Assembly: GCA_947629685.1 (NCBI GenBank)
Contig: CANREP010000002.1
Span: forward strand, 1-64,000
DNA length: 64,000 bases
Source: an uncultured Phascolarctobacterium sp.
GTDB lineage: Bacteria > Bacillota > Negativicutes > Acidaminococcales > Acidaminococcaceae
Reading direction: 5' to 3'
The position numbers and the translations under genes are program-made. A model generated the notes under the pieces. That model made no database searches and was not told the DNA's origin. It was given only the letters and a program-made list of their open reading frames with translations. Below are positions 1 to 64,000 of the stretch, one piece after another; position 1 is the first letter of the stretch; each line of letters starts with the position of its first letter.

Positions 1-1506
1 ATGATTGAAGTGATGGCAGATGAAATCGAAGTATTGAATTCTGCAAAGACTCCGCCGTTCTACATCCAAGACAATATTGATACTGATGAAAACCTGCGTC
101 TGAAATATCGTTATCTTGACCTGCGCCGTCCTGAAATGCAGCGCAATCTGATTCTGCGTCATAAAGTTACCAAACTGATGCGTGATTACCTTGACAGCAG
201 AGATTTTCTGGAAATTGAAACTCCTATGCTGACCAAGAGTACCCCGGAAGGCGCGCGCGACTATCTTGTTCCCAGCCGTGTAAATTCTGGTAAATTCTAT
301 GCTTTACCACAGTCTCCGCAGATTTTTAAACAGCTGCTGATGGTTGCCGGTATGGAAAGATATTTCCAGATTGCCCGTTGCTTCCGTGACGAAGACCTGC
401 GTGCTGACCGTCAGCCTGAATTCACCCAGCTGGATATGGAAATGTCCTTTATGGAAGTTGATGAAATCCTGGAGCTGATGGAAGGCCTTATTGCTTATAT
501 TTTTGAAGGTGCGCTGGGCAAGAAGATTCAGATTCCGTTCCAACGTCTGACCTGGGATGAAGCTATGGATCGTTACGGCAGCGATAAGCCTGACCTGCGT
601 TTTGGCATGGAACTGATTAACATGGTTGATGCAGTAAAAGATTCTGATTTCAAGGTATTCAATACCATTATTGAAAACGGCGGTATTGTAAAAGCCATCA
701 ATGTTAAAGGTTATGCCGCTATCCCGCGCCGTGAACTGGACGGGCTGGTTGATTTCGTTGGTATTTATGGCGCTAAAGGTCTTGCATGGATGCAGATTCA
801 GGAAGACGGCAGCGTAAAATCTCCTATTGCTAAATTCTTCAGTGAAGCACATCTGGCAAATATCCTGCAAACTGCTGCAGCTGAACCTGGCGATCTGCTG
901 CTGTTTGTAGCAGATAAACCGTCCGTTGTTGCCCAGGCTTTGGGCGCTCTGCGTATTGAAATGGCAAAACGCCGCGACCTCATTGACCATGATGCCCTGG
1001 CCTTTACTTGGGTAGTTGATTTCCCCATGTTCGAGTATGATGAAGAAGAAAAACGCTATGTTGCCATGCATCATCCGTTTACCGCACCTCGAGACGAAGA
1101 CCTGCCTTTGCTGCAAACTGACCCGGGCAAGGTTTACGCTAAAGCTTATGATATGGTACTCAACGGTACTGAAATCGGCGGCGGCTCTATCCGTATCCAT
1201 CGCCGTGATGTACAAAAACAGGTATTCTCCGCAATCGGTCTTACTGACGAACAGGCTGCGGAAAAATTCGGCTTCATGATGAATGCGTTTGAGTATGGCG
1301 CTCCGCCGCACGGAGGACTGGCGTTTGGTCTGGATCGTTTGATTATGATCATGGCTCAGCGTGATTCTATCCGCGACGTTATTGCTTTCCCGAAAACTCA
1401 GAGCGCAGCCTGCCTTATGACTCAGGCTCCGAATGATGTAGACGAGAAACAACTGCGTGAGCTGCATATCAGAACCAGCCTGCTGAGCAAAAAAGAAAAC
1501 AAATAA
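1..1506 (+). CDS. aspS: aspartyl-tRNA synthetase, 5' partial
   Basis: Class II aminoacyl-tRNA synthetase that charges tRNA-Asp (or Asp and Asn, if non-discriminating). The window opens inside the gene: the first visible residues correspond to the end of the N-terminal OB-fold, so roughly 90 residues are missing and the ATG at position 1 is probably internal. Visible are the motif 2 region [16 protein letters not shown], the bacterial GAD insertion in the middle, and motif 3 [11 protein letters not shown] near the C-terminus. The gene ends in a strong hairpin terminator and is followed by 6S RNA and tcdA, the same order as in Bacillus subtilis. The family assignment is certain; tRNA specificity cannot be read here. 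Confidence 0.97.
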
Positions 1507-1522
1507 TTTTGAAAAAATAAGG

Positions 1523-1551
1523 CGGAAGCGTTGAAAAACGCTTCCGTTTTT
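1523..1551 (+). terminator. Rho-independent terminator of aspS
   Basis: A 9-bp stem (cggaagcgt / acgcttccg) with a 6-nt loop is followed by five T residues, 17 nt after the aspS stop. Confidence 0.9.
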
Positions 1552-1559
1552 GTTATTAT
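1531..1559 (+). promoter_or_regulatory. candidate sigma-A promoter for the 6S RNA region
   Basis: TTGAAA (1531-1536), a 17-nt spacer and TATTAT (1554-1559). The -35 overlaps the aspS terminator. A second -10-like TATAAA at 1583-1588 lies closer to the predicted 6S 5' end but has no good -35. Which one is used cannot be decided from sequence. Confidence 0.4.
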
Positions 1560-1590
1560 AAGAATGTCAAATAAAACTGTTGTATAAACA

Positions 1591-1784
1591 AACTATCGCC
1601 CTGCGATGTACGTTACTTTGCTCCACAGGTTTTGAGCCAACACTCTTACCTAGGGAGCCTGATACTCTTCCTATTTGAAAACACGCCTCCTTTGAGTGGA
1701 CGTTTGAGAGAGGAAGGAAGGCACCCACCTGCACATGCAGGTTCAAAACATGGAGCTGGACGGCATTGTGGGGATTAGTTTTTT
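1591..1784 (+). ncRNA. ssrS: 6S RNA
   Basis: This stretch of about 190 nt without a gene folds as a long rod. The closing stem pairs AACTA and CCCTGCGATG (1591-1608) with the 3' segment 1762-1780. A second helix pairs GCTCCA (1620-1625) with TGGAGC (1751-1756) and GTTTTGAGCC (1629-1638) with GGTTCAAAAC (1740-1749). CTTCCT and AGGAAG pair further in. The closing stem ends in a run of T (1779-1784), which can serve as the terminator. Known: 6S RNA mimics an open promoter and binds housekeeping RNA polymerase, and in Bacillus one copy (bsrA) lies between aspS and the tcdA homologue, as here. Exact ends are estimates. Confidence 0.85.
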
Positions 1785-1794
1785 AGGAGTGTAA

Positions 1795-2481
1795 ATGGAT
1801 TTATCCAGAGTAAGATATGTAATCGGGGCGGAGGCTGTCGAGATATTGGGACAGGCGCATGTGGCAGTCGCCGGGCTTGGCGGTGTAGGTTCATATGTAG
1901 CCGAGGCGCTGGCCAGGAGCGGTGTTGGCTGTCTGACCTTGATTGATGCCGATGTTGTGGAAGCCAGTAATATCAACCGGCAGCTGCCAGCGCTGCAGTC
2001 CACTATGGGGCGCTATAAAACGGAGGTCACTGCAGCGAGAATCAACGATATCAATCCACGGTGCCAGATAAATCTGTACAGTGATTTTTACCGGCCAGGA
2101 AGCTTTGAACGATTTTTTCCTGCTAAAGTAGACTTCGTAGCTGACGCTATCGATTCTACAGCTTCTAAAATAGACTTACTGTGTGAGTGTTACCAAAGGA
2201 AGATACCAGTTATATCTTCGATGGGGACAGGAAATAAACTGGAGCCGGATAAGTTATTACTTGCGGATATCAGTAAGACGCATACCTGCCCTTTAGCCAA
2301 GACAGTAAGAAAACAGCTGCGGCAGGCGAGAATAGAAAAAGGTATCATGACAGTTTTCTCACAGGAAAATCCTGTTTATGCCTCTAAAGAGGCCGTGCCG
2401 GGCAGTATGATCTTTGTGCCTGCCAGCGCGGGACTGCTGATGGCGTCTTATATTGTCCGCAAATTGATCGGCAGGGTTTGA
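1795..2481 (+). CDS. tcdA: tRNA threonylcarbamoyladenosine dehydratase (TcdA/CsdL)
   Basis: E1-like (ThiF/MoeB fold) ATP-dependent enzyme that cyclises t6A37 of ANN-decoding tRNAs to ct6A. The Rossmann nucleotide loop GLGGVGS is at residues 27-33, followed by the acidic DAD (51-53), the NINRQ motif (about 59-63) and the conserved lysine in MGRYKTE (75). At 228 residues it is slightly shorter than the E. coli enzyme. The start ATG has AGGAGT 4 nt upstream, immediately after the 6S terminator. The next gene is rarA, as in other Firmicutes. A generic ThiF paralogue is possible but less likely given the context. Confidence 0.9.
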   Translation: MDLSRVRYVIGAEAVEILGQAHVAVAGLGGVGSYVAEALARSGVGCLTLIDADVVEASNINRQLPALQSTMGRYKTEVTAARINDINPRCQINLYSDFYRPGSFERFFPAKVDFVADAIDSTASKIDLLCECYQRKIPVISSMGTGNKLEPDKLLLADISKTHTCPLAKTVRKQLRQARIEKGIMTVFSQENPVYASKEAVPGSMIFVPASAGLLMASYIVRKLIGRV

Positions 2482-2490
2482 TGATATGCA

Positions 2491-2514
2491 ACCGTCTGTA
2501 AAGACGGTTTTTTT
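2491..2514 (+). terminator. terminator after tcdA
   Basis: 7-bp stem ACCGTCT / AGACGGT with a GTAA loop and seven T residues. It lies inside the open frame upstream of rarA, which argues against rarA starting before it. Confidence 0.85.
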
Positions 2515-2554
2515 ATACAGAAAATGTGTGGTAGAAAAATTAGATGGAGGAAGT

Positions 2555-3844
2555 ATGGAAAGCTTATTTAGCGGAGGCGGTTATGTCCATAAACCTTTAG
2601 CGGACAGGATGCGTCCCCAGAAGCTGAGTGATTTTGTCGGGCAGGAAAATGCTGTAGGCAGCGGCAGTCCTCTGCGCAGGATGATCGAAAGAGATATGCT
2701 GCAGTCGGTATTGTTTTACGGTCCGCCAGGTACCGGCAAGACTACTTTGGCGCGAGTGATAGCTAACATGACGGGAGAGCAGTTTGTCGCGGTAAACGCT
2801 GTTTCTTCCGGTGTGCCGGAATTAAGAAAACTGATTGCCAAAGCGCAGGAGCTGCAGCGCAGCGGGTTGGGCAGGACTATTGTCTTCATCGACGAAATTC
2901 ACCGTTTTAATAAAGCGCAGCAGGATGTTTTGCTGCCGTATGTGGAAAACGGTACTATCATCCTGATAGGAGCTACAACGGAAAATCCTTTTTTTGAAAT
3001 CAATTCGCCGTTGCTGTCACGTATGAAAGTTATAAGGCTGGAGAAACTGCAGCCTGCGCATATTAAAAAGATACTGCAGCGGGCTGTCGGCGACAGAGAG
3101 AGAGGATACGGAGGTAGTTTCAGCGTTGACGATGAGGTGCTGGATATCTTAGCTGATTTTGCAGCCGGAGATGCCAGAAGCGCGCTGAATCTGCTGGAAC
3201 AGGCGGAATTCATGCTACCGGAAAGCGGAGCAAGACATTTGACGGTAGAAGTGCTGCGCAGCGTTATCGGTACAGCCATACAGCGTTATGATAAAAAAGG
3301 CGATCAGCATTATGATATAATTTCAGCCTTTATTAAGAGTATGCGGGGCAGTGATGTGGATGCCGCTTTGCACTATCTGGCCAGAATGATTGCCGGCGGT
3401 GAAGACTTACGCTTTATCGCGCGCCGTATTGTTATCTGTGCTGCAGAAGATGTGGGACTGGCTGATCCCAATGCGCTCGTAGTGGCGAATGCGGCGGCAC
3501 AGGCAGCTGATTTTGTTGGTTTTCCCGAAGCACAGATACCTTTGGCGGAGGCGGTTTGTTACATTGCCAAAGCTCCTAAGAGCAATACGGCTTATATGGG
3601 CATTGCAAAGGCCTTGAGTGATGTAAAAAACAAAAATTGCGGCAGCGTACCTAAGCATCTGCGGGACGCTCATTATCCGGGAGCCAAGGCATTAGGGCAT
3701 GGCTTGGATTACAAATATCCGCATAACTACCCGGGCGGCTGGGTAAAACAGCAGTATCTGCCGGACGAGCTGACTGGCGCTTGTTATTATCAGCCGTCAG
3801 GCAACGGTCATGATGTTGACAGGAGCAGAAATCAGAAAGATTGA
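2555..3844 (+). CDS. rarA: replication-associated recombination protein A (MgsA/RarA AAA+ ATPase)
   Basis: Clamp-loader-like AAA+ ATPase acting at stalled replication forks. Residues 56-64 are the Walker A GPPGTGKTT and 109-115 the Walker B with DEIH. The C-terminal half carries the MgsA tetramerisation domain (AYMGIAKAL, PKHLRDAHYPGAK). Length 429 residues is typical. The frame is open back to 2486, but that stretch spans the tcdA terminator. The ATG at 2555 has GGAGG 4 nt upstream and begins like the family (MESLF). Confidence 0.96.
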   Translation: MESLFSGGGYVHKPLADRMRPQKLSDFVGQENAVGSGSPLRRMIERDMLQSVLFYGPPGTGKTTLARVIANMTGEQFVAVNAVSSGVPELRKLIAKAQELQRSGLGRTIVFIDEIHRFNKAQQDVLLPYVENGTIILIGATTENPFFEINSPLLSRMKVIRLEKLQPAHIKKILQRAVGDRERGYGGSFSVDDEVLDILADFAAGDARSALNLLEQAEFMLPESGARHLTVEVLRSVIGTAIQRYDKKGDQHYDIISAFIKSMRGSDVDAALHYLARMIAGGEDLRFIARRIVICAAEDVGLADPNALVVANAAAQAADFVGFPEAQIPLAEAVCYIAKAPKSNTAYMGIAKALSDVKNKNCGSVPKHLRDAHYPGAKALGHGLDYKYPHNYPGGWVKQQYLPDELTGACYYQPSGNGHDVDRSRNQKD

Positions 3845-3880
3845 ACCTCCTTGTTTTGCGATAAGAAAACGTTGTACGAT

Positions 3881-3909
3881 TTGACTTTCAGAAGTAAAAA
3901 TTATATAAT
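3881..3909 (+). promoter_or_regulatory. sigma-A promoter of alaS
   Basis: TTGACT (3881-3886), a 17-nt spacer and a perfect TATAAT (3904-3909). Transcription should begin near 3916, giving a leader of about 80 nt before alaS. Confidence 0.85.
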
Positions 3910-3935
3910 TTTTTTATATGTAATCAGAATATTTA

Positions 3936-3964
3936 GGCAAGCTGTCTGACCGGGACGGCTTCCC
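3936..3964 (+). promoter_or_regulatory. hairpin in the alaS leader
   Basis: AAGCTGTC (3939-3946) pairs with GACGGCTT (3954-3961), an 8-bp stem extendable by GG/CC, and ends about 20 nt before the alaS ribosome-binding site. No U-run follows, so it is not a terminator, and no T-box features are visible. Its function is unknown. Confidence 0.4.
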
Positions 3965-3997
3965 AAATAAATTTGTTTGAAGGAGAGAATGAAATTT

Positions 3998-6622
3998 ATG
4001 AAATATATGACCGGCAATGAGATTCGGGAAAAGTTTCTTAAATTTTTCCAGGATCGTGGGCATTTAATGCTGCCCAGTGCTTCACTGATTCCGCAGGACG
4101 ATCCTACTTTGTTGATTATCGGTGCAGGTATGGCGCCGTTTAAACCGTTTTTTACCGGCAAGATGAAACCGCCGTCTCCGCGTATTACTACTTGTCAGAA
4201 ATGTGTGCGTACCGGCGATATTGAAAATGTAGGCCGCACTGCGCGCCATCATACTTATTTTGAAATGCTCGGTAACTTTTCTTTTGGCGACTATTTCAAG
4301 AAAGAAGTAATTCCCTGGAGCTGGGAATTTATTACCAAAGAACTCGGCATTCCGGCAGAAAAATTATGGATTACTATTCACACGGAAGATGACGAAGCTT
4401 TTGATATTTGGCATAATGTGGTCGGCGTACCGGCAGAACGCATTGTGCGTCTGGAAGAAAACTTCTGGGAAATCGGCAGCGGCCCCTGCGGTCCGTGTTC
4501 TGAAATCCATGTTGATTTAGGTGAAGAGCGCGGCTGCGGTAAACCTACCTGCGCTGTAGGCTGTGATTGCGACCGTTTCCTGGAAATCTGGAATCTGGTA
4601 TTTACCCAATATAACCAAAACGAAGACGGAACCTATTCTCCGCTGAAAAATAAGAATATCGATACCGGCGCCGGCTTGGAACGTTTGGCTTCTGTAATCC
4701 AGGGCAAGCCTTCTAACTTTGAAACTGACCTTATTTTCCCGATTATCGAATATGCTGCCAAGGTTGCCGGAGTAGAATACGGCAAAGATAAAAAGACCGA
4801 TGTATCTTTGAAAGTTATTGCTGACCATGCCCGCAGCATGACCTTTATGATTGGCGACGGTATCCTTCCTTCTAATGAAGGCCGCGGTTATGTATTGCGC
4901 CGTATCCTGCGCCGTGCTGTTCGTCATGGACGTTTAATCGGCATTAACAGCATGTTCCTTGCTGGCGCTGTAGATGTAGTAATCGGTATGTTCGGTCATA
5001 TCTATACTAATCTGGCTGAAAAACGTGAATACATCCAGAAAGTTATTGAGATGGAAGAAACCAGTTTCCTGCGGACTCTGAAACAGGGAAGTGAGCTGCT
5101 TAACGAAGAAATCGCCAAATTAAAAGCTGCTGGTGAAACCGTATTGGACGGCGCTACTGCTTTTAAACTGAATGATACATTTGGCTTCCCGTGGGAATTA
5201 ACAGCAGAAATTTTGGAAGAACAGGGCCTTACCATGGATAAGGAAGGTTTTGATGCTGCTCTTGAAGTACAGCGTAAAATGGCGCGTGACGCCCGTGATG
5301 ACAAAACCGGACGCCCCGTTATCTATAATACCCGCGGCATCGACATTGCCGGGTTGAAAGTAGATGAAGCTGCCCAAGGCGGCAAGATTGTTAAACTGTA
5401 TCCGGCTCATGATGCCCAGCCTGTAGAAAATGCTGCCGACGGACAAGAAGTTGCCGTTATCTGCGATGTAACAGCTTTCCATGCTGAAGGCGGCGGGCAG
5501 CTTGGTGATATTGGCCACATTATTGCGCCTACCGGCGTAATCGATATTACTGTTACCAAAAAACTGCCGGACGGAGCTACCATCATGGTTGGTACTGTTA
5601 CGGAAGGAACTGTGGCAGTAGGCGATGCCGTTGCTTTTGAAGTTAATACCAACCGTAAAAATGATATTGCCCGTAACCATACTGCAACACATCTGCTGCA
5701 TGCAGCTTTGAAACAGGTATTGGGCACACACGTCAATCAGGCAGGCAGCTATGTTGGTCCTGACCGTCTGCGTTTTGACTTCTCTCATTTCTCTCAGGTA
5801 ACTGAAGAAGAATTGCAGCAGGTAGAAGCGATTGTTAATGAACAAATCCTGGCAGGCAAAAATGTACAGATTGAAGAACTGCCGATAGAGGAAGCAAAAA
5901 AACGTGGCGCTACCGCCTTGTTTGGTGAAAAATACGGCAATATCGTCCATGTAGTAACTGTTCCTTCTTTCTCTATGGAATTCTGCGGCGGCAGCCATGT
6001 TGCCAATACTGCCCAGATTGGTATGTTCAAGATTATTTCCGAAGCAAGCAGCGGCGCCGGTGTGCGTCGTATCGAGGCTGTAACCGGGCATGGAGCAGTT
6101 GCTTATGTCAATGAGACCGAAGCGATGCTTAAAGGGCTGGCGGCTGAGCTGAAGTGCCGTGTGCATGATGTTCCGGCTCGTCTGGAAGCGTTGCAGGCAG
6201 AATTGAAAGCGGCGCAGAAAAAAGCTGACGAACTGGCAGGCGAAATTGCCAAAGCCCAGGTTAGCGATGTTTCCGATAAAGTTCGTGAAATAAAAGGCGT
6301 ACCTGCGCTGGTACAGCAAGTACATGTGGACAGTATTGACGCGCTGAGAAATCTTGGCGACCAGATGCGTGATAAAATTGGCGGCGTTGTCATGCTGGCT
6401 GCTCCGATGGATGGCGGCAAGATCAGCATCCTGACCATGGCTACTAAAGATGCGGTTGCTAAAGGCGCCCATGCAGGCAATATTGTGAAAGCAGTTGCAA
6501 AAATCTGCGGCGGCGGCGGCGGCGGTCGTCCCGATATGGCGCAGGCAGGCGGTAAGGACGCTTCTAAACTGGCAGAAGCGCTGGATGCAGCCTGGGGCAT
6601 TATTGAAGAACAAATAAAATAA
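3998..6622 (+). CDS. alaS: alanyl-tRNA synthetase
   Basis: Class II synthetase charging tRNA-Ala, with proofreading of Ser and Gly. Order of domains: N-terminal catalytic core (TGNEIREKFL, then PSASLIPQDDPTLL), tRNA-binding helices, editing domain with HTATHLLH and the zinc-site CGGSH, a coiled-coil stretch (about 720-760), and the C-Ala domain with a glycine tract CGGGGGGRPDMAQAGG. At 874 residues it is a normal length. The start is ambiguous among TTG 3977, ATG 3989 and ATG 3998. The last has AAGGAGAG at a workable distance and matches the family start MKYMTGNEIR. It has its own promoter and terminator. Confidence 0.97.
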   Translation: MKYMTGNEIREKFLKFFQDRGHLMLPSASLIPQDDPTLLIIGAGMAPFKPFFTGKMKPPSPRITTCQKCVRTGDIENVGRTARHHTYFEMLGNFSFGDYFKKEVIPWSWEFITKELGIPAEKLWITIHTEDDEAFDIWHNVVGVPAERIVRLEENFWEIGSGPCGPCSEIHVDLGEERGCGKPTCAVGCDCDRFLEIWNLVFTQYNQNEDGTYSPLKNKNIDTGAGLERLASVIQGKPSNFETDLIFPIIEYAAKVAGVEYGKDKKTDVSLKVIADHARSMTFMIGDGILPSNEGRGYVLRRILRRAVRHGRLIGINSMFLAGAVDVVIGMFGHIYTNLAEKREYIQKVIEMEETSFLRTLKQGSELLNEEIAKLKAAGETVLDGATAFKLNDTFGFPWELTAEILEEQGLTMDKEGFDAALEVQRKMARDARDDKTGRPVIYNTRGIDIAGLKVDEAAQGGKIVKLYPAHDAQPVENAADGQEVAVICDVTAFHAEGGGQLGDIGHIIAPTGVIDITVTKKLPDGATIMVGTVTEGTVAVGDAVAFEVNTNRKNDIARNHTATHLLHAALKQVLGTHVNQAGSYVGPDRLRFDFSHFSQVTEEELQQVEAIVNEQILAGKNVQIEELPIEEAKKRGATALFGEKYGNIVHVVTVPSFSMEFCGGSHVANTAQIGMFKIISEASSGAGVRRIEAVTGHGAVAYVNETEAMLKGLAAELKCRVHDVPARLEALQAELKAAQKKADELAGEIAKAQVSDVSDKVREIKGVPALVQQVHVDSIDALRNLGDQMRDKIGGVVMLAAPMDGGKISILTMATKDAVAKGAHAGNIVKAVAKICGGGGGGRPDMAQAGGKDASKLAEALDAAWGIIEEQIK

Positions 6623-6630
6623 ACATGTTA

Positions 6631-6654
6631 AAAGGCACTCGTCTGAGTGCCTTT
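6631..6654 (+). terminator. terminator of alaS
   Basis: Ten-bp perfect stem AAAGGCACTC / GAGTGCCTTT with a GTCT loop and a T-rich flank, 8 nt after the stop. Confidence 0.85.
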
Positions 6655-6769
6655 TATTGTATAAATATTGTTAATAATTTGTGTAGTACGCTACATTCTA
6701 TAGCTTTTTGTGTTACAATAAACTTAAAACTTATATTAAGATATTTTAACTTTAAAGGGGGTTATTAAG

Positions 6770-7030
6770 ATGACAGAGATATCGCAGGAGACCATGATGT
6801 TCAGACGTCAGCCGGAGAAAAAAGAAGTTGCCGAAACAATCAGGGAGGTATACGCTGCTCTGGAAGCGAAAGGATATAATCCTGTTGATCAGTTAGCAGG
6901 CTATCTTCTCAGCGGCGACCCTACTTATATTACCAGTTATGACGATGCCAGGACTAAACTGCGCCGTCACGAACGTTATGAACTGATTGAAGAACTGGTA
7001 ATCAGTTATCTGAAAAATATTAAAAAGTAA
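6770..7030 (+). CDS. ireB: IreB family regulatory phosphoprotein (UPF0297)
   Basis: Small 86-residue protein of the IreB family. In Enterococcus faecalis IreB is phosphorylated by the PASTA kinase IreK and modulates cephalosporin resistance. Here the family core [20 protein letters not shown] is clear. The N-terminal segment SQETMMF aligns with the region holding the two phosphorylated threonines of IreB; Thr8 matches one and Ser5 replaces the other. A strong AAAGGGGG precedes the ATG. It is followed by ruvX and DUF1292, the same trio as in Bacillus (yrzL-yrrK-yrzB). A kinase partner is not in the window, so the regulatory role is by homology only. Confidence 0.9.
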
Positions 7031-7041
7031 GGAGCAGATAT

Positions 7042-7464
7042 ATGCGAGCAATGTCGTTAGACGTTGGTACGAAGACAATCGGTGTGGCTGCAAGCGACCT
7101 GCTGCTGATGATTGCCGGCGGAGTAGAAACTATCAGGAGGACAAGTCCGCAGAAGGATTTTGAACGTCTTGCTCAGCTTGTTAAAGAGTATGAGGTAGAC
7201 ACTTTGGTGGTAGGCTATCCGAAGAACATGAACGGCTCCGTGGGTGAGCGCGCGCAAATGTGTGAAGGCTTTGCTGAAGAATTGCGGCAGCATTTTCCTG
7301 ATGTAAAAGTGGTATTATGGGATGAAAGACTTTCTACGGTAGCGGCAGAAAAGGTATTGGTAGACGCCGATATGCGCCGTAAAAAACGACGTCAGGTAAT
7401 CGATATGATGGCGGCCGTGGTAATTTTGCAGAACTATCTTGACAGCAGGCAGCTGCGGGGCTGA
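7042..7464 (+). CDS. ruvX: Holliday junction resolvase-like RuvX/YqgF
   Basis: RNase H-fold nuclease of the YqgF family, linked to pre-16S rRNA 5' end maturation and Holliday junction processing. Motifs: SLDVGTKTIGVA (first catalytic Asp, residue 7), VVGYPKNMNGS, and WDERLSTVAAEK. The third acidic residue lies in DMMAAVVILQNYL. Length 140 is typical. It begins 11 nt after ireB with GGAG, so the two are surely cotranscribed. Confidence 0.93.
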   Translation: MRAMSLDVGTKTIGVAASDLLLMIAGGVETIRRTSPQKDFERLAQLVKEYEVDTLVVGYPKNMNGSVGERAQMCEGFAEELRQHFPDVKVVLWDERLSTVAAEKVLVDADMRRKKRRQVIDMMAAVVILQNYLDSRQLRG

Positions 7465-7502
7465 GTAAGCTGCGGATAGAAGCTTCTTAAGCCGTAAATA
7501 AA

Positions 7503-7530
7503 TTGACAGATACTGTGAGCGTATTATAAA
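7503..7530 (+). promoter_or_regulatory. sigma-A promoter of the DUF1292 gene
   Basis: TTGACA (7503-7508), a 16-nt spacer and TATAAA (7525-7530), about 30 nt before the ribosome-binding site. Confidence 0.7.
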
Positions 7531-7564
7531 ATAAGACATACAAATTTATTTAAGGGGTGCCATA

Positions 7565-7921
7565 ATGGAAAAAGACATTCAAAATAAAGATATCGAAGCA
7601 ATGACTGATGAAGAAATGCTGGATAACGTAGTAATTATTACTGACGAAGAGGGAAACGAATCCTATTATGTAGAAGAAATGGTTATTCCCGTAGGTAATA
7701 AGAATTTTGCTATCCTCGTGGGTATCAATGAAGACGAATGCGGCTGTGAAGATGAAGACTGCCATTGTCACGAACATGATGAAGAAGAGGAAAATGTTAT
7801 TATTGCCCGCATTGATTTTGATGAAAACGGCGAACCTGTATATCTTGGACCTACTGATGAAGAATTTGAAGCAGTAAAAGCCGAATACGAAAAAATAGCT
7901 GAATCCTGGGATGAAGAATAA
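7565..7921 (+). CDS. DUF1292 domain protein, acidic
   Basis: A 118-residue, strongly acidic protein of the DUF1292 (YrzB) family, whose function is unknown. The family core is seen in DEEGNESYYVEEMVIPVGNKNF and YLGPTDEEFEAVKAEYEK (in pieces). Between the two halves lies a Cys/His-rich loop, residues 59-71, with C59, C61, C66, H67, C68, H69 and H71, then an acidic run. This could bind metal, but nothing proves it. RBS AAGGGG is 8 nt upstream. It has its own promoter and terminator between ruvX and mltG, as in Bacillus. Confidence 0.85.
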   Translation: MEKDIQNKDIEAMTDEEMLDNVVIITDEEGNESYYVEEMVIPVGNKNFAILVGINEDECGCEDEDCHCHEHDEEEENVIIARIDFDENGEPVYLGPTDEEFEAVKAEYEKIAESWDEE

Positions 7922-7927
7922 TAAAAA

Positions 7928-7955
7928 ATGCCGGACTGAGGTCCGGTATTTTTTT
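7928..7955 (+). terminator. terminator after the DUF1292 gene
   Basis: Stem around CCGGAC / GTCCGG extended by A-T and G-T pairs, followed by T7. It ends about 14 nt before the mltG start. Confidence 0.85.
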
Positions 7956-7968
7956 GCTGGGTAGATAT

Positions 7969-9015
7969 ATGAAAACATTCTTGATGACGCAGATAGAAAA
8001 AATGAAAGCCAATCCCCGGAGTACGGCTGTTGCTATAGTAGTTTTAGCATTGCTTATATTTATCAATACGCTGAGTATCATGGGCAATAATAAGAACTTT
8101 GCGGGAGATGGACACAAACTGGTAACGGTAAGCCAAGGAATGACTGCAGGAGAAATTGCTATGCTGCTGCATGAAGAAAAACTGGTGCAGCATCCAGATA
8201 TCTTTCTTATAGAAGCGCGGTTGAAAGGGTTGGGCAGTAAACTGCAGGCCGGAACCTACAAAATAGAATGCGGTGCCAGCAACGGCGAAATAGTTTCTGT
8301 ATTAGCCAGCGGTAAGATATTGCAGAATATTTTTACTGTTCCTGAAGGATATAATGTAGTCAAGACTGCCAGAAAGCTGGAAGCAGAAGGACTTGGCAAG
8401 GCAGAGAAATTTATTGCTGCAGCCAGAGATTATACTCCGTATGGATATATGCAGACAGATAATCCCTATGTCATCTTCAAGGCGGAAGGATTTCTGTTTC
8501 CTGCTACATATGAAATACCGGTAAAAGCAACAGAAACAGAAATACTGCAGCTCATGGTCAAACAGTTTGATGAGGAAATGCGCCGGGGCGGTGTTATCCA
8601 AGCTACAGAAGAAGCTGGCCTGAAATTACGTGATGTGGTAAATTTAGCTGCCATGGTAGAGTTGGAAGCCGTATTCCCCGAGGAGCAGCCGCGTATTGCC
8701 GGTGTGTTCCTCAAGCGGTTGGATATAGGTATGCCTATTCAGTCAGATACCACAATTCAGTATATACTGGGAGCTCAGAAAGAAATAATAACCTTTAAAG
8801 ATACGGAAATAAACAATCCTTATAATACTTATCAGAATATGGGCCTGCCTCCCGGACCTATTGCCAGCCCTGGAATGAGCGCTATCAAGGCCGTTTTGTC
8901 GCCGGAAAAGACTGATTATTTATATTTTGTAGCAGAAAAAGACGGACATCATCATTTTTCTAAAACTTATGATGAACATTTGCAAGCGATAGAAAAAATA
9001 CATGGAGAAAATTAA
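7969..9015 (+). CDS. mltG: endolytic murein transglycosylase MltG
   Basis: Membrane-anchored lytic transglycosylase that cuts nascent glycan strands and limits their length. One N-terminal membrane segment (about residues 19-37) is followed by a LysM-like subdomain and the YceG catalytic domain. The catalytic glutamate is E231 in AAMVELEA, and the family motif QSDTTIQYILG follows. Length is 348 residues. The frame is open back to a TTG at 7954 inside the preceding terminator. The ATG at 7969 is preferred although its ribosome-binding site is poor. It directly abuts the U32 gene. Confidence 0.94.
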   Translation: MKTFLMTQIEKMKANPRSTAVAIVVLALLIFINTLSIMGNNKNFAGDGHKLVTVSQGMTAGEIAMLLHEEKLVQHPDIFLIEARLKGLGSKLQAGTYKIECGASNGEIVSVLASGKILQNIFTVPEGYNVVKTARKLEAEGLGKAEKFIAAARDYTPYGYMQTDNPYVIFKAEGFLFPATYEIPVKATETEILQLMVKQFDEEMRRGGVIQATEEAGLKLRDVVNLAAMVELEAVFPEEQPRIAGVFLKRLDIGMPIQSDTTIQYILGAQKEIITFKDTEINNPYNTYQNMGLPPGPIASPGMSAIKAVLSPEKTDYLYFVAEKDGHHHFSKTYDEHLQAIEKIHGEN

Positions 9016-10248
9016 ATGAGAAAACTTATGCAAAAACCAGAACTGCTGGCTCCGGCAGGCAATATGGAAAAGGGCAGGATGGCGTTGCTTTATGGCGCTG
9101 ATGCTATCTATCTTGGCGGCAAGATGTTCGGACTGCGCGCTTTTGCCAATAATTTTTCCTTGGAAGAAATTGCGGAAATCACCGCTTTTGCCCATAGCTT
9201 GAATAAAAAGGTCTATGTGACTGTCAATATATTTGCGCATAATGAAGATATTGATAAGTTGCCGGCATATCTAAAAGCCTTGGAGCAAGCGGGCGTAGAT
9301 GCGCTTTTGATTTCAGATTTAGGCGTGTGGCAGACTGCCAGAGAGACAGTACCTGATATGGAACTTCATGTCAGCACCCAAGCTAATACTACTAATTATG
9401 CTGCTGTAAAAGCATGGCAGGCTCTTGGGGCCGCCAGGGTGGTTTTGGCGCGGGAGCTTTCGCTGCAGGAGATTGCTGCGATTGGTGCCGCAGCAGACGT
9501 GGAACTGGAAGCCTTTGTACATGGCGCTATGTGTATTTCCTATTCTGGACGCTGCCTGCTCAGCAGTTATCTGACCGGCAGGGATGGTAACCGAGGCGCT
9601 TGTGCACAGGCTTGCCGCTGGGAATATACGCTGCAGGAAAAGAACAGGCCGGGAGAGCAGTTTGATATCCAAGAGGATGAGCGCGGGACTTATATTATGA
9701 ATTCTCGGGATTTATGCCTTATTGACTATCTGCCGGAGTTAATGCGTGCCGGTATCAGCAGTCTCAAGATTGAAGGCCGCATGAAAAGTATGCATTATGT
9801 AGCAACGGTTGTCAGCGTCTACAGGAAGGCTATTGATAAATGCTTTGCAGACATGGATAATTACCAAGTTGAAGAAATATGGCGCGAAGAATTGAATAAG
9901 GTATCTCATCGTCCTTACACAGCTGGTTTTGCGCTGCAGAAACCTGGCAGCGAGGGACAGGTATATTCTACTTCCAGTTATGAACAGACACATGATTTTG
10001 TCGGCCTGGTATTAGATTATGATGCTGAGAGCGGCAGGGCTTATATAGAACAGCGCAATAACGTCAAGGAAGGCGAACAGTTGGAAGTGCTGATGCCGGA
10101 TGGCAAGTTGTTTGCAGTAACGCTGCAGGATATGCGCGATCAGGAGGGGCTTGCTATCGACTGCGCTCCTCATGCGCAGCAGAAATTTTCTATACATACT
10201 GAGCAGCCGCTGCTGCCTAATTCTTTGCTGCGGAGAAAGATACAATGA
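9016..10248 (+). CDS. U32 family protein, probably tRNA hydroxylation (TrhP-like)
   Basis: The family signature is present as EAFVHGAMCISYSGRCLLSS, with two further cysteines in GACAQAC; these can ligate an Fe-S cluster. Members once called U32 peptidases include TrhP, needed for 5-hydroxyuridine at tRNA position 34. The position next to mltG matches yrrN/yrrO of Bacillus, homologues of trhP. Length 410 residues is typical for the single-subunit form. The ATG follows the mltG stop without a gap, and the 3' end overlaps the next gene by 4 nt. Exact substrate is inferred from family and context. Confidence 0.85.
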   Translation: MRKLMQKPELLAPAGNMEKGRMALLYGADAIYLGGKMFGLRAFANNFSLEEIAEITAFAHSLNKKVYVTVNIFAHNEDIDKLPAYLKALEQAGVDALLISDLGVWQTARETVPDMELHVSTQANTTNYAAVKAWQALGAARVVLARELSLQEIAAIGAAADVELEAFVHGAMCISYSGRCLLSSYLTGRDGNRGACAQACRWEYTLQEKNRPGEQFDIQEDERGTYIMNSRDLCLIDYLPELMRAGISSLKIEGRMKSMHYVATVVSVYRKAIDKCFADMDNYQVEEIWREELNKVSHRPYTAGFALQKPGSEGQVYSTSSYEQTHDFVGLVLDYDAESGRAYIEQRNNVKEGEQLEVLMPDGKLFAVTLQDMRDQEGLAIDCAPHAQQKFSIHTEQPLLPNSLLRRKIQ

Positions 10249-10475
10249 GCGAAGGACAAAGTATGATTTATGCCAAAGTTGAACCTGCCCGGATTGCTGA
10301 TGTAAACTGGATTATGGAAGGCTACGAGCATTTGGGGCAGGTAGGTACTGTGGACGGCAAGGCGGGGATTATAAAATTCTACGTTACGCCGGATACCAGT
10401 GATGATGTGTTGGAAATTCTGGAAAATATGCCGTTCAGGGTAGAAATTCTTGAAAGTTTTACAGATGAGTGGTAA
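10245..10475 (+). CDS. DUF4911 domain protein
   Basis: A 76-residue soluble protein of unknown function, matching the small DUF4911 family of Clostridia and Negativicutes (YAKVEPARIADVNWIMEGYE, KFYVTP, LENMPFRVEIL). Two starts are possible. ATG 10245 overlaps the U32 stop (ATGA) with GGAGA upstream. ATG 10263 has GAAGGA 7 nt upstream and gives MIYAKVEP. Tight coupling to the U32 gene suggests a shared process, but no role is known. Confidence 0.75.
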   Translation: MSEGQSMIYAKVEPARIADVNWIMEGYEHLGQVGTVDGKAGIIKFYVTPDTSDDVLEILENMPFRVEILESFTDEW

Positions 10476-10527
10476 AATAGGGAAGTAATTTATAGCTTTT
10501 ATAACAGTTTGAATCGGGGTAATGGGT

Positions 10528-11583
10528 ATGACGCGTATCAATAAAGTTTGGGAAGTCATGGTAAAAGAGCAGTTGGACTGCGTCATTATCAAGGATACTA
10601 CTACCATCCGTTATCTGACAGGTTTCAGCGGTGATTCCAGTCTGCTTTATATCGACCGTATTAAAGGCGTCCTCATCACGGATGGACGGTACACGGAGCA
10701 GGCTAAAAGCGAGATGAAGTTATTCCAGGTTCTGGAATATACTGGCAGCATCTGGGCTGCGGCGGCAGAGCTGGCTAAAAATGCCGAAGTTGTAGGCTTT
10801 GACGGCAGCTGTTTTACTTACAATGATTATACGGAGCTGGAAGCGCTTCTGGAAGGCAAATATCTGCGCAGTGTTGATTTCAGTAACATCCGCATGATTA
10901 AAGACAAGAAAGAACTTGATTTGATGCTGAAAGCGGCAAGTATTGCCGATGAAGCTTTCATCAAGCTGCTGGATGATATCAAGCCCGGGCGGACAGAACG
11001 TTCGCTTGCCGGCAGGCTGGAGTATTATATGCGCGCCTTGGGGAGCGAAAAGACTTCTTTTGATACGATTATAGCTTCCGGCAGCCGCAGTGCCTTACCA
11101 CATGGCATGGCCTCTGACAAACCGGTGGAAATCGGCGATTTCATTACCTTTGATTTCGGCGCCGTATATTGCGGTTATCATTCCGATATGACCAGGACGG
11201 TCGTCCTTGGTATGGCGAATTCCTGGCATAAGGAAATCTATACCATAGTCGAAGAAGCGCAGAGAAAAGGCTTGAAAGCTGCGCGTGTGGGCATGACAGG
11301 CAGAGAGCTGGATGCTGTTGTGCGCGACTGCATTGTTTCCTGCGGCTATGGAGAGTATTTTGTGCATGGATTAGGGCACGGTGTGGGGCTTGAAATCCAT
11401 GAGATGCCCAATATCAATAAGCGGGGTAATACCCTGCTTAGTACAGGTATGGTTTTTACCATCGAACCTGGTATATACATTCCCGGCAAAGGCGGGGTTC
11501 GTATAGAAGATACTGTTGTTCTGACTGAGGAAGGGGCAAAAGCCTTGAACGGTGTCAAAAAACAGCTCATTGAAATTGTTTAA
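10528..11583 (+). CDS. M24B Xaa-Pro aminopeptidase/dipeptidase
   Basis: Creatinase-fold metallopeptidase that releases residues preceding proline. An N-terminal creatinase_N domain (about 1-125) is followed by the pita-bread domain with the metal ligands in FDFGAVYCGYHSDMTR (two Asp), HGLGHGVGLEIHE (His), FTIEPGIYIP (Glu) and RIEDTV (Glu). All five are present. CGGGGT lies 7 nt before ATG 10528 and only 1 nt before ATG 10522, so 10528 is chosen (351 residues). It is followed by efp after 24 nt, the usual Firmicute pairing. Confidence 0.93.
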   Translation: MTRINKVWEVMVKEQLDCVIIKDTTTIRYLTGFSGDSSLLYIDRIKGVLITDGRYTEQAKSEMKLFQVLEYTGSIWAAAAELAKNAEVVGFDGSCFTYNDYTELEALLEGKYLRSVDFSNIRMIKDKKELDLMLKAASIADEAFIKLLDDIKPGRTERSLAGRLEYYMRALGSEKTSFDTIIASGSRSALPHGMASDKPVEIGDFITFDFGAVYCGYHSDMTRTVVLGMANSWHKEIYTIVEEAQRKGLKAARVGMTGRELDAVVRDCIVSCGYGEYFVHGLGHGVGLEIHEMPNINKRGNTLLSTGMVFTIEPGIYIPGKGGVRIEDTVVLTEEGAKALNGVKKQLIEIV

Positions 11584-11607
11584 GACAAAGTAACAGGAGG
11601 GTTAATA

Positions 11608-12165
11608 ATGATTTCTACTAATGAATTCAAAACAAACGTAACCGTTACCATTGATGGTGATGCTTGGCAGGTTGTTGAATTCCAGCATGTAAAACCTGGC
11701 AAAGGAGCAGCTTTTGTTCGTGCAAAAATGCGTAATCTGTGCACCGGTGCGGTAGTTGAACGTACCTTCAATGCAGGTGAACGTATGCCGAAAGCGCGCA
11801 TCGACCGCCGCGAAATGCAGTACCTGTATGAAAGCGACGGAATGTATGTATTCATGGATAATGAGACATACGAACAAACAGAACTGAGCAAAGAACAGCT
11901 CGGTACTGCTCTTAACTTCCTGAAAGAAAACATGGATGTTAAAATCATGATTTATGAAGGCCGCGTACTTGGCGTAGATCTGCCGAATACTGTTGAGCTT
12001 ACCGTAGTTGAAACCGACCCCGGTATCCGCGGCGATACCGCTACCGGCGGCAGCAAACCTGCTAAAATGGATACCGGTTATGTGGTCAAAGTTCCTCTGT
12101 TCATCAACGAAGGCGACGTACTGCGTATTGATACCAGAACCGGCGACTACATCGAACGTGCTTAA
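11608..12165 (+). CDS. efp: elongation factor P
   Basis: Relieves ribosome stalling at polyproline stretches. The three beta-barrel domains are complete in 185 residues. The tip loop is PGKGAAF with the modifiable lysine at residue 32. The C-terminal signature [17 protein letters not shown] is intact. No lysine-modifying enzyme (EpmA, EarP, YmfI) is encoded in this window. The ribosome-binding site AGGAGGG is strong and a perfect terminator follows. Confidence 0.97.
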
Positions 12166-12173
12166 TGTAACTG

Positions 12174-12203
12174 ACAGCAGCGATTTATCGCTGCTGTTTT
12201 TTT
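12174..12203 (+). terminator. terminator of efp
   Basis: Ten-bp stem ACAGCAGCGA / TCGCTGCTGT with a TTTA loop, followed by a T run. Confidence 0.9.
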
Positions 12204-12216
12204 ATACATTTTTACA

Positions 12217-12245
12217 TGGAAGAAAAAATTAGAATGTGCTATAAT
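12217..12245 (+). promoter_or_regulatory. extended -10 promoter of the Asp23 operon
   Basis: Perfect TATAAT at 12240-12245 preceded by TGC (12237-12239), an extended -10. The -35 position (TGGAAG, 12217-12222) is weak. It is the most likely start of the long operon that follows. Confidence 0.65.
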
Positions 12246-12304
12246 TATAAGATAAAAATCATTGGAAAAGTTTAATTTCATTAAATGCACAGGAGGTGTC
12301 TGCT

Positions 12305-12799
12305 ATGGACGAGGAAAAAGTGCAGATGAATAAAAATACTGCCGATGAGCAAGAACGGCAGGATGTTCCAGAAGAAGTAGGCGATATCAGGGTCGCTGAC
12401 GAGGTTATTTCGATTGTCGCCAGCCTGGCTGCGCAGGAAGTGCCGGGCGTACTTAGTATGAGCGGCGGCCTCACCGACGGAATTAACCATTTTCTGGGTA
12501 AGGAGAATGCATCTAAAGGTGTACGGCTCAGTTTTGACGGTAAGCTGGTCAATGCCAGTGTCTTTGTCAATATCGAATATGGCAGCAGTATTCCCGAGGT
12601 GGCTTTAGAAATACAGGAAAAGGTTAAAGATGCCATTGAGAAGATGACTGGCTATGAAGTACAGTTTGTAGACGTACATGTGCAGGGTGTAGCAAAGAGA
12701 GAAAAAACTGATTTTGATAAGGTTGCCGAAGATATCAAGGCTTCTTTGGCGGAAGATACTGCCGAAGACAGACATAAGAAATTCTTTGAGGAGGATTAG
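12305..12799 (+). CDS. Asp23/Gls24 family envelope stress protein
   Basis: A 164-residue Asp23 (DUF322) protein. In staphylococci Asp23 is held at the membrane by AmaP and is linked to cell-wall stress. Family features: VADEVISIVASLAAQEVPGV, a central beta region, and YEVQFVDVHVQGV. An acidic, Gln-rich N-terminal tail of about 30 residues precedes the domain. ATG 12305 lies 6 nt after a strong AGGAGGTG; the in-frame GTG at 12296 falls inside that site. The AmaP and DUF2273 genes follow within 15 nt each, so all three act together. Confidence 0.92.
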   Translation: MDEEKVQMNKNTADEQERQDVPEEVGDIRVADEVISIVASLAAQEVPGVLSMSGGLTDGINHFLGKENASKGVRLSFDGKLVNASVFVNIEYGSSIPEVALEIQEKVKDAIEKMTGYEVQFVDVHVQGVAKREKTDFDKVAEDIKASLAEDTAEDRHKKFFEED

Positions 12800-12804
12800 A
12801 GATC

Positions 12805-13326
12805 ATGGGGATTCCTGACAGAATAATTTTAACTTTATATACGTTCTTAATGACAGTAGTATCAGTATTTTTGATTTTATGCAGCCTCAATGTCTTTCCG
12901 CAAAGAGTTATCATTGCCTTTATCGAAAGTATCCCGGGCAGCTGGTGGTATGCTGTCGGCGGGGTGATTATGCTGTCTGTAAGTATTAGGCTCTTGTTTG
13001 CCGGTATCGGCGTAACAGGCGACAATTCACTGAAAATAAGTGAGGGCCCCAATGGCAAAGTACATGTAGGCAAAGGCGCTATTGAAAATTATATTGCCGC
13101 GCTGGCTCAGGAAATCTATGGTATTTATAACGTCAAAGTCATTGCCAAACTGGAAGATGAAGGCATTTATGTGAGAATCAATGCTTCTATCGAACCTGGC
13201 ATCAATATTCCTGAAACTACTGATGAAATAAAGGTCAATGTCAAGGACAGCATCAAAAAGGTTACGGGTATAGAAGTCAAGGATATAGAGATTTTCTTTA
13301 AACAGATTAAGTCTAAGAAAGAATAG
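12805..13326 (+). CDS. amaP: alkaline shock response membrane anchor protein AmaP
   Basis: 173 residues. Two hydrophobic helices (about 8-28 and 48-68) anchor the protein, and the remaining C-terminal part is an Asp23-like cytoplasmic domain (ENYIAALAQEIYGIYNVKV, SIKKVTGIEVKDIEIFF). Known role: recruiting Asp23 to the membrane. It starts 5 nt after the Asp23 stop. Confidence 0.88.
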   Translation: MGIPDRIILTLYTFLMTVVSVFLILCSLNVFPQRVIIAFIESIPGSWWYAVGGVIMLSVSIRLLFAGIGVTGDNSLKISEGPNGKVHVGKGAIENYIAALAQEIYGIYNVKVIAKLEDEGIYVRINASIEPGINIPETTDEIKVNVKDSIKKVTGIEVKDIEIFFKQIKSKKE

Positions 13327-13338
13327 GAGTGATGCCTT

Positions 13339-13566
13339 ATGTTCAATGAAATATTGGCAGATATTTGGAAAAATTATCGAGGACGTCTGTTATGCTCCTT
13401 ATTCGGTTTATTTGTCGGCGTCATGTTTTTATGGCTGGGCTTTTTACAGGCCTTATTTCTGATTATCTGTATTGCTGCAGGTTTCTTTTTGGGCAATAAA
13501 CTTGACAAAAAAGAAGATCTGCTGGAATGGTTAGACAGATTACTGCCCCCTGGATATCATAGATAA
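13339..13566 (+). CDS. DUF2273 small membrane protein
   Basis: 75 residues with two close membrane helices (about 16-46) and a charged C-terminus (NKLDKKEDLLEWLDRLLPPG). DUF2273 proteins are the regular third member of Asp23/AmaP loci; their molecular role is not established. Start ATG with GGAG 13 nt earlier, 12 nt after AmaP. Confidence 0.85.
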   Translation: MFNEILADIWKNYRGRLLCSLFGLFVGVMFLWLGFLQALFLIICIAAGFFLGNKLDKKEDLLEWLDRLLPPGYHR

Positions 13567-13594
13567 TATTTTAAATAGAGAAAGAGGAAGATTC

Positions 13595-13996
13595 ATGATT
13601 CGTAGAATTGCCAGAGAAATTGTTTTACAGAGTTTATTTCAGATAGATTTTTCGGGATGTGACGCTGAGAATGCGCTGGAAGCTGCCCTTGCCGAGCATG
13701 AGGAGAAAGATGCAGCCAAGGCGAAAGATTATGCGGACAAAACTCTTAAAGGAGTATTGCATAATTTAGCGGCTATTGATGCTAAAATCGGCGAATATGC
13801 TATCGACTGGACGGTGGACAGAATGTCTGCTACCGACCGGAATATTCTTAGAGTTGCCGTTTATGAAATGATGTTTGCCGAAGAGCGGATCATGCCTGGT
13901 ATTGCCATCAATGAAGCGGTAGAGATCGCTAAACGCTATGGCACAGAAGAATCTCCGCGCTTTATTAACGGTATACTTGGTAAAATGGTAAGATAA
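13595..13996 (+). CDS. nusB: transcription antitermination protein NusB
   Basis: All-helical RNA-binding factor of 133 residues, acting with NusE (S10) on boxA for rRNA antitermination. Family signatures: RRIAREIVLQSLFQ at the N-terminus, MSATDRNILRVAVYEM, and AINEAVEIAKRYGTEESPRFINGILG. RBS AGAGGAAG precedes the ATG. It sits between the Asp23 group and exonuclease VII, as in Bacillus, but with an M22 gene where Bacillus has folD. Confidence 0.95.
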   Translation: MIRRIAREIVLQSLFQIDFSGCDAENALEAALAEHEEKDAAKAKDYADKTLKGVLHNLAAIDAKIGEYAIDWTVDRMSATDRNILRVAVYEMMFAEERIMPGIAINEAVEIAKRYGTEESPRFINGILGKMVR

Positions 13997-13998
13997 AT

Positions 13999-14955
13999 AT
14001 GAAACAGAAGGCTTATCTTGGTATAGATACCAGCTGCTATACCACGTCGGTTGCCGTTATGAGTGATGATGGTCAGCTGTTGAGTGAGGCAAGGCAGATA
14101 TTGTCTGTGAAGCCTGGACGCTGCGGATTGCAGCAGTCAGAAATGGTGTTTCAGCATACCAGAAATCTGCCGCTGCTGATAGAAAAGGCGTTGCATGACT
14201 GCGATGCTGCCGTCAGCGCTATTGGGGTTTCGGGTTGCCCGCGTCCTGTGGAGGATTCCTATATGCCGGCATTTCTGGCAGGCGTTTCTGCAGCCAGGGC
14301 AGTCGCCGCTGTGAGCAGGGTGCCGCTGTATATTATCAGTCATCAGGAAAATCATATGGAGGCGGGAATCTGGTCTGCCGGCGGACCGGAAACAGCAAAT
14401 TTTCTGATGCTACATGCTTCCGGCGGTACTACCGATATGCTGTTGGCGCAGCAAACTGCTGACGGACGGTATTTGCTGCAGCAGGTAGGCGGCAGTATGG
14501 ATTTACATGCAGGCCAGTTTATCGACCGGGTTGGCGTAGCTTTAGGATTACAGTTCCCTACTGGACCGCAGCTGGAAAAACTGGCAGAAACAGCGCTGCA
14601 CATGACGGAACTGCCTGTTTCCGTGCGCAAGCTGCAGGTAAGTCTGTCGGGACCGGCAACGGCTGCCCTGCGTAAATTGCAGGCAGGCGAAGATAAAGCA
14701 GCTCTGGCGCTGGGAGTGGAATACGCTTTGGCGGAGACTTTTGCCAGGATGCTGCGTAACGGCGCGGCTGCTTATCAGGTAGCAGATGTGCTGCTGGTGG
14801 GAGGCGTTGCTTCCAATAAGTTTATTCGCGCACATGTAGAAAGCAAACTGCAGAAAAGAAATATCCGGCTTTGGGTGCCGGAAGCTCGTTTCAGCTGTGA
14901 CAATGCCAGCGGCTGCGCTGCTTATGCAAGGCGCATGGAGAAAATGCATGGATGA
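13999..14955 (+). CDS. peptidase M22 / TsaD-like protein (second-family paralogue)
   Basis: 318-residue ASKHA-fold protein related to TsaD (YgjD/Kae1), the t6A-forming enzyme. The phosphate loop GIDTSCYTTSVAV, the metal-binding HQENH (TsaD HxxxH equivalent), the nucleotide loop GGVASNKFIR and the distal FSCDNASGC with the metal-ligand Asp are all present, so the site could be active. It diverges clearly from classical TsaD and occupies a nusB-xseA position seen for a Clostridia/Negativicutes subfamily of unknown role. Start 2 nt after nusB; 3' end overlaps xseA by 8 nt. Whether the genome also has a standard tsaD cannot be seen. Confidence 0.75.
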   Translation: MKQKAYLGIDTSCYTTSVAVMSDDGQLLSEARQILSVKPGRCGLQQSEMVFQHTRNLPLLIEKALHDCDAAVSAIGVSGCPRPVEDSYMPAFLAGVSAARAVAAVSRVPLYIISHQENHMEAGIWSAGGPETANFLMLHASGGTTDMLLAQQTADGRYLLQQVGGSMDLHAGQFIDRVGVALGLQFPTGPQLEKLAETALHMTELPVSVRKLQVSLSGPATAALRKLQAGEDKAALALGVEYALAETFARMLRNGAAAYQVADVLLVGGVASNKFIRAHVESKLQKRNIRLWVPEARFSCDNASGCAAYARRMEKMHG

Positions 14956-16153
14956 AAAAATTTATTCTGTAAGTGAAATAAACAGTTTTATCAGCGATAT
15001 TTTTGACAGAGATGCAGTTTTACGTAATATACAGGTTAGAGGAGAGATTTCTAATTTTAAACGTTATCCTTCCGGACATTGCTATTTTACGCTGAAAGAT
15101 AAGGGCGGCGTACTCAAAGCGGTAATGTTCCGTTCACGGGCCGTTTCGTTACGTTTTGAGCCGCAAAATGGCGATACCGTCATTGCTGTAGGCCGGATAG
15201 GTGTTTTTGAGCGTGACGGCGTTTATCAGCTGTATGCTGATTTGCTGCTGCAGCAGGGGGCAGGAGATTTGATGCTTGCCTTTGAACGGCTGAAAACACG
15301 TCTGGAGGCAGAAGGATTATTTGCAGAAGAAAATAAAAAGCTGCTGCCGGTAAATCCGCGCTGCGTAGGGATTGTAACTTCTGCGGCAGGAGCTGCTGTG
15401 CGGGATATAATTACTGTCGCCAAAAGAAGAAATGAAGGAATCAAGCTTCTCCTGTATCCTGTAAAAGTGCAAGGAGAAGGCGCGGCAGCTGAGATTGCCG
15501 GGGCCATTGATTTTTTTAATAGACAAAAGTTGGCTGATGTGCTGATAGTGGGCAGAGGCGGCGGTTCCATAGAAGAGTTATGGGCTTTTAATGAAGAAAA
15601 GGTAGTGCGTGCCGTTGCTGCTTCACGGATACCGATTATCAGCGCGGTGGGTCATGAGACTGATTTTACTCTGTGTGATTTTGCGGCGGACAGGAGGGCG
15701 GCAACACCGTCACAGGCAGCGGAATTAGCTGTTGCAGATGCCGGAGAGTACAGACGCAGGGTCATTACCTGCAGGGAACGTTGTTGCGCTGCTATCCAGC
15801 AGCTGGTTTCCAAGCAGGGTCATGAGTTGGAAAAATTAAATAACTCCTGGGTTTTAAAAGATCCTGAGAGATTATTTGCAGATAAATCGTTGCGTACTGA
15901 CGCCGCTTTTAAAGGCTTGCTGAATACTATTGAAAGGCAGATACAGCAAAGTCAGCATCAGTTTGAAATGCAGGCAGCCAGGCTGGACAGTTTGAGCCCT
16001 TTGGCTGTTTTACAACGTGGTTATACTGTTACGCAAGACAGTGATTATAAAATTGTTACTTCTGCTGCTCAGGTACGTTGGGGAGATGAGTTGGTCACAA
16101 CAGTAGCTGACGGCAAGATAATTTCTATCGTGCAGTCTGCAGAAAGGCGGTAA
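14948..16153 (+). CDS. xseA: exodeoxyribonuclease VII large subunit
   Basis: Catalytic subunit of the single-strand nuclease ExoVII. N-terminal OB-fold (YSVSEINSFISDIFDRD; GEISNFKRYPSGHCYFTLKD), then the Pfam Exonuc_VII_L core with GIVTSAAGAAVRDI, GRGGGSIEELWAFN and AVGHETDFTLCDFAADRRAATPS (in pieces), and coiled-coil helices (about 275-370). 401 residues. The frame is open back to 14897 but the ATG at 14948, with GGAG 6 nt upstream, gives the family start MDEKIYSVSEIN. Confidence 0.95.
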   Translation: MDEKIYSVSEINSFISDIFDRDAVLRNIQVRGEISNFKRYPSGHCYFTLKDKGGVLKAVMFRSRAVSLRFEPQNGDTVIAVGRIGVFERDGVYQLYADLLLQQGAGDLMLAFERLKTRLEAEGLFAEENKKLLPVNPRCVGIVTSAAGAAVRDIITVAKRRNEGIKLLLYPVKVQGEGAAAEIAGAIDFFNRQKLADVLIVGRGGGSIEELWAFNEEKVVRAVAASRIPIISAVGHETDFTLCDFAADRRAATPSQAAELAVADAGEYRRRVITCRERCCAAIQQLVSKQGHELEKLNNSWVLKDPERLFADKSLRTDAAFKGLLNTIERQIQQSQHQFEMQAARLDSLSPLAVLQRGYTVTQDSDYKIVTSAAQVRWGDELVTTVADGKIISIVQSAERR

Positions 16154-16156
16154 GCA

Positions 16157-16411
16157 ATGGCTGGCAGAAAAATAGCGAAGAATATTAAATTTGAAGATGC
16201 GTTGAAGGAGCTGGAGGAACAGGTAAAGCTGCTTGAAAGCGGCGAGCTCTCTCTGGAAGAATCGTTGGACGTGTTCAAACATGGTATAGAGCTCAGTAAG
16301 CTGTGCATGGGCAAGCTTGAAACAGTAAAACAGGAAGTTGAAAAGATTGTTGCTGCCGATTCCGGCAGTGATAAGTATAAATTAGAAGTATTCCATGATC
16401 TGGAGGCATAA
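16157..16411 (+). CDS. xseB: exodeoxyribonuclease VII small subunit
   Basis: 84-residue helical hairpin protein that coats XseA. Signature: FEDALKELEEQVKLLESGELSLEES, then LFKHGIELS-type helix (VFKHGIELSKLC). It starts 3 nt after xseA and ends 3 nt before ispA, so expression is coupled. Confidence 0.94.
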   Translation: MAGRKIAKNIKFEDALKELEEQVKLLESGELSLEESLDVFKHGIELSKLCMGKLETVKQEVEKIVAADSGSDKYKLEVFHDLEA

Positions 16412-16414
16412 ATA

Positions 16415-17290
16415 ATGGATTTTACCACGTATTATAATAATCAGAAAAAACTGATTGATTCTTTTTTGGAAAACAGGCTGGCTAAAAAAGGCATATCCAA
16501 AGTGGACGATGCTATGGCCTACAGTCTGTTGGCAGGCGGCAAACGCATCCGCCCGGTACTGCTGATGGCGACTGCGGAAGCACTGGGCGTCAAAGGGTAC
16601 AACTACCTGCCTGTTGCCTGCGGCTTAGAAATGATTCATACTTATTCTCTGATACATGACGATCTGCCTTGTATGGATGATGACGATTACCGTCGCGGCA
16701 GACTGACTAACCATAAGGTTTTCGGCGAAGCGATGGCGGTATTAGCCGGAGACGGCTTGCTTACGTTGGCTTTTGAAGTAATGCTGGAGCAGAAAAACGT
16801 CGATGCGCGCGTATTAGTTGAAACCGTACGTGAAATGGCTATGTGCGCCGGTAATTTCGGCATGGTTGGCGGACAGGGACTTGATTTGGAGAATGAAGGC
16901 AAGACTATCAGCGCTGAAGAACTCCGTAAAATGCATGCAGGCAAGACAGGCGCGCTGTTCATTGCTGCCGTAAGGGGCGGGGCTCATCTGGCAGGAGCTA
17001 ATGAGCAAGAGCTTTTAGCGCTGACTAAGTTTGCGGATTTGCTGGGACTGGCTTTCCAGATTACCGACGATATTTTGGACGTTGAAGGAACTGCTGAGGA
17101 CTTAGGTAAGCCTGTCGGCAGCGATGAAAAAAATAATAAATCTACTTACGTTAGCCTGTACGGGTTGGAAGCGGCTAAAGCTTTAGCTGAAAAGACTGTC
17201 GCCGAGGCGCTGGAATGTCTCGAAATGTTTAGGGAGAATGCTGAAGCCCTGCGTGAAATTACCAGGCTTATGTGCAGCCGTAAAAATTAA
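16415..17290 (+). CDS. ispA: polyprenyl (farnesyl-type) diphosphate synthase
   Basis: Trans-prenyl chain synthase condensing IPP with allylic diphosphates. First Asp-rich motif LIHDDLPCMDDDDYRRG, second FQITDDILD, and the GGKRIRP loop are intact. 291 residues is typical of short-chain (C15-C20) synthases. Product length cannot be fixed from sequence alone. The dxs gene follows directly, so the MEP pathway supplies its substrate. Confidence 0.93.
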   Translation: MDFTTYYNNQKKLIDSFLENRLAKKGISKVDDAMAYSLLAGGKRIRPVLLMATAEALGVKGYNYLPVACGLEMIHTYSLIHDDLPCMDDDDYRRGRLTNHKVFGEAMAVLAGDGLLTLAFEVMLEQKNVDARVLVETVREMAMCAGNFGMVGGQGLDLENEGKTISAEELRKMHAGKTGALFIAAVRGGAHLAGANEQELLALTKFADLLGLAFQITDDILDVEGTAEDLGKPVGSDEKNNKSTYVSLYGLEAAKALAEKTVAEALECLEMFRENAEALREITRLMCSRKN

Positions 17291-17314
17291 ATGACGGCGA
17301 AAGGCGAAATCATA

Positions 17315-19207
17315 ATGAGTGAAAAGCATATACTTGATACGATAAATTCACCGGAAGACATAAAGAAACTGTCGGTCAAAGAGCTTGATTGCCTGGCCGA
17401 GGAGATACGTAGCTATATGATTCAGGTGCTTTCACGTAACGGCGGGCATCTTGCTCCCAATCTGGGCGTTGTGGAACTTACCTTGGCTTTGCACAAAGTC
17501 TTTTCTACGCCGAAAGATAAGATTATTTTTGACGTAGGTCATCAGTCTTATATTCATAAGATCATTACCGGCAGACGTGAGCAGTTTAAAACCATCCGTC
17601 AGTACGGCGGTTTATCCGGCTTCCCTAAAAGAAATGAAAGCGAGCATGATGCTTTCGGTACCGGGCATTCCAGCACTTCTATTTCTGCAGCGCTCGGTAT
17701 GGCTGTTGCCAGAGACCTGCGGCATGAAGATTATGAGGTTGTAGCTGTTATCGGCGACGGCTCCATGACGGGCGGAATGGCGTTTGAAGCTTTAAACAAT
17801 GCCGGCGACCTGCATAAAAAAATGATAGTAGTATTAAACGACAATGAAATGTCTATTTCTAAAAATGTCGGCGCTATGTCCGATTATCTCTATCATCTGC
17901 GTACCGGGGAAACTTATAACAAAATCAAAAATGATATAGAGGCCTGGCTCAAGAATATGGAATTCGGCACTGATGTACTGAAAGCGATACGACGTTTGAA
18001 GGGCAGTGTTAAATATCTGATGGTGCCCACTTCTGTATTTGAAGAACTCGGTTTTACATATCTGGGACCTGTTGACGGGCATGACCTGAACGGTTTGCTG
18101 GATGTGCTGGAGGCTGCTAAGCATATCGACGGGCCTGTGCTGGTGCATGTACTGACCAAGAAAGGCAAGGGCTATAAGCCGGCAGAAGAGCATCCCAACA
18201 CCTTCCACGGCACGGGCCCCTTTGATATTGCCACGGGCAAGAAGATTACTGTTCCGGGTGCGCCGATAACATATACTAAGGTTTTTGGCGAAACATTGAT
18301 GCAGCTGGCAGCTGCTGATGAGGCTATCGTCGGGATTACGGCTGCTATGCCGGACGGCACAGGACTGACAGATTTTGCCAAGAAATATCCTGCGAGGTTT
18401 TTTGACGTCGGTATTGCCGAACAACATGCAGTGACTGCGGCCGCCGGTATGGCGGCCGCAGGTTTGAAACCTGTGGCGGCAATTTATTCTACTTTTCTGC
18501 AGCGTGCTTATGATTCGGTACTGCATGATATTTGTATGCAGAAGCTGCATGTAACGCTCTGTCTGGACAGGGCGGGACTTGTAGGTGACGACGGCTATAC
18601 GCATCACGGCGTGTTTGACTATGCTTATCTTCGCAGTATGCCAAATATGACAGTCATGGCGCCTAAAGATGAAGACGAGCTCAGGCATATGCTCAATACT
18701 GCGTTAGCGATGGAGTCGCCGGTAGCAGTGCGTTATCCGCGCGGCAGCGGTCTTGGCGTAGATATCAGCAGTACGCTTGAATTACTGCCGCTCGGAAAAG
18801 CAGAGGTAATACGTGAGGGACGAGACATATGCTTCTGGGCCGTCGGCAGCATGGTAGAAAATGCGCAAAAGGCTGCGGAACTATTGCAGGAATGCGGCAT
18901 AGATGCAGGAGTAGTTAATATGCGTTTTGCTAAGCCGCTGGATGAAGAACTTTTGGCGCAACATGCAGAACGGTACAAATGTCTTGTTACTCTTGAAGAA
19001 GGCGTGTTGAGCGGCGGTGTAGGCAGTGCCGTATTGGAATGCCTGAATAAAAAAGGCCTGTTGACCAACTGCAGGATACTGAATCTTGGTATACCCGATG
19101 TTTTTGTACCTCAAGGAGATAAAAAGTACCTGCTGCGCGATTTAATGCTGGATGCTGCTTCGGTGGCTGAACAGACAAAACGATTTGTGAAGGGTGAAGA
19201 GCGTTGA
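17315..19207 (+). CDS. dxs: 1-deoxy-D-xylulose-5-phosphate synthase
   Basis: First enzyme of the MEP pathway, joining pyruvate and glyceraldehyde 3-phosphate with ThDP. Seen: DVGHQSYIHKIITGR, ThDP/Mg motif GDGSMTGGMAFEALNNAG, the pyrimidine domain DVGIAEQHAVTAAAGMA with its catalytic Glu, and the C-terminal transketolase domain. The frame opens at 17291 right after ispA, but that ATG has no ribosome-binding site. ATG 17315 (MSEKHILDTI, 630 residues) with AAAGG upstream fits better. Overlaps tlyA by 4 nt. Confidence 0.95.
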   Translation: MSEKHILDTINSPEDIKKLSVKELDCLAEEIRSYMIQVLSRNGGHLAPNLGVVELTLALHKVFSTPKDKIIFDVGHQSYIHKIITGRREQFKTIRQYGGLSGFPKRNESEHDAFGTGHSSTSISAALGMAVARDLRHEDYEVVAVIGDGSMTGGMAFEALNNAGDLHKKMIVVLNDNEMSISKNVGAMSDYLYHLRTGETYNKIKNDIEAWLKNMEFGTDVLKAIRRLKGSVKYLMVPTSVFEELGFTYLGPVDGHDLNGLLDVLEAAKHIDGPVLVHVLTKKGKGYKPAEEHPNTFHGTGPFDIATGKKITVPGAPITYTKVFGETLMQLAAADEAIVGITAAMPDGTGLTDFAKKYPARFFDVGIAEQHAVTAAAGMAAAGLKPVAAIYSTFLQRAYDSVLHDICMQKLHVTLCLDRAGLVGDDGYTHHGVFDYAYLRSMPNMTVMAPKDEDELRHMLNTALAMESPVAVRYPRGSGLGVDISSTLELLPLGKAEVIREGRDICFWAVGSMVENAQKAAELLQECGIDAGVVNMRFAKPLDEELLAQHAERYKCLVTLEEGVLSGGVGSAVLECLNKKGLLTNCRILNLGIPDVFVPQGDKKYLLRDLMLDAASVAEQTKRFVKGEER

Positions 19208-20004
19208 AAAAAGAACGTTTAGATGCTTTGCTGACTGCGAAAGGTTTTTTTGAAAGCAGGGCAAAGGCGCAGGCAGCTATTATGGCAGGGCAGATCCTGG
19301 TTAATGACCAGAAAATAGATAAACCAGGCACCCAGGTTCCCGAGGACGCGTCTATCCGTATCCTTGGCGATAAGCTTCCTTATGTAAGCAGGGGCGGCCT
19401 CAAGCTGGAAAAAGCTTTGAAGATATTTCCCATATCGGTTAAAGACAAGGTTATTGCCGATATCGGCGCTTCGACAGGCGGTTTTACAGACTGTGCGCTG
19501 CAAAACGGCGCAGCTAAAGTTTATGCTATCGATGTAGGTTATGGTCAGTTGGCATGGAAGCTGCGCAGTGACGAGCGTGTAGTGAATATGGAGCGTACCA
19601 ATGTCAGATATCTGGAAAAAGAGCATCTTGCAGAAATGGTAGACGCTGTTACCATAGACGTAGCCTTTATTTCGTTGGATAAAGTCCTGCCGGCAGTACA
19701 TAAGATATTGAAATCGGATGGTTTTGTCATAGCCTTGATTAAACCGCAGTTTGAAGCTGGTAAAGAGAATGTAGGCAAAAAAGGCGTAGTGCGTGACCCC
19801 AAGGTACATGAAGCGGTAATAAACAACGTTATTGCTTTTGCCAAAAACGAGGGCTTCGGCATTGCGGGGCTGGAGTTTTCTCCTATCAAAGGGCCGGAAG
19901 GAAATATAGAATATCTGCTTTACCTGACGCTGCAGGCGGATGATGCCGTAGACAGTACGTATGTCAGCGAACTGGTAAGCAGAAGTCACGGCGATTTAGA
20001 CTGA
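19204..20004 (+). CDS. tlyA: TlyA family rRNA methyltransferase / hemolysin A-like
   Basis: N-terminal S4 RNA-binding domain (residues 1-60, KERLDALLTAKGFFESRAKA) joined to an FtsJ-like SAM methyltransferase domain (VIADIGASTGGFTDCALQNGA; KPQFEAGK). TlyA enzymes 2'-O-methylate 16S and/or 23S rRNA; 266 residues is usual. It uses a TTG start overlapping the dxs stop (TTGA), with AAGGG upstream. The position between dxs and nadK/argR/recN is conserved in Firmicutes. Confidence 0.92.
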   Translation: MKKERLDALLTAKGFFESRAKAQAAIMAGQILVNDQKIDKPGTQVPEDASIRILGDKLPYVSRGGLKLEKALKIFPISVKDKVIADIGASTGGFTDCALQNGAAKVYAIDVGYGQLAWKLRSDERVVNMERTNVRYLEKEHLAEMVDAVTIDVAFISLDKVLPAVHKILKSDGFVIALIKPQFEAGKENVGKKGVVRDPKVHEAVINNVIAFAKNEGFGIAGLEFSPIKGPEGNIEYLLYLTLQADDAVDSTYVSELVSRSHGDLD

Positions 20005-20024
20005 TTCAAATACAGAGGAATGAA

Positions 20025-20885
20025 ATGACTATAAAAAGATTGGGCATCTTTCCCAATATGGGGAAAGAGAAAGTCTGCAGTGCTTTGCCGGAGTTTCTTG
20101 CCATGTGTCAGGAGTGCGGTATCGACCCGGTTTTACCCCAGCATATCTGCGGTCAGTATGACTGCAAAGGATACGACCTCAGCCAGTCGGAGCAGCTGCG
20201 TGAATTAGATGCAGGTGTTTCGCTTGGCGGCGACGGCACACTGCTGAAAATGGCAAGATATCTTGCGCCGGTGCAGGTACCAGTGTTCGGCATCAATTTC
20301 GGCAAGCTGGGCTTTCTGGCTGAAATTGATTCTAACAGCATCCATAAAGCTATTGTTAAACTCAGTCAGGGTAATTTTTCTTCGGAAAACAGGAGCCTGC
20401 TGAGAGCAGAGGTCATTAAAGAGGGTAAGGGTTTTATAACTGTCGATGCGCTGAATGATTTGGTGTTGGCCAAAGGAACTTTCAGTAAGCTGGCGCATTT
20501 GCAGATGTATATTAACGGTAAAATTTCCGGCACTTATGCTGCCGATGGGATAATTGTTGCAACTGCTACCGGTTCCACGGCATATTCACTGTCAGCCGGA
20601 GGACCGTTGGTACAGCCGGAACTGGATATCAGCGTTATTACGCCGGTGTGCGCCCATTCGTTGACGGCCAGAGCTTTAGTAATACCCTTGTCGGAGATGA
20701 TAGAATTTAGAGCGCTTCCGGGCAGCGAGGAACTGCTGCTTTCCGCCGATGGCGAAAATGTAATAGCCGTTACTGACGCTATGAGCGTCCAGATTCGCAA
20801 AAGCCCGTATATTATGCGTTTTATCAGGCTGACAAGCAGAGACTATTATCAGACATGGCAGCAGAAGCTGATGCGTAATATCTGA
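20025..20885 (+). CDS. nadK: NAD kinase
   Basis: ATP-dependent NAD+ phosphorylation to NADP+. The GGDGT loop is in SLGGDGTLLKMAR, followed by the conserved NDLVLAKG and the C-terminal TGSTAYSLSAGGPL. 286 residues, normal. RBS AGAGGA lies 5 nt upstream of the ATG. Member of the long operon leading to recN. Confidence 0.95.
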   Translation: MTIKRLGIFPNMGKEKVCSALPEFLAMCQECGIDPVLPQHICGQYDCKGYDLSQSEQLRELDAGVSLGGDGTLLKMARYLAPVQVPVFGINFGKLGFLAEIDSNSIHKAIVKLSQGNFSSENRSLLRAEVIKEGKGFITVDALNDLVLAKGTFSKLAHLQMYINGKISGTYAADGIIVATATGSTAYSLSAGGPLVQPELDISVITPVCAHSLTARALVIPLSEMIEFRALPGSEELLLSADGENVIAVTDAMSVQIRKSPYIMRFIRLTSRDYYQTWQQKLMRNI

Positions 20886-20916
20886 CAATGTGCATTTTAT
20901 TTTGAGGTGAACTATT

Positions 20917-21366
20917 ATGAAGATGACCAGGCATGCAAAAATCAAAGAAATAATTGACAAAAACAAGATTGAGACGCAGGAAGACCTTGCGGCAGCTCTG
21001 CGCAGCGAAGGTATCGAGGTAACGCAGGCCACGGTGTCGCGTGACATCAAGGAACTGATGCTTGTCAAGGTGCCGGATGCCAACGGACATTATCATTATG
21101 CTTATCCTAAAGAGCATAATATGCTGCTGACGCCGGGCCGTCTGGAGCGTACTTTTCAGGATTCCATCGTCAGTGTTAAATCTACAGATAACATGGTGGT
21201 GGTAAGGACGCTGCCAGGTACGGCGCAGGCTGTTGCCTATGCTATCGATTATATGAAGTGGCCGGAAATATTGGGAACTATTGCCGGTGACGATACAGTA
21301 TTTATTGCCGTTGCCAATAAAGAAGGCATCAATATTCTGATGCACCGTTTTAAAGATCATATCTAA
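20917..21366 (+). CDS. argR: arginine repressor ArgR/AhrC
   Basis: 149 residues. N-terminal winged helix (RHAKIKEIIDKN; VTQATVSRDIKELML as recognition helix) and C-terminal hexamerisation/arginine-binding domain with GTIAGDDTVFIAV. It represses arginine biosynthesis and may activate catabolism. No arginine genes are in the window; the gene sits in the usual nadK-argR-recN housekeeping arrangement. Confidence 0.94.
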   Translation: MKMTRHAKIKEIIDKNKIETQEDLAAALRSEGIEVTQATVSRDIKELMLVKVPDANGHYHYAYPKEHNMLLTPGRLERTFQDSIVSVKSTDNMVVVRTLPGTAQAVAYAIDYMKWPEILGTIAGDDTVFIAVANKEGINILMHRFKDHI

Positions 21367-21381
21367 GCCGAGGTAAGGAAG

Positions 21382-23070
21382 ATGCTGCAGTCTTTGCATG
21401 TTCATAATTTTGCTTTGCTGGAAGATGCCAAAGTAGATTTCCTGCCTGGTTTTAACGTCTTTACGGGTGAAACTGGCGCCGGTAAGTCTATTTTAATAGA
21501 TGCTTTTGGGCTTGTACTGGGAGAACGTGCTTCGCTTGATTATCTGCGCGGCGGTTGTGACAGTTTCTGGGTGCAGGCAGTCTTTGATATCGGTTCGGCA
21601 GCTGGCGTAAAGGCGTTGCTGGATGAGCAGGGAATCGAAGCAGAAGATGACCAGCTCTTTATTAAGAGACAGGTGACTTCTGCCGGTAAGAGCAGAGCTT
21701 ATCTGAATGGCGTACAGGTGCCGGTGGCTATAGTAAAAAAAGCAGGCAGCCTGCTTGTTGATATCCATGGTCAGCACGAAAATCAGGCGCTGCTGCAGGC
21801 TGATGCTCCGCGTAAGCTGATAGACGCTTTTGGCAGTGGGAAAATCAACAGTGTACTGCAGGAGTATCAGCTTATTTATCAGGAATTTCTGCAGGCAGAA
21901 AGGGAATTGGCAGAACTACAGTCTGACAGTACCCAGCAGGAGCTGCTGCTTGATCGTTATGACTGGGAAATCAGAGAGATTAAGAATGCTGCTCTGCAGA
22001 TAGGTGAAGAAACTGCCCTGGAAGAAGAAGCGCGTATACTGCAGAACAGTGAGAAAATCATTACTTCAGTCAATACGGCGCATACCTTGTTGGGTGATGA
22101 TAACGCCGTTTTAAGTATGCTGGCCCAAGCAAAAAACAGCCTGCAGACAGCGTGCCGTTATGATGAAAGTCTTAGCGTCCTTTTGGAAAGTATGGACAGC
22201 GCCTGGATAAATCTGGACGATTGCTGCCAGCAGTTAGCAGAATATCTTGACAACAGCAGTTTTAACAGCGAGCGTGCTGCTGAAGTACAGGAACGGCTTG
22301 ATCTGATTTATCGGTTGCAGAAAAAATACGGCGGTACTACGGAAGCTGTATTAGAATATCTGCGCCGCGCTGAAGCAAAATATGCTGAGCTTCAGGATAT
22401 AGCGTCTGCAGTGGAAAAAGCAGCTAAAAAGCTGCTGCAGGTAAAAAACAGCCTGTATAAAGCTGCAGAGAGGCTCTCAGTTTTGCGTCGGGAACAAGCG
22501 ATGCATTTGGAACAGCTGATTACTGAGCATATCCATGATTTGGCCATGCCGCAGGGAAAGTTTATGTTCGCTATCCAGCGCAGCGATAAGTTCAGTATGT
22601 ATGGGTGCGATGATATTAAGATTATGTTTAGCGCCAACGTCGGCGAGCCTGTCAACGAACTGGAAAAAGTTGCTTCCGGCGGTGAACTGTCGCGTATAGC
22701 TTTGGCTGTTAAAACAGTGATGCGTGATATGACTGAGGTCCCCACGATGGTCTTTGATGAAATTGATACGGGCGTGGGTGGTGTTACGGCTCGTAAAATG
22801 GCAGAAAAAATCACTGCAATCGCTCTGAAGGGACAGGTATTGTGTATCACGCATCTGCCGCAGATTGCCGCTTTTGCCGACAGGCATATTTATATTGAAA
22901 AGCAAAGCGATGGAAGCAGGACGACTACGGAACTGACGGTGCTGGACGAAAAGCAGCGGATAAACGAGATTATGCGGATGGCTTCCGGCAGTAACGACAG
23001 CAAAGCTGCCCGCGACAGCGCTGCTGAATTGCTGGCAGAAGCGCAGTCGCTGAAAAAACGGAGTTGTTGA
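21382..23070 (+). CDS. recN: DNA repair protein RecN
   Basis: SMC-like ATPase in double-strand-break repair. Walker A FTGETGAGKSIL at about 32-43, long coiled coils in the middle (about 170-380), the ABC signature LEKVASGGELSRIALA, and Walker B MVFDEIDTGVGG. 562 residues, complete. Start ATG has GAGGTAAGGAAG upstream. Confidence 0.95.
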   Translation: MLQSLHVHNFALLEDAKVDFLPGFNVFTGETGAGKSILIDAFGLVLGERASLDYLRGGCDSFWVQAVFDIGSAAGVKALLDEQGIEAEDDQLFIKRQVTSAGKSRAYLNGVQVPVAIVKKAGSLLVDIHGQHENQALLQADAPRKLIDAFGSGKINSVLQEYQLIYQEFLQAERELAELQSDSTQQELLLDRYDWEIREIKNAALQIGEETALEEEARILQNSEKIITSVNTAHTLLGDDNAVLSMLAQAKNSLQTACRYDESLSVLLESMDSAWINLDDCCQQLAEYLDNSSFNSERAAEVQERLDLIYRLQKKYGGTTEAVLEYLRRAEAKYAELQDIASAVEKAAKKLLQVKNSLYKAAERLSVLRREQAMHLEQLITEHIHDLAMPQGKFMFAIQRSDKFSMYGCDDIKIMFSANVGEPVNELEKVASGGELSRIALAVKTVMRDMTEVPTMVFDEIDTGVGGVTARKMAEKITAIALKGQVLCITHLPQIAAFADRHIYIEKQSDGSRTTTELTVLDEKQRINEIMRMASGSNDSKAARDSAAELLAEAQSLKKRSC

Positions 23071-23076
23071 AATAAG

Positions 23077-23631
23077 ATGATTAAGAAATTTCATGAAAAT
23101 GGTCTGGACGAAAAATTTTTAAGCAATAAAAAGGTATTTGACGGCCGCTTGCTGCATGTCGAGGTAGATACGGTGCTTTTGCCCAACGGTACGCAAACCA
23201 CCCGCGAATTTATCAGACATCCCGGCGCTGTTGCCATAGTGCCGGTGCTGGATGATGGCAGTATCGTCCTGGTTAAGCAGTGCCGTTATCCCATGGATAC
23301 AGTGATGTGGGAGATACCTGCTGGTAAACTGGATCATGGCATCGAAGCGCCGGATGTATGTGCAGTGCGTGAGCTGAGTGAAGAAACCGGCTATACGGCC
23401 CGGCAATGGGAAAAACTTATTACCATCGCTACTACGCCGGCATTTACTGATGAGGTCATCCATCTTTATAAGGCCAGCGGCCTGACCAGGCACTCGCAGC
23501 ATACGGATAATGACGAGTTTATCGGCGTGCAGTCATTTACCGCAGAAGAAATAAAACGCATGATTAAAGCCGGAGAATTATTCGACGCGAAAACATTATG
23601 CGCCTTGTATGCCTGTGATTTACTCAAATAG
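23077..23631 (+). CDS. Nudix hydrolase, ADP-ribose pyrophosphatase type
   Basis: 184 residues. Nudix box region IPAGKLDHGIEAPDVCAVRELSEETG (read in pieces): the RELSEETG helix with its metal-binding glutamates is intact. The loop from the first Gly to REL is one residue longer than the canonical GX5EX7REUXEEXGU. N-terminal EVDTVLLPNG and REFIRHPGAVAIVP match the ADP-ribose subgroup (NudF). It starts 6 nt after recN and closes the operon. Confidence 0.85.
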   Translation: MIKKFHENGLDEKFLSNKKVFDGRLLHVEVDTVLLPNGTQTTREFIRHPGAVAIVPVLDDGSIVLVKQCRYPMDTVMWEIPAGKLDHGIEAPDVCAVRELSEETGYTARQWEKLITIATTPAFTDEVIHLYKASGLTRHSQHTDNDEFIGVQSFTAEEIKRMIKAGELFDAKTLCALYACDLLK

Positions 23632-23636
23632 TTTAT

Positions 23637-23661
23637 AGAGCAGTGAAAGCTGCTCTTTTTT
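23637..23661 (+). terminator. terminator of the recN-Nudix operon
   Basis: Stem AGAGCAG / CTGCTCT with loop TGAAAG and T6. Confidence 0.85.
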
Positions 23662-23790
23662 GTTAATAGTTTTACATTTTTAACTAAAAAATTCCTCTGC
23701 TGGCAAGTTTTAGGCAAAAAGCAGGAATAGTCAGCCGATTTATAGAATTCTCCTACAATTAGTTTCCAAATAATAAAGGGGGAAGAAGTT

Positions 23791-25851
23791 ATGAAAGAAT
23801 ATACTGGTGACAAAATCAGAAATGTGGCTATTGTGGGCCATGGTGGGGCCGGAACTACGTCCGTGACCGAAGCTTTGCTGTATCGCTCCGGTGCTATCAG
23901 CAGGATGTGTAAGGTTGAAGACGGGGCTACCACCACCGATTATGAGCCTGAAGAAATCAAGCGCAAAGTTTCCGTAAATGCTACTTTAGCGCCTGTTGAA
24001 TGGCGTGACACTAAGATCAATTTTATCGATACTCCGGGTTTTGCAGACTTTGTGGCAGAAGTAAAGGGCGCTTTCAGAGCTGTTGACAGCGCTTTGATAG
24101 TAGTCTGTGCAACTTCCGGCGTACAGGTAGGCACGGAACAGTGCTGGAAACTTGCGGAAGAAGCAAACCTTCCCCGTATTATTTTCGTAAATAAAATGGA
24201 TCGTGAGAATGCGGATTTTGACAGCATTCTCGATAATCTGCGCGCAAAATTCGGCAAACATGTCCTGCCGTTGCAGCTGCCGTTAGGTAAGGAAGATAAT
24301 TTTGAAGGCCTGATTGATCTGTATAAGATGAAAGCTTATCGTGCGCGCGGCAATGATTCCGATGAAATCGATATTCCTGCAGAGTATATGGAAGCAGCTA
24401 AAGCAGCGCGCGAGAAGATGATTGAAGCAGCTGTAGAGGCAGACGACGACTGCATGATGCGTTATCTGGATGGTGAAACCATTAGTGACGAAGAAATTAT
24501 GAAATGTCTCATCAAAGGTATTCGCCAGGCAGTTATTTATCCGATGCTGTGCGGCAGTGCATATAAAGATATCGGCTTGGGCCGTTTGATGAATGCTATT
24601 ATTGACTTTACTTATCCGGCTATTTTGAATGACTTTATCGTAACCGATAAAGAAACCGGTGAAGAGGAAATCTGCGATGCCAATGCTCCGATGTCCGCTT
24701 TGGTATTTAAAACTACTTCTGATCCGTTCGTTGGCCGTCTGAGCTACTTCCGTGTGTTCTCCGGCAGCATTAAGAGCGATAGTGTTGTCTATAATTCCAG
24801 ACGTGAAGAAGATGAACGCATCGGTAATATCTTTACCATGCGCGGCAAGACACAGATTCCCATGAAAGAAGTTGTAGCCGGCGATATCGGCGTAGTTGCT
24901 AAACTGCAGTATACTTCTACCGGCGATACCCTGTGCGACAGAAATCATCCTGTTGAATTTGCGCCGATTGATTTCCCGTTGCCGATGTATACCAGGGCTA
25001 TTTATCCTAAGAAAAAAGGCGACGAAGAAAAAATTATGTCTGCTCTTAACCGTCTGATGGATGAAGATCCGACTATTATCGTAACTAAGAATTCCGTAAC
25101 CAAGGAAACTCTTATCAGCGGCATGGGTGATCAGCATATCGAAATCATCATGGAACGTATGCAGCGTAAATTCGGTGTCGAAGCCATTTTGAAAGCGCCT
25201 ATCATTGAATATCGTGAAACCATCCGCGGCAGTGCCGAGGTAGAAGGCAAGCACAAGAAACAATCCGGCGGTCATGGTCAGTACGGTCACGTGGTTATCA
25301 AGATGGAACCTATGGCTCCTGGCAGCGGCTTTGAATTTGTCGATAAGATTTTCGGCGGCGCTGTACCGCGTCAATATATACCGGCTGTAGAAAAAGGTAT
25401 GCGCGAAGCTATGGAAAAAGGCGTATTGGCAGGTTATCCTGTTGTAGATATGCGCATTACCTTACTGGATGGGTCCTATCATACTGTCGATTCTTCCGAA
25501 ATGGCTTTCAAAACTGCTTCTAATATTGCTTTCAAAAAAGCGATGGAGCAGTGCAAGCCGGTATTGCTTGAGCCTGTTTACTCTTTGGAAGTTACCTGCG
25601 CAGATTCAATGATGGGTGACGTAATCGGCGACCTGAATTCTAAACGCGGCCGCATTCTGGGTATGCAGAGCGTGGAGGATGGGATGAGCGTCGTATCAGC
25701 TCAGGTTCCTTATGCAGAAATTACTGAGTATGCTGTCGATTTGCGTGCTCTTACTCAAGGTCTCGGCACTTTCGAGATGAAATTTGATCATTATGAAGAT
25801 GTTCCGCCTAAACTGGCAGAAAAAATCATTGCCGAACGCAAAGAGGCATAG
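23791..25851 (+). CDS. elongation factor G-like GTPase paralogue (EF-G2 type)
   Basis: 686 residues with the full EF-G architecture: G domain, domain II, and domains III-V (KKQSGGHGQYGHVVIKMEP in domain IV). It is not a canonical fusA. The P-loop is GHGGAGTTS (16-24), so the usual Lys is Thr22, and switch II reads DTPGFADF, so the catalytic His is Phe. The G4 motif VNKMD is normal. It stands alone rather than in a str operon, with AAAGGGGG before its ATG. EF-G2-type paralogues often replace the switch II His, but loss of the P-loop Lys should weaken GTP hydrolysis. It may act in ribosome rescue, recycling or regulation; the role is unknown. Confidence 0.85.
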   Translation: MKEYTGDKIRNVAIVGHGGAGTTSVTEALLYRSGAISRMCKVEDGATTTDYEPEEIKRKVSVNATLAPVEWRDTKINFIDTPGFADFVAEVKGAFRAVDSALIVVCATSGVQVGTEQCWKLAEEANLPRIIFVNKMDRENADFDSILDNLRAKFGKHVLPLQLPLGKEDNFEGLIDLYKMKAYRARGNDSDEIDIPAEYMEAAKAAREKMIEAAVEADDDCMMRYLDGETISDEEIMKCLIKGIRQAVIYPMLCGSAYKDIGLGRLMNAIIDFTYPAILNDFIVTDKETGEEEICDANAPMSALVFKTTSDPFVGRLSYFRVFSGSIKSDSVVYNSRREEDERIGNIFTMRGKTQIPMKEVVAGDIGVVAKLQYTSTGDTLCDRNHPVEFAPIDFPLPMYTRAIYPKKKGDEEKIMSALNRLMDEDPTIIVTKNSVTKETLISGMGDQHIEIIMERMQRKFGVEAILKAPIIEYRETIRGSAEVEGKHKKQSGGHGQYGHVVIKMEPMAPGSGFEFVDKIFGGAVPRQYIPAVEKGMREAMEKGVLAGYPVVDMRITLLDGSYHTVDSSEMAFKTASNIAFKKAMEQCKPVLLEPVYSLEVTCADSMMGDVIGDLNSKRGRILGMQSVEDGMSVVSAQVPYAEITEYAVDLRALTQGLGTFEMKFDHYEDVPPKLAEKIIAERKEA

Positions 25852-25857
25852 TAATGA

Positions 25858-25890
25858 ATGCAGTCAGCTGTTTTGCTGGCTGCATTTTTT
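25858..25890 (+). terminator. terminator of the EF-G paralogue
   Basis: Eleven-bp stem ATGCAGTCAGC / GCTGGCTGCAT with one G-T pair, then T6. Confidence 0.9.
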
Positions 25891-25939
25891 ATAGTGTAAA
25901 AAATATTACGAAATTGCTGAAAAAAGTACAGCATAATCT

Positions 25940-25967
25940 TTGCAGGTTGTCATAGATATGTTATAAT
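25940..25967 (+). promoter_or_regulatory. promoter of tkt
   Basis: TTGCAG (25940-25945), a 16-nt spacer, and TATAAT (25962-25967) preceded by TGT, an extended -10. Confidence 0.7.
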
Positions 25968-26005
25968 AATTTCAAAATATAGTACAATATTGGAGGTTTT
26001 CCATA

Positions 26006-27991
26006 ATGCAGACAATGGACCAGGCTTGTGTAAATACTTTACGTTTTCTGGCAGCCGATCAGGTGGAGAAAGCAAAATCCGGACATCCGGGCTTTCCTCT
26101 CGGCACGGCGCCTTTGATGTATACTATTTGGGACCGTTTTATGAATTATAATCCTGCCGATCCGCAGTGGTTTAACAGAGACCGTTTTATCCTTTCTCCA
26201 GGCCACGGCAGCGCTTTGCTCTATGCAATGCTGCATCTGGCAGGCTTTGATCTGTCTATGGAGGAACTGAAAAATTTCCGTCAATGGGGCAGTAAGACTC
26301 CCGGACATCCTGAGTATGGTCATACTGTCGGCGTTGATGCTTCTACCGGCCCGCTGGGTCATGGCTTTGCTATGGGCGTAGGCTTTGCTATTGCCGAAGC
26401 TATGCTGGCAGCAAAATATAACAAACCTGATTTTGCTGTGGTAAATCATTATACCTATGGCCTGACTTCAGACGGCGACCTGATGGAAGGCGTGTCCTGC
26501 GAGGCTGCTTCTTTAGCCGGTACTTTGGGACTTGGCAAACTGATTTATCTTTATGATGACAATAAAATCACCATTGAAGGCAGCACCGATATCGCCTTTA
26601 CTGAAGATGTGGAAATGCGTTTCAAGGCTTATGGTTGGCAGGTACTGCGTGTAGCAGATTCTGAGGATATCGAAGCAATGGAAGCTGCAATTAAAGAAGC
26701 ACAGGCTGATACCATGCATCCGTCTTTGATTATTGTCCGCACCCATATTGGTTTTGGCAGCCCCAAACAGGACAGCCCGTCTTGTCATGGCGAGCCTTTG
26801 GGCGGCGAAGCTCTTGCGGCAACTAAAGAAAAAGCAGGCTGGCCTGCAGATAAGATGTTCTATGTGCCGGAAGAAGTAAGCGCTCATTTTGCTGAGAAAA
26901 AACCGGCTTGCGCAGAAGCGCAGAAAGCCTGGGAAGCTTTGATGGCGGACTATAAGGTTGTATACCCGGAACTGGCTGCCGAGCTGGAAGCTCGCATCAA
27001 CGGCACTACTTTGGTAAATCTGGCAGCGCTGGAGGCTATTTTTGCCGATACTGCTAAGACTGCGACCCGTGAAGCTTCCGGTGAAATCATCCAAAAACTG
27101 GCTATGCAGCTGCCGAGCTTGGTTGGCGGCAGTGCTGACCTGGGACCCTCCAATAAGACGATTATGAAAAATGAAGGGTTCTTCAGCCGTGTTGACCGTA
27201 AGGGAAGAAATATTCATTTCGGCGTGCGTGAACACGCTATGGGTACTGTAGTGAACGGTATTTCCCTGCATGGCGGCTTTATTCCGTTTGGCGGTACTTT
27301 CCTGGTATTTGCCGACTTTATGCGTCCTGCTATCAGAATGGCAGCGCTCATGGGAATCAGAGCTATTTTCGTGCTGACCCATGACAGTATTGCCCTGGGT
27401 GAAGACGGGCCTACGCATCAGCCTATTGAAACTGCCATGGCTCTGCGTATGATTCCTAATGTAAGCGTTTTCCGTCCGGCAGACGCACTGGAAACTGCGG
27501 CGGCATGGCAGCAGGCCTGCATGAATCTGCATAAGCCTACCTGCTTGCTGTTGAGCCGTCAGAAATTGCCGGTACTGCATCAGTATGCGCAGCTGGTACA
27601 TGACAATGCTTACAAAGGCGCGTATGTATTAAGTCCGGCAAAAGAAAAAGCGGCTGCAGTTTTGATCGGTACTGGCAGCGAAGTGCATCTGGCGCTGGCG
27701 GCGCAGGTAAAATTGGCAGCAGAAGGCATTGATGTAAGCGTTGTATCCATGCCCAGCTGGGATGCTTTTGAAAAACAAAGCGCAGAGTATAAAGAAAGCG
27801 TATTGCCGCAAGGAGTAGCGAAAGTTGCAGTAGAAGCCGGCGTACCTTATGGCTGGAGCCGTTATACCGGCAGCGATAATAACGTTATCGGCATTACCCA
27901 GTTCGGCGCTTCCGCACCCGGCGATGTGCTGATGGAGAAATACGGCTTTACCGTGGAAAACGTTGTTGCAAAAGTAAAAGAAGTTCTGTAA
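26006..27991 (+). CDS. tkt: transketolase
   Basis: ThDP enzyme of the non-oxidative pentose phosphate pathway. Residues 1-330 hold the ThDP domain (KSGHPGFPLGTAPL; TSDGDLMEGVSCEAASLAG), then the pyrimidine domain (HFGVREHAMGTVVNGI with the catalytic Glu; THDSIALGEDGPTHQP) and the C-terminal domain. 661 residues, complete. GGAGG 9 nt before the ATG and its own promoter and terminator make it monocistronic. Confidence 0.96.
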   Translation: MQTMDQACVNTLRFLAADQVEKAKSGHPGFPLGTAPLMYTIWDRFMNYNPADPQWFNRDRFILSPGHGSALLYAMLHLAGFDLSMEELKNFRQWGSKTPGHPEYGHTVGVDASTGPLGHGFAMGVGFAIAEAMLAAKYNKPDFAVVNHYTYGLTSDGDLMEGVSCEAASLAGTLGLGKLIYLYDDNKITIEGSTDIAFTEDVEMRFKAYGWQVLRVADSEDIEAMEAAIKEAQADTMHPSLIIVRTHIGFGSPKQDSPSCHGEPLGGEALAATKEKAGWPADKMFYVPEEVSAHFAEKKPACAEAQKAWEALMADYKVVYPELAAELEARINGTTLVNLAALEAIFADTAKTATREASGEIIQKLAMQLPSLVGGSADLGPSNKTIMKNEGFFSRVDRKGRNIHFGVREHAMGTVVNGISLHGGFIPFGGTFLVFADFMRPAIRMAALMGIRAIFVLTHDSIALGEDGPTHQPIETAMALRMIPNVSVFRPADALETAAAWQQACMNLHKPTCLLLSRQKLPVLHQYAQLVHDNAYKGAYVLSPAKEKAAAVLIGTGSEVHLALAAQVKLAAEGIDVSVVSMPSWDAFEKQSAEYKESVLPQGVAKVAVEAGVPYGWSRYTGSDNNVIGITQFGASAPGDVLMEKYGFTVENVVAKVKEVL

Positions 27992-28001
27992 TATATAAGA
28001 T

Positions 28002-28049
28002 GCAGGCGCAGGCATAGAGCTTATGAAGATAAGCCTGTGCCTGCTTTTT
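28002..28049 (+). terminator. terminator of tkt
   Basis: Twelve-bp stem GCAGGCGCAGGC / GCCTGTGCCTGC with a 19-nt loop, then T5. Confidence 0.85.
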
Positions 28050-28062
28050 ATTTGGGGGAAAG

Positions 28063-28550
28063 ATGAGAAAAATTATCAGTATTTTTTCTGTGGTGCTTTG
28101 TATTTTGCTGACATTGCCATTTGCGGCACATGCTTCTGAAAATGAAGATATTATTGCCAAAATATTTGCCAGGGACAAGTTGTCTTGGTACTTTCGTTAT
28201 GTATGATACCGAAAGTCAAGAATATTGCATTTACAATGGCACCAGAGCATTTACAAGGTTTCCTCCCGGTTCAACATTTAAAATACCCCATAGTCTTATT
28301 GCGTTAGAAACTGGCTGTGTACATAGTATTTAGGTATAACAGTTTCTATGGTAAAACTGGATGGGCAACGGATAATATCCAGGTGCCCATTGGCTGGTTT
28401 GTTGGCTGGCTGCATCAGAGAATAAGCGGCAAGACATATATTTTTGCCTTAAATGCAGATATTGCTGATGTAAATGAATTGTATAAACGCGAGGCCTGTG
28501 TAAAGGATATTTTTGCCGCGTTGCAGATTACTGATAAAGGAGGACAATAA
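28063..28550 (+). pseudogene. decayed class D (OXA-type) beta-lactamase
   Basis: Three collinear fragments in three frames. Frame 1 from ATG 28063 (GGGGGAAAG upstream) encodes a signal peptide (hydrophobic core about 8-20, ending AAHAS) and stops at 28204. Frame 2 continues with GTFVMYDTES and the serine-active-site motif PGSTFKIPHSLIALETG, stopping at 28331. Frame 3 has the KTG motif in YGKTGWA, then IGWFVGWL and [11 protein letters not shown], to 28550. One extra T near 28185 explains the first shift. Between the second and third fragments about 125 residues are missing, including the SxV and YGN motifs. About 490 of roughly 800 nt remain, so no enzyme can be made. Confidence 0.85.
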
Positions 28551-28551
28551 C

Positions 28552-29355
28552 ATGAAGCATTTGCTGACTATTGCCGGCAGTGACAGCAGTGGCGGCGCCG
28601 GTATCCAGGCAGATTTGAAAACGTTTGCTGCGCATGGTACCTTTGGTATGAGCGTGATAACGGCGGTAACAGCCCAGAACACCTGCGGCGTTACCAAAGT
28701 GCAGGATATAGACTGTGAAGTAGTACGGGCACAGATTGAAGCAGTTTTTGATGACATCCGGGTTGATGCTGTAAAAATCGGCATGGTATCCAGACCGGAA
28801 ATTATTGAAACTATTGCAGATTGCCTGCAGAAATATAAACCTGGAATAATCGTGGTAGACCCGGTAATGATTTCTAAAAGCGGATATCCGCTTTTAGCGC
28901 CGGAAGCCTGTCAAACCCTTATCAAAAGGCTGTTGCCGCTGGCTACGCTTTTGACGCCTAATTTGCCGGAGACAGAAGCTATAACCGGAATGCAGGTTAA
29001 AAATAAAGCTGATATGCTGCAGGCTGCGGAGAAGATTATTGCTCTTGGGGTACGGGCGGTCTTAGTCAAGGGCGGTCATCTGGAAGAACAGGCCGATGAC
29101 TTGCTGTATGACGGCAGGCAGGGAAGATGGTTCAGCGGGGAAAGGATTGCCACGAAGAATACTCATGGCACTGGCTGCACTCTGTCCAGTTCGCTGGCAG
29201 CTAATCTGGCTAAGGGTATGAGCTTGGCGGATGCTGTTGCGGCTTCTAAAGAGTATGTAACAGAGGCGATAGCCAATGGCCTTAACATCGGCAGCGGCTG
29301 CGGCCCTACACATCATTTTGTTGATTTGTACAGAAAGGCAGGGATTGGAGAATAA
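28552..29355 (+). CDS. thiD: hydroxymethylpyrimidine/phosphomethylpyrimidine kinase
   Basis: Phosphorylates HMP and HMP-P in thiamine synthesis or salvage. Ribokinase-like fold: [20 protein letters not shown] at the N-terminus, DPVMISKSG, and the anion hole/catalytic [14 protein letters not shown]. 267 residues from ATG 28552, which has AAGGAGG inside the tail of the pseudogene. The frame is open further upstream (28513) but that part lies in beta-lactamase remnants. One-nt overlap with thiM. Confidence 0.95.
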
Positions 29356-30176
29356 TGGACTTAAAGGCTCAATTTGGAGAAATTGTTGATACATTACGCA
29401 AACAAAGACCAGTTATACATCATATTACCAACTATGTGACGGCGGAAAGCTGCGCTGATATGGCTCTGGCGGCTGGAGCTTCGCCGGTGATGGCGGATGA
29501 CCCCGAAGAAGTGGAAGAAATTACTGCCGGTGCTGATGCTTTGCTGCTTAATCTTGGTACGCTTAACTTTAATAAGATTATTGCCATGGAAAAAGCGGCA
29601 TCTGTCGCTAAAGCTAAAGGCATACCTGTTATTTTGGACCCGGTAGGGGTAATGGCTTCTTCTATGCGGCTAAATTTTGCTGTCAAACTGCTCAGCAAAG
29701 GTTATATTAGCATCGTGCGCGGCAATCACAGTGAATGCGCGGCTTTGCTGGCGAACAAAACTGGCGGCTGCGGCGTCGATAATATTGGCGGCACGGAAGA
29801 AGGCGATGCCTTGAAAACAGCCCAGGAGGCTGCCAAAAAATATAACTGCGTTTTTGCTGTAACCGGCGAGATAGATAATATCAGCAACGGACATCAGGCG
29901 GTGGTGCTTAATAACGGTCATCCGCTGCTGCAGGATATTACTGGCAGTGGCTGTATGGCTTCAACTTTATGCGCCTGCTGCGCGGCAGTGACTAAGGATA
30001 TGTTGGCTGCGGCTGCTCTTGGCATAGTTATCATGGGTCAGGGTGCAGAACTGGCGGCAAATTTCTTAGAAAAGAAAGACGGACCCGGTATGTTTAAGGT
30101 GCGCCTGCTGGATTGCGTTTATCATGTGACTACCAAGTGGAACGTCATCAATCTTAACCCGGAAAGAAAGAACTGA
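29355..30176 (+). CDS. thiM: hydroxyethylthiazole kinase
   Basis: Salvage kinase for the thiazole half of thiamine. Signatures: RPVIHHITNYVTAESCADM near the N-terminus, GASPVMADDPEEV, DPVGVMAS and the C-terminal DITGSGCMASTLCA with catalytic Cys. 273 residues. Start overlaps the thiD stop (TAATG). Confidence 0.95.
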   Translation: MDLKAQFGEIVDTLRKQRPVIHHITNYVTAESCADMALAAGASPVMADDPEEVEEITAGADALLLNLGTLNFNKIIAMEKAASVAKAKGIPVILDPVGVMASSMRLNFAVKLLSKGYISIVRGNHSECAALLANKTGGCGVDNIGGTEEGDALKTAQEAAKKYNCVFAVTGEIDNISNGHQAVVLNNGHPLLQDITGSGCMASTLCACCAAVTKDMLAAAALGIVIMGQGAELAANFLEKKDGPGMFKVRLLDCVYHVTTKWNVINLNPERKN

Positions 30177-30177
30177 G

Positions 30178-30825
30178 ATGAAACCTATTCTTGATTACAG
30201 TATCTATCTGGTTACAGATGAAAACTGCCTGCATGGGCGCAGCTTATTTAAAGCTGTCGAAGAGGCGCTGCAGGGAGGTGTGACACTGCTGCAGTATCGT
30301 GGCAAGGCGAAAGACGGTGCGGAGATGTATAGGCAGGCAGCGGCACTGAAAGCGTTAACTGATAAATACCATGTGCCGCTCATTATCAATGACAGGATTG
30401 ATATTGCTCTTGCGGTTGGTGCTTCCGGCGTACATCTGGGTCAGGAGGATCTGCCCTGCAGGGCTGCACGTAATGTCTGCGGGAATGATTTCATCATCGG
30501 AGTATCAGCCCATAATGAGCAGGAGGCAGAGCAGGCGGTTGCTGACGGTGCCGATTATCTTGGCAGCGGCGCAGTGTTTGGGAGTATCACCAAGACGGGG
30601 GTAAATACTCTGGGCGTGTCTAATCTGGCGCGTATCTGTCAAAGCGTAAATATTCCTGTAGTAGGGATTGGCGGCGTTACAGCTGATAATTATGAACTGG
30701 TATTGTCGGCAGGTGCAGCAGGAGCCGCGGTTGTCAGCAGTATCCTCGGTGCTGCTGATATCGGCAAAACCGTGCGCAGATTTAAAGAAATTTATCATTC
30801 TGTTAAAGAATATGGCAAGATTTAA
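30178..30825 (+). CDS. thiE: thiamine phosphate synthase
   Basis: Joins HMP-PP and HET-P to thiamine phosphate. TIM-barrel signatures: YLVTDENC, LQYRGKAKDGAEM, PLIINDRIDIALAVGASGVHLGQ, GSGAVFGSITKTG and VGIGGVTADNY. 215 residues. One nt after thiM. With thiD and thiM this makes a complete salvage branch; thiC, thiG and similar de novo genes are absent here. Confidence 0.95.
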   Translation: MKPILDYSIYLVTDENCLHGRSLFKAVEEALQGGVTLLQYRGKAKDGAEMYRQAAALKALTDKYHVPLIINDRIDIALAVGASGVHLGQEDLPCRAARNVCGNDFIIGVSAHNEQEAEQAVADGADYLGSGAVFGSITKTGVNTLGVSNLARICQSVNIPVVGIGGVTADNYELVLSAGAAGAAVVSSILGAADIGKTVRRFKEIYHSVKEYGKI

Positions 30826-30878
30826 CTTAGGCGTAATGGCTTTGATGCATTATAGAAATAAAATTTCTGAAACATATA

Positions 30879-30916
30879 AAAATAGCTCAAGACGAATTTT
30901 CGTCTTGAGCTATTTT
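30879..30916. terminator. bidirectional terminator between thiE and the secretin
   Basis: Seventeen-bp perfect stem AAAATAGCTCAAGACGA and its complement around an ATTT loop, with A and T runs on both sides. It serves both convergent operons. Confidence 0.9.
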
Positions 30917-30926
30917 TATACAGTAG

Positions 30927-32189
30927 TTAATTTTTTCCAGACTGTACAGCAGTTTCAAGCAGCTGCTGGTTATAGATGGCAGGGGATGTGCCAGCTTCAG
31001 TAATATGCGGAGTCAGTATCATCAGTACCTCGGTTTTGACTTTGCGTCTGGTGCGGTTTTTGAATAATTCTCCCAGTAAAGGGATATTGGCCAGCAAAGG
31101 TACTTTTTGAATACTTTTCTGTTCTTCTTCGTTAATCAGCCCGCCGATAACAAGGGTTTCGCCGCTGCGCATACGCACGTTGGTATCAGCAGTACGGCTG
31201 GTAATCTTATAATTGCGTATTTCACTGACCAAGGTTGGAGTGCTGACTTCTGTATGGACGCTGGCAGTAATCATTTGACCGTCGCTGCTGACAATAGGAG
31301 TATAGGTCAGCTTGATGCCTGCATCCAGATATTCTGTGGCAGTATAAGTGCCGCTGCTGTCATGTTTTTCTGTCTGCACAGGAATATGGTCGCCGATAAA
31401 GATACTGGCTTCTTTACCGGGGACTGTGATAATGCGCGGAGTAGCAAGTATTTTAGCTTTGCCATCAGCGAAAAGTGCATTTAATGTTGCGTTAAAATTA
31501 AATGCGTAGCCATGCCAGAATTTAAAATTGCCGCCAAAGTATTCGTTATTATTGCCAGTGTCGGAGTCAGTATTATCTGATTTATAATCCCCTTCTTTTT
31601 GCGGAATGTTATCCCAATTCCAGCTGATACCGAGATTTTCGGACTGTTCTCTGTTAACGGCGATAATTTTGGCTTCCAGCGTTACCTGTTGAGAAGGCAC
31701 ATCCAGAGCGGCAAGAGCGCTGCGCAGCCGTTGTTCATCAGTAGTACTGCCGACAAAGAGTACCGTATTAGTAAGCGGGTCGATGGTCAGCTGGCTGTTG
31801 TTAAAAAGGGCTTTCAGGGTTTCAGTTAAATCCTCTGCCGGCACATAATTTAATTTGTAGGCGGCTACATGGTTATTATACTTGGCCAGATTTTCCTGAG
31901 TCGATACGATGATTACTTCGTCGATGCTGCGATAACTAAGTCCTTTGATACAGGTAATAATATCCAGGGCCGTTGCCAGGGGGAGGTCTTTGAAACTGAC
32001 GCTTATCCGTCCTTTTACGCTGTCGTCCGTCAGGATGTTTTTGCCGGCGAGAGAGGCTGCAGCCTGCAGTACGTCTTTGATTTCTGCATTTTGCACCTGC
32101 AGTGAAATAGAATCTGCCGCAGCCGTTATGGAACTGCTTAAAGTAAAAAGTATGACTGAAGCAAAGAACGTTAGCAATTTTTTAGGCAT
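30927..32189 (-). CDS. type IV pilus / type II secretion secretin (PilQ-like)
   Basis: Outer-membrane channel-forming secretin. Signal peptide about 1-25 (ending TAAADS), an STN-type N0 domain (about 28-80), a secretin N1 region (about 105-165), and the secretin domain (about 200-410) with VPLLANIPLLGELFKN and the closing EVLMILTPHI. At 420 residues it is far shorter than proteobacterial PilQ and lacks AMIN domains, which is common in Negativicutes. Start ATG has GGAAGGA. It is 6 nt downstream of the PilP/GspC-like gene and divergent from two pilus ATPases, so it is probably part of a pilus or competence machine. Confidence 0.88.
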   Translation of the reverse strand: MPKKLLTFFASVILFTLSSSITAAADSISLQVQNAEIKDVLQAAASLAGKNILTDDSVKGRISVSFKDLPLATALDIITCIKGLSYRSIDEVIIVSTQENLAKYNNHVAAYKLNYVPAEDLTETLKALFNNSQLTIDPLTNTVLFVGSTTDEQRLRSALAALDVPSQQVTLEAKIIAVNREQSENLGISWNWDNIPQKEGDYKSDNTDSDTGNNNEYFGGNFKFWHGYAFNFNATLNALFADGKAKILATPRIITVPGKEASIFIGDHIPVQTEKHDSSGTYTATEYLDAGIKLTYTPIVSSDGQMITASVHTEVSTPTLVSEIRNYKITSRTADTNVRMRSGETLVIGGLINEEEQKSIQKVPLLANIPLLGELFKNRTRRKVKTEVLMILTPHITEAGTSPAIYNQQLLETAVQSGKN

Positions 32190-32195
32190 TATAAT

Positions 32196-32636
32196 CTATC
32201 CTTCCACTTTTAAAGAGATTTGCTGCTGTGCATCGATAAGGATAGCTGAATTTTGTGTTATAGCCTTTATTGTATAAGGCCCGATTTTATCACCGACGGT
32301 ATGGTAACTGCTTTGCCCGGCATAGTCAAAAATACCGGCTCTTTTATTGCCCTGTGCGATTATACCGAGCAGCACAGGCAGGGCTGGCAAAGAAGTTTTT
32401 TCTTGTGCAAGTGCGTATTTAGCGGTTCTATTGGCAAGAAAAGGATTGCGCAGCGGAGCAGCAGGCAATATGGGGTCATAGTTTTTAAATTTGTTTGTAG
32501 TTGTCATTGGCTGAACGGCTTTGCTCGCTGCAGCTTGTTCATAGAGGCTGAAGCCGTAATAAACTGCACATATTATCAAAATACAGGAAATAATCCTTAG
32601 GCTGAAAAAATTGCGCGGTAAAAAGATTGATTTCAA
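32196..32636 (-). CDS. PilP/GspC-like pilus assembly periplasmic protein
   Basis: 146 residues. One N-terminal membrane helix (about 12-32), a linker with APLRNPF, and a small beta domain (LLGIIAQGNKRAGIFDY; GDKIGPYTIKAITQNSAILI) resembling the HR domain of PilP/GspC, which contacts the secretin. The start is probably TTG with GAAGGGA upstream. The homology is inferred from pattern and position directly before the secretin rather than from strong signature residues. Confidence 0.65.
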   Translation of the reverse strand: MKSIFLPRNFFSLRIISCILIICAVYYGFSLYEQAAASKAVQPMTTTNKFKNYDPILPAAPLRNPFLANRTAKYALAQEKTSLPALPVLLGIIAQGNKRAGIFDYAGQSSYHTVGDKIGPYTIKAITQNSAILIDAQQQISLKVEG

Positions 32637-32751
32637 TTTTGTCCCTTCTTTATCAAAAAATAAAAAGCTTTTTCATTCTAATACAGATTTTATGCTTTGA
32701 CAATTCATTATTGTGAAAATATTGAAAAATCAGTAAATTGAAATAATTTAA

Positions 32752-32779
32752 TTGTTTTATTTTAAAAAAGTGTTAGAAT
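32752..32779 (+). promoter_or_regulatory. candidate promoter of the pilus ATPase operon
   Basis: TTGTTT (32752-32757), a 16-nt spacer and TAGAAT (32774-32779) with TGT before it. A better -35, TTGACA at 32697-32702, lies upstream with only a weak -10 (TATTGA). The 186-nt AT-rich gap must also hold the divergent promoter for the minus-strand pair. Confidence 0.4.
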
Positions 32780-32822
32780 AATGCGTATTGCAGTCTAATT
32801 TATAGAGAACGGAGCAGAAGAA

Positions 32823-34040
32823 GTGGATAATAATTACTATGAGACAGGTAAAATTGGTTTAAACAAGCTGGCTGCGGGCGGAAATGATATGCAGGCTGCC
32901 GATATTGTAGAAGATATTTTGTCACGGGCGGTCAAACTCCACGCCAGTGATATACATATTGAGCCTTTGGACCAGGAAACAAGGGTGCGGCTCAGAATAG
33001 ACGGCTTATTGCAAACGGTGGAACAAATTGCATCAGCCAGGCATAATTCCGTAATATCCAGACTAAAGGTATTGTGCGGTATGGATATTGCTGAAAAAAG
33101 AGTGCCGCAGGACGGCAGACTGGATATTATCAGAAATGGGCGTTGTATCGACTTGCGTATTTCCACGCTCCCTACTATCAGAGGTGAAAAAGCAGTAATC
33201 AGAATATTAGATAAAGACGGCGCTTTACTTTCGCTGCCGCAGCTGGATTTTTCCAAAGCAAATATGCAGCTCTACCAAGATATGTATAGAGCCGCTCATG
33301 GAATCATCCTGATTACAGGACCGACAGGCAGCGGCAAATCTACGACTTTATATGCAACTTTAAACGAACTTAATACACAGGAGCAAAATATCATTACCAT
33401 TGAAGACCCGGTGGAGTATAAAATTCCCGGTATCAATCAGGTAGCTGTCAATCAGAAAACAGGACTGACTTTCGCAAAAGGATTGCGAGCCATCGTCAGG
33501 CAGGATCCCAATATTATCATGGTGGGAGAGATTCGTGATGCCGAAACGGCTCAGATAGCAATTCAGGCAGCGTTGACTGGACATCTTGTATTGAGTACTT
33601 TGCATACTAATAACGCAGCCGGGGCAATAACGCGACTGATAGATATGGGAATGGAACCTTTTTTGCTGGCTTCTGCTGTGCGCGGCGTGGTAGCGCAGCG
33701 ATTGGTAAGACGGATCTGTCCTCAGTGCCGGGAAGAATATGAAGCGCAGATATGGGAAAAGACCTGCCTGAATTTTCCTCCTGATCAGCCGTTGGTGCTG
33801 CAGCGCGGCAGCGGCTGTGAAAAATGTGGCTTTACTGGTTATCTGGGGCGTATGGCGGTGCAGGAAGTATTGCCGTTGACGGCGCAGATGGCTGGCCTTA
33901 TTATGAAACAGGCTGATGAAATATCTTTACAGGCAGCAGCTGTACAAAACGGTTTTACTGATTTGCGCCAGGACGGTATAAACAAGGTGATGGCCGGATT
34001 TACCACTTGTGCTGAGCTGATGCGTTCTGTTTATAGCTGA
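32823..34040 (+). CDS. type IV pilus / T2SS assembly ATPase (PilB/GspE-like)
   Basis: Hexameric secretion ATPase powering pilus extension. Walker A GPTGSGKSTT, Asp box (TIEDPVEY), Walker B/His box (RQDPNIIMVGEIRD; LSTLHTNNA), and a tetracysteine zinc site (CPQC ... CEKCG). At 405 residues it lacks the long N-terminal MshEN domain of PilB and begins near the N1D domain (ASDIHIEPLDQETRVRLRIDG). GTG start with GGAGCAG upstream. pilT follows after 15 nt. Confidence 0.9.
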   Translation: MDNNYYETGKIGLNKLAAGGNDMQAADIVEDILSRAVKLHASDIHIEPLDQETRVRLRIDGLLQTVEQIASARHNSVISRLKVLCGMDIAEKRVPQDGRLDIIRNGRCIDLRISTLPTIRGEKAVIRILDKDGALLSLPQLDFSKANMQLYQDMYRAAHGIILITGPTGSGKSTTLYATLNELNTQEQNIITIEDPVEYKIPGINQVAVNQKTGLTFAKGLRAIVRQDPNIIMVGEIRDAETAQIAIQAALTGHLVLSTLHTNNAAGAITRLIDMGMEPFLLASAVRGVVAQRLVRRICPQCREEYEAQIWEKTCLNFPPDQPLVLQRGSGCEKCGFTGYLGRMAVQEVLPLTAQMAGLIMKQADEISLQAAAVQNGFTDLRQDGINKVMAGFTTCAELMRSVYS

Positions 34041-34055
34041 ATAGGAGGGAAAAGA

Positions 34056-35045
34056 ATGTTTGCGCTGCTGGAACAAGCGAGAAATATGGGAGCCTCAGAT
34101 GTGCATCTGACGGTGGGGTGCAGGCCGTTGATGCGTAGATGCGGTAGATTAGAAACGTTGGCAGAAGAATATCTGACAGAAAGCAGTATGACAGATTTTG
34201 CTGCCAGTTTACTTACGCAAAGCCAACAAGAGAAGTTTCGGGTTACGGGAGAAATTGATTTTGCTCATACGATGGCTGATAATACCCGCTGTCGGATAAA
34301 TCTTTTCCGACAATGCGGCAATGTGGCAGCAGCTATTCGTCTGATAGCGGCTAAAATTCCCCAGTGTGAGGAGTTGGGGTTGCCGCAGGCTGTATGTGAT
34401 TTTACTGCGTATAGCCATGGCTTGGTGCTTATAACAGGTCCGACAGGCAGCGGTAAGTCGACAACATTGGCGGCACTGGTCAACAAGCTGAATGAAGAGC
34501 AAAGTATGCATATCTTGACTTTAGAAGACCCGGTAGAATATAGGCATCTGCATAAAAAAAGTATCGTCAATCAAAGAGAGATCGGTACGGATACTGCATC
34601 GTTTGCCGCAGGGCTGCGCAGCGCTCTGCGCGAAGACCCCGATGTTATCATGGTTGGTGAACTGAGAGACAGGGAAACCATGGCAACGGCTCTCAAAGCT
34701 GCAGAAACAGGCCATCTGGTACTGGCTACCCTGCATACGGGCGATGCGGCCGCTACCGTCAGCAGGGTTATTGATTTTTTCCCGGAAAATCAGCAGCAGG
34801 TAAGGAGCCAGTTAGCTGAGTGCCTGCAGGGAATTGCCTGTCAGGAGCTTTTGACAGATGCTTCCGGCAACGGCAGAGTGGCGGCTTTTGAAATCATGAC
34901 GCTGACGCCGGCACTGCGTAATTTGATTCGTGAGGGTAAAGTACATCAGTTAGCTTCTTTTATTCAAACGGGGATGCAGCACGGGATGATTACTAAAAAC
35001 GACTATATCAGAAAACTTGTACAGGAAGGAAAGTTGTTGAGATAA
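34056..35045 (+). CDS. pilT: type IV pilus retraction ATPase PilT
   Basis: 329 residues. N-terminal ASDVHLTVGCRPLMRRCG, Walker A GPTGSGKSTT, Asp box LEDPVEY, Walker B REDPDVIMVGELRD, His box TLHTGDAA, and the PilT-specific AIRNLIREGK-like motif (ALRNLIREGKVHQ). The latter separates it from extension ATPases. RBS AGGAGGG. It implies a retractile pilus or a DNA-uptake pseudopilus. No pilin, PilC, PilM/N/O or prepilin peptidase is in this window. Confidence 0.9.
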   Translation: MFALLEQARNMGASDVHLTVGCRPLMRRCGRLETLAEEYLTESSMTDFAASLLTQSQQEKFRVTGEIDFAHTMADNTRCRINLFRQCGNVAAAIRLIAAKIPQCEELGLPQAVCDFTAYSHGLVLITGPTGSGKSTTLAALVNKLNEEQSMHILTLEDPVEYRHLHKKSIVNQREIGTDTASFAAGLRSALREDPDVIMVGELRDRETMATALKAAETGHLVLATLHTGDAAATVSRVIDFFPENQQQVRSQLAECLQGIACQELLTDASGNGRVAAFEIMTLTPALRNLIREGKVHQLASFIQTGMQHGMITKNDYIRKLVQEGKLLR

Positions 35046-35049
35046 AAGA

Positions 35050-35081
35050 AAAAGACGAAATTCATTTGAATTTCGTCTTTT
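35050..35081. terminator. bidirectional terminator between pilT and the antiporter
   Basis: Fifteen-bp stem AAAAGACGAAATTCA and complement with a 2-nt loop, flanked by A and T runs. Confidence 0.88.
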
Positions 35082-35085
35082 ATCA

Positions 35086-37398
35086 TTAAAGGATTTCCTC
35101 ACGTACCAGGGTATTGATCATTTTCTGCTTGCCCAGTACCCATAAAAGGTCGCCCTTTTCAAATACCAGCGATACATTGGGATTAGTAATGATATAAGCG
35201 CCGCGTTCCAAGCCTATTACCAGACAGTGCCATGTTTCGCGCAGGTTGGCAGCCTTCATAGATTTACCCAGGATAGGTGAATGACGGTCGATGCTGATAG
35301 CGCAGGAAAGGAAATGATCCTGTTCCATATTGGAATTTTGCAGCATAAATTCGCGCAGGCTGACTGGCGCGCTGACTGTTTCCAATTCGATACTTTTACT
35401 GTCGATTGCCGTACTCAGCAGCTTGAGCTGAGATGCGGTACCGATTAAAAGCAGCAGGGAATTTTTAGTCAGAACATGTGAGCCGCCCGGCATGTCATAT
35501 GTATGCTGCGGCGTAGTAATCTGCAGGATATTGCAGCCGTACAATTCGCGGAAAGCAAGCTGATTCAACGATTTGCCAATTAAGGAAGAAGTCTGCGGTA
35601 CTTTGCAGCTGATTAACTGAAAATCCTGGTCGAAGCAATTTAGGCAGTTGTTACTATCGGCAGCAGAATTTTCACGATGGCGCCGCATGTGTTTTTCGTT
35701 CAGATTGACAAGGAAGCGCGACTCGATGCGCAGATATTCGCTAAGCAGCCAGTCGGAGGAAGAAATGAAATAGGAAACTGCCAGTACTGCCAAGATAGAA
35801 AGCATGGACTGCAGTCCCATAATAATATTAAAAATAAAATAGAGGGCGCAAGCAGAGGTCAGCATCTTAAATAAAATCAAGATTAACAGCGGCAGATGGT
35901 TGGAACGCTTTTTCAGCCATAGAACTGAGAAAAGTTCGGCGTTTCCAGTCCTGTTTTGCAGCAAAGCGCGCAGGATAGGCGCCATGACTGCTAAAGTAAT
36001 GCCGCCGGCGATAAAGTTTGCTAAAGGCAGCTTCAGTACGTCGGTAAAATATGGCAGCAGGTAGAAGCTGGCGCCCAAAGCTATGGCAATCAGCAGGGTA
36101 ATAAAAATCAGCATTCTGATGAAGTAGCTGCGCAATAGTTTGGACCAGTCAGCGTCTTCTTTAGAGACTTCACTGTTATTATTAGTATAACGGCTAAGGA
36201 TGTTCAGTACTTTTTCTGGCAGTAATTTGCTGACAGCGTTGTAAGCTGGTTCAGAAGCCATGATACAGAAAGGAGTAGTAAAAGTAGTCGTTACGGAAAC
36301 AGCAACGATGATAGGATAAAGAAAATCACTGGTCAGACCAAGCGATGTTCCCAGAGAAGCGAGGATAAAAGAAAATTCGCCGACTTGGGTCAGACTGAAG
36401 CCGCAGCGCATGGCAGTCTTAAGGTCCTGACCGGAAGCAAGGACGCCGGAGGTAGAAAAGATAATCTGGCCGATAATGGTGACGAGGATGATGCACAGGA
36501 TGGGCAGGGCATATTCTACCAGCAGAGAAGGGTTGACCAGCATTCCGACAGAGACGAAGAATACCGCGCCGAAGAGGTCTTTTAATGGTTTAATCAGGTG
36601 CTCAATGTGCTCGGCATTAGGGGCTTCTGCAATCAGCGAGCCCATAATGAAGGCGCCTAAAGCAGAAGAAAAACCCATTTTTGTTGCCAGCACGACCATG
36701 CCCAGACATAAGCCGGTAGAAGCAACGATGAGTGTCTCGTCATTAACGAGATTGAGAGTCCTTTTGAAAAAAGTAGGAATTAGATACATACCTAATACAA
36801 ACCAGAGCACCAGGAAGAAAACGAGACGGAGAATGCTTTTTACAAGATCAAGAGTGGATATATCTGCCGTTGCTGCAGCCAGCGTACTGATCATGACCAT
36901 CATGACGATGGCCGCGATGTCTTCGATAATCAGAATTCCCAGTACAATGGAAGCAAATCGCTCGTTTTTTACTTTTAAATCATCATACGCTTTGATGATG
37001 ATGATAGTTGAAGACATGGTCAGCATACAGCCTAAAAATAAACTGTCTACCTGATTCCAGCCCAGCAGGCTGCCGCACAGGAAGCCTGCGCTGAACATTC
37101 CGCCGAGAATGATGGTGACGGCAATAAAGGCTGTACTGCCTACACTTTTTAGTTTGTAAAAACTGAATTCCAGACCTAAGGCAAACAACAGGAAGATGAC
37201 GCCGATTTCTGACCAGGTCTGAATATTGGCAGTATCGGAAATAGTGGGGAAAAAATTAAAATGCGGTCCGGTAATAAATCCGGCGATAATATAACCAAGT
37301 ACTACAGGCTGGTTGATTTTTTTAAACAAGATGGTAGTAAAACCTGCGACCAGCAAAATCATCGACAGGTCAATAATGATCTGGGGTAAATGACTCAT
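35086..37398 (-). CDS. CPA2 family cation:proton antiporter with RCK-C domains (Kef-like)
   Basis: 770 residues. The N-terminal half (about 1-390) is a Na/H exchanger membrane domain (QPVVLGYIIAGFITGPH; GLEFSF; GAFIMGSLIAEAP). Further membrane segments (about 425-475 and 505-555) form an extra block. The C-terminus carries two TrkA-C/RCK-C modules (about 600-685 and 695-770). There is no TrkA-N nucleotide-binding domain between, so it is not a classical KefB/C; cyclic dinucleotide or other ligand control through RCK-C is possible. Start ATG with TAGGAG. Likely substrate K+ or Na+; cannot be decided. Confidence 0.85.
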   Translation of the reverse strand: MSHLPQIIIDLSMILLVAGFTTILFKKINQPVVLGYIIAGFITGPHFNFFPTISDTANIQTWSEIGVIFLLFALGLEFSFYKLKSVGSTAFIAVTIILGGMFSAGFLCGSLLGWNQVDSLFLGCMLTMSSTIIIIKAYDDLKVKNERFASIVLGILIIEDIAAIVMMVMISTLAAATADISTLDLVKSILRLVFFLVLWFVLGMYLIPTFFKRTLNLVNDETLIVASTGLCLGMVVLATKMGFSSALGAFIMGSLIAEAPNAEHIEHLIKPLKDLFGAVFFVSVGMLVNPSLLVEYALPILCIILVTIIGQIIFSTSGVLASGQDLKTAMRCGFSLTQVGEFSFILASLGTSLGLTSDFLYPIIVAVSVTTTFTTPFCIMASEPAYNAVSKLLPEKVLNILSRYTNNNSEVSKEDADWSKLLRSYFIRMLIFITLLIAIALGASFYLLPYFTDVLKLPLANFIAGGITLAVMAPILRALLQNRTGNAELFSVLWLKKRSNHLPLLILILFKMLTSACALYFIFNIIMGLQSMLSILAVLAVSYFISSSDWLLSEYLRIESRFLVNLNEKHMRRHRENSAADSNNCLNCFDQDFQLISCKVPQTSSLIGKSLNQLAFRELYGCNILQITTPQHTYDMPGGSHVLTKNSLLLLIGTASQLKLLSTAIDSKSIELETVSAPVSLREFMLQNSNMEQDHFLSCAISIDRHSPILGKSMKAANLRETWHCLVIGLERGAYIITNPNVSLVFEKGDLLWVLGKQKMINTLVREEIL

Positions 37399-37458
37399 TG
37401 ATATACTCCTACTTTCCTGTAAAATGACGCATAAATTCAGCTGCGTTTTGATTAGTTA

Positions 37459-37487
37459 AAGACAAAAACATAGAAATGTTGTATAAT
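37459..37487 (+). promoter_or_regulatory. promoter of the aminotransferase-like gene
   Basis: Perfect TATAAT at 37482-37487; the -35 position (AAGACA, 17-nt spacer) is a partial match. Transcription would start inside the inverted repeat at 37494-37513. Confidence 0.5.
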
Positions 37488-37493
37488 AATTAT

Positions 37494-37513
37494 CTGTATA
37501 TGTTATTATACAG
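37494..37513 (+). promoter_or_regulatory. operator-like inverted repeat
   Basis: CTGTATA, 6-nt spacer, TATACAG: a perfect 7-bp dyad located 7-26 nt after the -10 box. A repressor bound here would block the promoter. No regulator is identified. Confidence 0.4.
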
Positions 37514-37582
37514 TATTTTGCGTGATGAAAATATGAATTTTATTTGTAATCATATATTTTTCTTAAATTGGAGGTTTAGAGT

Positions 37583-38449
37583 ATGGCTGAAGAGCTGGTT
37601 TTAATCAATGGCGAAATAATGCCGAAAAATGAAGCTTATATTGATATTGACGATCGTGGTCATAATTTTGGCGACGGTGTTTTTGAAATCGTGCCGGTTT
37701 ATAACGGGCGTTGTTTTGCGCTGTTACCGCATATGAACAATTTGTTTGAATCTGTTATCCACAGTAAGATTCCCGGCGTTTACATGATTGAGGAACTGGT
37801 GGAATTCCATGAAAATCTGCTGCAGGCTGCTGGAGTCAGCGAATGTGAGGTTTATACCCAGATTACCCGCGGCAGCGGTGCTTACGGCTTAGCTTACCCT
37901 GAACAATGCATACCTAATCTGACCATGTTCATCGTACCTGTCGACAGAAAGGCTTTGGCAGAAAGACGTATTAAAGGAATAAATCTGGTTACGGAAGAAG
38001 ATGTCCGCTGGCAGCATTGTGATATCAATACCCTGAACAGGATGCCGGAAGCTATGGCTAAACAGAAAGCATATATTTCCAATGCTTTTGACGCGTTGTT
38101 TGTACGTGATGGGAAGATTACGGAAACTACGGAAGCAAGCTTTTTTATTTATAAAGACGGTATATTGTGGACGCATCCAGAAAATAACTGTATTCATAAG
38201 AATATTACCAGAAAACTGCTGACAGAAAGGCTGGCTCCTGATCTGCAGCTGCAGGTAATCGAACGCGCTTTTGATAAAGAATTTGCTCTGAAAGCAGACG
38301 AGGCTTTTATCTGCGGCCCGCGCTGTGAATTTATGCCTGTTGTGAAAATTGATCGTGGTTTTATTGGCGACGGTAAACCTGGTCAAATGGCAGCTTCTCT
38401 GCAAAATGCATATGAGAAATTCGTAGCCGCCGAATGTCCTGCCAAATAA
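37583..38449 (+). CDS. class IV aminotransferase homologue lacking the PLP lysine
   Basis: 288-residue fold-type IV protein closest in pattern to D-amino-acid transaminase of Bacillus (DAAT). It aligns without gaps through the active-site region, yet key residues differ. The Schiff-base lysine (DAAT K145, in CDIKSLN) is Asn149 in CDINTLN. Arg50, which binds the PLP phosphate, is Asn53 in HMNNLF. Tyr31 is Phe34 (FGDGVFE). The glutamate that pairs with the pyridine N is kept (E181, ITETTEAS). Gene, RBS (GGAGG) and promoter are intact, so it is probably a maintained non-catalytic or refunctioned protein. It is 4 nt before an ECF S-component. Confidence 0.85.
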   Translation: MAEELVLINGEIMPKNEAYIDIDDRGHNFGDGVFEIVPVYNGRCFALLPHMNNLFESVIHSKIPGVYMIEELVEFHENLLQAAGVSECEVYTQITRGSGAYGLAYPEQCIPNLTMFIVPVDRKALAERRIKGINLVTEEDVRWQHCDINTLNRMPEAMAKQKAYISNAFDALFVRDGKITETTEASFFIYKDGILWTHPENNCIHKNITRKLLTERLAPDLQLQVIERAFDKEFALKADEAFICGPRCEFMPVVKIDRGFIGDGKPGQMAASLQNAYEKFVAAECPAK

Positions 38450-38453
38450 TACA

Positions 38454-38957
38454 ATGCAGAATAAGAAGCTGATACTGGGGGCGCTTTTGATGGCGCTGAC
38501 CGTGATAATGCAGTCGCTGCGACTGGTACTGCCTTTGCCGCCTGTTTTAAGCACATTTATTATCGGTACGCTGGTAAATATGATGCTTATCGTAACTTGC
38601 AGGCTCAGCGGTTTTAAAGCGGCATTTCTGCTGACCTTATTACTGCCGCTTTTGGCGTATATGCAGGGACAGTTGCTTTTACCGCTGCTGATACCGGTCG
38701 TCGTGGTTGGAAATCTGCTGTATGTGACGCTGCTGCGAAAAAAAAGAACTTTTCTTCTCACTTATTTTGTACCGCCGATAATAAAAACTGCGGCTATGTA
38801 TATTGGTGCGTGGCTGGCGCTGTATTTTCTGCAGATGGCAAACAGCTTGATAGCTGCCAATATCTTATTTGCCATGAGTGTGCCTCAGTTTCTGACCGGA
38901 GTTGCAGGGGTTTTAGCGGCTGAAAAGATTTTACAAAAAGTAAAAAATATATATTGA
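38454..38957 (+). CDS. ECF transporter S component-like membrane protein
   Basis: 167 residues with about five or six membrane helices. The first helix contains ALLMAL, an AxxxA pattern by which S components dock to EcfT. Overall length and layout match substrate-binding S components of energy-coupling factor transporters (vitamin, metal or tryptophan uptake). No substrate can be assigned. No ribosome-binding site of its own is evident; it starts 4 nt after the aminotransferase-like gene, so translation is coupled. EcfA/EcfT genes are not in the window. Confidence 0.7.
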   Translation: MQNKKLILGALLMALTVIMQSLRLVLPLPPVLSTFIIGTLVNMMLIVTCRLSGFKAAFLLTLLLPLLAYMQGQLLLPLLIPVVVVGNLLYVTLLRKKRTFLLTYFVPPIIKTAAMYIGAWLALYFLQMANSLIAANILFAMSVPQFLTGVAGVLAAEKILQKVKNIY

Positions 38958-38965
38958 TTATTATT

Positions 38966-38993
38966 GCGCTGCTCCGCGAGGGCAGCGCTTTTT
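38966..38993 (+). terminator. terminator after the ECF S component
   Basis: Stem GCGCTGC / GCAGCGC with a 9-nt loop, followed by T5. Confidence 0.85.
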
Positions 38994-39097
38994 AATTATG
39001 TGAACTAAGTGTTAAAAAGTTAACAATTAAAACAAAAGCAATGTTTTTATGATATAATATAAAAGTAAAAATATTTAACATATTGGGGGAATTAACG

Positions 39098-39982
39098 ATT
39101 TTAGAGTTTAAACCGGTAACACTTGAACAAAAAGATTTATTTGAAAGCTATATGTCAAGTCCGTTATATCGCGGCAGTGAATGCGCTTTTTCTAATTTGT
39201 TTGTCTGGCGTGACTGTTATAATATTTACTGGTGCACGGCACATGGCTTTTTGTTGATAAAGGTAAAACGTGATAATGTCGATTTCTTCTTACCGCCTAT
39301 CGGCGGCAAAGATGAAGATTTGCCATTGGTTATTGATGAACTGCGTAAATTTTCGCAAGGCAAGCCCTTCGAAATGCACGGTATTTATGAAATGACCAGA
39401 GAACGCTTGTTAAAGGCGCTGCCTGATGCAGAATTTATTGAGGACAGAGATAACTGGGATTACATTTATCTGCGGGAAAAGCTGGCTACATTGTCAGGAC
39501 GTAAGTATCACGGGCAGAAGAATCACTATAATTCTTTTAAGAAAAATTATCCTGACTATGTATACGAACCTATCGACGGCAATAATATAGCCGAATGTCT
39601 GGGCTTTGGCGAGCAATGGTGCGACGACAGGATTGCAGAAGACCCTTCGTTGATTTGCGAAAAATATGCTATCCGCCAGGCATTGACAAATTTTGACGCT
39701 TTAGAACTGCGCGGCGGTGCAATCCGCGTATACGGGAAGATTGAGGCATTCAGCTTCGGCAAGAAGATTAACGCTGATACTGCCGTACTGCACGTAGAAA
39801 AGGCCAACCCGGAAATACGTGGCCTGTATACGGCTATCAATAAGGAATTTGCCGAGCACGCATGGCAGGATGTTACCTATATCAACAGGGAAGAGGATAT
39901 GGGGCATGAAGGATTGCGCCGGGCTAAAGAATCCTATCATCCTGAATTTATGGTTAAAAAGTACAGCCTGATTGTAAAATGA
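39098..39982 (+). CDS. DUF2156 (phosphatidylglycerol lysyltransferase C-terminal-like) protein
   Basis: 294 residues, GNAT-like tandem fold of the DUF2156/LPG_synthase_C family, without the MprF membrane part. Motifs: SPLYRGSECAFSNLFVWRD, RKYHGQKNHYNSFKKNYP, AFSFGKKINADTAVLHVEKA, YINREEDMGHEGLRRAKESY. Members may transfer aminoacyl groups from tRNA to lipids or other acceptors; the acceptor is unknown. No ATG, GTG or well-placed TTG exists at the N-terminus. GGGGGA (39085-39090) is 7 nt before ATT 39098, giving the family-like start LEFKPVTLEQK, so ATT is the likely initiator. TTG 39083 is the alternative but has no RBS. Confidence 0.8.
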   Translation: MLEFKPVTLEQKDLFESYMSSPLYRGSECAFSNLFVWRDCYNIYWCTAHGFLLIKVKRDNVDFFLPPIGGKDEDLPLVIDELRKFSQGKPFEMHGIYEMTRERLLKALPDAEFIEDRDNWDYIYLREKLATLSGRKYHGQKNHYNSFKKNYPDYVYEPIDGNNIAECLGFGEQWCDDRIAEDPSLICEKYAIRQALTNFDALELRGGAIRVYGKIEAFSFGKKINADTAVLHVEKANPEIRGLYTAINKEFAEHAWQDVTYINREEDMGHEGLRRAKESYHPEFMVKKYSLIVK

Positions 39983-39992
39983 GGTAGCGAAG

Positions 39993-41168
39993 ATGATTTT
40001 TAAAATGGTAAATGAACAGCGGATGGATAAAGTTATGCAGCTGTGGGACTATTCTTTTGAAAAGAAGGATGACCCGTTTTATCAGTGGTATTTTGCTGAG
40101 TTCTGCTGTAAAAACAATATGGTTATCGGCGGTTTTGACGAACAGGACAAACTGCTGAATATGTTGCATCTGAATCCTTATATGCTGCGAGTAAGAGGCT
40201 TTGAGCAGCTCACACCCTATATAGTAGGCGTGGCTACTGCGCCTGCTGCCAGAGGCTGTCATCTTTTCGAGCCGCTGCTGAAAACTACGTTTGATATCCT
40301 GCGTACTCAGCAAATCCCCTTTGTGCTTTTAATGCCTATTCATGCAGGTATTTATCAACCGTATCAGTTCAGCTACTGCTATTTCAGACATAGCTATGCG
40401 ATGGATTTAGCGAAGTTGAAGCTCAAAGATTTCAACATAGATTTAAAAGTAGAATATTTGCCTTTAGATAAGGAAATTTTGTCTGAAATTTATTATAATA
40501 TTACTAAACAGTGGAATGCTGTGCCGGTTCGTACTGATTTTCAGTGGGGAAAACTGCTGAAAGTACACGCGCTGGAAAATGTTCATTGCGCTGTTTGTTA
40601 TGAGAAAGATGTCCCTGCAGGTTATATGCTGTATAAGTTGCAAGATAAGGTCTTTACGGTAGTGGAATTGCTGGCAGTAAATCAGAAAGTCAAAAACCGT
40701 CTGCTGCAGTATGCATCCCAACATCAAAGCGAGGCTGAAAAATTTGTCTGGCTGGCGGAAAGCTGGGATAAGACTTATCTATATTTTGCAGACCAAAAGC
40801 TTAGCGGCAGTGTGCAGCCGTTTATGATGGCGCGCTGCATTGACGCGCGTCTGGCACTGGACAAGCTTCCTGTTGGTGAAACAGTACCGGAGGGCTGTCT
40901 CAATCTGCTGCTGACCGATAATATCATTCCGGGAAACAATCACCTGTTGCAACTGAGTGTTGCAGAAGGTAAAATTAGTAGTGTAAGTACGACAGAGCCG
41001 GAAGACGTTACCATGGATATGGGAGCGTTTACGCAGATGTTCTTCGGAGCTTTTACAGCTTCTGAACTGGCAGAAGCCGGGCTGATTGAAGTAGCAAATG
41101 CTGAGAAACTTTCCGTGCTTGATAATTTATTTCCCAAATGTCGTAATTTTATCAATGAATATTTTTAG
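39993..41168 (+). CDS. Eis-like GNAT N-acetyltransferase
   Basis: 391 residues. N-terminal GNAT domain with VATAPAARGCHLFEPLL (acetyl-CoA pyrophosphate loop, R/Q-x-x-G-x-G/A variant), a second GNAT-like half, and a C-terminal SCP2-like region (about 285-390, ARCIDARLALDKLPVGE; GAFTQMFFGAFTASEL). This is the Eis (enhanced intracellular survival) architecture; such enzymes acetylate amines, in mycobacteria aminoglycosides and a host phosphatase. Substrate here unknown. It begins 10 nt after the DUF2156 gene with GAGG, so both acyltransferases are co-expressed. Confidence 0.85.
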   Translation: MIFKMVNEQRMDKVMQLWDYSFEKKDDPFYQWYFAEFCCKNNMVIGGFDEQDKLLNMLHLNPYMLRVRGFEQLTPYIVGVATAPAARGCHLFEPLLKTTFDILRTQQIPFVLLMPIHAGIYQPYQFSYCYFRHSYAMDLAKLKLKDFNIDLKVEYLPLDKEILSEIYYNITKQWNAVPVRTDFQWGKLLKVHALENVHCAVCYEKDVPAGYMLYKLQDKVFTVVELLAVNQKVKNRLLQYASQHQSEAEKFVWLAESWDKTYLYFADQKLSGSVQPFMMARCIDARLALDKLPVGETVPEGCLNLLLTDNIIPGNNHLLQLSVAEGKISSVSTTEPEDVTMDMGAFTQMFFGAFTASELAEAGLIEVANAEKLSVLDNLFPKCRNFINEYF

Positions 41169-41200
41169 TAACCTCGAATAAAATTGGGAGGCTGATGTTT

Positions 41201-44200
41201 ATGAGTAGTATCAGAAGAATTTATGTGGAAAAAAAGGATGTTTTTGCCGTTGAAGCGCATGGATTACTCAGTGATTTGCGTAATAATCTGGGGATGACGG
41301 GGCTGCAGAACATCCGCATCATCAATCGTTATGATGTCATGGGTCTGAGTGACGCTGAGTTTGCCATGGCAAAAGAGCTCGTACTGTCTGAGCCTCCTGT
41401 TGATACAGTAACTGAAGAACTTGCGGTTGCTGAAGGCAATTTCACTTTTGCAGTAGAACTGCTGCCCGGACAATATGACCAAAGGGAAGATTTTGCTGAA
41501 CAGTGTATCCAGCTGATTACTCAGAAAGAGCGCCCTGTAGTTGCTGCTGCGAAGGTGTATGTCTTGGAAGGAACTCTGACGGAAGAAGAATTTGCAAAAA
41601 TCAAAGCGTATTGTATCAACCCTATTGAAGCGCGTGAAGCTGCTTGGGAAATGCCGGAAACCTTAGAAAGCACTTGTGAAGAACCGGCAAAGATCCAGTC
41701 TGTGGCGGGATTCCTGACGATGAACCGCGATGAAGCAGAAGCATTGCGCCAGGAAATGGGTCTGGCAATGAGCCTTGAAGACCTGCTGTGGTGTCAGAAA
41801 TATTTTAACGATGAACACCGTGAGCCGACAGTTACAGAGATAAGGGTGCTGGATACTTACTGGTCTGATCACTGCCGTCATACTACTTTTATGACGCAGA
41901 TTGATGATGTGGAATTTATTCCCGGTGTATACACCAAACCTGTCCAGGAAGCCTATGATAAATATATGGCTGCCCGTGAAGGTGTGTACGGCGAAAATAC
42001 TGAGAGACCTGTAACCTTGATGGATATTGCAGTTATCGGGATGAAGAAGCTGCGTGCGGAAGGCAAGCTGACTGATCTTGACGTTTCTGAAGAAATCAAT
42101 GCCTGCTCCATTATCGTACCGATAGAAATCGACGGTAAAGAAGAAGAATGGCTGGTAATGTTCAAAAATGAGACTCATAATCATCCCACGGAAATCGAGC
42201 CTTTCGGCGGCGCCGCTACCTGCTTGGGTGGAGCAATCCGTGACCCTCTGTCCGGGCGTTCCTATGTTTATCAGGCCATGCGCGTAACAGGTGCCGCTGA
42301 TCCGCGTGTGCCTGTTGCCGATACTTTGGCCGGCAAGCTGCCGCAGCGCAAGATTACTATCGGAGCTGCTGCAGGTTATAGCTCTTATGGTAACCAGATT
42401 GGTTTGGCTACTGGCCATGTACAGGAATATTATCACGATAAATTTGTTGCCAAACGTATGGAAGTAGGCGCAGTAATCGGCGCCGCTCCCCGCAGTGCGG
42501 TAAGACGCGAGCGTCCTGCTGCCGGCGACATAGTAATCCTCTTAGGCGGCAAGACTGGCCGCGATGGCTGCGGCGGTGCAACTGGTTCTTCCAAGGAACA
42601 TACTGTTGACTCGCTGATGAACTGCGGTGCAGAAGTTCAAAAGGGCAATCCTCCTACTGAAAGAAAAATTCAGCGTTTATTCCGTAATCAGGAAGTAACC
42701 GCGATGATTAAACGCTGCAACGACTTTGGCGCAGGCGGCGTGTCTGTAGCTATCGGCGAACTGACTGACGGATTGGTTATCGATTTGGATAAAGTACCGA
42801 AAAAATATGAAGGACTTGACGGTACGGAACTTGCAATTTCTGAATCTCAGGAACGCATGGCAGTTGTAATTGCAGCTGCTGATAAAGATAAATTTATTGC
42901 CTTTGCTGACCAGGAAAACCTGGAAGCAACCGTTGTAGCAGAAGTTTCTGCAGATCCACGTCTTGTAATGTACTGGCGCGGCGATAAGATTGTGGATTTG
43001 TCCCGTGCTTTCCTGGATACCAACGGTGTGGCCCAGCATACTGCTGTTACTGTCGAAGAAGCAGCAGGAGAAAATATCTTTGAAAAAGTACCTGAAGCGG
43101 TTACTGCAGCTTCTGACCTGAAGTCTGCCTGGCTCGACAATCTTGGCCGTCTCAATGTATGCAGCCAGAAAGGGTTGTCTGAGCGCTTCGACAGTACTAT
43201 TGGCCGCGGCACAGTTATGTTGCCGTTCGGCGGCAAAGAACAGCTGACGCCGTCTGAGGGTATGGTAGGACGTATCCCGGTATTGAACGGCAAGACTACT
43301 GCTGCCTCTGTGATGGCCTGCGGTTACAATCCAGAGGTTGCCTGCTGGAGTCCGTTCCATGGCGCTCTGTATGCTGTAACAGAATCTGTAGTGCGTGCGG
43401 TAGCTCTTGGCGCCGATCCGTCTAAATTGCGCCTGACCTTACAGGAATATTTCCCGAAACTGCATGACAGCGCAAGCTGGGGTCAGCCGTTCAGCGCTCT
43501 CCTGGGTGCGTTCACGGCTCTTGATGCTTTAGAGCTGCCTGCTATCGGCGGTAAAGACAGTATGTCCGGCACCTTTATGGATAAAACAGTTCCGCCTACG
43601 TTGGTTTCCTTTGCCGTAGGTGTAATTGACGGCAACAAATCGGTATCTGCTGATTTTAAGGCGTCAGGGGACAAAGTAATCTTCCTGTCCTGCCCGCGTG
43701 ACAATGCTGAAGTGCCTGATTTCGCAGTACTGCGGAAAAATCTCGCTGCGGTATATGAAGCTGTACAAGCGGGTAAGATAGCAGCGGCTGCTGCCGTTAA
43801 AGACGGCGGTATCGCAGCCCTCGTTACAACTATGTGCCTTGGCAGCAGCTTAGGTTTTGAATTTATCAAACCGTTTAATGATACTGATAATTTATTTACG
43901 CTGCAGCCGGGCGGTATCGTGCTTGAGCTTGCTGCAGGCTGTGAGCCGGAAGAATTATTTGACGGCCTGGATTATATGCTTCTTGGCCATTTGACAGATA
44001 AAGCGGAAATCAGCATTAACGATACTTTTATCAGCATGGAAGAAGCTAAGAATTCTTATATGCAGCCGCTGCAGGGAATTTTCCCCTATAAGCTGCCGGA
44101 TACGGAAAGTCCTGCCGACATCTGCCAACCGTTGTATAAAGAGTCTCTGCCGCTGACTGCTCCGGTTACCATTGCGAAACCGCGCGTATTTATCCCGGTA

Positions 44201-44974
44201 TTCCCGGGCAACAACTGTGAATATGACAGTGCCCGTGCTTTTGAAGATGCTGGCGCGATTGCTGATACTTTTGTAGTACGTAACCTTACTGCTCAGGCGG
44301 TTGAAGAGTCTGTAGAACAAATGGTTAAATGTATCAATAATTCTCAGATTATCATGATTCCTGGCGGTTTCAGCGCCGGTGACGAGCCTGATGGCAGCGG
44401 CAAATTCATTGCTACGATGTTCAGAAATCCGCGAATCAAAGAAGCGGTAAGTGATTTGCTGGAGAACCGCGACGGACTGATCCTGGGTATCTGCAACGGT
44501 TTCCAGGCATTGATTAAGCTTGGCCTTGTTCCTTATGGTGAAGTAAGAGATTTGACAGCCGATTCGCCGACACTGACTTTCAATACTATCGGCCGCCATA
44601 TTTCTCAGATTGTTACGACCAGGGTAGTTTCTAATAAGTCCCCGTGGCTGAGCTGCTGTGAGCCGGGTGATGAACATGCTATTGCTGTTTCTCACGGCGA
44701 AGGTCGTTTTTATGCTCCCGAAGCTGTCATCAAAGAATTGTTTGCTAACGGGCAGGTAGCTACCCAATATGTGGATGGTAACGGTATGCCTACCATGAAC
44801 ATGCCTTATAATCCTAACGGCAGCTTGTATGCTATTGAAGGCATTACCAGTCCTGATGGCCGTGTATTTGGTAAGATGGGTCATACTGAACGTTTTGCAG
44901 AAGGCCTGTACAGAAATATTTACGGTAATAAGGATCAGATGCTGTTTAAATCTGGCGTTAACTACTTCAAATAA
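41201..44974 (+). CDS. purL: phosphoribosylformylglycinamidine synthase, single-chain
   Basis: Converts FGAR to FGAM with glutamine in purine synthesis. Long form of 1257 residues combining synthase and amidotransferase: HNHPTEIEPFGGAATC and GGKTGRDGCGGATGSS (synthase core), GGKDSMSGT in the second half, and a C-terminal class I glutaminase with the nucleophile in GICNGFQ and SHGEGRF. It belongs to the clostridial-type clade with its own N-terminal region. ATG 41201 is 9 nt after GGAGG; ATG 41195 is an alternative. No other pur gene adjoins it. Confidence 0.95.
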   Translation: MSSIRRIYVEKKDVFAVEAHGLLSDLRNNLGMTGLQNIRIINRYDVMGLSDAEFAMAKELVLSEPPVDTVTEELAVAEGNFTFAVELLPGQYDQREDFAEQCIQLITQKERPVVAAAKVYVLEGTLTEEEFAKIKAYCINPIEAREAAWEMPETLESTCEEPAKIQSVAGFLTMNRDEAEALRQEMGLAMSLEDLLWCQKYFNDEHREPTVTEIRVLDTYWSDHCRHTTFMTQIDDVEFIPGVYTKPVQEAYDKYMAAREGVYGENTERPVTLMDIAVIGMKKLRAEGKLTDLDVSEEINACSIIVPIEIDGKEEEWLVMFKNETHNHPTEIEPFGGAATCLGGAIRDPLSGRSYVYQAMRVTGAADPRVPVADTLAGKLPQRKITIGAAAGYSSYGNQIGLATGHVQEYYHDKFVAKRMEVGAVIGAAPRSAVRRERPAAGDIVILLGGKTGRDGCGGATGSSKEHTVDSLMNCGAEVQKGNPPTERKIQRLFRNQEVTAMIKRCNDFGAGGVSVAIGELTDGLVIDLDKVPKKYEGLDGTELAISESQERMAVVIAAADKDKFIAFADQENLEATVVAEVSADPRLVMYWRGDKIVDLSRAFLDTNGVAQHTAVTVEEAAGENIFEKVPEAVTAASDLKSAWLDNLGRLNVCSQKGLSERFDSTIGRGTVMLPFGGKEQLTPSEGMVGRIPVLNGKTTAASVMACGYNPEVACWSPFHGALYAVTESVVRAVALGADPSKLRLTLQEYFPKLHDSASWGQPFSALLGAFTALDALELPAIGGKDSMSGTFMDKTVPPTLVSFAVGVIDGNKSVSADFKASGDKVIFLSCPRDNAEVPDFAVLRKNLAAVYEAVQAGKIAAAAAVKDGGIAALVTTMCLGSSLGFEFIKPFNDTDNLFTLQPGGIVLELAAGCEPEELFDGLDYMLLGHLTDKAEISINDTFISMEEAKNSYMQPLQGIFPYKLPDTESPADICQPLYKESLPLTAPVTIAKPRVFIPVFPGNNCEYDSARAFEDAGAIADTFVVRNLTAQAVEESVEQMVKCINNSQIIMIPGGFSAGDEPDGSGKFIATMFRNPRIKEAVSDLLENRDGLILGICNGFQALIKLGLVPYGEVRDLTADSPTLTFNTIGRHISQIVTTRVVSNKSPWLSCCEPGDEHAIAVSHGEGRFYAPEAVIKELFANGQVATQYVDGNGMPTMNMPYNPNGSLYAIEGITSPDGRVFGKMGHTERFAEGLYRNIYGNKDQMLFKSGVNYFK

Positions 44975-44982
44975 CAAAATAA

Positions 44983-45008
44983 ACTGTGCTCCTGTTTAGG
45001 GGCACAGT
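44983..45008 (+). terminator. hairpin after purL
   Basis: Ten-bp stem ACTGTGCTCC / GGGGCACAGT with a TGTTTA loop, 8 nt after purL. The T run is poor, so it may pause rather than terminate. Confidence 0.55.
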
Positions 45009-45021
45009 GTTTATCAAGTAA

Positions 45022-45064
45022 AAAACCTCTGAGTCATGTAAAAGTACAGTGATTCAGAGGTTTT
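45022..45064. terminator. bidirectional terminator between purL and the RHH gene
   Basis: Fifteen-bp stem AAAACCTCTGAGTCA / TGATTCAGAGGTTTT with one G-T pair and a 13-nt loop. It serves the convergent minus-strand gene. Confidence 0.75.
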
Positions 45065-45066
45065 GT

Positions 45067-45321
45067 TTATTTATTCTTTTCAAGTTTGAAGAGCATATCC
45101 ATAGGCATGTCTGGATATGGCTCAATATCAGTATGCTTTTTATTGGGCTGTTCTTCTTCTGAGAGTTGGATGCGGCCGCATTTACGTTCATAATCGTCTA
45201 CGACCCATTTGAGTATCTGCTCGATTTCCTTATTTAAGGAACGCCCGTTATTTTTAGCAATATGCTTCATTTTATTCATAATAATAGGATGTATGCGCAT
45301 GGTAAAACGAGCCTCTTCCAT
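45067..45321 (-). CDS. Arc-like ribbon-helix-helix DNA-binding protein
   Basis: 84 residues. The first 45 form a ribbon-helix-helix (ARFTMRIHPIIMNKMKHIA, then GRSLNKEIEQILKWVV), the fold of Arc/MetJ repressors and some antitoxins. The rest is a polar tail of unknown role. Start ATG with GGAGGG. No toxin gene adjoins it, so it is more likely a solitary regulator than an antitoxin. The divergent neighbour is the M16C protease, 150 nt away. Confidence 0.8.
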   Translation of the reverse strand: MEEARFTMRIHPIIMNKMKHIAKNNGRSLNKEIEQILKWVVDDYERKCGRIQLSEEEQPNKKHTDIEPYPDMPMDMLFKLEKNK

Positions 45322-45471
45322 TTTTATCCCTCCTGTGACATCAGAATAACACTAAGCTTTCTACTAATAATTATAGGCAATAACAATCGCTTCTGCAAGT
45401 ATTCACACAGATTTTAAGACTTTGCCTGCGAGATATGGTAAAATAAAAAGAAAAACTTAACGGAGGTAACG

Positions 45472-48396
45472 ATGAAGTTAGAAGTAAATAACATATACCA
45501 TGGGTTTTATATTTTACAAAAAGATTATATAGAAGAAATCAATGCAAATGCTTATCTGATGGAGCATAAAGGAAGCGGAGCAAGACTTTTTTATCTGGCT
45601 TGTGATGATGATAATAAAGTATTTTCCATTTCATTCCGTACACCGCCTAATGACGATACTGGTGTGGCGCATATACTTGAGCATTCTTCTTTATGCGGGT
45701 CTCGCAAATATCATCTGAAAGAGCCTTTTGTGGAACTGGTCAAAGGCTCCATGAATACTTTTCTCAATGCTATGACGTATCCTGATAAGACCATGTACCC
45801 TGTAGCCAGCAGGAATGCCAAAGATTTTCGTAATCTGATGGACGTCTATCTTGATGCAGTATTTTATCCGCTGATTTATGAAAATAAGTATACATTGCGG
45901 CAAGAAGGCTGGCATTATGATTTGAGCAGCCTGGATGGCGAGCTTACTTATAACGGCGTCGTCTATAATGAGATGAAAGGCGTTTATTCTTCTCCTGACG
46001 CATTATTGGAAAACGAGGCCATGAAAGCGTTGTTTCCGAATACGCCGTACCGTTTTGAATCGGGAGGGCATCCTGATGCGATACCGCAGCTGACGCAGGA
46101 AGCTTTTGAAGCGTTCCATAAAACATATTACAGCCCGGAGAATTCTTTTATTTATTTATATGGTGATATGGATATAGAAGCTACGTTGGCATATCTGGAT
46201 GAGGAATATTTATCTGCTTTTTGTAAAACAGGGGAGATCGATTCTGCTATCAGACTGCAGGAGCCTTTGAGCAGGACGCAGGAGATAGAAGCGTTTTACC
46301 CGGTTGACAGCGGCGAGGACGTAGCAGCAAAAACTTACCATGAATTATCTATCGTGACCGGCTGTGCCCGCGATGTCAAGACTTCCATGGCCTTACGCAT
46401 CCTGGAGGGAGTATTGCTGGAGTCAGAGTCTTCACCTTTACGCAGAGCGTTATTAGATGCAAAACTGGGGCAAAGCGTCAGCGGCAGTTATGTAGGCAGC
46501 CTGCTGCAGCCTGTTATGAGTATCAAGGTTTCCGGCAGCGAATATACTTTAAAAGATAAATTTATCAGCGTTATTTATAAAACGCTGCAGCAGCTTACTA
46601 TAGAGGGAATTGACAAAAAGCTGCTGGAAGGAGCGTTGAATGCAGCCGAGTTTAAACTGCGCGAAGCAGATTTCGGGGTTTATCCTAAAGGGCTTATCTA
46701 CGGCATCGGCATTATGGATAACTGGCTCTACGGCGGCAATCCTGTTGATGGACTGCGTTATAATAATATACTTAAAGAGCTGCGTGAAGGTATAAATAAC
46801 GGTTATTTTGAGCGCCTCATCGAAAATTATCTGCTGGATAATACTCATAAAGTCGTAGTGACATTGCAGCCGCAGCCTGGCAAGGAAGAAGTGGATACTG
46901 CTGCTGCTGCTTCCGCAATGGCTGCGTTAAAAGCAGCTATGAACCGCGAAGAACTGGAGCAGCATATTGCTGAATGTGCAGAATTGCACAGGCGGCAGGC
47001 GCTGCCGGATACGCCAGAAGATTTAGCGTCCATACCTATCCTGCAGCGCAGTGACATACGTCGTGAAGTAGAACATTTCGCTTTACAGGAAGATGCTGCT
47101 GTTGACGGCAAATTCCTGTATCTGCCTGCTACAGCGCATAATATTGCGTATCTGAACTGGTATTTTGATATGACTGGCGTAGCGAAAGAAATGTTGCCGT
47201 ATTGTTATCTGCTGGCTGATGTGCTGGGAAAATTCAATACCAAACGTTATACCTATGAAGAAATAGCTACTGAAAGCATTATGTATACTGGCGGTGTGGC
47301 CTTTAACGTAAGGGCAGTCTCAGCCGCAGAAGACGCTGATAACTATAAGATCTACTTCACCATGAAGGCTAAAGTCATGGCGGAAAATCTGTCTAAACTT
47401 TTCGATATTCTGACTACAGTAGCGTTAGAGACTTCTTTTGCTGATTTGTCAAGGCTGCGCGACTTAGTTGATGAGATAAAATCCGATTGGGATGATAATT
47501 TCTTCAACCGTGGACAAAATGTGGTTATTGCCAGACTGTATTCTTATACCTCAGCTGCCGCCAGAGTCAACGAACAGGATCAATTCAGTTATTATCGTTT
47601 TATTAAGGCGTTGGCAGATGATTTTGATACCAGGGGACAGGAAGCTCTTGATATTCTTAAACAGCTGCTGCCTGTATTCTTCCATAAAAATGGTTATATA
47701 TTCGCTTATTCCTGCGATGCAGCAAATAAAGAACAGGTATGCAGGCTGACCGAAGATTTTAATCGTCAGTTGCCTGATTGTGATGTAGCAGGTGCAGCGC
47801 CGGATATTATAGCCTGTGGAGAGGTTAACGAAGCAATTACTACAGCAGGCAAGGTCCAGTATGTGGCTGCAGGCGGCAATTTCATAAAACATGGACATCA
47901 ATTTACCGGCGCTATGCGTGTATTGGAAACCATCCTGCGTTATGAATATCTCTGGACTAAGATCCGTATCCAGGGAGGCGCTTATGGAGCTACGGCGCGT
48001 TTTGAAATGAATGGACTGGGTGTTTTTGCTTCTTATCGCGATCCTAAGCTGCCGGAGTCGCTGCAGGCATATCAAGGGTTGGCGCAATGGCTGCGTAAGG
48101 CGGATTTTACGGAGCGGGAACTGGATAAATATGTCATCGGTACTATCAGCGGTATGGATGTGCCGCTTACCAATTCTATGCGTCTGGATACGGCTGTTAA
48201 TATCTTCTTAAAACAAGTTCCCGATTCACGTCGTCAAAAGATGCGTGATGAAGTTCTGCAGGTTACTAATAAGGATTTACAAGATTTAGGACAAGTAGTA
48301 GAGGATATGCTGAGCGACGGATATATTTGTGTCGTTGGCGGTAAGCAGATTATCGAAGAAAACAGAGATTTATTTAATAAAGTGATAAATATTTAA
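45472..48396 (+). CDS. M16C metallopeptidase (presequence protease/PreP-like)
   Basis: 974-residue zinc peptidase built of four M16 modules in a two-bowl arrangement. The inverted zinc motif is HILEH (residues about 68-72, AHILEHSSLCGS), with the distal Glu in YNEMKGVYSSPDALLENE. The C-terminal modules include GGNFIKHGHQFTGAM and GGAYGATARF. PreP/Cym1 homologues degrade peptides; the bacterial substrates are unclear. No signal peptide, so it is cytoplasmic. ATG with GGAGG 6 nt upstream. Confidence 0.93.
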   Translation: MKLEVNNIYHGFYILQKDYIEEINANAYLMEHKGSGARLFYLACDDDNKVFSISFRTPPNDDTGVAHILEHSSLCGSRKYHLKEPFVELVKGSMNTFLNAMTYPDKTMYPVASRNAKDFRNLMDVYLDAVFYPLIYENKYTLRQEGWHYDLSSLDGELTYNGVVYNEMKGVYSSPDALLENEAMKALFPNTPYRFESGGHPDAIPQLTQEAFEAFHKTYYSPENSFIYLYGDMDIEATLAYLDEEYLSAFCKTGEIDSAIRLQEPLSRTQEIEAFYPVDSGEDVAAKTYHELSIVTGCARDVKTSMALRILEGVLLESESSPLRRALLDAKLGQSVSGSYVGSLLQPVMSIKVSGSEYTLKDKFISVIYKTLQQLTIEGIDKKLLEGALNAAEFKLREADFGVYPKGLIYGIGIMDNWLYGGNPVDGLRYNNILKELREGINNGYFERLIENYLLDNTHKVVVTLQPQPGKEEVDTAAAASAMAALKAAMNREELEQHIAECAELHRRQALPDTPEDLASIPILQRSDIRREVEHFALQEDAAVDGKFLYLPATAHNIAYLNWYFDMTGVAKEMLPYCYLLADVLGKFNTKRYTYEEIATESIMYTGGVAFNVRAVSAAEDADNYKIYFTMKAKVMAENLSKLFDILTTVALETSFADLSRLRDLVDEIKSDWDDNFFNRGQNVVIARLYSYTSAAARVNEQDQFSYYRFIKALADDFDTRGQEALDILKQLLPVFFHKNGYIFAYSCDAANKEQVCRLTEDFNRQLPDCDVAGAAPDIIACGEVNEAITTAGKVQYVAAGGNFIKHGHQFTGAMRVLETILRYEYLWTKIRIQGGAYGATARFEMNGLGVFASYRDPKLPESLQAYQGLAQWLRKADFTERELDKYVIGTISGMDVPLTNSMRLDTAVNIFLKQVPDSRRQKMRDEVLQVTNKDLQDLGQVVEDMLSDGYICVVGGKQIIEENRDLFNKVINI

Positions 48397-48403
48397 GAAA
48401 ATA

Positions 48404-48444
48404 AAAAGCTGAGGTCAGTTTTTTAAATCTGACCTCAGCTTTTT
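48404..48444. terminator. bidirectional terminator between the M16C gene and hydF
   Basis: Fifteen-bp perfect stem AAAAGCTGAGGTCAG and complement with a 10-nt T/A loop and T tail, between convergent genes. Confidence 0.9.
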
Positions 48445-48457
48445 ATACTTATAAATC

Positions 48458-49672
48458 TTATAATAAGCCGGCAATATCAGGCAAAGGCGCGATACTGCGC
48501 TGCAAAATACCGTTGATATGGGCGATGAGGATACCGTAGTTGGTCATGGGCACATTTTGCTCGGCAGCGCATTTGTAACGGTACAGCATTTCGCGGTCGT
48601 TGAGCATACAACCGCCGCAGTGGACAATCAGTTTGTACGGTGAAAGATCAAGCGGAAATTCCGTACCGCTGGTAAAGATAAATTCAGGTTTTTTGCCGGT
48701 ATAGCTGCTGATCCAGCCAGGCAGTTTGACCGTACCTATATCATTGCATTGGCGGTGATGGGTACAGCCTTCACTGATAAGGATTTTGTCGCCGTCATTT
48801 ATATTCTGCAGTGCTTTAATGCCTGCCACAGCATTGGCCAGGCTGCCTTTATAACGGGCAAAGAGGATAGAAAATGAGGTGAGAGGAATAGAAGGGTCGG
48901 CAATACTGGCGACGTGGGCAAAGGCCTGGCTGTCAGTAATAATAAGCCGCGGTCGTACTTTCTGCTGTGTCAGTGCCGCAGCCAGCTGGTTTTCCTGGAC
49001 GACTACGGCGATAGCATTATGGTCGAGTACGTTGCGTAAAACCTGCTGCTGGGGAAGTATGAGACGGCCTTTGGGAGCAGCGTTATCAATCGGTGTAACA
49101 AGGATGACGGTATCCAGCGGCTGCAACAGATCGCCGACCAGTTCACGAGGTTTGCTTTCAGGCATCAGCTGGGGCAGCAGCTGTTTTAACTCGTAAATAT
49201 TTTCGCCTGTCTGAGCGCTTACGAATAAATATTTGTTTGATAGATTTTTTATAAGTTCCTGGCGCTGCTGCTGACTAATAGAATCACTCTTGTTGAAAAC
49301 CAGCACTAAGGGAATATTTTTGCTTTGTATATGTGCAAGCAGTTTAGTATCTTCTTCGGAAAGACCGCTTGCGGCATCTACTACTAAGATGGCGATATCT
49401 GTTTTGTTGAGTACCTGATAAGCTTTCTGTATACGCAGTTGGCCAAGTTCGCCTTCATCATCGATGCCGGGAGTATCGATCATCATTACTGGCCCAAGAG
49501 GCAGAAGTTCCATGGCTTTGTAGACAGGATCGGTGGTTGTGCCTTTAAAATCACTGACTATGGCAAGATTTTGACCGGTCAGGGCATTGATGAGACTTGA
49601 TTTACCTGCGTTACGTTTACCGAAGATGCCTATATGGGTACGTTCTGCTGCTGGTGTGGAATTAAGGCTCAT
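48458..49672 (-). CDS. hydF: [FeFe] hydrogenase H-cluster maturation GTPase HydF
   Basis: Scaffold protein that receives the 2Fe precursor made by HydE/HydG and loads it into HydA. GTPase domain: GKRNAGKSS (G1), DTPGID (G3), NKSD (G4). Dimerisation domain in the middle, then the C-terminal [4Fe-4S] domain with the C-x-H in EGCTHHRQC and the HCGGC pair, matching the CxH...HCxxC signature. 404 residues. AGGAGG start. Its presence implies [FeFe]-hydrogenase and fermentative H2 metabolism; the other hyd genes lie elsewhere. Confidence 0.95.
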   Translation of the reverse strand: MSLNSTPAAERTHIGIFGKRNAGKSSLINALTGQNLAIVSDFKGTTTDPVYKAMELLPLGPVMMIDTPGIDDEGELGQLRIQKAYQVLNKTDIAILVVDAASGLSEEDTKLLAHIQSKNIPLVLVFNKSDSISQQQRQELIKNLSNKYLFVSAQTGENIYELKQLLPQLMPESKPRELVGDLLQPLDTVILVTPIDNAAPKGRLILPQQQVLRNVLDHNAIAVVVQENQLAAALTQQKVRPRLIITDSQAFAHVASIADPSIPLTSFSILFARYKGSLANAVAGIKALQNINDGDKILISEGCTHHRQCNDIGTVKLPGWISSYTGKKPEFIFTSGTEFPLDLSPYKLIVHCGGCMLNDREMLYRYKCAAEQNVPMTNYGILIAHINGILQRSIAPLPDIAGLL

Positions 49673-49730
49673 AAAATTACCTCCTGAAAGTACTCGATTT
49701 GTATAAAATAAGCATGAATAAAATCTTTAA

Positions 49731-49762
49731 AAAAAAGCACTGCTTAGGCAGTGCTTTTTTTT
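49731..49762 (-). terminator. terminator of pncB
   Basis: Stem AAAAAAGCACTGC / GCAGTGCTTTTTT with a 4-nt loop, just past the pncB stop on the minus strand. Confidence 0.85.
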
Positions 49763-50813
49763 ATTCTACCAGTTCCAGACGGTCATTGGGCAGATATCTG
49801 CGGCCTGCTTTGGCACACGGTTTACCGTCAACCATTACAATGTCGGCGGTGAAATTGATATTGCCGTCAAAGAAGCTTGAGCCTACAGCATATGTATCTA
49901 CTGGCACGCCTGCTGCTTCAAAAGCAGCGACACGTTTGGCGTCAAACCCGCCGGAGACGATGATTTTCACATAGTCGAAACCTTCGGCATCCAAAGCTTT
50001 ACGTACATTGCATACCAACTCTTTGCAGACACCGGTGGGATTGAACATGCCCATCTGATCAAGCAGGCTTTTATCAACCATGCTGCCGGAAGTATCAAGG
50101 CGTACTCCCTGCAGTTTATGGCCAAGCTTGCGGGCTACGGCAAGTGATGTATTTACACAGTCATTATCAAAATCAACTAAGGCGATACGCGCTATTTGGG
50201 GGTCTACATATTTGTCAAAAGCTTCGGTTGCAGCTACTGTATCGCCGTTATAAGCGGCAATAAGGGCATGGGGTATAGTTCCGAGTCCTTTGCCGCCGCT
50301 GGGGAGCGCATTAGCATCGGTGGAAAAACCTTTGATGCCGCCTATTTTTGCTGCGTAGCCGTCGCTTTCCTGCGTATGATAAATATCATAACGCGCAGGG
50401 AAGAACAGTACCGGTTTGCCGTTAGCCGCTTTTACTACGTTGCGGACATTGGTTGCGATACGGCTCTGGCGTGCAAGGATACCGAGATAAACGGTTTCCA
50501 GATGAGAAAAATCGGCTAAGTCGCCTTCAATGGTCATAAGGGTTTCCCAAGGCTCTACTTCATCGCCGTCGTGCAGGGCATGGATAACGATGTTTTCAGG
50601 ATTGTGTGCGCAGGTCTTAATCAGGGCTATGACTTCGTCAATACCGCAGACCACGACATGCTCACGGGTGAATACCTGCATAAGCACGCGCGGATGATGG
50701 TTGTCTCCGTTTAATATTTCAGCAGTACGCAGAAAATAAGCATCGCTGTAATAACCGGCTTTGATTTTGTCTATAGGAAATGTAAAAGATTCGACAGGCA
50801 ATCTGTTTTTCAT
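49761..50813 (-). CDS. pncB: nicotinate phosphoribosyltransferase
   Basis: Makes nicotinate mononucleotide from nicotinate and PRPP in NAD salvage. 350 residues of the short clostridial type: MDKIKAGYYSDAYF-like N-terminus (FPIDKIKAGYYSDAYF), the catalytic-region FFPARYDIYHTQESDGYA, GGIKGFSTDANALPSGGKGLGTIPHAL (in pieces) and VRLDTSGSMVDKS, IIVSGGFDAKRV as phosphate loops. A paralogous quinolinate or nicotinamide enzyme is less likely. GGAGG start. NadK in this window completes the route to NADP. Confidence 0.93.
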   Translation of the reverse strand: MKNRLPVESFTFPIDKIKAGYYSDAYFLRTAEILNGDNHHPRVLMQVFTREHVVVCGIDEVIALIKTCAHNPENIVIHALHDGDEVEPWETLMTIEGDLADFSHLETVYLGILARQSRIATNVRNVVKAANGKPVLFFPARYDIYHTQESDGYAAKIGGIKGFSTDANALPSGGKGLGTIPHALIAAYNGDTVAATEAFDKYVDPQIARIALVDFDNDCVNTSLAVARKLGHKLQGVRLDTSGSMVDKSLLDQMGMFNPTGVCKELVCNVRKALDAEGFDYVKIIVSGGFDAKRVAAFEAAGVPVDTYAVGSSFFDGNINFTADIVMVDGKPCAKAGRRYLPNDRLELVE

Positions 50814-50839
50814 TTTTACCTCCGTTATTGTTTATTAGA

Positions 50840-50870
50840 TAGTATAATATAATAAAAATATGATACAATA
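50840..50870. promoter_or_regulatory. overlapping divergent promoters, pncB and the glycosyltransferase
   Basis: The 123-nt gap between divergent genes is AT-rich. On minus, TTGTAT and TATACT with a 16-nt spacer serve pncB. On plus, TATAAT (50843-50848) and TGATACAAT (50861-50869) are candidate -10 boxes without good -35 boxes. Assignments are tentative. Confidence 0.4.
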
Positions 50871-50936
50871 ATAACGTTTCTTATTCAAGCGATTTCACAA
50901 AATTATTAAAAAACGCTTAATTTTAAGGAGGACTTT

Positions 50937-52058
50937 ATGAACGCAGCCAATAAAAAATATACGGTATTGCTGCTTTCCGCACCTATCGGGTCTGGTCATA
51001 AGCTGGCTGCAGAAGCGCTGGAGCAGGTTTTTGCAGAAAATGAGGCTGTTCATGTTGTTCACGGAAATGTATTTGATTTCTTTCCGCAGTTTCTTGGAAC
51101 TTGGTTTCTGAAAATTTATTTGCAGATACTGCAGCATTTTCCCTGGATGTATAAATACATGTATAAGTGGGGCAACCAGGAAAAAGGCTCCCTTTGGATG
51201 AAAAACCTAATTAACGGGATTTTGGCACGCTTGGGCAGCAGGTATCTGGAAAAAATTGCTCCAGATGCCGTTATTGCAACGCACGCTACACCTGCTGGCA
51301 TTATCGGTATCTACAAGAAGAATTTAGGTAAAGATTTGTTTTTGGGTGCCGTAATAACGGATTTTACTATCCACAAATGGTGGATATGTCCCGGAGTCGA
51401 TACTTATTTTATTGCAGATGCAAAGCTGGCAGACAGATTGCCCGCGCAGGTGGAAAATCATGCCTACGGTATCCCGGTACGCAAAAGCTTTGCTGTTGCT
51501 GATGGGGTATCCTTGCGCAAATGGCTGGGAATATCGGGCGAGGAAAAAATATGTCTCTTGCTTGGCGGAGGCGAAGGGCTGCTGCCTATGACAGATATTG
51601 TCGTTGCATTACAGCAGGCTAAGCTTTCGCATCTGAGGATTATAGCTGTTACAGGCCATAATAAACAGCTGTTTGCTAAGTTGCAGCAATGCCATGACAG
51701 TAAACTTACGGTATACGGTTTTACTGAATATCTGCCGGAGATAATGGCTGCGGCAGATATAGTGGTTTCTAAGGCGGGAGGGCTGACTTCGGCTGAAGTT
51801 TTGAGCTTAGGTAAAAAGTTTATTGTTTACAGACCGTTACCTGGACAGGAAGAAGGTAATGCGGCTTTCCTGCATCGCCATTACGGTACTGTGATTGCTA
51901 AAAGTATTGCTGATGTAGCTGCACATGTAAAGGCTTTCTGTCTTGAAAAGGCACAACAGCCGCAGGCGGACGGAGAAAGGCTGCAGGCTGCCGAAAAGAT
52001 TTGTGCCTGCGTTATGAGCCATATAAGCAAAAATGAAAGTCTTGACCGGACGGAATAA
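50937..52058 (+). CDS. MGDG synthase/UgtP-like glycosyltransferase
   Basis: GT28-family glycosyltransferase of 373 residues. N-terminal MGDG_synth domain (VLLLSAPIGSGHKLAAEAL; ATHATPAGI; ITDFTIHKWWICPGVDTYF) and C-terminal UDP-sugar domain (LLLGGGEGLLP; VVSKAGGLTSAEVLSLGK; PLPGQEEGNA). Homologues add glucose or galactose to diacylglycerol, or relate to MurG-type transfer. Lipid acceptor and sugar are inferred. AAGGAGG start. Confidence 0.87.
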   Translation: MNAANKKYTVLLLSAPIGSGHKLAAEALEQVFAENEAVHVVHGNVFDFFPQFLGTWFLKIYLQILQHFPWMYKYMYKWGNQEKGSLWMKNLINGILARLGSRYLEKIAPDAVIATHATPAGIIGIYKKNLGKDLFLGAVITDFTIHKWWICPGVDTYFIADAKLADRLPAQVENHAYGIPVRKSFAVADGVSLRKWLGISGEEKICLLLGGGEGLLPMTDIVVALQQAKLSHLRIIAVTGHNKQLFAKLQQCHDSKLTVYGFTEYLPEIMAAADIVVSKAGGLTSAEVLSLGKKFIVYRPLPGQEEGNAAFLHRHYGTVIAKSIADVAAHVKAFCLEKAQQPQADGERLQAAEKICACVMSHISKNESLDRTE

Positions 52059-52143
52059 GCTTACTATAATGAAAGAAATCTATGTCTTGCGGCACAACTG
52101 TCGGTTGCATCTGATAAGACTTGAAAATAAAGGAGTTGAGGGA

Positions 52144-53284
52144 TTGGACGCATTTTATCTGGCGGCTTTGTGTGCTGTTGTACCTGGATTAGGAAGGAGC
52201 CGTATTCCCAAGCTGATAAATTATTTTGGCAGCGCCAAGGCAGTTTATTTTGCTTCCGAGGAAGAGTTGCGGCAGTCGCGTATCTGTACGGAAAAGCAGA
52301 TTATAAATTTTATCATCAACAGGAAGTCTGAGTTGCCGGAACAGTTGGCATTGTTCTGCAAGCGAAGCGGTGTATTGCTGCTGAGTATTTATGACCGGCA
52401 ATATCCGGCGGCATTAAAGGAAATACATGATCCGCCGCTGGTATTGTATGTACGCGGTCAGCTGCCGGATACTTGTTATAATCAATCTGGCTATAGTCGG
52501 CTCGCGGGAGGCTTCGCCTTATGGATTGAAAGCTGCCGCTTATTTTGCCGAGGCATTTGCCAAGGAACGTATACCAGTTATCAGCGGCGGCGCCAGAGGG
52601 ATAGATACCTCCGCTCATAAAGCATGTTTGCAGGCTGGCGGCATTACTGTGGCTGTACTTGGCTGTGGCATAGATATCTGTTATCCGGCGGAAAACAGAA
52701 AGCTTTTTGCAAGTATTGCCGAAAGCGGTGCAGTAATTACAGAGTTTGCACCGGGAACGGAGCCGAAAGCATATAATTTTCCGGCTCGTAACCGTATTAT
52801 TGTGGGGCTTGCACGCGGTGTATTGGTAGCAGAAGCGGCCAGAAAAAGCGGCGCTATTATTACTGCCGGTATTGCTGCGGATGAAGCGCGCGAGGTGTAC
52901 TGTGTTCCGGGGAATATCTTTACGGGCAGCAGTATAGGCTGTCATGACCTTATACGTACTGGAGCCAAGCTTGTAGACGGACCGCAGGATATTTTTGAAG
53001 ATATGCAGGATTGGTACAGCAGAAACAATATTATCCAGCAGGATATCTTTAAAATGCCTGAGCCGGATAGTAAAAATACTATAGAAAAAGAAATAAAAAA
53101 TATGGACGGAATGTCTGTTGTGAGCAAAAAGCTTTTGCGATTACTTTTACAGGGGCCGTTATCTTTAGAAGAGCTGACGGAACAGAGCGGAGAGCCTTTT
53201 GCTGATGTGAGCATGGAGCTTTTGAATCTGCAGGTGGAAGGGCTGATTACCGCGGATCAGGCACAAAGGTATTACCGTATATAG
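52144..53284 (+). pseudogene. dprA: DNA processing protein DprA, frameshifted
   Basis: DprA loads RecA on incoming single-stranded DNA in transformation. The N-terminal helical part (DAFYLAALCAVVPGLG) and the start of the Rossmann domain (HDPPLVLYVRGQLPDTCYN) lie in one frame from TTG 52144 (AGGAG 8 nt upstream). The Rossmann core (NLAIVGSREASPYGLKAA, SGGARGIDTSAHKA, FPARNRIIVGLARG) and the C-terminal winged helix (about 60 residues) continue in another frame to 53284. One extra base near 52477-52486 accounts for the switch. Both parts are otherwise intact and well conserved, so it is a recent mutation or a sequence error. The gene before topA is dprA in many Firmicutes. Confidence 0.8.
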
Positions 53285-53295
53285 GAGGAAAGCAG

Positions 53296-55392
53296 ATGGC
53301 AAAGAATTTGGTGATTGTGGAATCACCAACTAAATCAAAAACAATAGAAAAATTTTTAGGTAAGAATTATACGGTACGTGCTTCTATGGGACATCTGCGC
53401 GATTTGCCGAAAAGTACTTTCGGTGTGGATGTGGAGCATGATTTTGAGCCGAAATACATCAATATACGCGGTAAAGGCGACTTAATTAAGGAACTTAAGA
53501 CGCTGGCAAAAAAATCTGATAAGATTTTTCTGGCAACTGACCCTGACCGTGAAGGTGAAGCAATCAGCTGGCATTTAGCGTATATCTTAGGTATCGACCC
53601 GGAACAAAAATGCAGGATAGAATTCCATGAGATTACGTCGAATGCTGTCAAGGATGCGCTGAAAAATCCACGGCCTATCGATATTGACAAAGTAGACGCT
53701 CAGCAGGCACGCAGAATAATCGACCGTATCGTCGGCTATCAGCTCAGCCCGCTTTTGTGGCGTAAGATACGCAAAGGCTTGAGCGCCGGACGTGTACAAT
53801 CCGTTGCTGTCAAAATTATTGCCGACAGGGAAAAGGAAATTGCGGATTTTGTACCGCAAGAGTATTGGACCGTTAATGCTAAACTGCGTGAACATACCAA
53901 AGCGCCTATTTTTGAAGCCGAAGCAGTAAGATTTAATGGTAAGAAGCTGGAAATACATAATGCTGCAGAAGCGCAGATTGTAGAACAGGCGTTAGCGCAA
54001 GCTGAATATGTGATCAGCGAGGCGACAAAGAAAGAGCGCCGTCGCCGTCCTGCTCCACCGTTTACAACTTCCAGCCTGCAGCAGGAAGCAAATAAAAAAC
54101 TGAATTTTACTGCTAAAAAAACCATGCTGGTTGCTCAGCAGCTTTACGAAGGCGTATCTTTAGGCAAGGCTGCCGTTGGTCTTATTACTTATATGAGGAC
54201 GGACTCGGTACGGTTTGCCGACGTGGCCTGTGCAGAAATACGCGATTACATCAAATCTGCTTTGGGCAGTGAATATTGTCCTGCTAAGCCAAATGTTTTC
54301 AGCAGCAAAAAGAATGCACAGGATGCCCATGAAGCTATTAGGCCGACCAGCGTGCTCCGTACGCCGGAGGAAGTTGCCTCTTTCTTGACTAAGGATCAGC
54401 TGAAACTCTATACTTTAATTTGGCAGCGTGCTGTTGCCAGTCAGATGACAGATGCCGTTTATGATGTTACGACACTCTTAATAGACGCTGATAAATACCA
54501 GTTGCGTGCCAGCGGAGCCATACTGAAATTTGCCGGCTTCCTGAAACTGAGCAGGCAGGCTGATGAGGAGAAGGAAAAGACTGTACCGTTTATTGCAGCC
54601 GGTACCAAGGTGCTGCTTCACAAGCTTTTGCCGGCTGAACAGCATTTTACTGAACCGCCTGCGCATTTTACTGAGGCGACATTAGTAAAAGAATTGGAAG
54701 ATAAAGGCATTGGCCGTCCGAGCACCTATGCTCCTACTATTCAGACTATTTTAGATAGAGGTTATATCGCCAAGGAAGGTAAGAAGCTCGTTATTACGGA
54801 ATTAGGCTTGCTGGTCGTAGATATGCTTACAAAGTATTTTACTGAGCTTATTGACATTCCCTTTTCTGCTGAACTGGAAGCAGAACTTGACGAAATTGCT
54901 GAACATCATGCGGATAAAAACGATATTATCAGAAAATTTTACGACCCTTTTTCTAAGCTGCTAGCAGTAGCAGATAAAGAGATAGAGACGGTGGAAATGC
55001 CTGTGCAGGTTACAGATATTCCCTGCGAAAAATGCGGCCGTATGATGGTTGTAAAACAAGGACGTTTCGGCAGTTTCCTGGCTTGCCCGGGATTCCCGGA
55101 ATGCCGGAATACCAAGCCTATTTTGAAGAAAATCGGCATCAAATGTCCTGAGTGCGGCGGCGAGGTCATTGAACGTAAGACTAAGACCAGAAAGATTTTT
55201 TACGGCTGTGAAAATTACCCGTCCTGCTCTTTTACTTCCTGGGATAAGCCTACAGAAGAAAAGTGCCCGGTATGCGGTAAAATTATGTACGAACATGCAG
55301 AAAAGAACGGACAGAAAAAATTGTACTGCCTGAATCAGGAATGCAGTAATTGTAAGACAACAAGAAAGGGAACAGAAAAAAGTGATAAATGA
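53296..55392 (+). CDS. topA: DNA topoisomerase I
   Basis: Type IA topoisomerase relaxing negative supercoils. TOPRIM domain ([31 protein letters not shown]), catalytic tyrosine in [12 protein letters not shown], then three C-terminal zinc ribbons with cysteine pairs at [24 protein letters not shown] and CPVCG/CLNQEC. 698 residues, complete. RBS AGGAGG. Its end overlaps trmFO by 11 nt. Confidence 0.97.
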
Positions 55393-56704
55393 GCCTATCC
55401 ATGTCATCGGCGGGGGATTAGCTGGTTGTGAAGCTGCTTGGCAGATTGTCAGGTACGGTATCCCGGTTATCCTCCATGAGATGCGTCCGACAAAATCGGA
55501 TGAAGCACATAAAACTGCTTATTTTGCGGAGCTGGTCTGCAGTAATTCACTGCGGGCAAATAATATTGAAAACGCTGTAGGGCTGCTGAAAGAGGAAATG
55601 CGCCGTCTGGGATCTCTGATCATCAGACAGGCAGATCTGTTCAAAGTGCCTGCCGGCGGAGCACTGGCTGTAGACCGTGATGGATTTGCTGCCAGCATTA
55701 CCGATATTATCAGTAATCATCCGCTCATTACCGTGGTTAACGAAGAAGTTACGGATTTAGAAAGCTTAGAAGGTACAGTCATAGTTGCCAGCGGGCCTTT
55801 GACTTCGCCAGCGCTTTCTGCAGCGATTCAAAAACTGCTGGATGCGGAGTATTTTTATTTTTATGATGCAGCTGCTCCGATAGTTGCAGCTGATTCTCTT
55901 AATTATGATAAAGTGTACCGTGCGTCACGTTATGACAAAGGAGACGCAGATTATCTTAATTGTCCTTTTGAAACCAAGGAAGAATATCTTGCTTTCTGGC
56001 AGGCTTTATGTACGGCAGAACTTGCGCCTGTCAAGGATTTTGAGAAAGAAGTGTTTTTTGAAGCTTGTATGCCCATCGAAGAAATGGCATCCCGCGGTGA
56101 AGATACTATGCGTTTCGGCCCGTTAAAGCCGGTAGGTTTGGTAGATCCGCGTACAGGAAAGGAAGCTTATGCAGTCGTGCAGCTGCGGCAAGATAATGCG
56201 GCAGCGTCGCTGTATAATATTGTAGGCTTTCAGACCCATTTAAAATGGCCGGAACAAAAACGAGTTTTCGGAATGATTCCAGGATTGGAAAATGCTGAAT
56301 TTGTCAGGTATGGCGTAATGCATAAGAATACCTATTTGAATTCGCCGCAGCTGCTGACGGATAAGTTCAGGTTGAGAAAGGACAATAAGTTTTATTTTGC
56401 CGGTCAGATGACGGGGGTAGAAGGCTATGTGGAATCGGCAGCTTCCGGCCTAATGGCTGGCATACATGCAGCCAGAGCTGCGCTTGACCTGGCTGAGATT
56501 GATTTTACTGATGAAACTGCGCATGGCGCGTTGGCGGCCTACATAAGCAACAGCGAGGTTAAAAACTTCCAGCCGATGAATGTTAACTTTGGCCTGATTG
56601 CTCCGTTAGGACAGAAGATTAGAAAAAAACGCGACAAAAATGCTTTGCTTGCCCAGCGCGCTTTGGAAAAAATTGAAGCGTTAAAGCAGAAGTATGATAT
56701 TTGA
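55382..56704 (+). CDS. trmFO: folate/FAD-dependent tRNA m5U54 methyltransferase TrmFO
   Basis: Methylates U54 of tRNA using methylenetetrahydrofolate and FADH2. N-terminal dinucleotide loop [13 protein letters not shown], then [25 protein letters not shown] (in pieces), with the family cysteines in ELVCSNSLR and CPFETKEEY, and [17 protein letters not shown] near the end. 440 residues, typical. GTG start with AAAGGGA, overlapping topA. Adjacent xerC continues the classical topA-gid-xerC order. Confidence 0.95.
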
Positions 56705-56750
56705 CAAGAAGTTATTTTCTTAATTAAAAAGGTTTTAAATTATTAAATTA

Positions 56751-56777
56751 AAAACAGTGCCTTTGGCACTGTTTTTT
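56751..56777 (+). terminator. terminator of topA-trmFO
   Basis: Eleven-bp stem AAAACAGTGCC / GGCACTGTTTT with a TTT loop and T tail. Confidence 0.88.
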
Positions 56778-56884
56778 GTTGTATAATTTCAAAAGAATAC
56801 TTACTAAATATTCAGATAAGTAAATTTTTTTCTTGAAAGCAATTTTCATTTATGATATTATTATCAACGCAAGGAGTAAGTAAA

Positions 56885-57796
56885 ATGACTATTTCGCAGT
56901 CTGATTTGCCGGACAAATTCTGTGCATATTTACATATCGAAAAAAATGCATCTCCGCTTACTGTTACAAATTATAAGAAGGATATTGACGCCTTTGCGGA
57001 ATTTCTGCAGCAGCGGTTTAAAAATGAGTTTCACTGGCAGCAGATCGGCGCTTTGGATATAAGGGCTTACCTTGCTGATTTGAATAAACATAATTATGCA
57101 AAACGTACTATTGCACGGAAGATATCTTCGCTGCGCTCATTTTATAAATATCTGGTACGTGAAAATTATCTTGAATACAACCCTTTTGTCAATGTAAAAA
57201 CTCCTAAACTTGATAAAAAGCTGCCCAGCTTTTTGGAAGAGTTTGAAATCAATGAATTGCTGCAGCTGCCGCCCAAGACACTCTTGGGAATACGCGATCA
57301 GGCTGTTTTAGAGCTTTTGTATGCTACAGGCTGCCGCGTATCGGAGTTAGTCGGACTTACGCTGGCAAGTATAGATATAGCTAACAGATACGTGCTGCTG
57401 CACGGTAAGGGCGATAAAGAACGCATTGTGCCGGTTGGAACACTCTGCTGCAAAGCGTTGAAAGAGTACTATGATAAAAGCAGAAAAGTCATTCTGCAGA
57501 AATATCCAGACAATGAACATGATTATGTGTTTGTAAACAGCCGCGGAGGTATTTTAACAGATAGAAGCGTAAGGCGGATTTTAGAAAAATATATTCTGCA
57601 GCTGGCTGTACATAAAAAAGTCAGTCCGCATACGATCCGACATACATTTGCCACGCATTTGCTGGATCACGGTGCTGATTTAAGGGCGGTGCAGGAATTA
57701 CTGGGCCATGCCAATTTATCTACAACGCAGATTTATACGCATATTACGGCTGAACGTATTGCGTCTGTTTATCAGAAAAACCATCCGCGTGCGTAG
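56885..57796 (+). CDS. xerC: tyrosine recombinase XerC
   Basis: Site-specific recombinase resolving chromosome dimers at dif. N-terminal SAM-like core-binding domain (1-90) and catalytic domain with the RKHRH(W)Y set: R in ATGCRVSEL, K in HGKGDKERIVP, HxxR in HTIRHTFATHLLDHG, H in LGHANLSTTQIYTH, with Tyr as nucleophile. 303 residues from ATG 56885 (AAGGAG upstream); the frame is open back to 56852 without support. Its place between trmFO and codY marks it as XerC rather than an integrase. Confidence 0.92.
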   Translation: MTISQSDLPDKFCAYLHIEKNASPLTVTNYKKDIDAFAEFLQQRFKNEFHWQQIGALDIRAYLADLNKHNYAKRTIARKISSLRSFYKYLVRENYLEYNPFVNVKTPKLDKKLPSFLEEFEINELLQLPPKTLLGIRDQAVLELLYATGCRVSELVGLTLASIDIANRYVLLHGKGDKERIVPVGTLCCKALKEYYDKSRKVILQKYPDNEHDYVFVNSRGGILTDRSVRRILEKYILQLAVHKKVSPHTIRHTFATHLLDHGADLRAVQELLGHANLSTTQIYTHITAERIASVYQKNHPRA

Positions 57797-57821
57797 AGCG
57801 TAGTTTTGGAGGGGATTTTTT

Positions 57822-58595
57822 ATGGAACTGCTTGAGAAAACAAGAAAAATCAATAAACTGCTGCAAAATGGCGATAAAGTTGAATTTAATGCCATAGCCA
57901 AAACTTTACGCGACGTTATCGGCGCTAATACCTATATTGCGGGAAGAAAAGGCGGCGTCAAAGGATATTCTCTAATCAGTGAATTTGAATGCGATATTAT
58001 GAAAGAGCATGTGCTCAGTATCAAGCGTTTCCCGGAAAGTTATCTGCGGTTCGTTATGGGGATAAGCGAAACTGTTGCTAATATCCCCCATGCGGAGCAG
58101 GAATGTTCTTTCTTGAAGAATGCTAAATGTATTTTCAACGATAAAATGACGACTATTGTTCCTATCTACGGCAATGGTGAGAGATTGGGAACATTGATTG
58201 TCGCTAAATATGATTCTGGTTTTAATGACGAAGACCTGCTTTTGGCAGAATATGCTGCTACTGTACTGGGAGTAGAAATATTGCACGACCGTGAAGCGAG
58301 AGTGGCTGAAGAAGCGCGTAAACGCGTAATGGTACAGATTGCTTTTTCTACGCTTTCTTATTCCGAACTGGAAGCGGTTATCAATATTTTAGGTGAATTA
58401 AACGGCGACGAGGGATTATTGGTTGCCTCCAAGATTGCCGACAGAGTCGGCATTACCCGTTCTGTAATAGTTAACGCGCTGAGAAAATTTGAAAGCGCAG
58501 ACCTCATAGAAACCAAGTCTTTGGGGATGAAGGGAACATATATCCGGGTAAAAAATGAATTTTTGTTTGATGAGTTAAAGAAAAAACAGCAATAG
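57822..58595 (+). CDS. codY: GTP-sensing transcriptional repressor CodY
   Basis: Global regulator of nutrient-limited growth in Firmicutes, responding to branched-chain amino acids and GTP. Residues 1-155 form the GAF-type effector domain (KTLRDVIGANTYI; MGISETVANI). Residues about 200-245 hold the winged helix (LLVASKIADRVGITRSVIVNALRKFESA, in pieces). 257 residues. In Bacillus hslV and hslU separate xerC and codY; here the gap is 25 nt, so they are missing. GGAGGGG start. Confidence 0.95.
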   Translation: MELLEKTRKINKLLQNGDKVEFNAIAKTLRDVIGANTYIAGRKGGVKGYSLISEFECDIMKEHVLSIKRFPESYLRFVMGISETVANIPHAEQECSFLKNAKCIFNDKMTTIVPIYGNGERLGTLIVAKYDSGFNDEDLLLAEYAATVLGVEILHDREARVAEEARKRVMVQIAFSTLSYSELEAVINILGELNGDEGLLVASKIADRVGITRSVIVNALRKFESADLIETKSLGMKGTYIRVKNEFLFDELKKKQQ

Positions 58596-58603
58596 AACAT
58601 ATT

Positions 58604-58637
58604 AAAAGCCGAAAATATTATTATTTTCGGCTTTTTT
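58604..58637. terminator. terminator of xerC-codY
   Basis: Fourteen-bp stem AAAAGCCGAAAATA and complement, with a T run. Confidence 0.88.
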
Positions 58638-58705
58638 GCATGGCTTTTTAGTTACTGCTGCGTTATACTGAAAGCAGATAAATTCCTTATGAAAGGATGA
58701 GAAAA

Positions 58706-59482
58706 ATGGAAGATGCAGTTTTATATGCAGTAAAGGATAATATCGCAACGATTACCTTGAACAGGCCGCAAAGTCTTAATTCAATGAACGATGCTCTGAT
58801 TGATGGTTTGCACGATGTTTTAGACCGTATTGAAAAGGATGACAGCGTAAGATGCATTGTACTTACTGGCAACGGCAAAGCCTTTTGTGCTGGCGGTGAT
58901 CTGCCGTTTCTGAACAGTATCAGTTCTGCTGCGGCAAGAAGAAAATTTATTGCTCAAGTCGGTGCAGTGGCTAAACGCATCACTGTTATAGAAAAACCGT
59001 TCATTGCTATGGTCAACGGTGTTGCTGCCGGGGCAGGCGTCAATCTGATGCTGGCTTGCGATTTGGTATATGCCGTAGACAAAGCGAGGTTTGCTCAAAG
59101 TTTCGCAAAAGTGGGACTAATTCCAGACTGCGGCGGTATGTATTTCCTGCCTCGTACTATAGGCCTGCATAAGGCTAAAGAACTGATGTTTACGGCTGAT
59201 CTGATTGGTTCGGAAGAGGCAGCTGCTCTCGGTATGCTCAATCACATCTGCAGCGAAGATAAGCTTGCAGAAGCTGTTTACGCTATGGCACAGCGCTTGG
59301 CTGCAAGTGCGCCGCTATCTATAAGTCTGATAAAAAAATATCTTAATAATACTTCGCTTGGCTTAGATGAAATACTGGCTGCCGAAGAAAGTACGCAGGC
59401 GCTTTTAATGGATACGGATGACTGCAGGGAAGGCATCGCTGCTTTTAAGGAAAAACGTACTCCCGTTTTCACAGGAAAATAA
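58706..59482 (+). CDS. enoyl-CoA hydratase/isomerase family protein
   Basis: 258-residue crotonase-fold enzyme with the oxyanion-hole pieces GKAFCAGGDLPFL and NGVAAGAGVNLML. The two hydratase glutamates of rat crotonase (E144, E164) are not conserved: Asn and Phe occupy those positions. It has an Asp in VGLIPDCGGMYFLP, as in PaaG-type isomerases, so isomerase or another acyl-CoA reaction is more likely than hydration. ATG 58706 has GAAAGG 9 nt upstream and is preferred over ATG 58697. It is a single gene between terminators. Confidence 0.85.
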   Translation: MEDAVLYAVKDNIATITLNRPQSLNSMNDALIDGLHDVLDRIEKDDSVRCIVLTGNGKAFCAGGDLPFLNSISSAAARRKFIAQVGAVAKRITVIEKPFIAMVNGVAAGAGVNLMLACDLVYAVDKARFAQSFAKVGLIPDCGGMYFLPRTIGLHKAKELMFTADLIGSEEAAALGMLNHICSEDKLAEAVYAMAQRLAASAPLSISLIKKYLNNTSLGLDEILAAEESTQALLMDTDDCREGIAAFKEKRTPVFTGK

Positions 59483-59501
59483 AAATTATTTAACTTAAAT
59501 C

Positions 59502-59536
59502 AAACGGAATCGCAAGACGATTCCGTTTTCTTTTTA
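59502..59536. terminator. terminator of the crotonase-family gene
   Basis: Eleven-bp stem AAACGGAATCG / CGATTCCGTTT with a CAAGA loop and T tail. Confidence 0.88.
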
Positions 59537-59582
59537 TCATAAATGTTGTATAATTATATTTATTATATTGATGGAGGTTTAT

Positions 59583-60203
59583 ATGTTAGATTTCAGTACG
59601 ATGGTCTATCGGATACCGGCGTTGTTGTTCGCTATTTCCATCCATGAATATGCACATGCGCAGTGTGCAGACAGTATGGGAGACTCTACCCCGAGGCTGA
59701 TGGGGCGTCTGACCTTCAATCCTTTGGCCCATCTTGATCCGATAGGTGCGCTGCTGTTGGTTTTTGCCGGTTTTGGCTGGGCTAAGCCGGTGGCGATAAA
59801 TTCTGATAATTTCAGAAACAGACGGGAAGGAATCATCAAGGTATCGCTGGCTGGACCTGCGGCTAATTTATTTTTATGTTTTCTGGCAGCTGTGATCAGC
59901 GCTGTTATGGCCCGGTTCGGATTTATGTCGGACGGCGTATTTAAGTTTCTCTTGTGGATGCAGTTATATAATGTCTGGTTTGCATTTTTTAACCTGCTGC
60001 CCATTCCGCCGTTAGACGGTTCCAGACTGGTATCAGAGCTTTTGCCGCCTAAACAGGCTTATAAATTTGATTATGTTGTTGGTCAGTATGGGTTTTACAT
60101 CCTGCTGTTTTTAGTGTTTACCGGCATTATCAGCATGATTATCAATCCGCTGGCTACTGCGTATATGATTTTGATTAACACAGTAATCAGTGCTGTATTT
60201 TAA
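59583..60203 (+). CDS. site-2 protease family (M50) membrane metallopeptidase
   Basis: 206 residues, about six membrane helices. Zinc motif HEYAH (SIHEYAHAQCAD) near the N-terminus and the third ligand region in LLPIPPLDGSRL. NPLAHLDPIGALLL and GWAKPV are typical of this short YwhC/YdiL-like group without PDZ domains. Substrate unknown. ATG 59583 has GGAGG 5 nt upstream; earlier in-frame starts overlap that site. Same strand and 26 nt before trpS. Confidence 0.9.
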   Translation: MLDFSTMVYRIPALLFAISIHEYAHAQCADSMGDSTPRLMGRLTFNPLAHLDPIGALLLVFAGFGWAKPVAINSDNFRNRREGIIKVSLAGPAANLFLCFLAAVISAVMARFGFMSDGVFKFLLWMQLYNVWFAFFNLLPIPPLDGSRLVSELLPPKQAYKFDYVVGQYGFYILLFLVFTGIISMIINPLATAYMILINTVISAVF

Positions 60204-60229
60204 TATTAAATCTTAAAGGAGTTTTTAGT

Positions 60230-61222
60230 ATGAACAAAGGCAGAATTTTTAGCGGCATGCAGCCTTCCGGCCGTTTCCATCTTGGCAATTATATGGGGGC
60301 GCTGGAAAACTGGGTGCGTTTACAGCATGAATATGAATGCTTTTTTTCTATAGTCGACCTGCATGCGCTTACTTCTTCTTATGCAGATACTTCCAAATTA
60401 CAGGAAAATATTATGGAGATGGCTATTGATTGGCTAAGTGCAGGACTTGATCCTGAAAAGAATGTTATTTTCGTGCAGTCGCATGTTAAAGAACACAGTG
60501 AGCTTGCTTTACTCCTGGGTATGATGACGCCGCTGTCCTGGCTGGAGCGTGTTCCTACTTATAAGGATAAGATTCAGAATCTCAGTGCTCAGGGCAAAGA
60601 TCTGCATACTTACGGCTTTTTAGGTTATCCAGTACTGATGGCTGCGGATATTGTGCTTTATAAAGCAACCTGTGTGCCTGTGGGCGAGGATCAGTCAGCG
60701 CATCTGGAACTGACACGCGAAATGGTACGCCGTTTCAATTATCTGTATAAAAAAGAAGTGTTCCCGGAGCCGCAGGCAGTATATTCTAAAGCCAAAGTGC
60801 TGCCAGGCATCGATGGACGCAAGATGTCTAAATCTTATGGCAATACTATTCCGTTTGGCGCTTCTCCAGAAGAATTGACTGCTAAAGTCAAGATGATGAC
60901 TACCGACCCGCAGCGAATCAAGAAAACTGATCCGGGTGATCCAGATGTCTGCATCGTATACCAGTTCCAAAAAGTATTTAATATTGAGGAATGCGCCGAT
61001 ATAGCTGCAAAATGTCGTGCAGGTGAAATTGGCTGTGTACAATGTAAGAAATGTCTGGCAGAAAAAATGAACTGCATGTTGGCAGATATCCATATCAAAC
61101 GTGAAGAATTATCTAAAAAGCCCGGTTATATCAAAGAAGTGCTTGAATACGGTGAAAAACGTGCCCGGGCTGAGGCTGCAAAGAACATGGCTGAAATCAA
61201 AGCTGCCATGAACGTACTGTAA
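60230..61222 (+). CDS. trpS: tryptophanyl-tRNA synthetase
   Basis: Class I synthetase for tRNA-Trp. HIGH equivalent FHLGNYMG and KMSKS in GRKMSKSYGN. 330 residues. The C-terminal half has cysteines C241, C262, C269 and C272 in the spacing C-x20-C-x6-C-x2-C, close to the [4Fe-4S] site of Thermotoga TrpRS (C-x22-C-x6-C-x2-C as recalled). C255, C275 and C282 are additional. No T-box leader lies upstream; it starts 26 nt after the M50 gene with AAAGGAG. Confidence 0.96.
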   Translation: MNKGRIFSGMQPSGRFHLGNYMGALENWVRLQHEYECFFSIVDLHALTSSYADTSKLQENIMEMAIDWLSAGLDPEKNVIFVQSHVKEHSELALLLGMMTPLSWLERVPTYKDKIQNLSAQGKDLHTYGFLGYPVLMAADIVLYKATCVPVGEDQSAHLELTREMVRRFNYLYKKEVFPEPQAVYSKAKVLPGIDGRKMSKSYGNTIPFGASPEELTAKVKMMTTDPQRIKKTDPGDPDVCIVYQFQKVFNIEECADIAAKCRAGEIGCVQCKKCLAEKMNCMLADIHIKREELSKKPGYIKEVLEYGEKRARAEAAKNMAEIKAAMNVL

Positions 61223-61225
61223 GCA

Positions 61226-61936
61226 ATGCAGCAACTGTCAGTCAAAGTCAGCAGTTTTGAAGGGCCTTTAGATCTGCTGATACATCTTATTGAAAAGGAT
61301 AAGATTGATATCTATGATATTCCCATAGTTTCCATAACCGAGCAGTATATCAGCTATCTTAAGCAGCTTAGCGAATTTGATATGGAACTGGCCAGCGAAT
61401 TTTTGGTCATGGCTGCTACATTACTGCAGATAAAGTCCAGGATGCTGTTACCAAGGAATGTTGCCGATGACGAAGAAGAGGAAACCGACCCGCGGCAAAT
61501 GCTGGTAGAAATGCTGGTGGAATACCGTAAGATAAAAACAGCAGCCGGTCAGCTGGCTGCAATGAAGCAGGCAGCTGATAAATGTTATGCCAGAAAGCCT
61601 CTGTATGACGGTATTTGTGAACGGGTTTTGGCGGTTTATACGCCGGAAGCCTTACTGAAAGCTCTTGCCGGCATCAATAATTACCGTCAGCAGGAAACTG
61701 CTTATATCAGGCCGCAAGCTTTCAGCGTACAGGATAAGATGCAGGCTATTTTGAAAAAGCTAAGTGCTGGCGCGCATGGGTTTAGGCTGGACGAGCTGTT
61801 TCAGACACAGAATCGCGGTGAAAAAGTGGCTGCGTTCCTGGGAGTGCTGGAACTGCTGAAACTGGGCTTGATTACTATCAATCAGTCCTGCAGATTTGCT
61901 CCGATTTATATTTTTGCAAAACAGGGAGAACACTGA
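61226..61936 (+). CDS. scpA: segregation and condensation protein A
   Basis: Kleisin bridging the SMC head and neck. N-terminal helix signature FEGPLDLLIHLIEKDKIDIYDIPI and C-terminal winged helix (HGFRLDELFQTQNRGEKVAAFLGVLELLKLGLI, in pieces). 236 residues. Starts 3 nt after trpS; scpB follows. Confidence 0.95.
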   Translation: MQQLSVKVSSFEGPLDLLIHLIEKDKIDIYDIPIVSITEQYISYLKQLSEFDMELASEFLVMAATLLQIKSRMLLPRNVADDEEEETDPRQMLVEMLVEYRKIKTAAGQLAAMKQAADKCYARKPLYDGICERVLAVYTPEALLKALAGINNYRQQETAYIRPQAFSVQDKMQAILKKLSAGAHGFRLDELFQTQNRGEKVAAFLGVLELLKLGLITINQSCRFAPIYIFAKQGEH

Positions 61937-61937
61937 A

Positions 61938-62495
61938 ATGTATTTCGACAGATTGCTTGGCGCATTAGAAGCTTTACTTTTTGCTGCAGGTGAACCGCTT
62001 AGCGTCGGTGAACTGGCAGGCTTTCTGCAGATTGAAAAAGCGCAGGTATGGAGCTTGCTGGGCGCTTTAAAAGAGCAGTATGCCGCAGAATGCCGCGGGC
62101 TTATGCTGCGCGAAGTAGACGGAGGCTTCCAGCTTGTAACTAAGCCGGATTTTTATCAAATGCTTTCAGCCTTGTGCCAGAGCCGCGAAGTAAAACTTAC
62201 TAACGCAGCTTTGGAAACCCTGGCAATCGTAGCTTTTAAACAGCCGGTTACACGTGCTGAAATAGAAGCGATACGCGGGGTAAAAGTTGACGGTGTGCTC
62301 AATAAGCTGTTAGAGCTGGAGCTAATCAATGAGGCAGGACGCAAAAAATCTCTCGGCAATCCAATCTTGTATGCTACGACCGGCAAGTTTCTGACCGTAT
62401 TTGGCTTGGCATCGCTGGATGATCTGCCGCGTCCTGATGCAGAAGATGCAGTAACGGGCGAGCAGCAGCTTTTGATGCCGATAGAGCAAAAATAA
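61938..62495 (+). CDS. scpB: segregation and condensation protein B
   Basis: Partner of ScpA, with two winged-helix domains: ALEALLFAAGEPLS, REVDGGFQLVTKPDF, ALETLAIVAFKQPVTRAEIEAIRGV (in pieces). 185 residues from ATG 61938, which has AGGGAGA upstream and comes 1 nt after the scpA stop; the frame is open further into scpA without support. Confidence 0.95.
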   Translation: MYFDRLLGALEALLFAAGEPLSVGELAGFLQIEKAQVWSLLGALKEQYAAECRGLMLREVDGGFQLVTKPDFYQMLSALCQSREVKLTNAALETLAIVAFKQPVTRAEIEAIRGVKVDGVLNKLLELELINEAGRKKSLGNPILYATTGKFLTVFGLASLDDLPRPDAEDAVTGEQQLLMPIEQK

Positions 62496-62517
62496 ATTTA
62501 TGCAAAGGAATGCATGT

Positions 62518-63243
62518 ATGGAAGAACGTTTACAAAAAATCCTGGCTGCTGCCGGTATCGCTTCACGACGCGAGGCTGAGAAAATCATTCTGGCCGGACG
62601 CGTCAAAGTCAACGGCAAGACGATTACAGAGCTGGGATGTAAGTTTGATGCTGCCAGCTGCCGCATTACTGTTGATGGCAAAGCGATAGCAGCAGAAAAA
62701 AAGGTATATTACGTTTTTTATAAACCGCGCGGCGTAGTGACTACTATGGCTGACCCGCAAAAAAGACGCACGGTAGCAGATTTTATGCAGGAACTGCCGG
62801 AAAGAGTTTTCCCGGTTGGCAGGCTGGATTATAATACTGAAGGACTGCTGCTGATGACTAACGACGGTGAACTGGCACAGAAACTGATGCATCCAAGTCA
62901 TGAGGTAAATAAGACTTACCTTGTCCGTGTTCCTGGTATCGTGCCGCAGGAAAAGCTTGATCTGCTGCGCATAGGAGTACAATTAGAAGATGGGCTTACT
63001 GCTCCTGCCGTTGTTAATCTGCGGACTTATGACCATGAACGCAACAATACTCTGTTCGATATTACTATTCATGAAGGACGCAACAGACAGGTGCGCAGGA
63101 TGTGTGATTTTATCGGCTTCCCGGTACGTGATCTTAAACGTATCAAGCTGGGCCCGTTAAACCTTAGCGGCCTTAGCAAAGGCAAGTTCAGAAAGCTGAC
63201 GGAAGCTGAGCTGTCTGAGCTTAAAAAGGCGGCCGGCCTATGA
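62518..63243 (+). CDS. rluB: 23S rRNA pseudouridine synthase, RluB/RsuA family
   Basis: N-terminal S4 domain (EERLQKILAAAGIASRREAEK) and the RsuA-type catalytic domain with Asp in GRLDYNTEGLLLMTNDG. NRQVRRMCDFIGFPV near the end is the family signature. 241 residues. ATG 62518 has AAAGGA 8 nt upstream; ATG 62500 is an unsupported alternative. The position after scpAB is typical and favours RluB over RsuA. Stop overlaps the next start (ATGA). Confidence 0.92.
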   Translation: MEERLQKILAAAGIASRREAEKIILAGRVKVNGKTITELGCKFDAASCRITVDGKAIAAEKKVYYVFYKPRGVVTTMADPQKRRTVADFMQELPERVFPVGRLDYNTEGLLLMTNDGELAQKLMHPSHEVNKTYLVRVPGIVPQEKLDLLRIGVQLEDGLTAPAVVNLRTYDHERNNTLFDITIHEGRNRQVRRMCDFIGFPVRDLKRIKLGPLNLSGLSKGKFRKLTEAELSELKKAAGL

Positions 63244-64000
63244 AGACGGTATTGATTATCGGCGGCGGCGCCGCAGGGCTGATGGCCGGGATTACCGCAG
63301 CAGAAAAAGGCTGTAAAGTAACGATATTTGAAAAAATGCGCACGCCGGGTAAAAAAATGTTGATTACCGGGAAAGGGCGCTGTAACATAACAAATAGCTG
63401 TGAACTGCAGGAATTGATAGCCAATATTCCTGGCAATGGACGATTCCTCAATAGTGCTTTAAGGCGTTTCAGCAATACGGATGTTATTGACTTTTTTAAT
63501 AATCATGGATTGCCTACCAAGGTGGAGCGCGGCGGCAGGGTATTTCCTGTCAGCGATAAGGCAGGCGATGTGGTGGAAACGATGGTCAGGGCTTTCAGGC
63601 AAGCCGGCGGAAATCTGCTTACTGATTGCAAGGTTTTGGGCATTATCCTGCAGGAGGGCAAAGCCTGCGGAGTAAAAACTGTGAACGGCAGCTTTTATGG
63701 TGACAGGATTATTCTTGCGGCAGGCGGAGCATCCTATCCCGGTACGGGCAGCGACGGCAGCGGAGCAAAACTTGCAGCTGCAGCAGGTCATACGATTACG
63801 CCTTTAAAACCTTCTCTGGTGCCGTTGGAAAGTGATAACCCATACCTGGAAGAACTGCAGGGGCTGTCATTGAAAAATGTAAAAGTAACATTGATAGGTG
63901 ATGACAGAAAACTGTTTGAGGATTTTGGCGAGATGCTTTTTACTCATTACGGCGTTTCCGGGCCGTTGATTCTTTCTATGAGCAATACTGCCTCTGCTGC
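63240..64000 (+). CDS. HI0933-family NAD(P)/FAD-dependent oxidoreductase, 3' partial
   Basis: Starts at ATG 63240 overlapping the rluB stop and runs open to the window end (253 codons and 2 nt visible of about 400). FAD-binding VLIIGGGAAGLMAGITAAEKG at the N-terminus (in pieces), then the family-typical PGKKMLITGKGRCNITN and FNNHGLPTKVERGGRVFPVS, and ILAAGGASYPGTGS. Relatives include YhiN and the bile-acid reductase BaiN, but most have no known substrate. Function unassigned. Confidence 0.9.
   Translation, partial: MKTVLIIGGGAAGLMAGITAAEKGCKVTIFEKMRTPGKKMLITGKGRCNITNSCELQELIANIPGNGRFLNSALRRFSNTDVIDFFNNHGLPTKVERGGRVFPVSDKAGDVVETMVRAFRQAGGNLLTDCKVLGIILQEGKACGVKTVNGSFYGDRIILAAGGASYPGTGSDGSGAKLAAAAGHTITPLKPSLVPLESDNPYLEELQGLSLKNVKVTLIGDDRKLFEDFGEMLFTHYGVSGPLILSMSNTASA

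Follow-up and report, generated by a model that had tools for sequence, protein, structure and literature searches.

A conserved homologue of D-amino-acid transaminase lacking the catalytic lysine in Acidaminococcaceae, encoded beside a predicted ECF transporter S component

Textbooks treat the class IV aminotransferases as PLP enzymes, with a single lysine as their defining residue. Pseudoenzymes derived from PLP enzymes are already known, and two fold type I systems invite comparison with the protein described here: LCB1/SPTLC1 of serine palmitoyltransferase, a PLP-enzyme fold that has lost its lysine, is maintained, and dimerises with an active paralogue; and the PMP-dependent ColD-type dehydratases, which have an aminotransferase fold without the Schiff-base lysine and carry His in place of Lys. 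In the D-amino-acid transaminase (DAAT, Dat) of Bacillus sp. YM-1 (PDB 1DAA), the Schiff-base lysine is Lys145, and Arg50, which contacts the PLP phosphate, acts at the cofactor together with Leu201, Gly203 and Thr241, as we take to be established from the 1DAA structure. Our searches of the open-access literature gave no account of a fold type IV clade without the lysine or of an orthologue that lost it more than once, and no paper mentioning both DAAT and Phascolarctobacterium.

We analyzed a stretch of 64,000 nucleotides from an uncultured Phascolarctobacterium sp. (contig CANREP010000002.1, hereafter the window), in which an open reading frame for a DAAT homologue is followed after 4 nt by one for a small membrane protein, both of them intact. 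The features of this locus are as follows.

37459..37487, + strand: promoter, −35 AAGACA, 17 nt, −10 TATAAT; a consensus match
37494..37513, no strand: inverted repeat CTGTATA-N6-TATACAG directly 3' of the −10 box, read from the sequence
37570..37574, + strand: ribosome-binding site GGAGG, read from the sequence and invariant in 6/6 aligned orthologues
37583..38449, + strand: lysine-less DAAT homologue (pseudoenzyme), 288 aa, ATG start, TAA stop; Aminotran_4, TIGR01121, and 1DAA by sequence and fold
37739..37741, + strand: codon 53, Asn at the position of DAAT Arg50 (PLP phosphate), by alignment
38027..38029, + strand: codon 149, AAT, Asn at the position of the Schiff-base Lys145, by alignment
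38454..38957, + strand: predicted ECF transporter S component, 167 aa, intact; AF2 and Foldseek, with homologues L222 and L146 passing PF12822
38966..38993, + strand: intrinsic terminator closing the two-gene unit, a 9-bp stem with 7 GC pairs (hairpin 38966-38988) and then a T-run

The two genes are probably cotranscribed. The original prediction, made from the letters of the window, had described an intact gene with a good ribosome-binding site and a promoter, and the first two points stand: the frame runs from ATG to TAA with no frameshift, behind a GGAGG. The promoter fares less evenly, because the −35/−10 pair is kept upstream of the aligned orthologues while the consensus scan on its own does no better than chance, with 6 matches against 5.4 expected. 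The right arm of the inverted repeat and the following TATTTTGCGTG are common to L115 and L096, and the left arm partly so; the repeat is operator-like and might perhaps serve as an operator. An Rfam search returned no riboswitch upstream of the pseudoenzyme gene.

The 288-aa protein matches Pfam Aminotran_4 (E = 9.7e-31), and its best NCBIfam model is TIGR01121, D-amino-acid transaminase, with 231.2 bits, below the equivalog cut-off of 277.45 bits. It does not belong to PabC, for which it scores 89 bits against 231 for DAAT and lacks the catalytic lysine. The AF2 model (pLDDT 95.1), which answers a call for structure prediction made together with the original prediction, has the DAAT fold of type IV: the first Foldseek match is 1DAA, with an rmsd of 1.4 Å and TM-scores of 0.91 and 0.95. 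The protein resembles 1DAA in fold, length and overall motif order at about 34% identity, and retains its Glu177, Arg138, Tyr88 and His47. Alignments with phmmer and MAFFT pair Asn149 with Lys145, Asn53 with Arg50 and Phe34 with Tyr31, and the region of the active-site lysine is free of gaps, just as had been read from the sequence; they add losses that the first reading did not list: Arg98 to Tyr101, His100 to Leu103, Leu201 to His205, Gly203 to Asn207 and Thr241 to Pro246. Where the canonical DAAT has the carboxylate trap Y31/R98/H100 (PMC10003956), the 288-aa protein has F34/Y101/L103. Thus, in contrast to 1DAA, it lacks Lys145, Arg50, Arg98, His100, Leu201, Gly203 and Thr241 and has a new conserved set there; it also differs in this way from the lysine-bearing DAATs of other Negativicutes (Pelosinus, Sporomusa and others), which are its orthologues by tree and keep the complete DAAT active site. 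The ColD-type dehydratases differ from it too, since here Lys has given way to Asn and the phosphate-site residues are missing.

A search of 59 Acidaminococcaceae genomes detected a homologue of the 288-aa protein in 45 of them, covering 14 of the 18 genera, the full-length ones being 49-92% identical. Asn149 is invariant (37/37 aligned orthologues of the family, 41/41 in the tree set) in sequences from isolates and MAGs alike, and the named records in this clade are Phascolarctobacterium, Succiniclasticum and other Acidaminococcaceae. The loss of the lysine in the family has a single origin in the tree, with 100% support; the refuting case named with the original prediction, close relatives keeping Lys around one isolated mutated copy, does not apply, as the whole Acidaminococcaceae clade has Asn. 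The gene is absent from nine genomes of a genus, g2, that we take to be Acidaminococcus by elimination. Between the window gene and its nearest relative, dN/dS is 0.027 (dN 0.042, dS 1.57), a rough ratio because dS is near saturation; across clade pairs it ranges from 0.027 to 0.094, similar to that of active DAATs. The protein thus combines loss of the catalytic residue with strong purifying selection, as a pseudoenzyme does, which bears out the earlier suggestion that it is maintained.

When the 41 members of the clade were compared with 60 lysine-bearing Negativicutes DAATs, Lys145 was found replaced by Asn149 and His100 by Leu in 41/41, and Leu149 by Arg153 in 40/41, while the Arg50 position is Arg in 60/60 of the lysine-bearing proteins and Asn in 34/41 members of the clade. 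Further replacements are Arg98 to Tyr or Phe, Leu201 to His205 and Gly203 to Asn207, as well as Thr241 to Pro246 and Ser180 to Glu184 in most members; the replaced positions are invariant or nearly so among the 60 lysine-bearing DAATs. Arg50, Gly203 and Thr241 are mostly lost in the window's clade, and Thr205 varies in Succiniclasticum-type sequences. The clade-specific conserved residues at DAAT cofactor or substrate positions comprise N149, R153, L103, Y101, N53, H205, N207, P246, R247, E184 and P38, and the equivalent of Glu177 (invariant), Arg138 and scaffold residues are retained. To judge from the alignment, these changes look like remodelling of the pocket and not decay. No newly conserved lysine appears at an evident active-site position in the clade alignment.

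In a class IV search of the 59 genomes, no other class IV aminotransferase accompanied the pseudoenzyme in any genome but G037, where there is a second one. Pairing with an active class IV paralogue as a heterodimer was rejected on this ground: without a second homologue, the model of an inactive partner of an active paralogue is excluded for nearly all pseudoenzyme genomes, and this sets the protein apart from LCB1. The genome of the window (G000, reported 100% complete) has no other class IV aminotransferase, and so neither IlvE nor PabC of the class IV family. Nearly all genomes of the family encode a MurI-type glutamate racemase, which makes DAAT activity dispensable for D-glutamate.

In a sampling across the whole class Negativicutes, most DAATs keep the lysine, and lysine-less orthologues occur in three further groups. 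Rumen Selenomonadaceae orthologues (L156, L157, L159-L162, L165 and L152-L154; about 5001-5846 in most) have Ala, Gly or Asn at this position and retain Arg50 in most members and Arg98, Leu201, Gly203, Thr205 and Thr241 in all. Two Veillonellaceae MAG orthologues, L164 and L167 (about 5001-5800), have Leu, and one Negativicutes MAG DAAT (L143:3942-4793, the same as L075) has Arg there together with Cys at His100. In a tree of 121 sequences built with the Lys column removed, the lysine-less groups lie separately among lysine-bearing sequences. A 70-row tree requires the state to switch four times between presence and absence of the Lys, with four switches again at both the 5% and 95% bootstrap points; a single origin for all lysine-less DAATs was rejected (AU p = 1.5e-8). 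The trees thus point to about four separate losses, of which the Arg case (one long-branch MAG) and the Leu case (two MAGs) rest on less material. Because the Selenomonadaceae group mostly keeps its phosphate-site residues, the routes of loss differ, and the whole pocket has been rebuilt only in the window's clade. As minor observations, an oxaloacetate/pyruvate-carboxylase-like gene follows the lysine-less DAAT in L156, L160 and L153 and likewise follows the DAAT in the lysine-bearing relative L149, and L220 (G313:C12:117205-119075) has tandem lysine-bearing DAAT paralogues, one of them on a long branch.

The 167-aa protein has the membrane fold of an S component, as the original prediction held. 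Its AF2 model (pLDDT 89.1) gave the S components ThiT, RibU and FolT as top Foldseek matches with probability 1.0 and TM-scores of 0.53-0.65, the E-values being only 0.04-0.1. The window protein itself gets no match to PF12822 (cut-off 30.7 bits), and two homologues exceed the cut-off, L222 with 38.1 bits and L146 with 36.2 bits. Although the predicted fold is like that of ThiT, RibU and FolT, no sequence family of known substrate matches: Pfam and NCBIfam gave only weak Trep_Strep/MptD matches, and a PDB sequence search found no relative. The protein belongs to a Negativicutes family of its own, with invariant Q20, R23, N87, K111, Q145 and T148. The window's genome also encodes the ECF T component, with two PF02361 matches above the cut-off.

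By comparing match coordinates in the 45 family genomes with the pseudoenzyme, we found the S component adjoining it in 39, elsewhere in one and undetected in five (G037, G040, G042, G049 and G056). In Succiniclasticum-type genomes it stays while the other neighbours have changed, and no recurrent metabolic neighbour of the pseudoenzyme was found besides it. Conservation of the neighbour, proposed earlier as a check, is thus confirmed as frequent adjacency but not as an obligate one. The g2 genomes keep the S component with no DAAT homologue, and outside the family this S component is the immediate neighbour of a lysine-bearing DAAT in L072 and in genomes of f30 and f35, and lies at a distance of 1-5 kb from one in Sporomusa-type genomes. 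Since lysine-bearing DAATs share this neighbour and each gene also occurs alone, the pairing is older than the lysine loss and not obligate. Such an ancient and loose linkage does not suffice to account for the loss, and the idea that the neighbour explains it is not supported.

We slightly favour the reading that the protein is a maintained, neofunctionalised pseudoenzyme derived from an ordinary DAAT, whose pocket would bind another small molecule in a cytosolic binding or sensing role. An ordinary D-amino-acid transaminase would have become a pseudoenzyme in the ancestor of the Phascolarctobacterium/Succiniclasticum group of the Acidaminococcaceae, the residues holding the PLP phosphate and the D-amino-acid carboxylate giving way to a new conserved set while fold type IV was kept; the product might then bind or sense a small molecule in the cytosol, possibly a compound imported via the neighbouring S component. 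The parts of this reading differ in strength. The active-site residues argue strongly that the protein does not transaminate, and their conservation gives moderate grounds for supposing that the former cofactor pocket holds a different small molecule. The third part, that the protein serves in the cytosol to bind or sense a ligand, perhaps an imported compound, is only faintly suggested. A role as sensor or carrier of the transported compound is plausible and possible, and such a partnership is weakened by each gene being found alone and by a linkage older than the lysine loss. PLP is an unlikely ligand in the window's clade because the phosphate-cup residues are gone as well.

Several other explanations can be considered. 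It is rather unlikely that PLP or PMP still binds at the site without the lysine and supports a slow reaction or one that needs no lysine, in the manner of the PMP-dependent dehydratases with His for Lys: the invariant Glu177 equivalent and the cofactor residues kept by the lysine-less rumen Selenomonadaceae speak for it, but in the window's clade the state of Arg50, Gly203, Thr241 and Thr205 makes phosphate binding doubtful, and neither His nor another nucleophile stands in the place of Lys. Conversion into an enzyme that needs no PLP and carries out a different reaction in the remodelled pocket could account for the new conserved polar set (Asn149, Arg153, His205, Asn207, Arg247 and Glu184) and the very low dN/dS; we regard this as fairly improbable, since the PDB searches and the open-access literature searched gave no PLP-independent enzyme of fold type IV and the only recurrent neighbour is the S component, not a metabolic gene.

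That the protein acts through protein-protein contacts, as a regulatory subunit, a scaffold or a partner of an ECF module, with an irrelevant pocket, would agree with a mode common among pseudoenzymes, with the adjoining S component in most genomes and with the EcfT-type proteins of the genome; the clade-specific conservation at the old active site and the lack of a class IV partner in the genome make it distinctly unlikely. The clade conserves Lys178, Lys191 and Lys255, one of which might form the aldimine so that transaminase activity is kept. This is very unlikely: Lys191 is a conserved residue of the Lys145-bearing DAATs too, Lys178 corresponds to Thr174 of DAAT in the alignment, Lys255 is outside the known cofactor contacts, and the carboxylate-trap and phosphate residues are lost too. 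A sequencing error, an isolated mutation or a decaying pseudogene, for which nothing but the missing residue speaks, is refuted by 41 orthologues, from both isolates and MAGs, that share the Asn, by a dN/dS of 0.03 and by the lack of frameshifts, and is scarcely conceivable.

Taken across the class, the form without lysine throughout one clade and the three further losses suggest a hidden non-catalytic role of DAAT. We propose tentatively, as a view somewhat short of even in our estimate, that Negativicutes DAAT orthologues have a lysine-independent function, kept through about four losses (to Asn; to Ala, Gly or Asn; to Leu; to Arg), and that the Acidaminococcaceae protein is a remodelled ligand-binder working with the S component. 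Genome annotation will label the 288-aa protein a transaminase, and predictions of D-amino-acid pathways for Phascolarctobacterium or Succiniclasticum based on this gene are probably wrong.

The linked S component offers a direct experimental handle on the function of the pseudoenzyme. Vitamin B6 was rejected as its substrate because PdxS is absent from the window's genome and present in 13 family genomes, most of them with the pseudoenzyme, so that no complementary pattern emerges; G058, of the same genus as G000, has PdxS. In family f33 (L222-L225) the S component lies upstream of a folE-like gene in four genomes, followed by folP/folB/folK-like genes in three of the four (named by eye); such a folate-type context was seen only in this family, and nothing near the window supports it. 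DHPS is encoded in nearly all Acidaminococcaceae genomes and many of these have no chorismate-binding enzyme at all, a pattern that would fit import of a folate precursor and serves as a lead.
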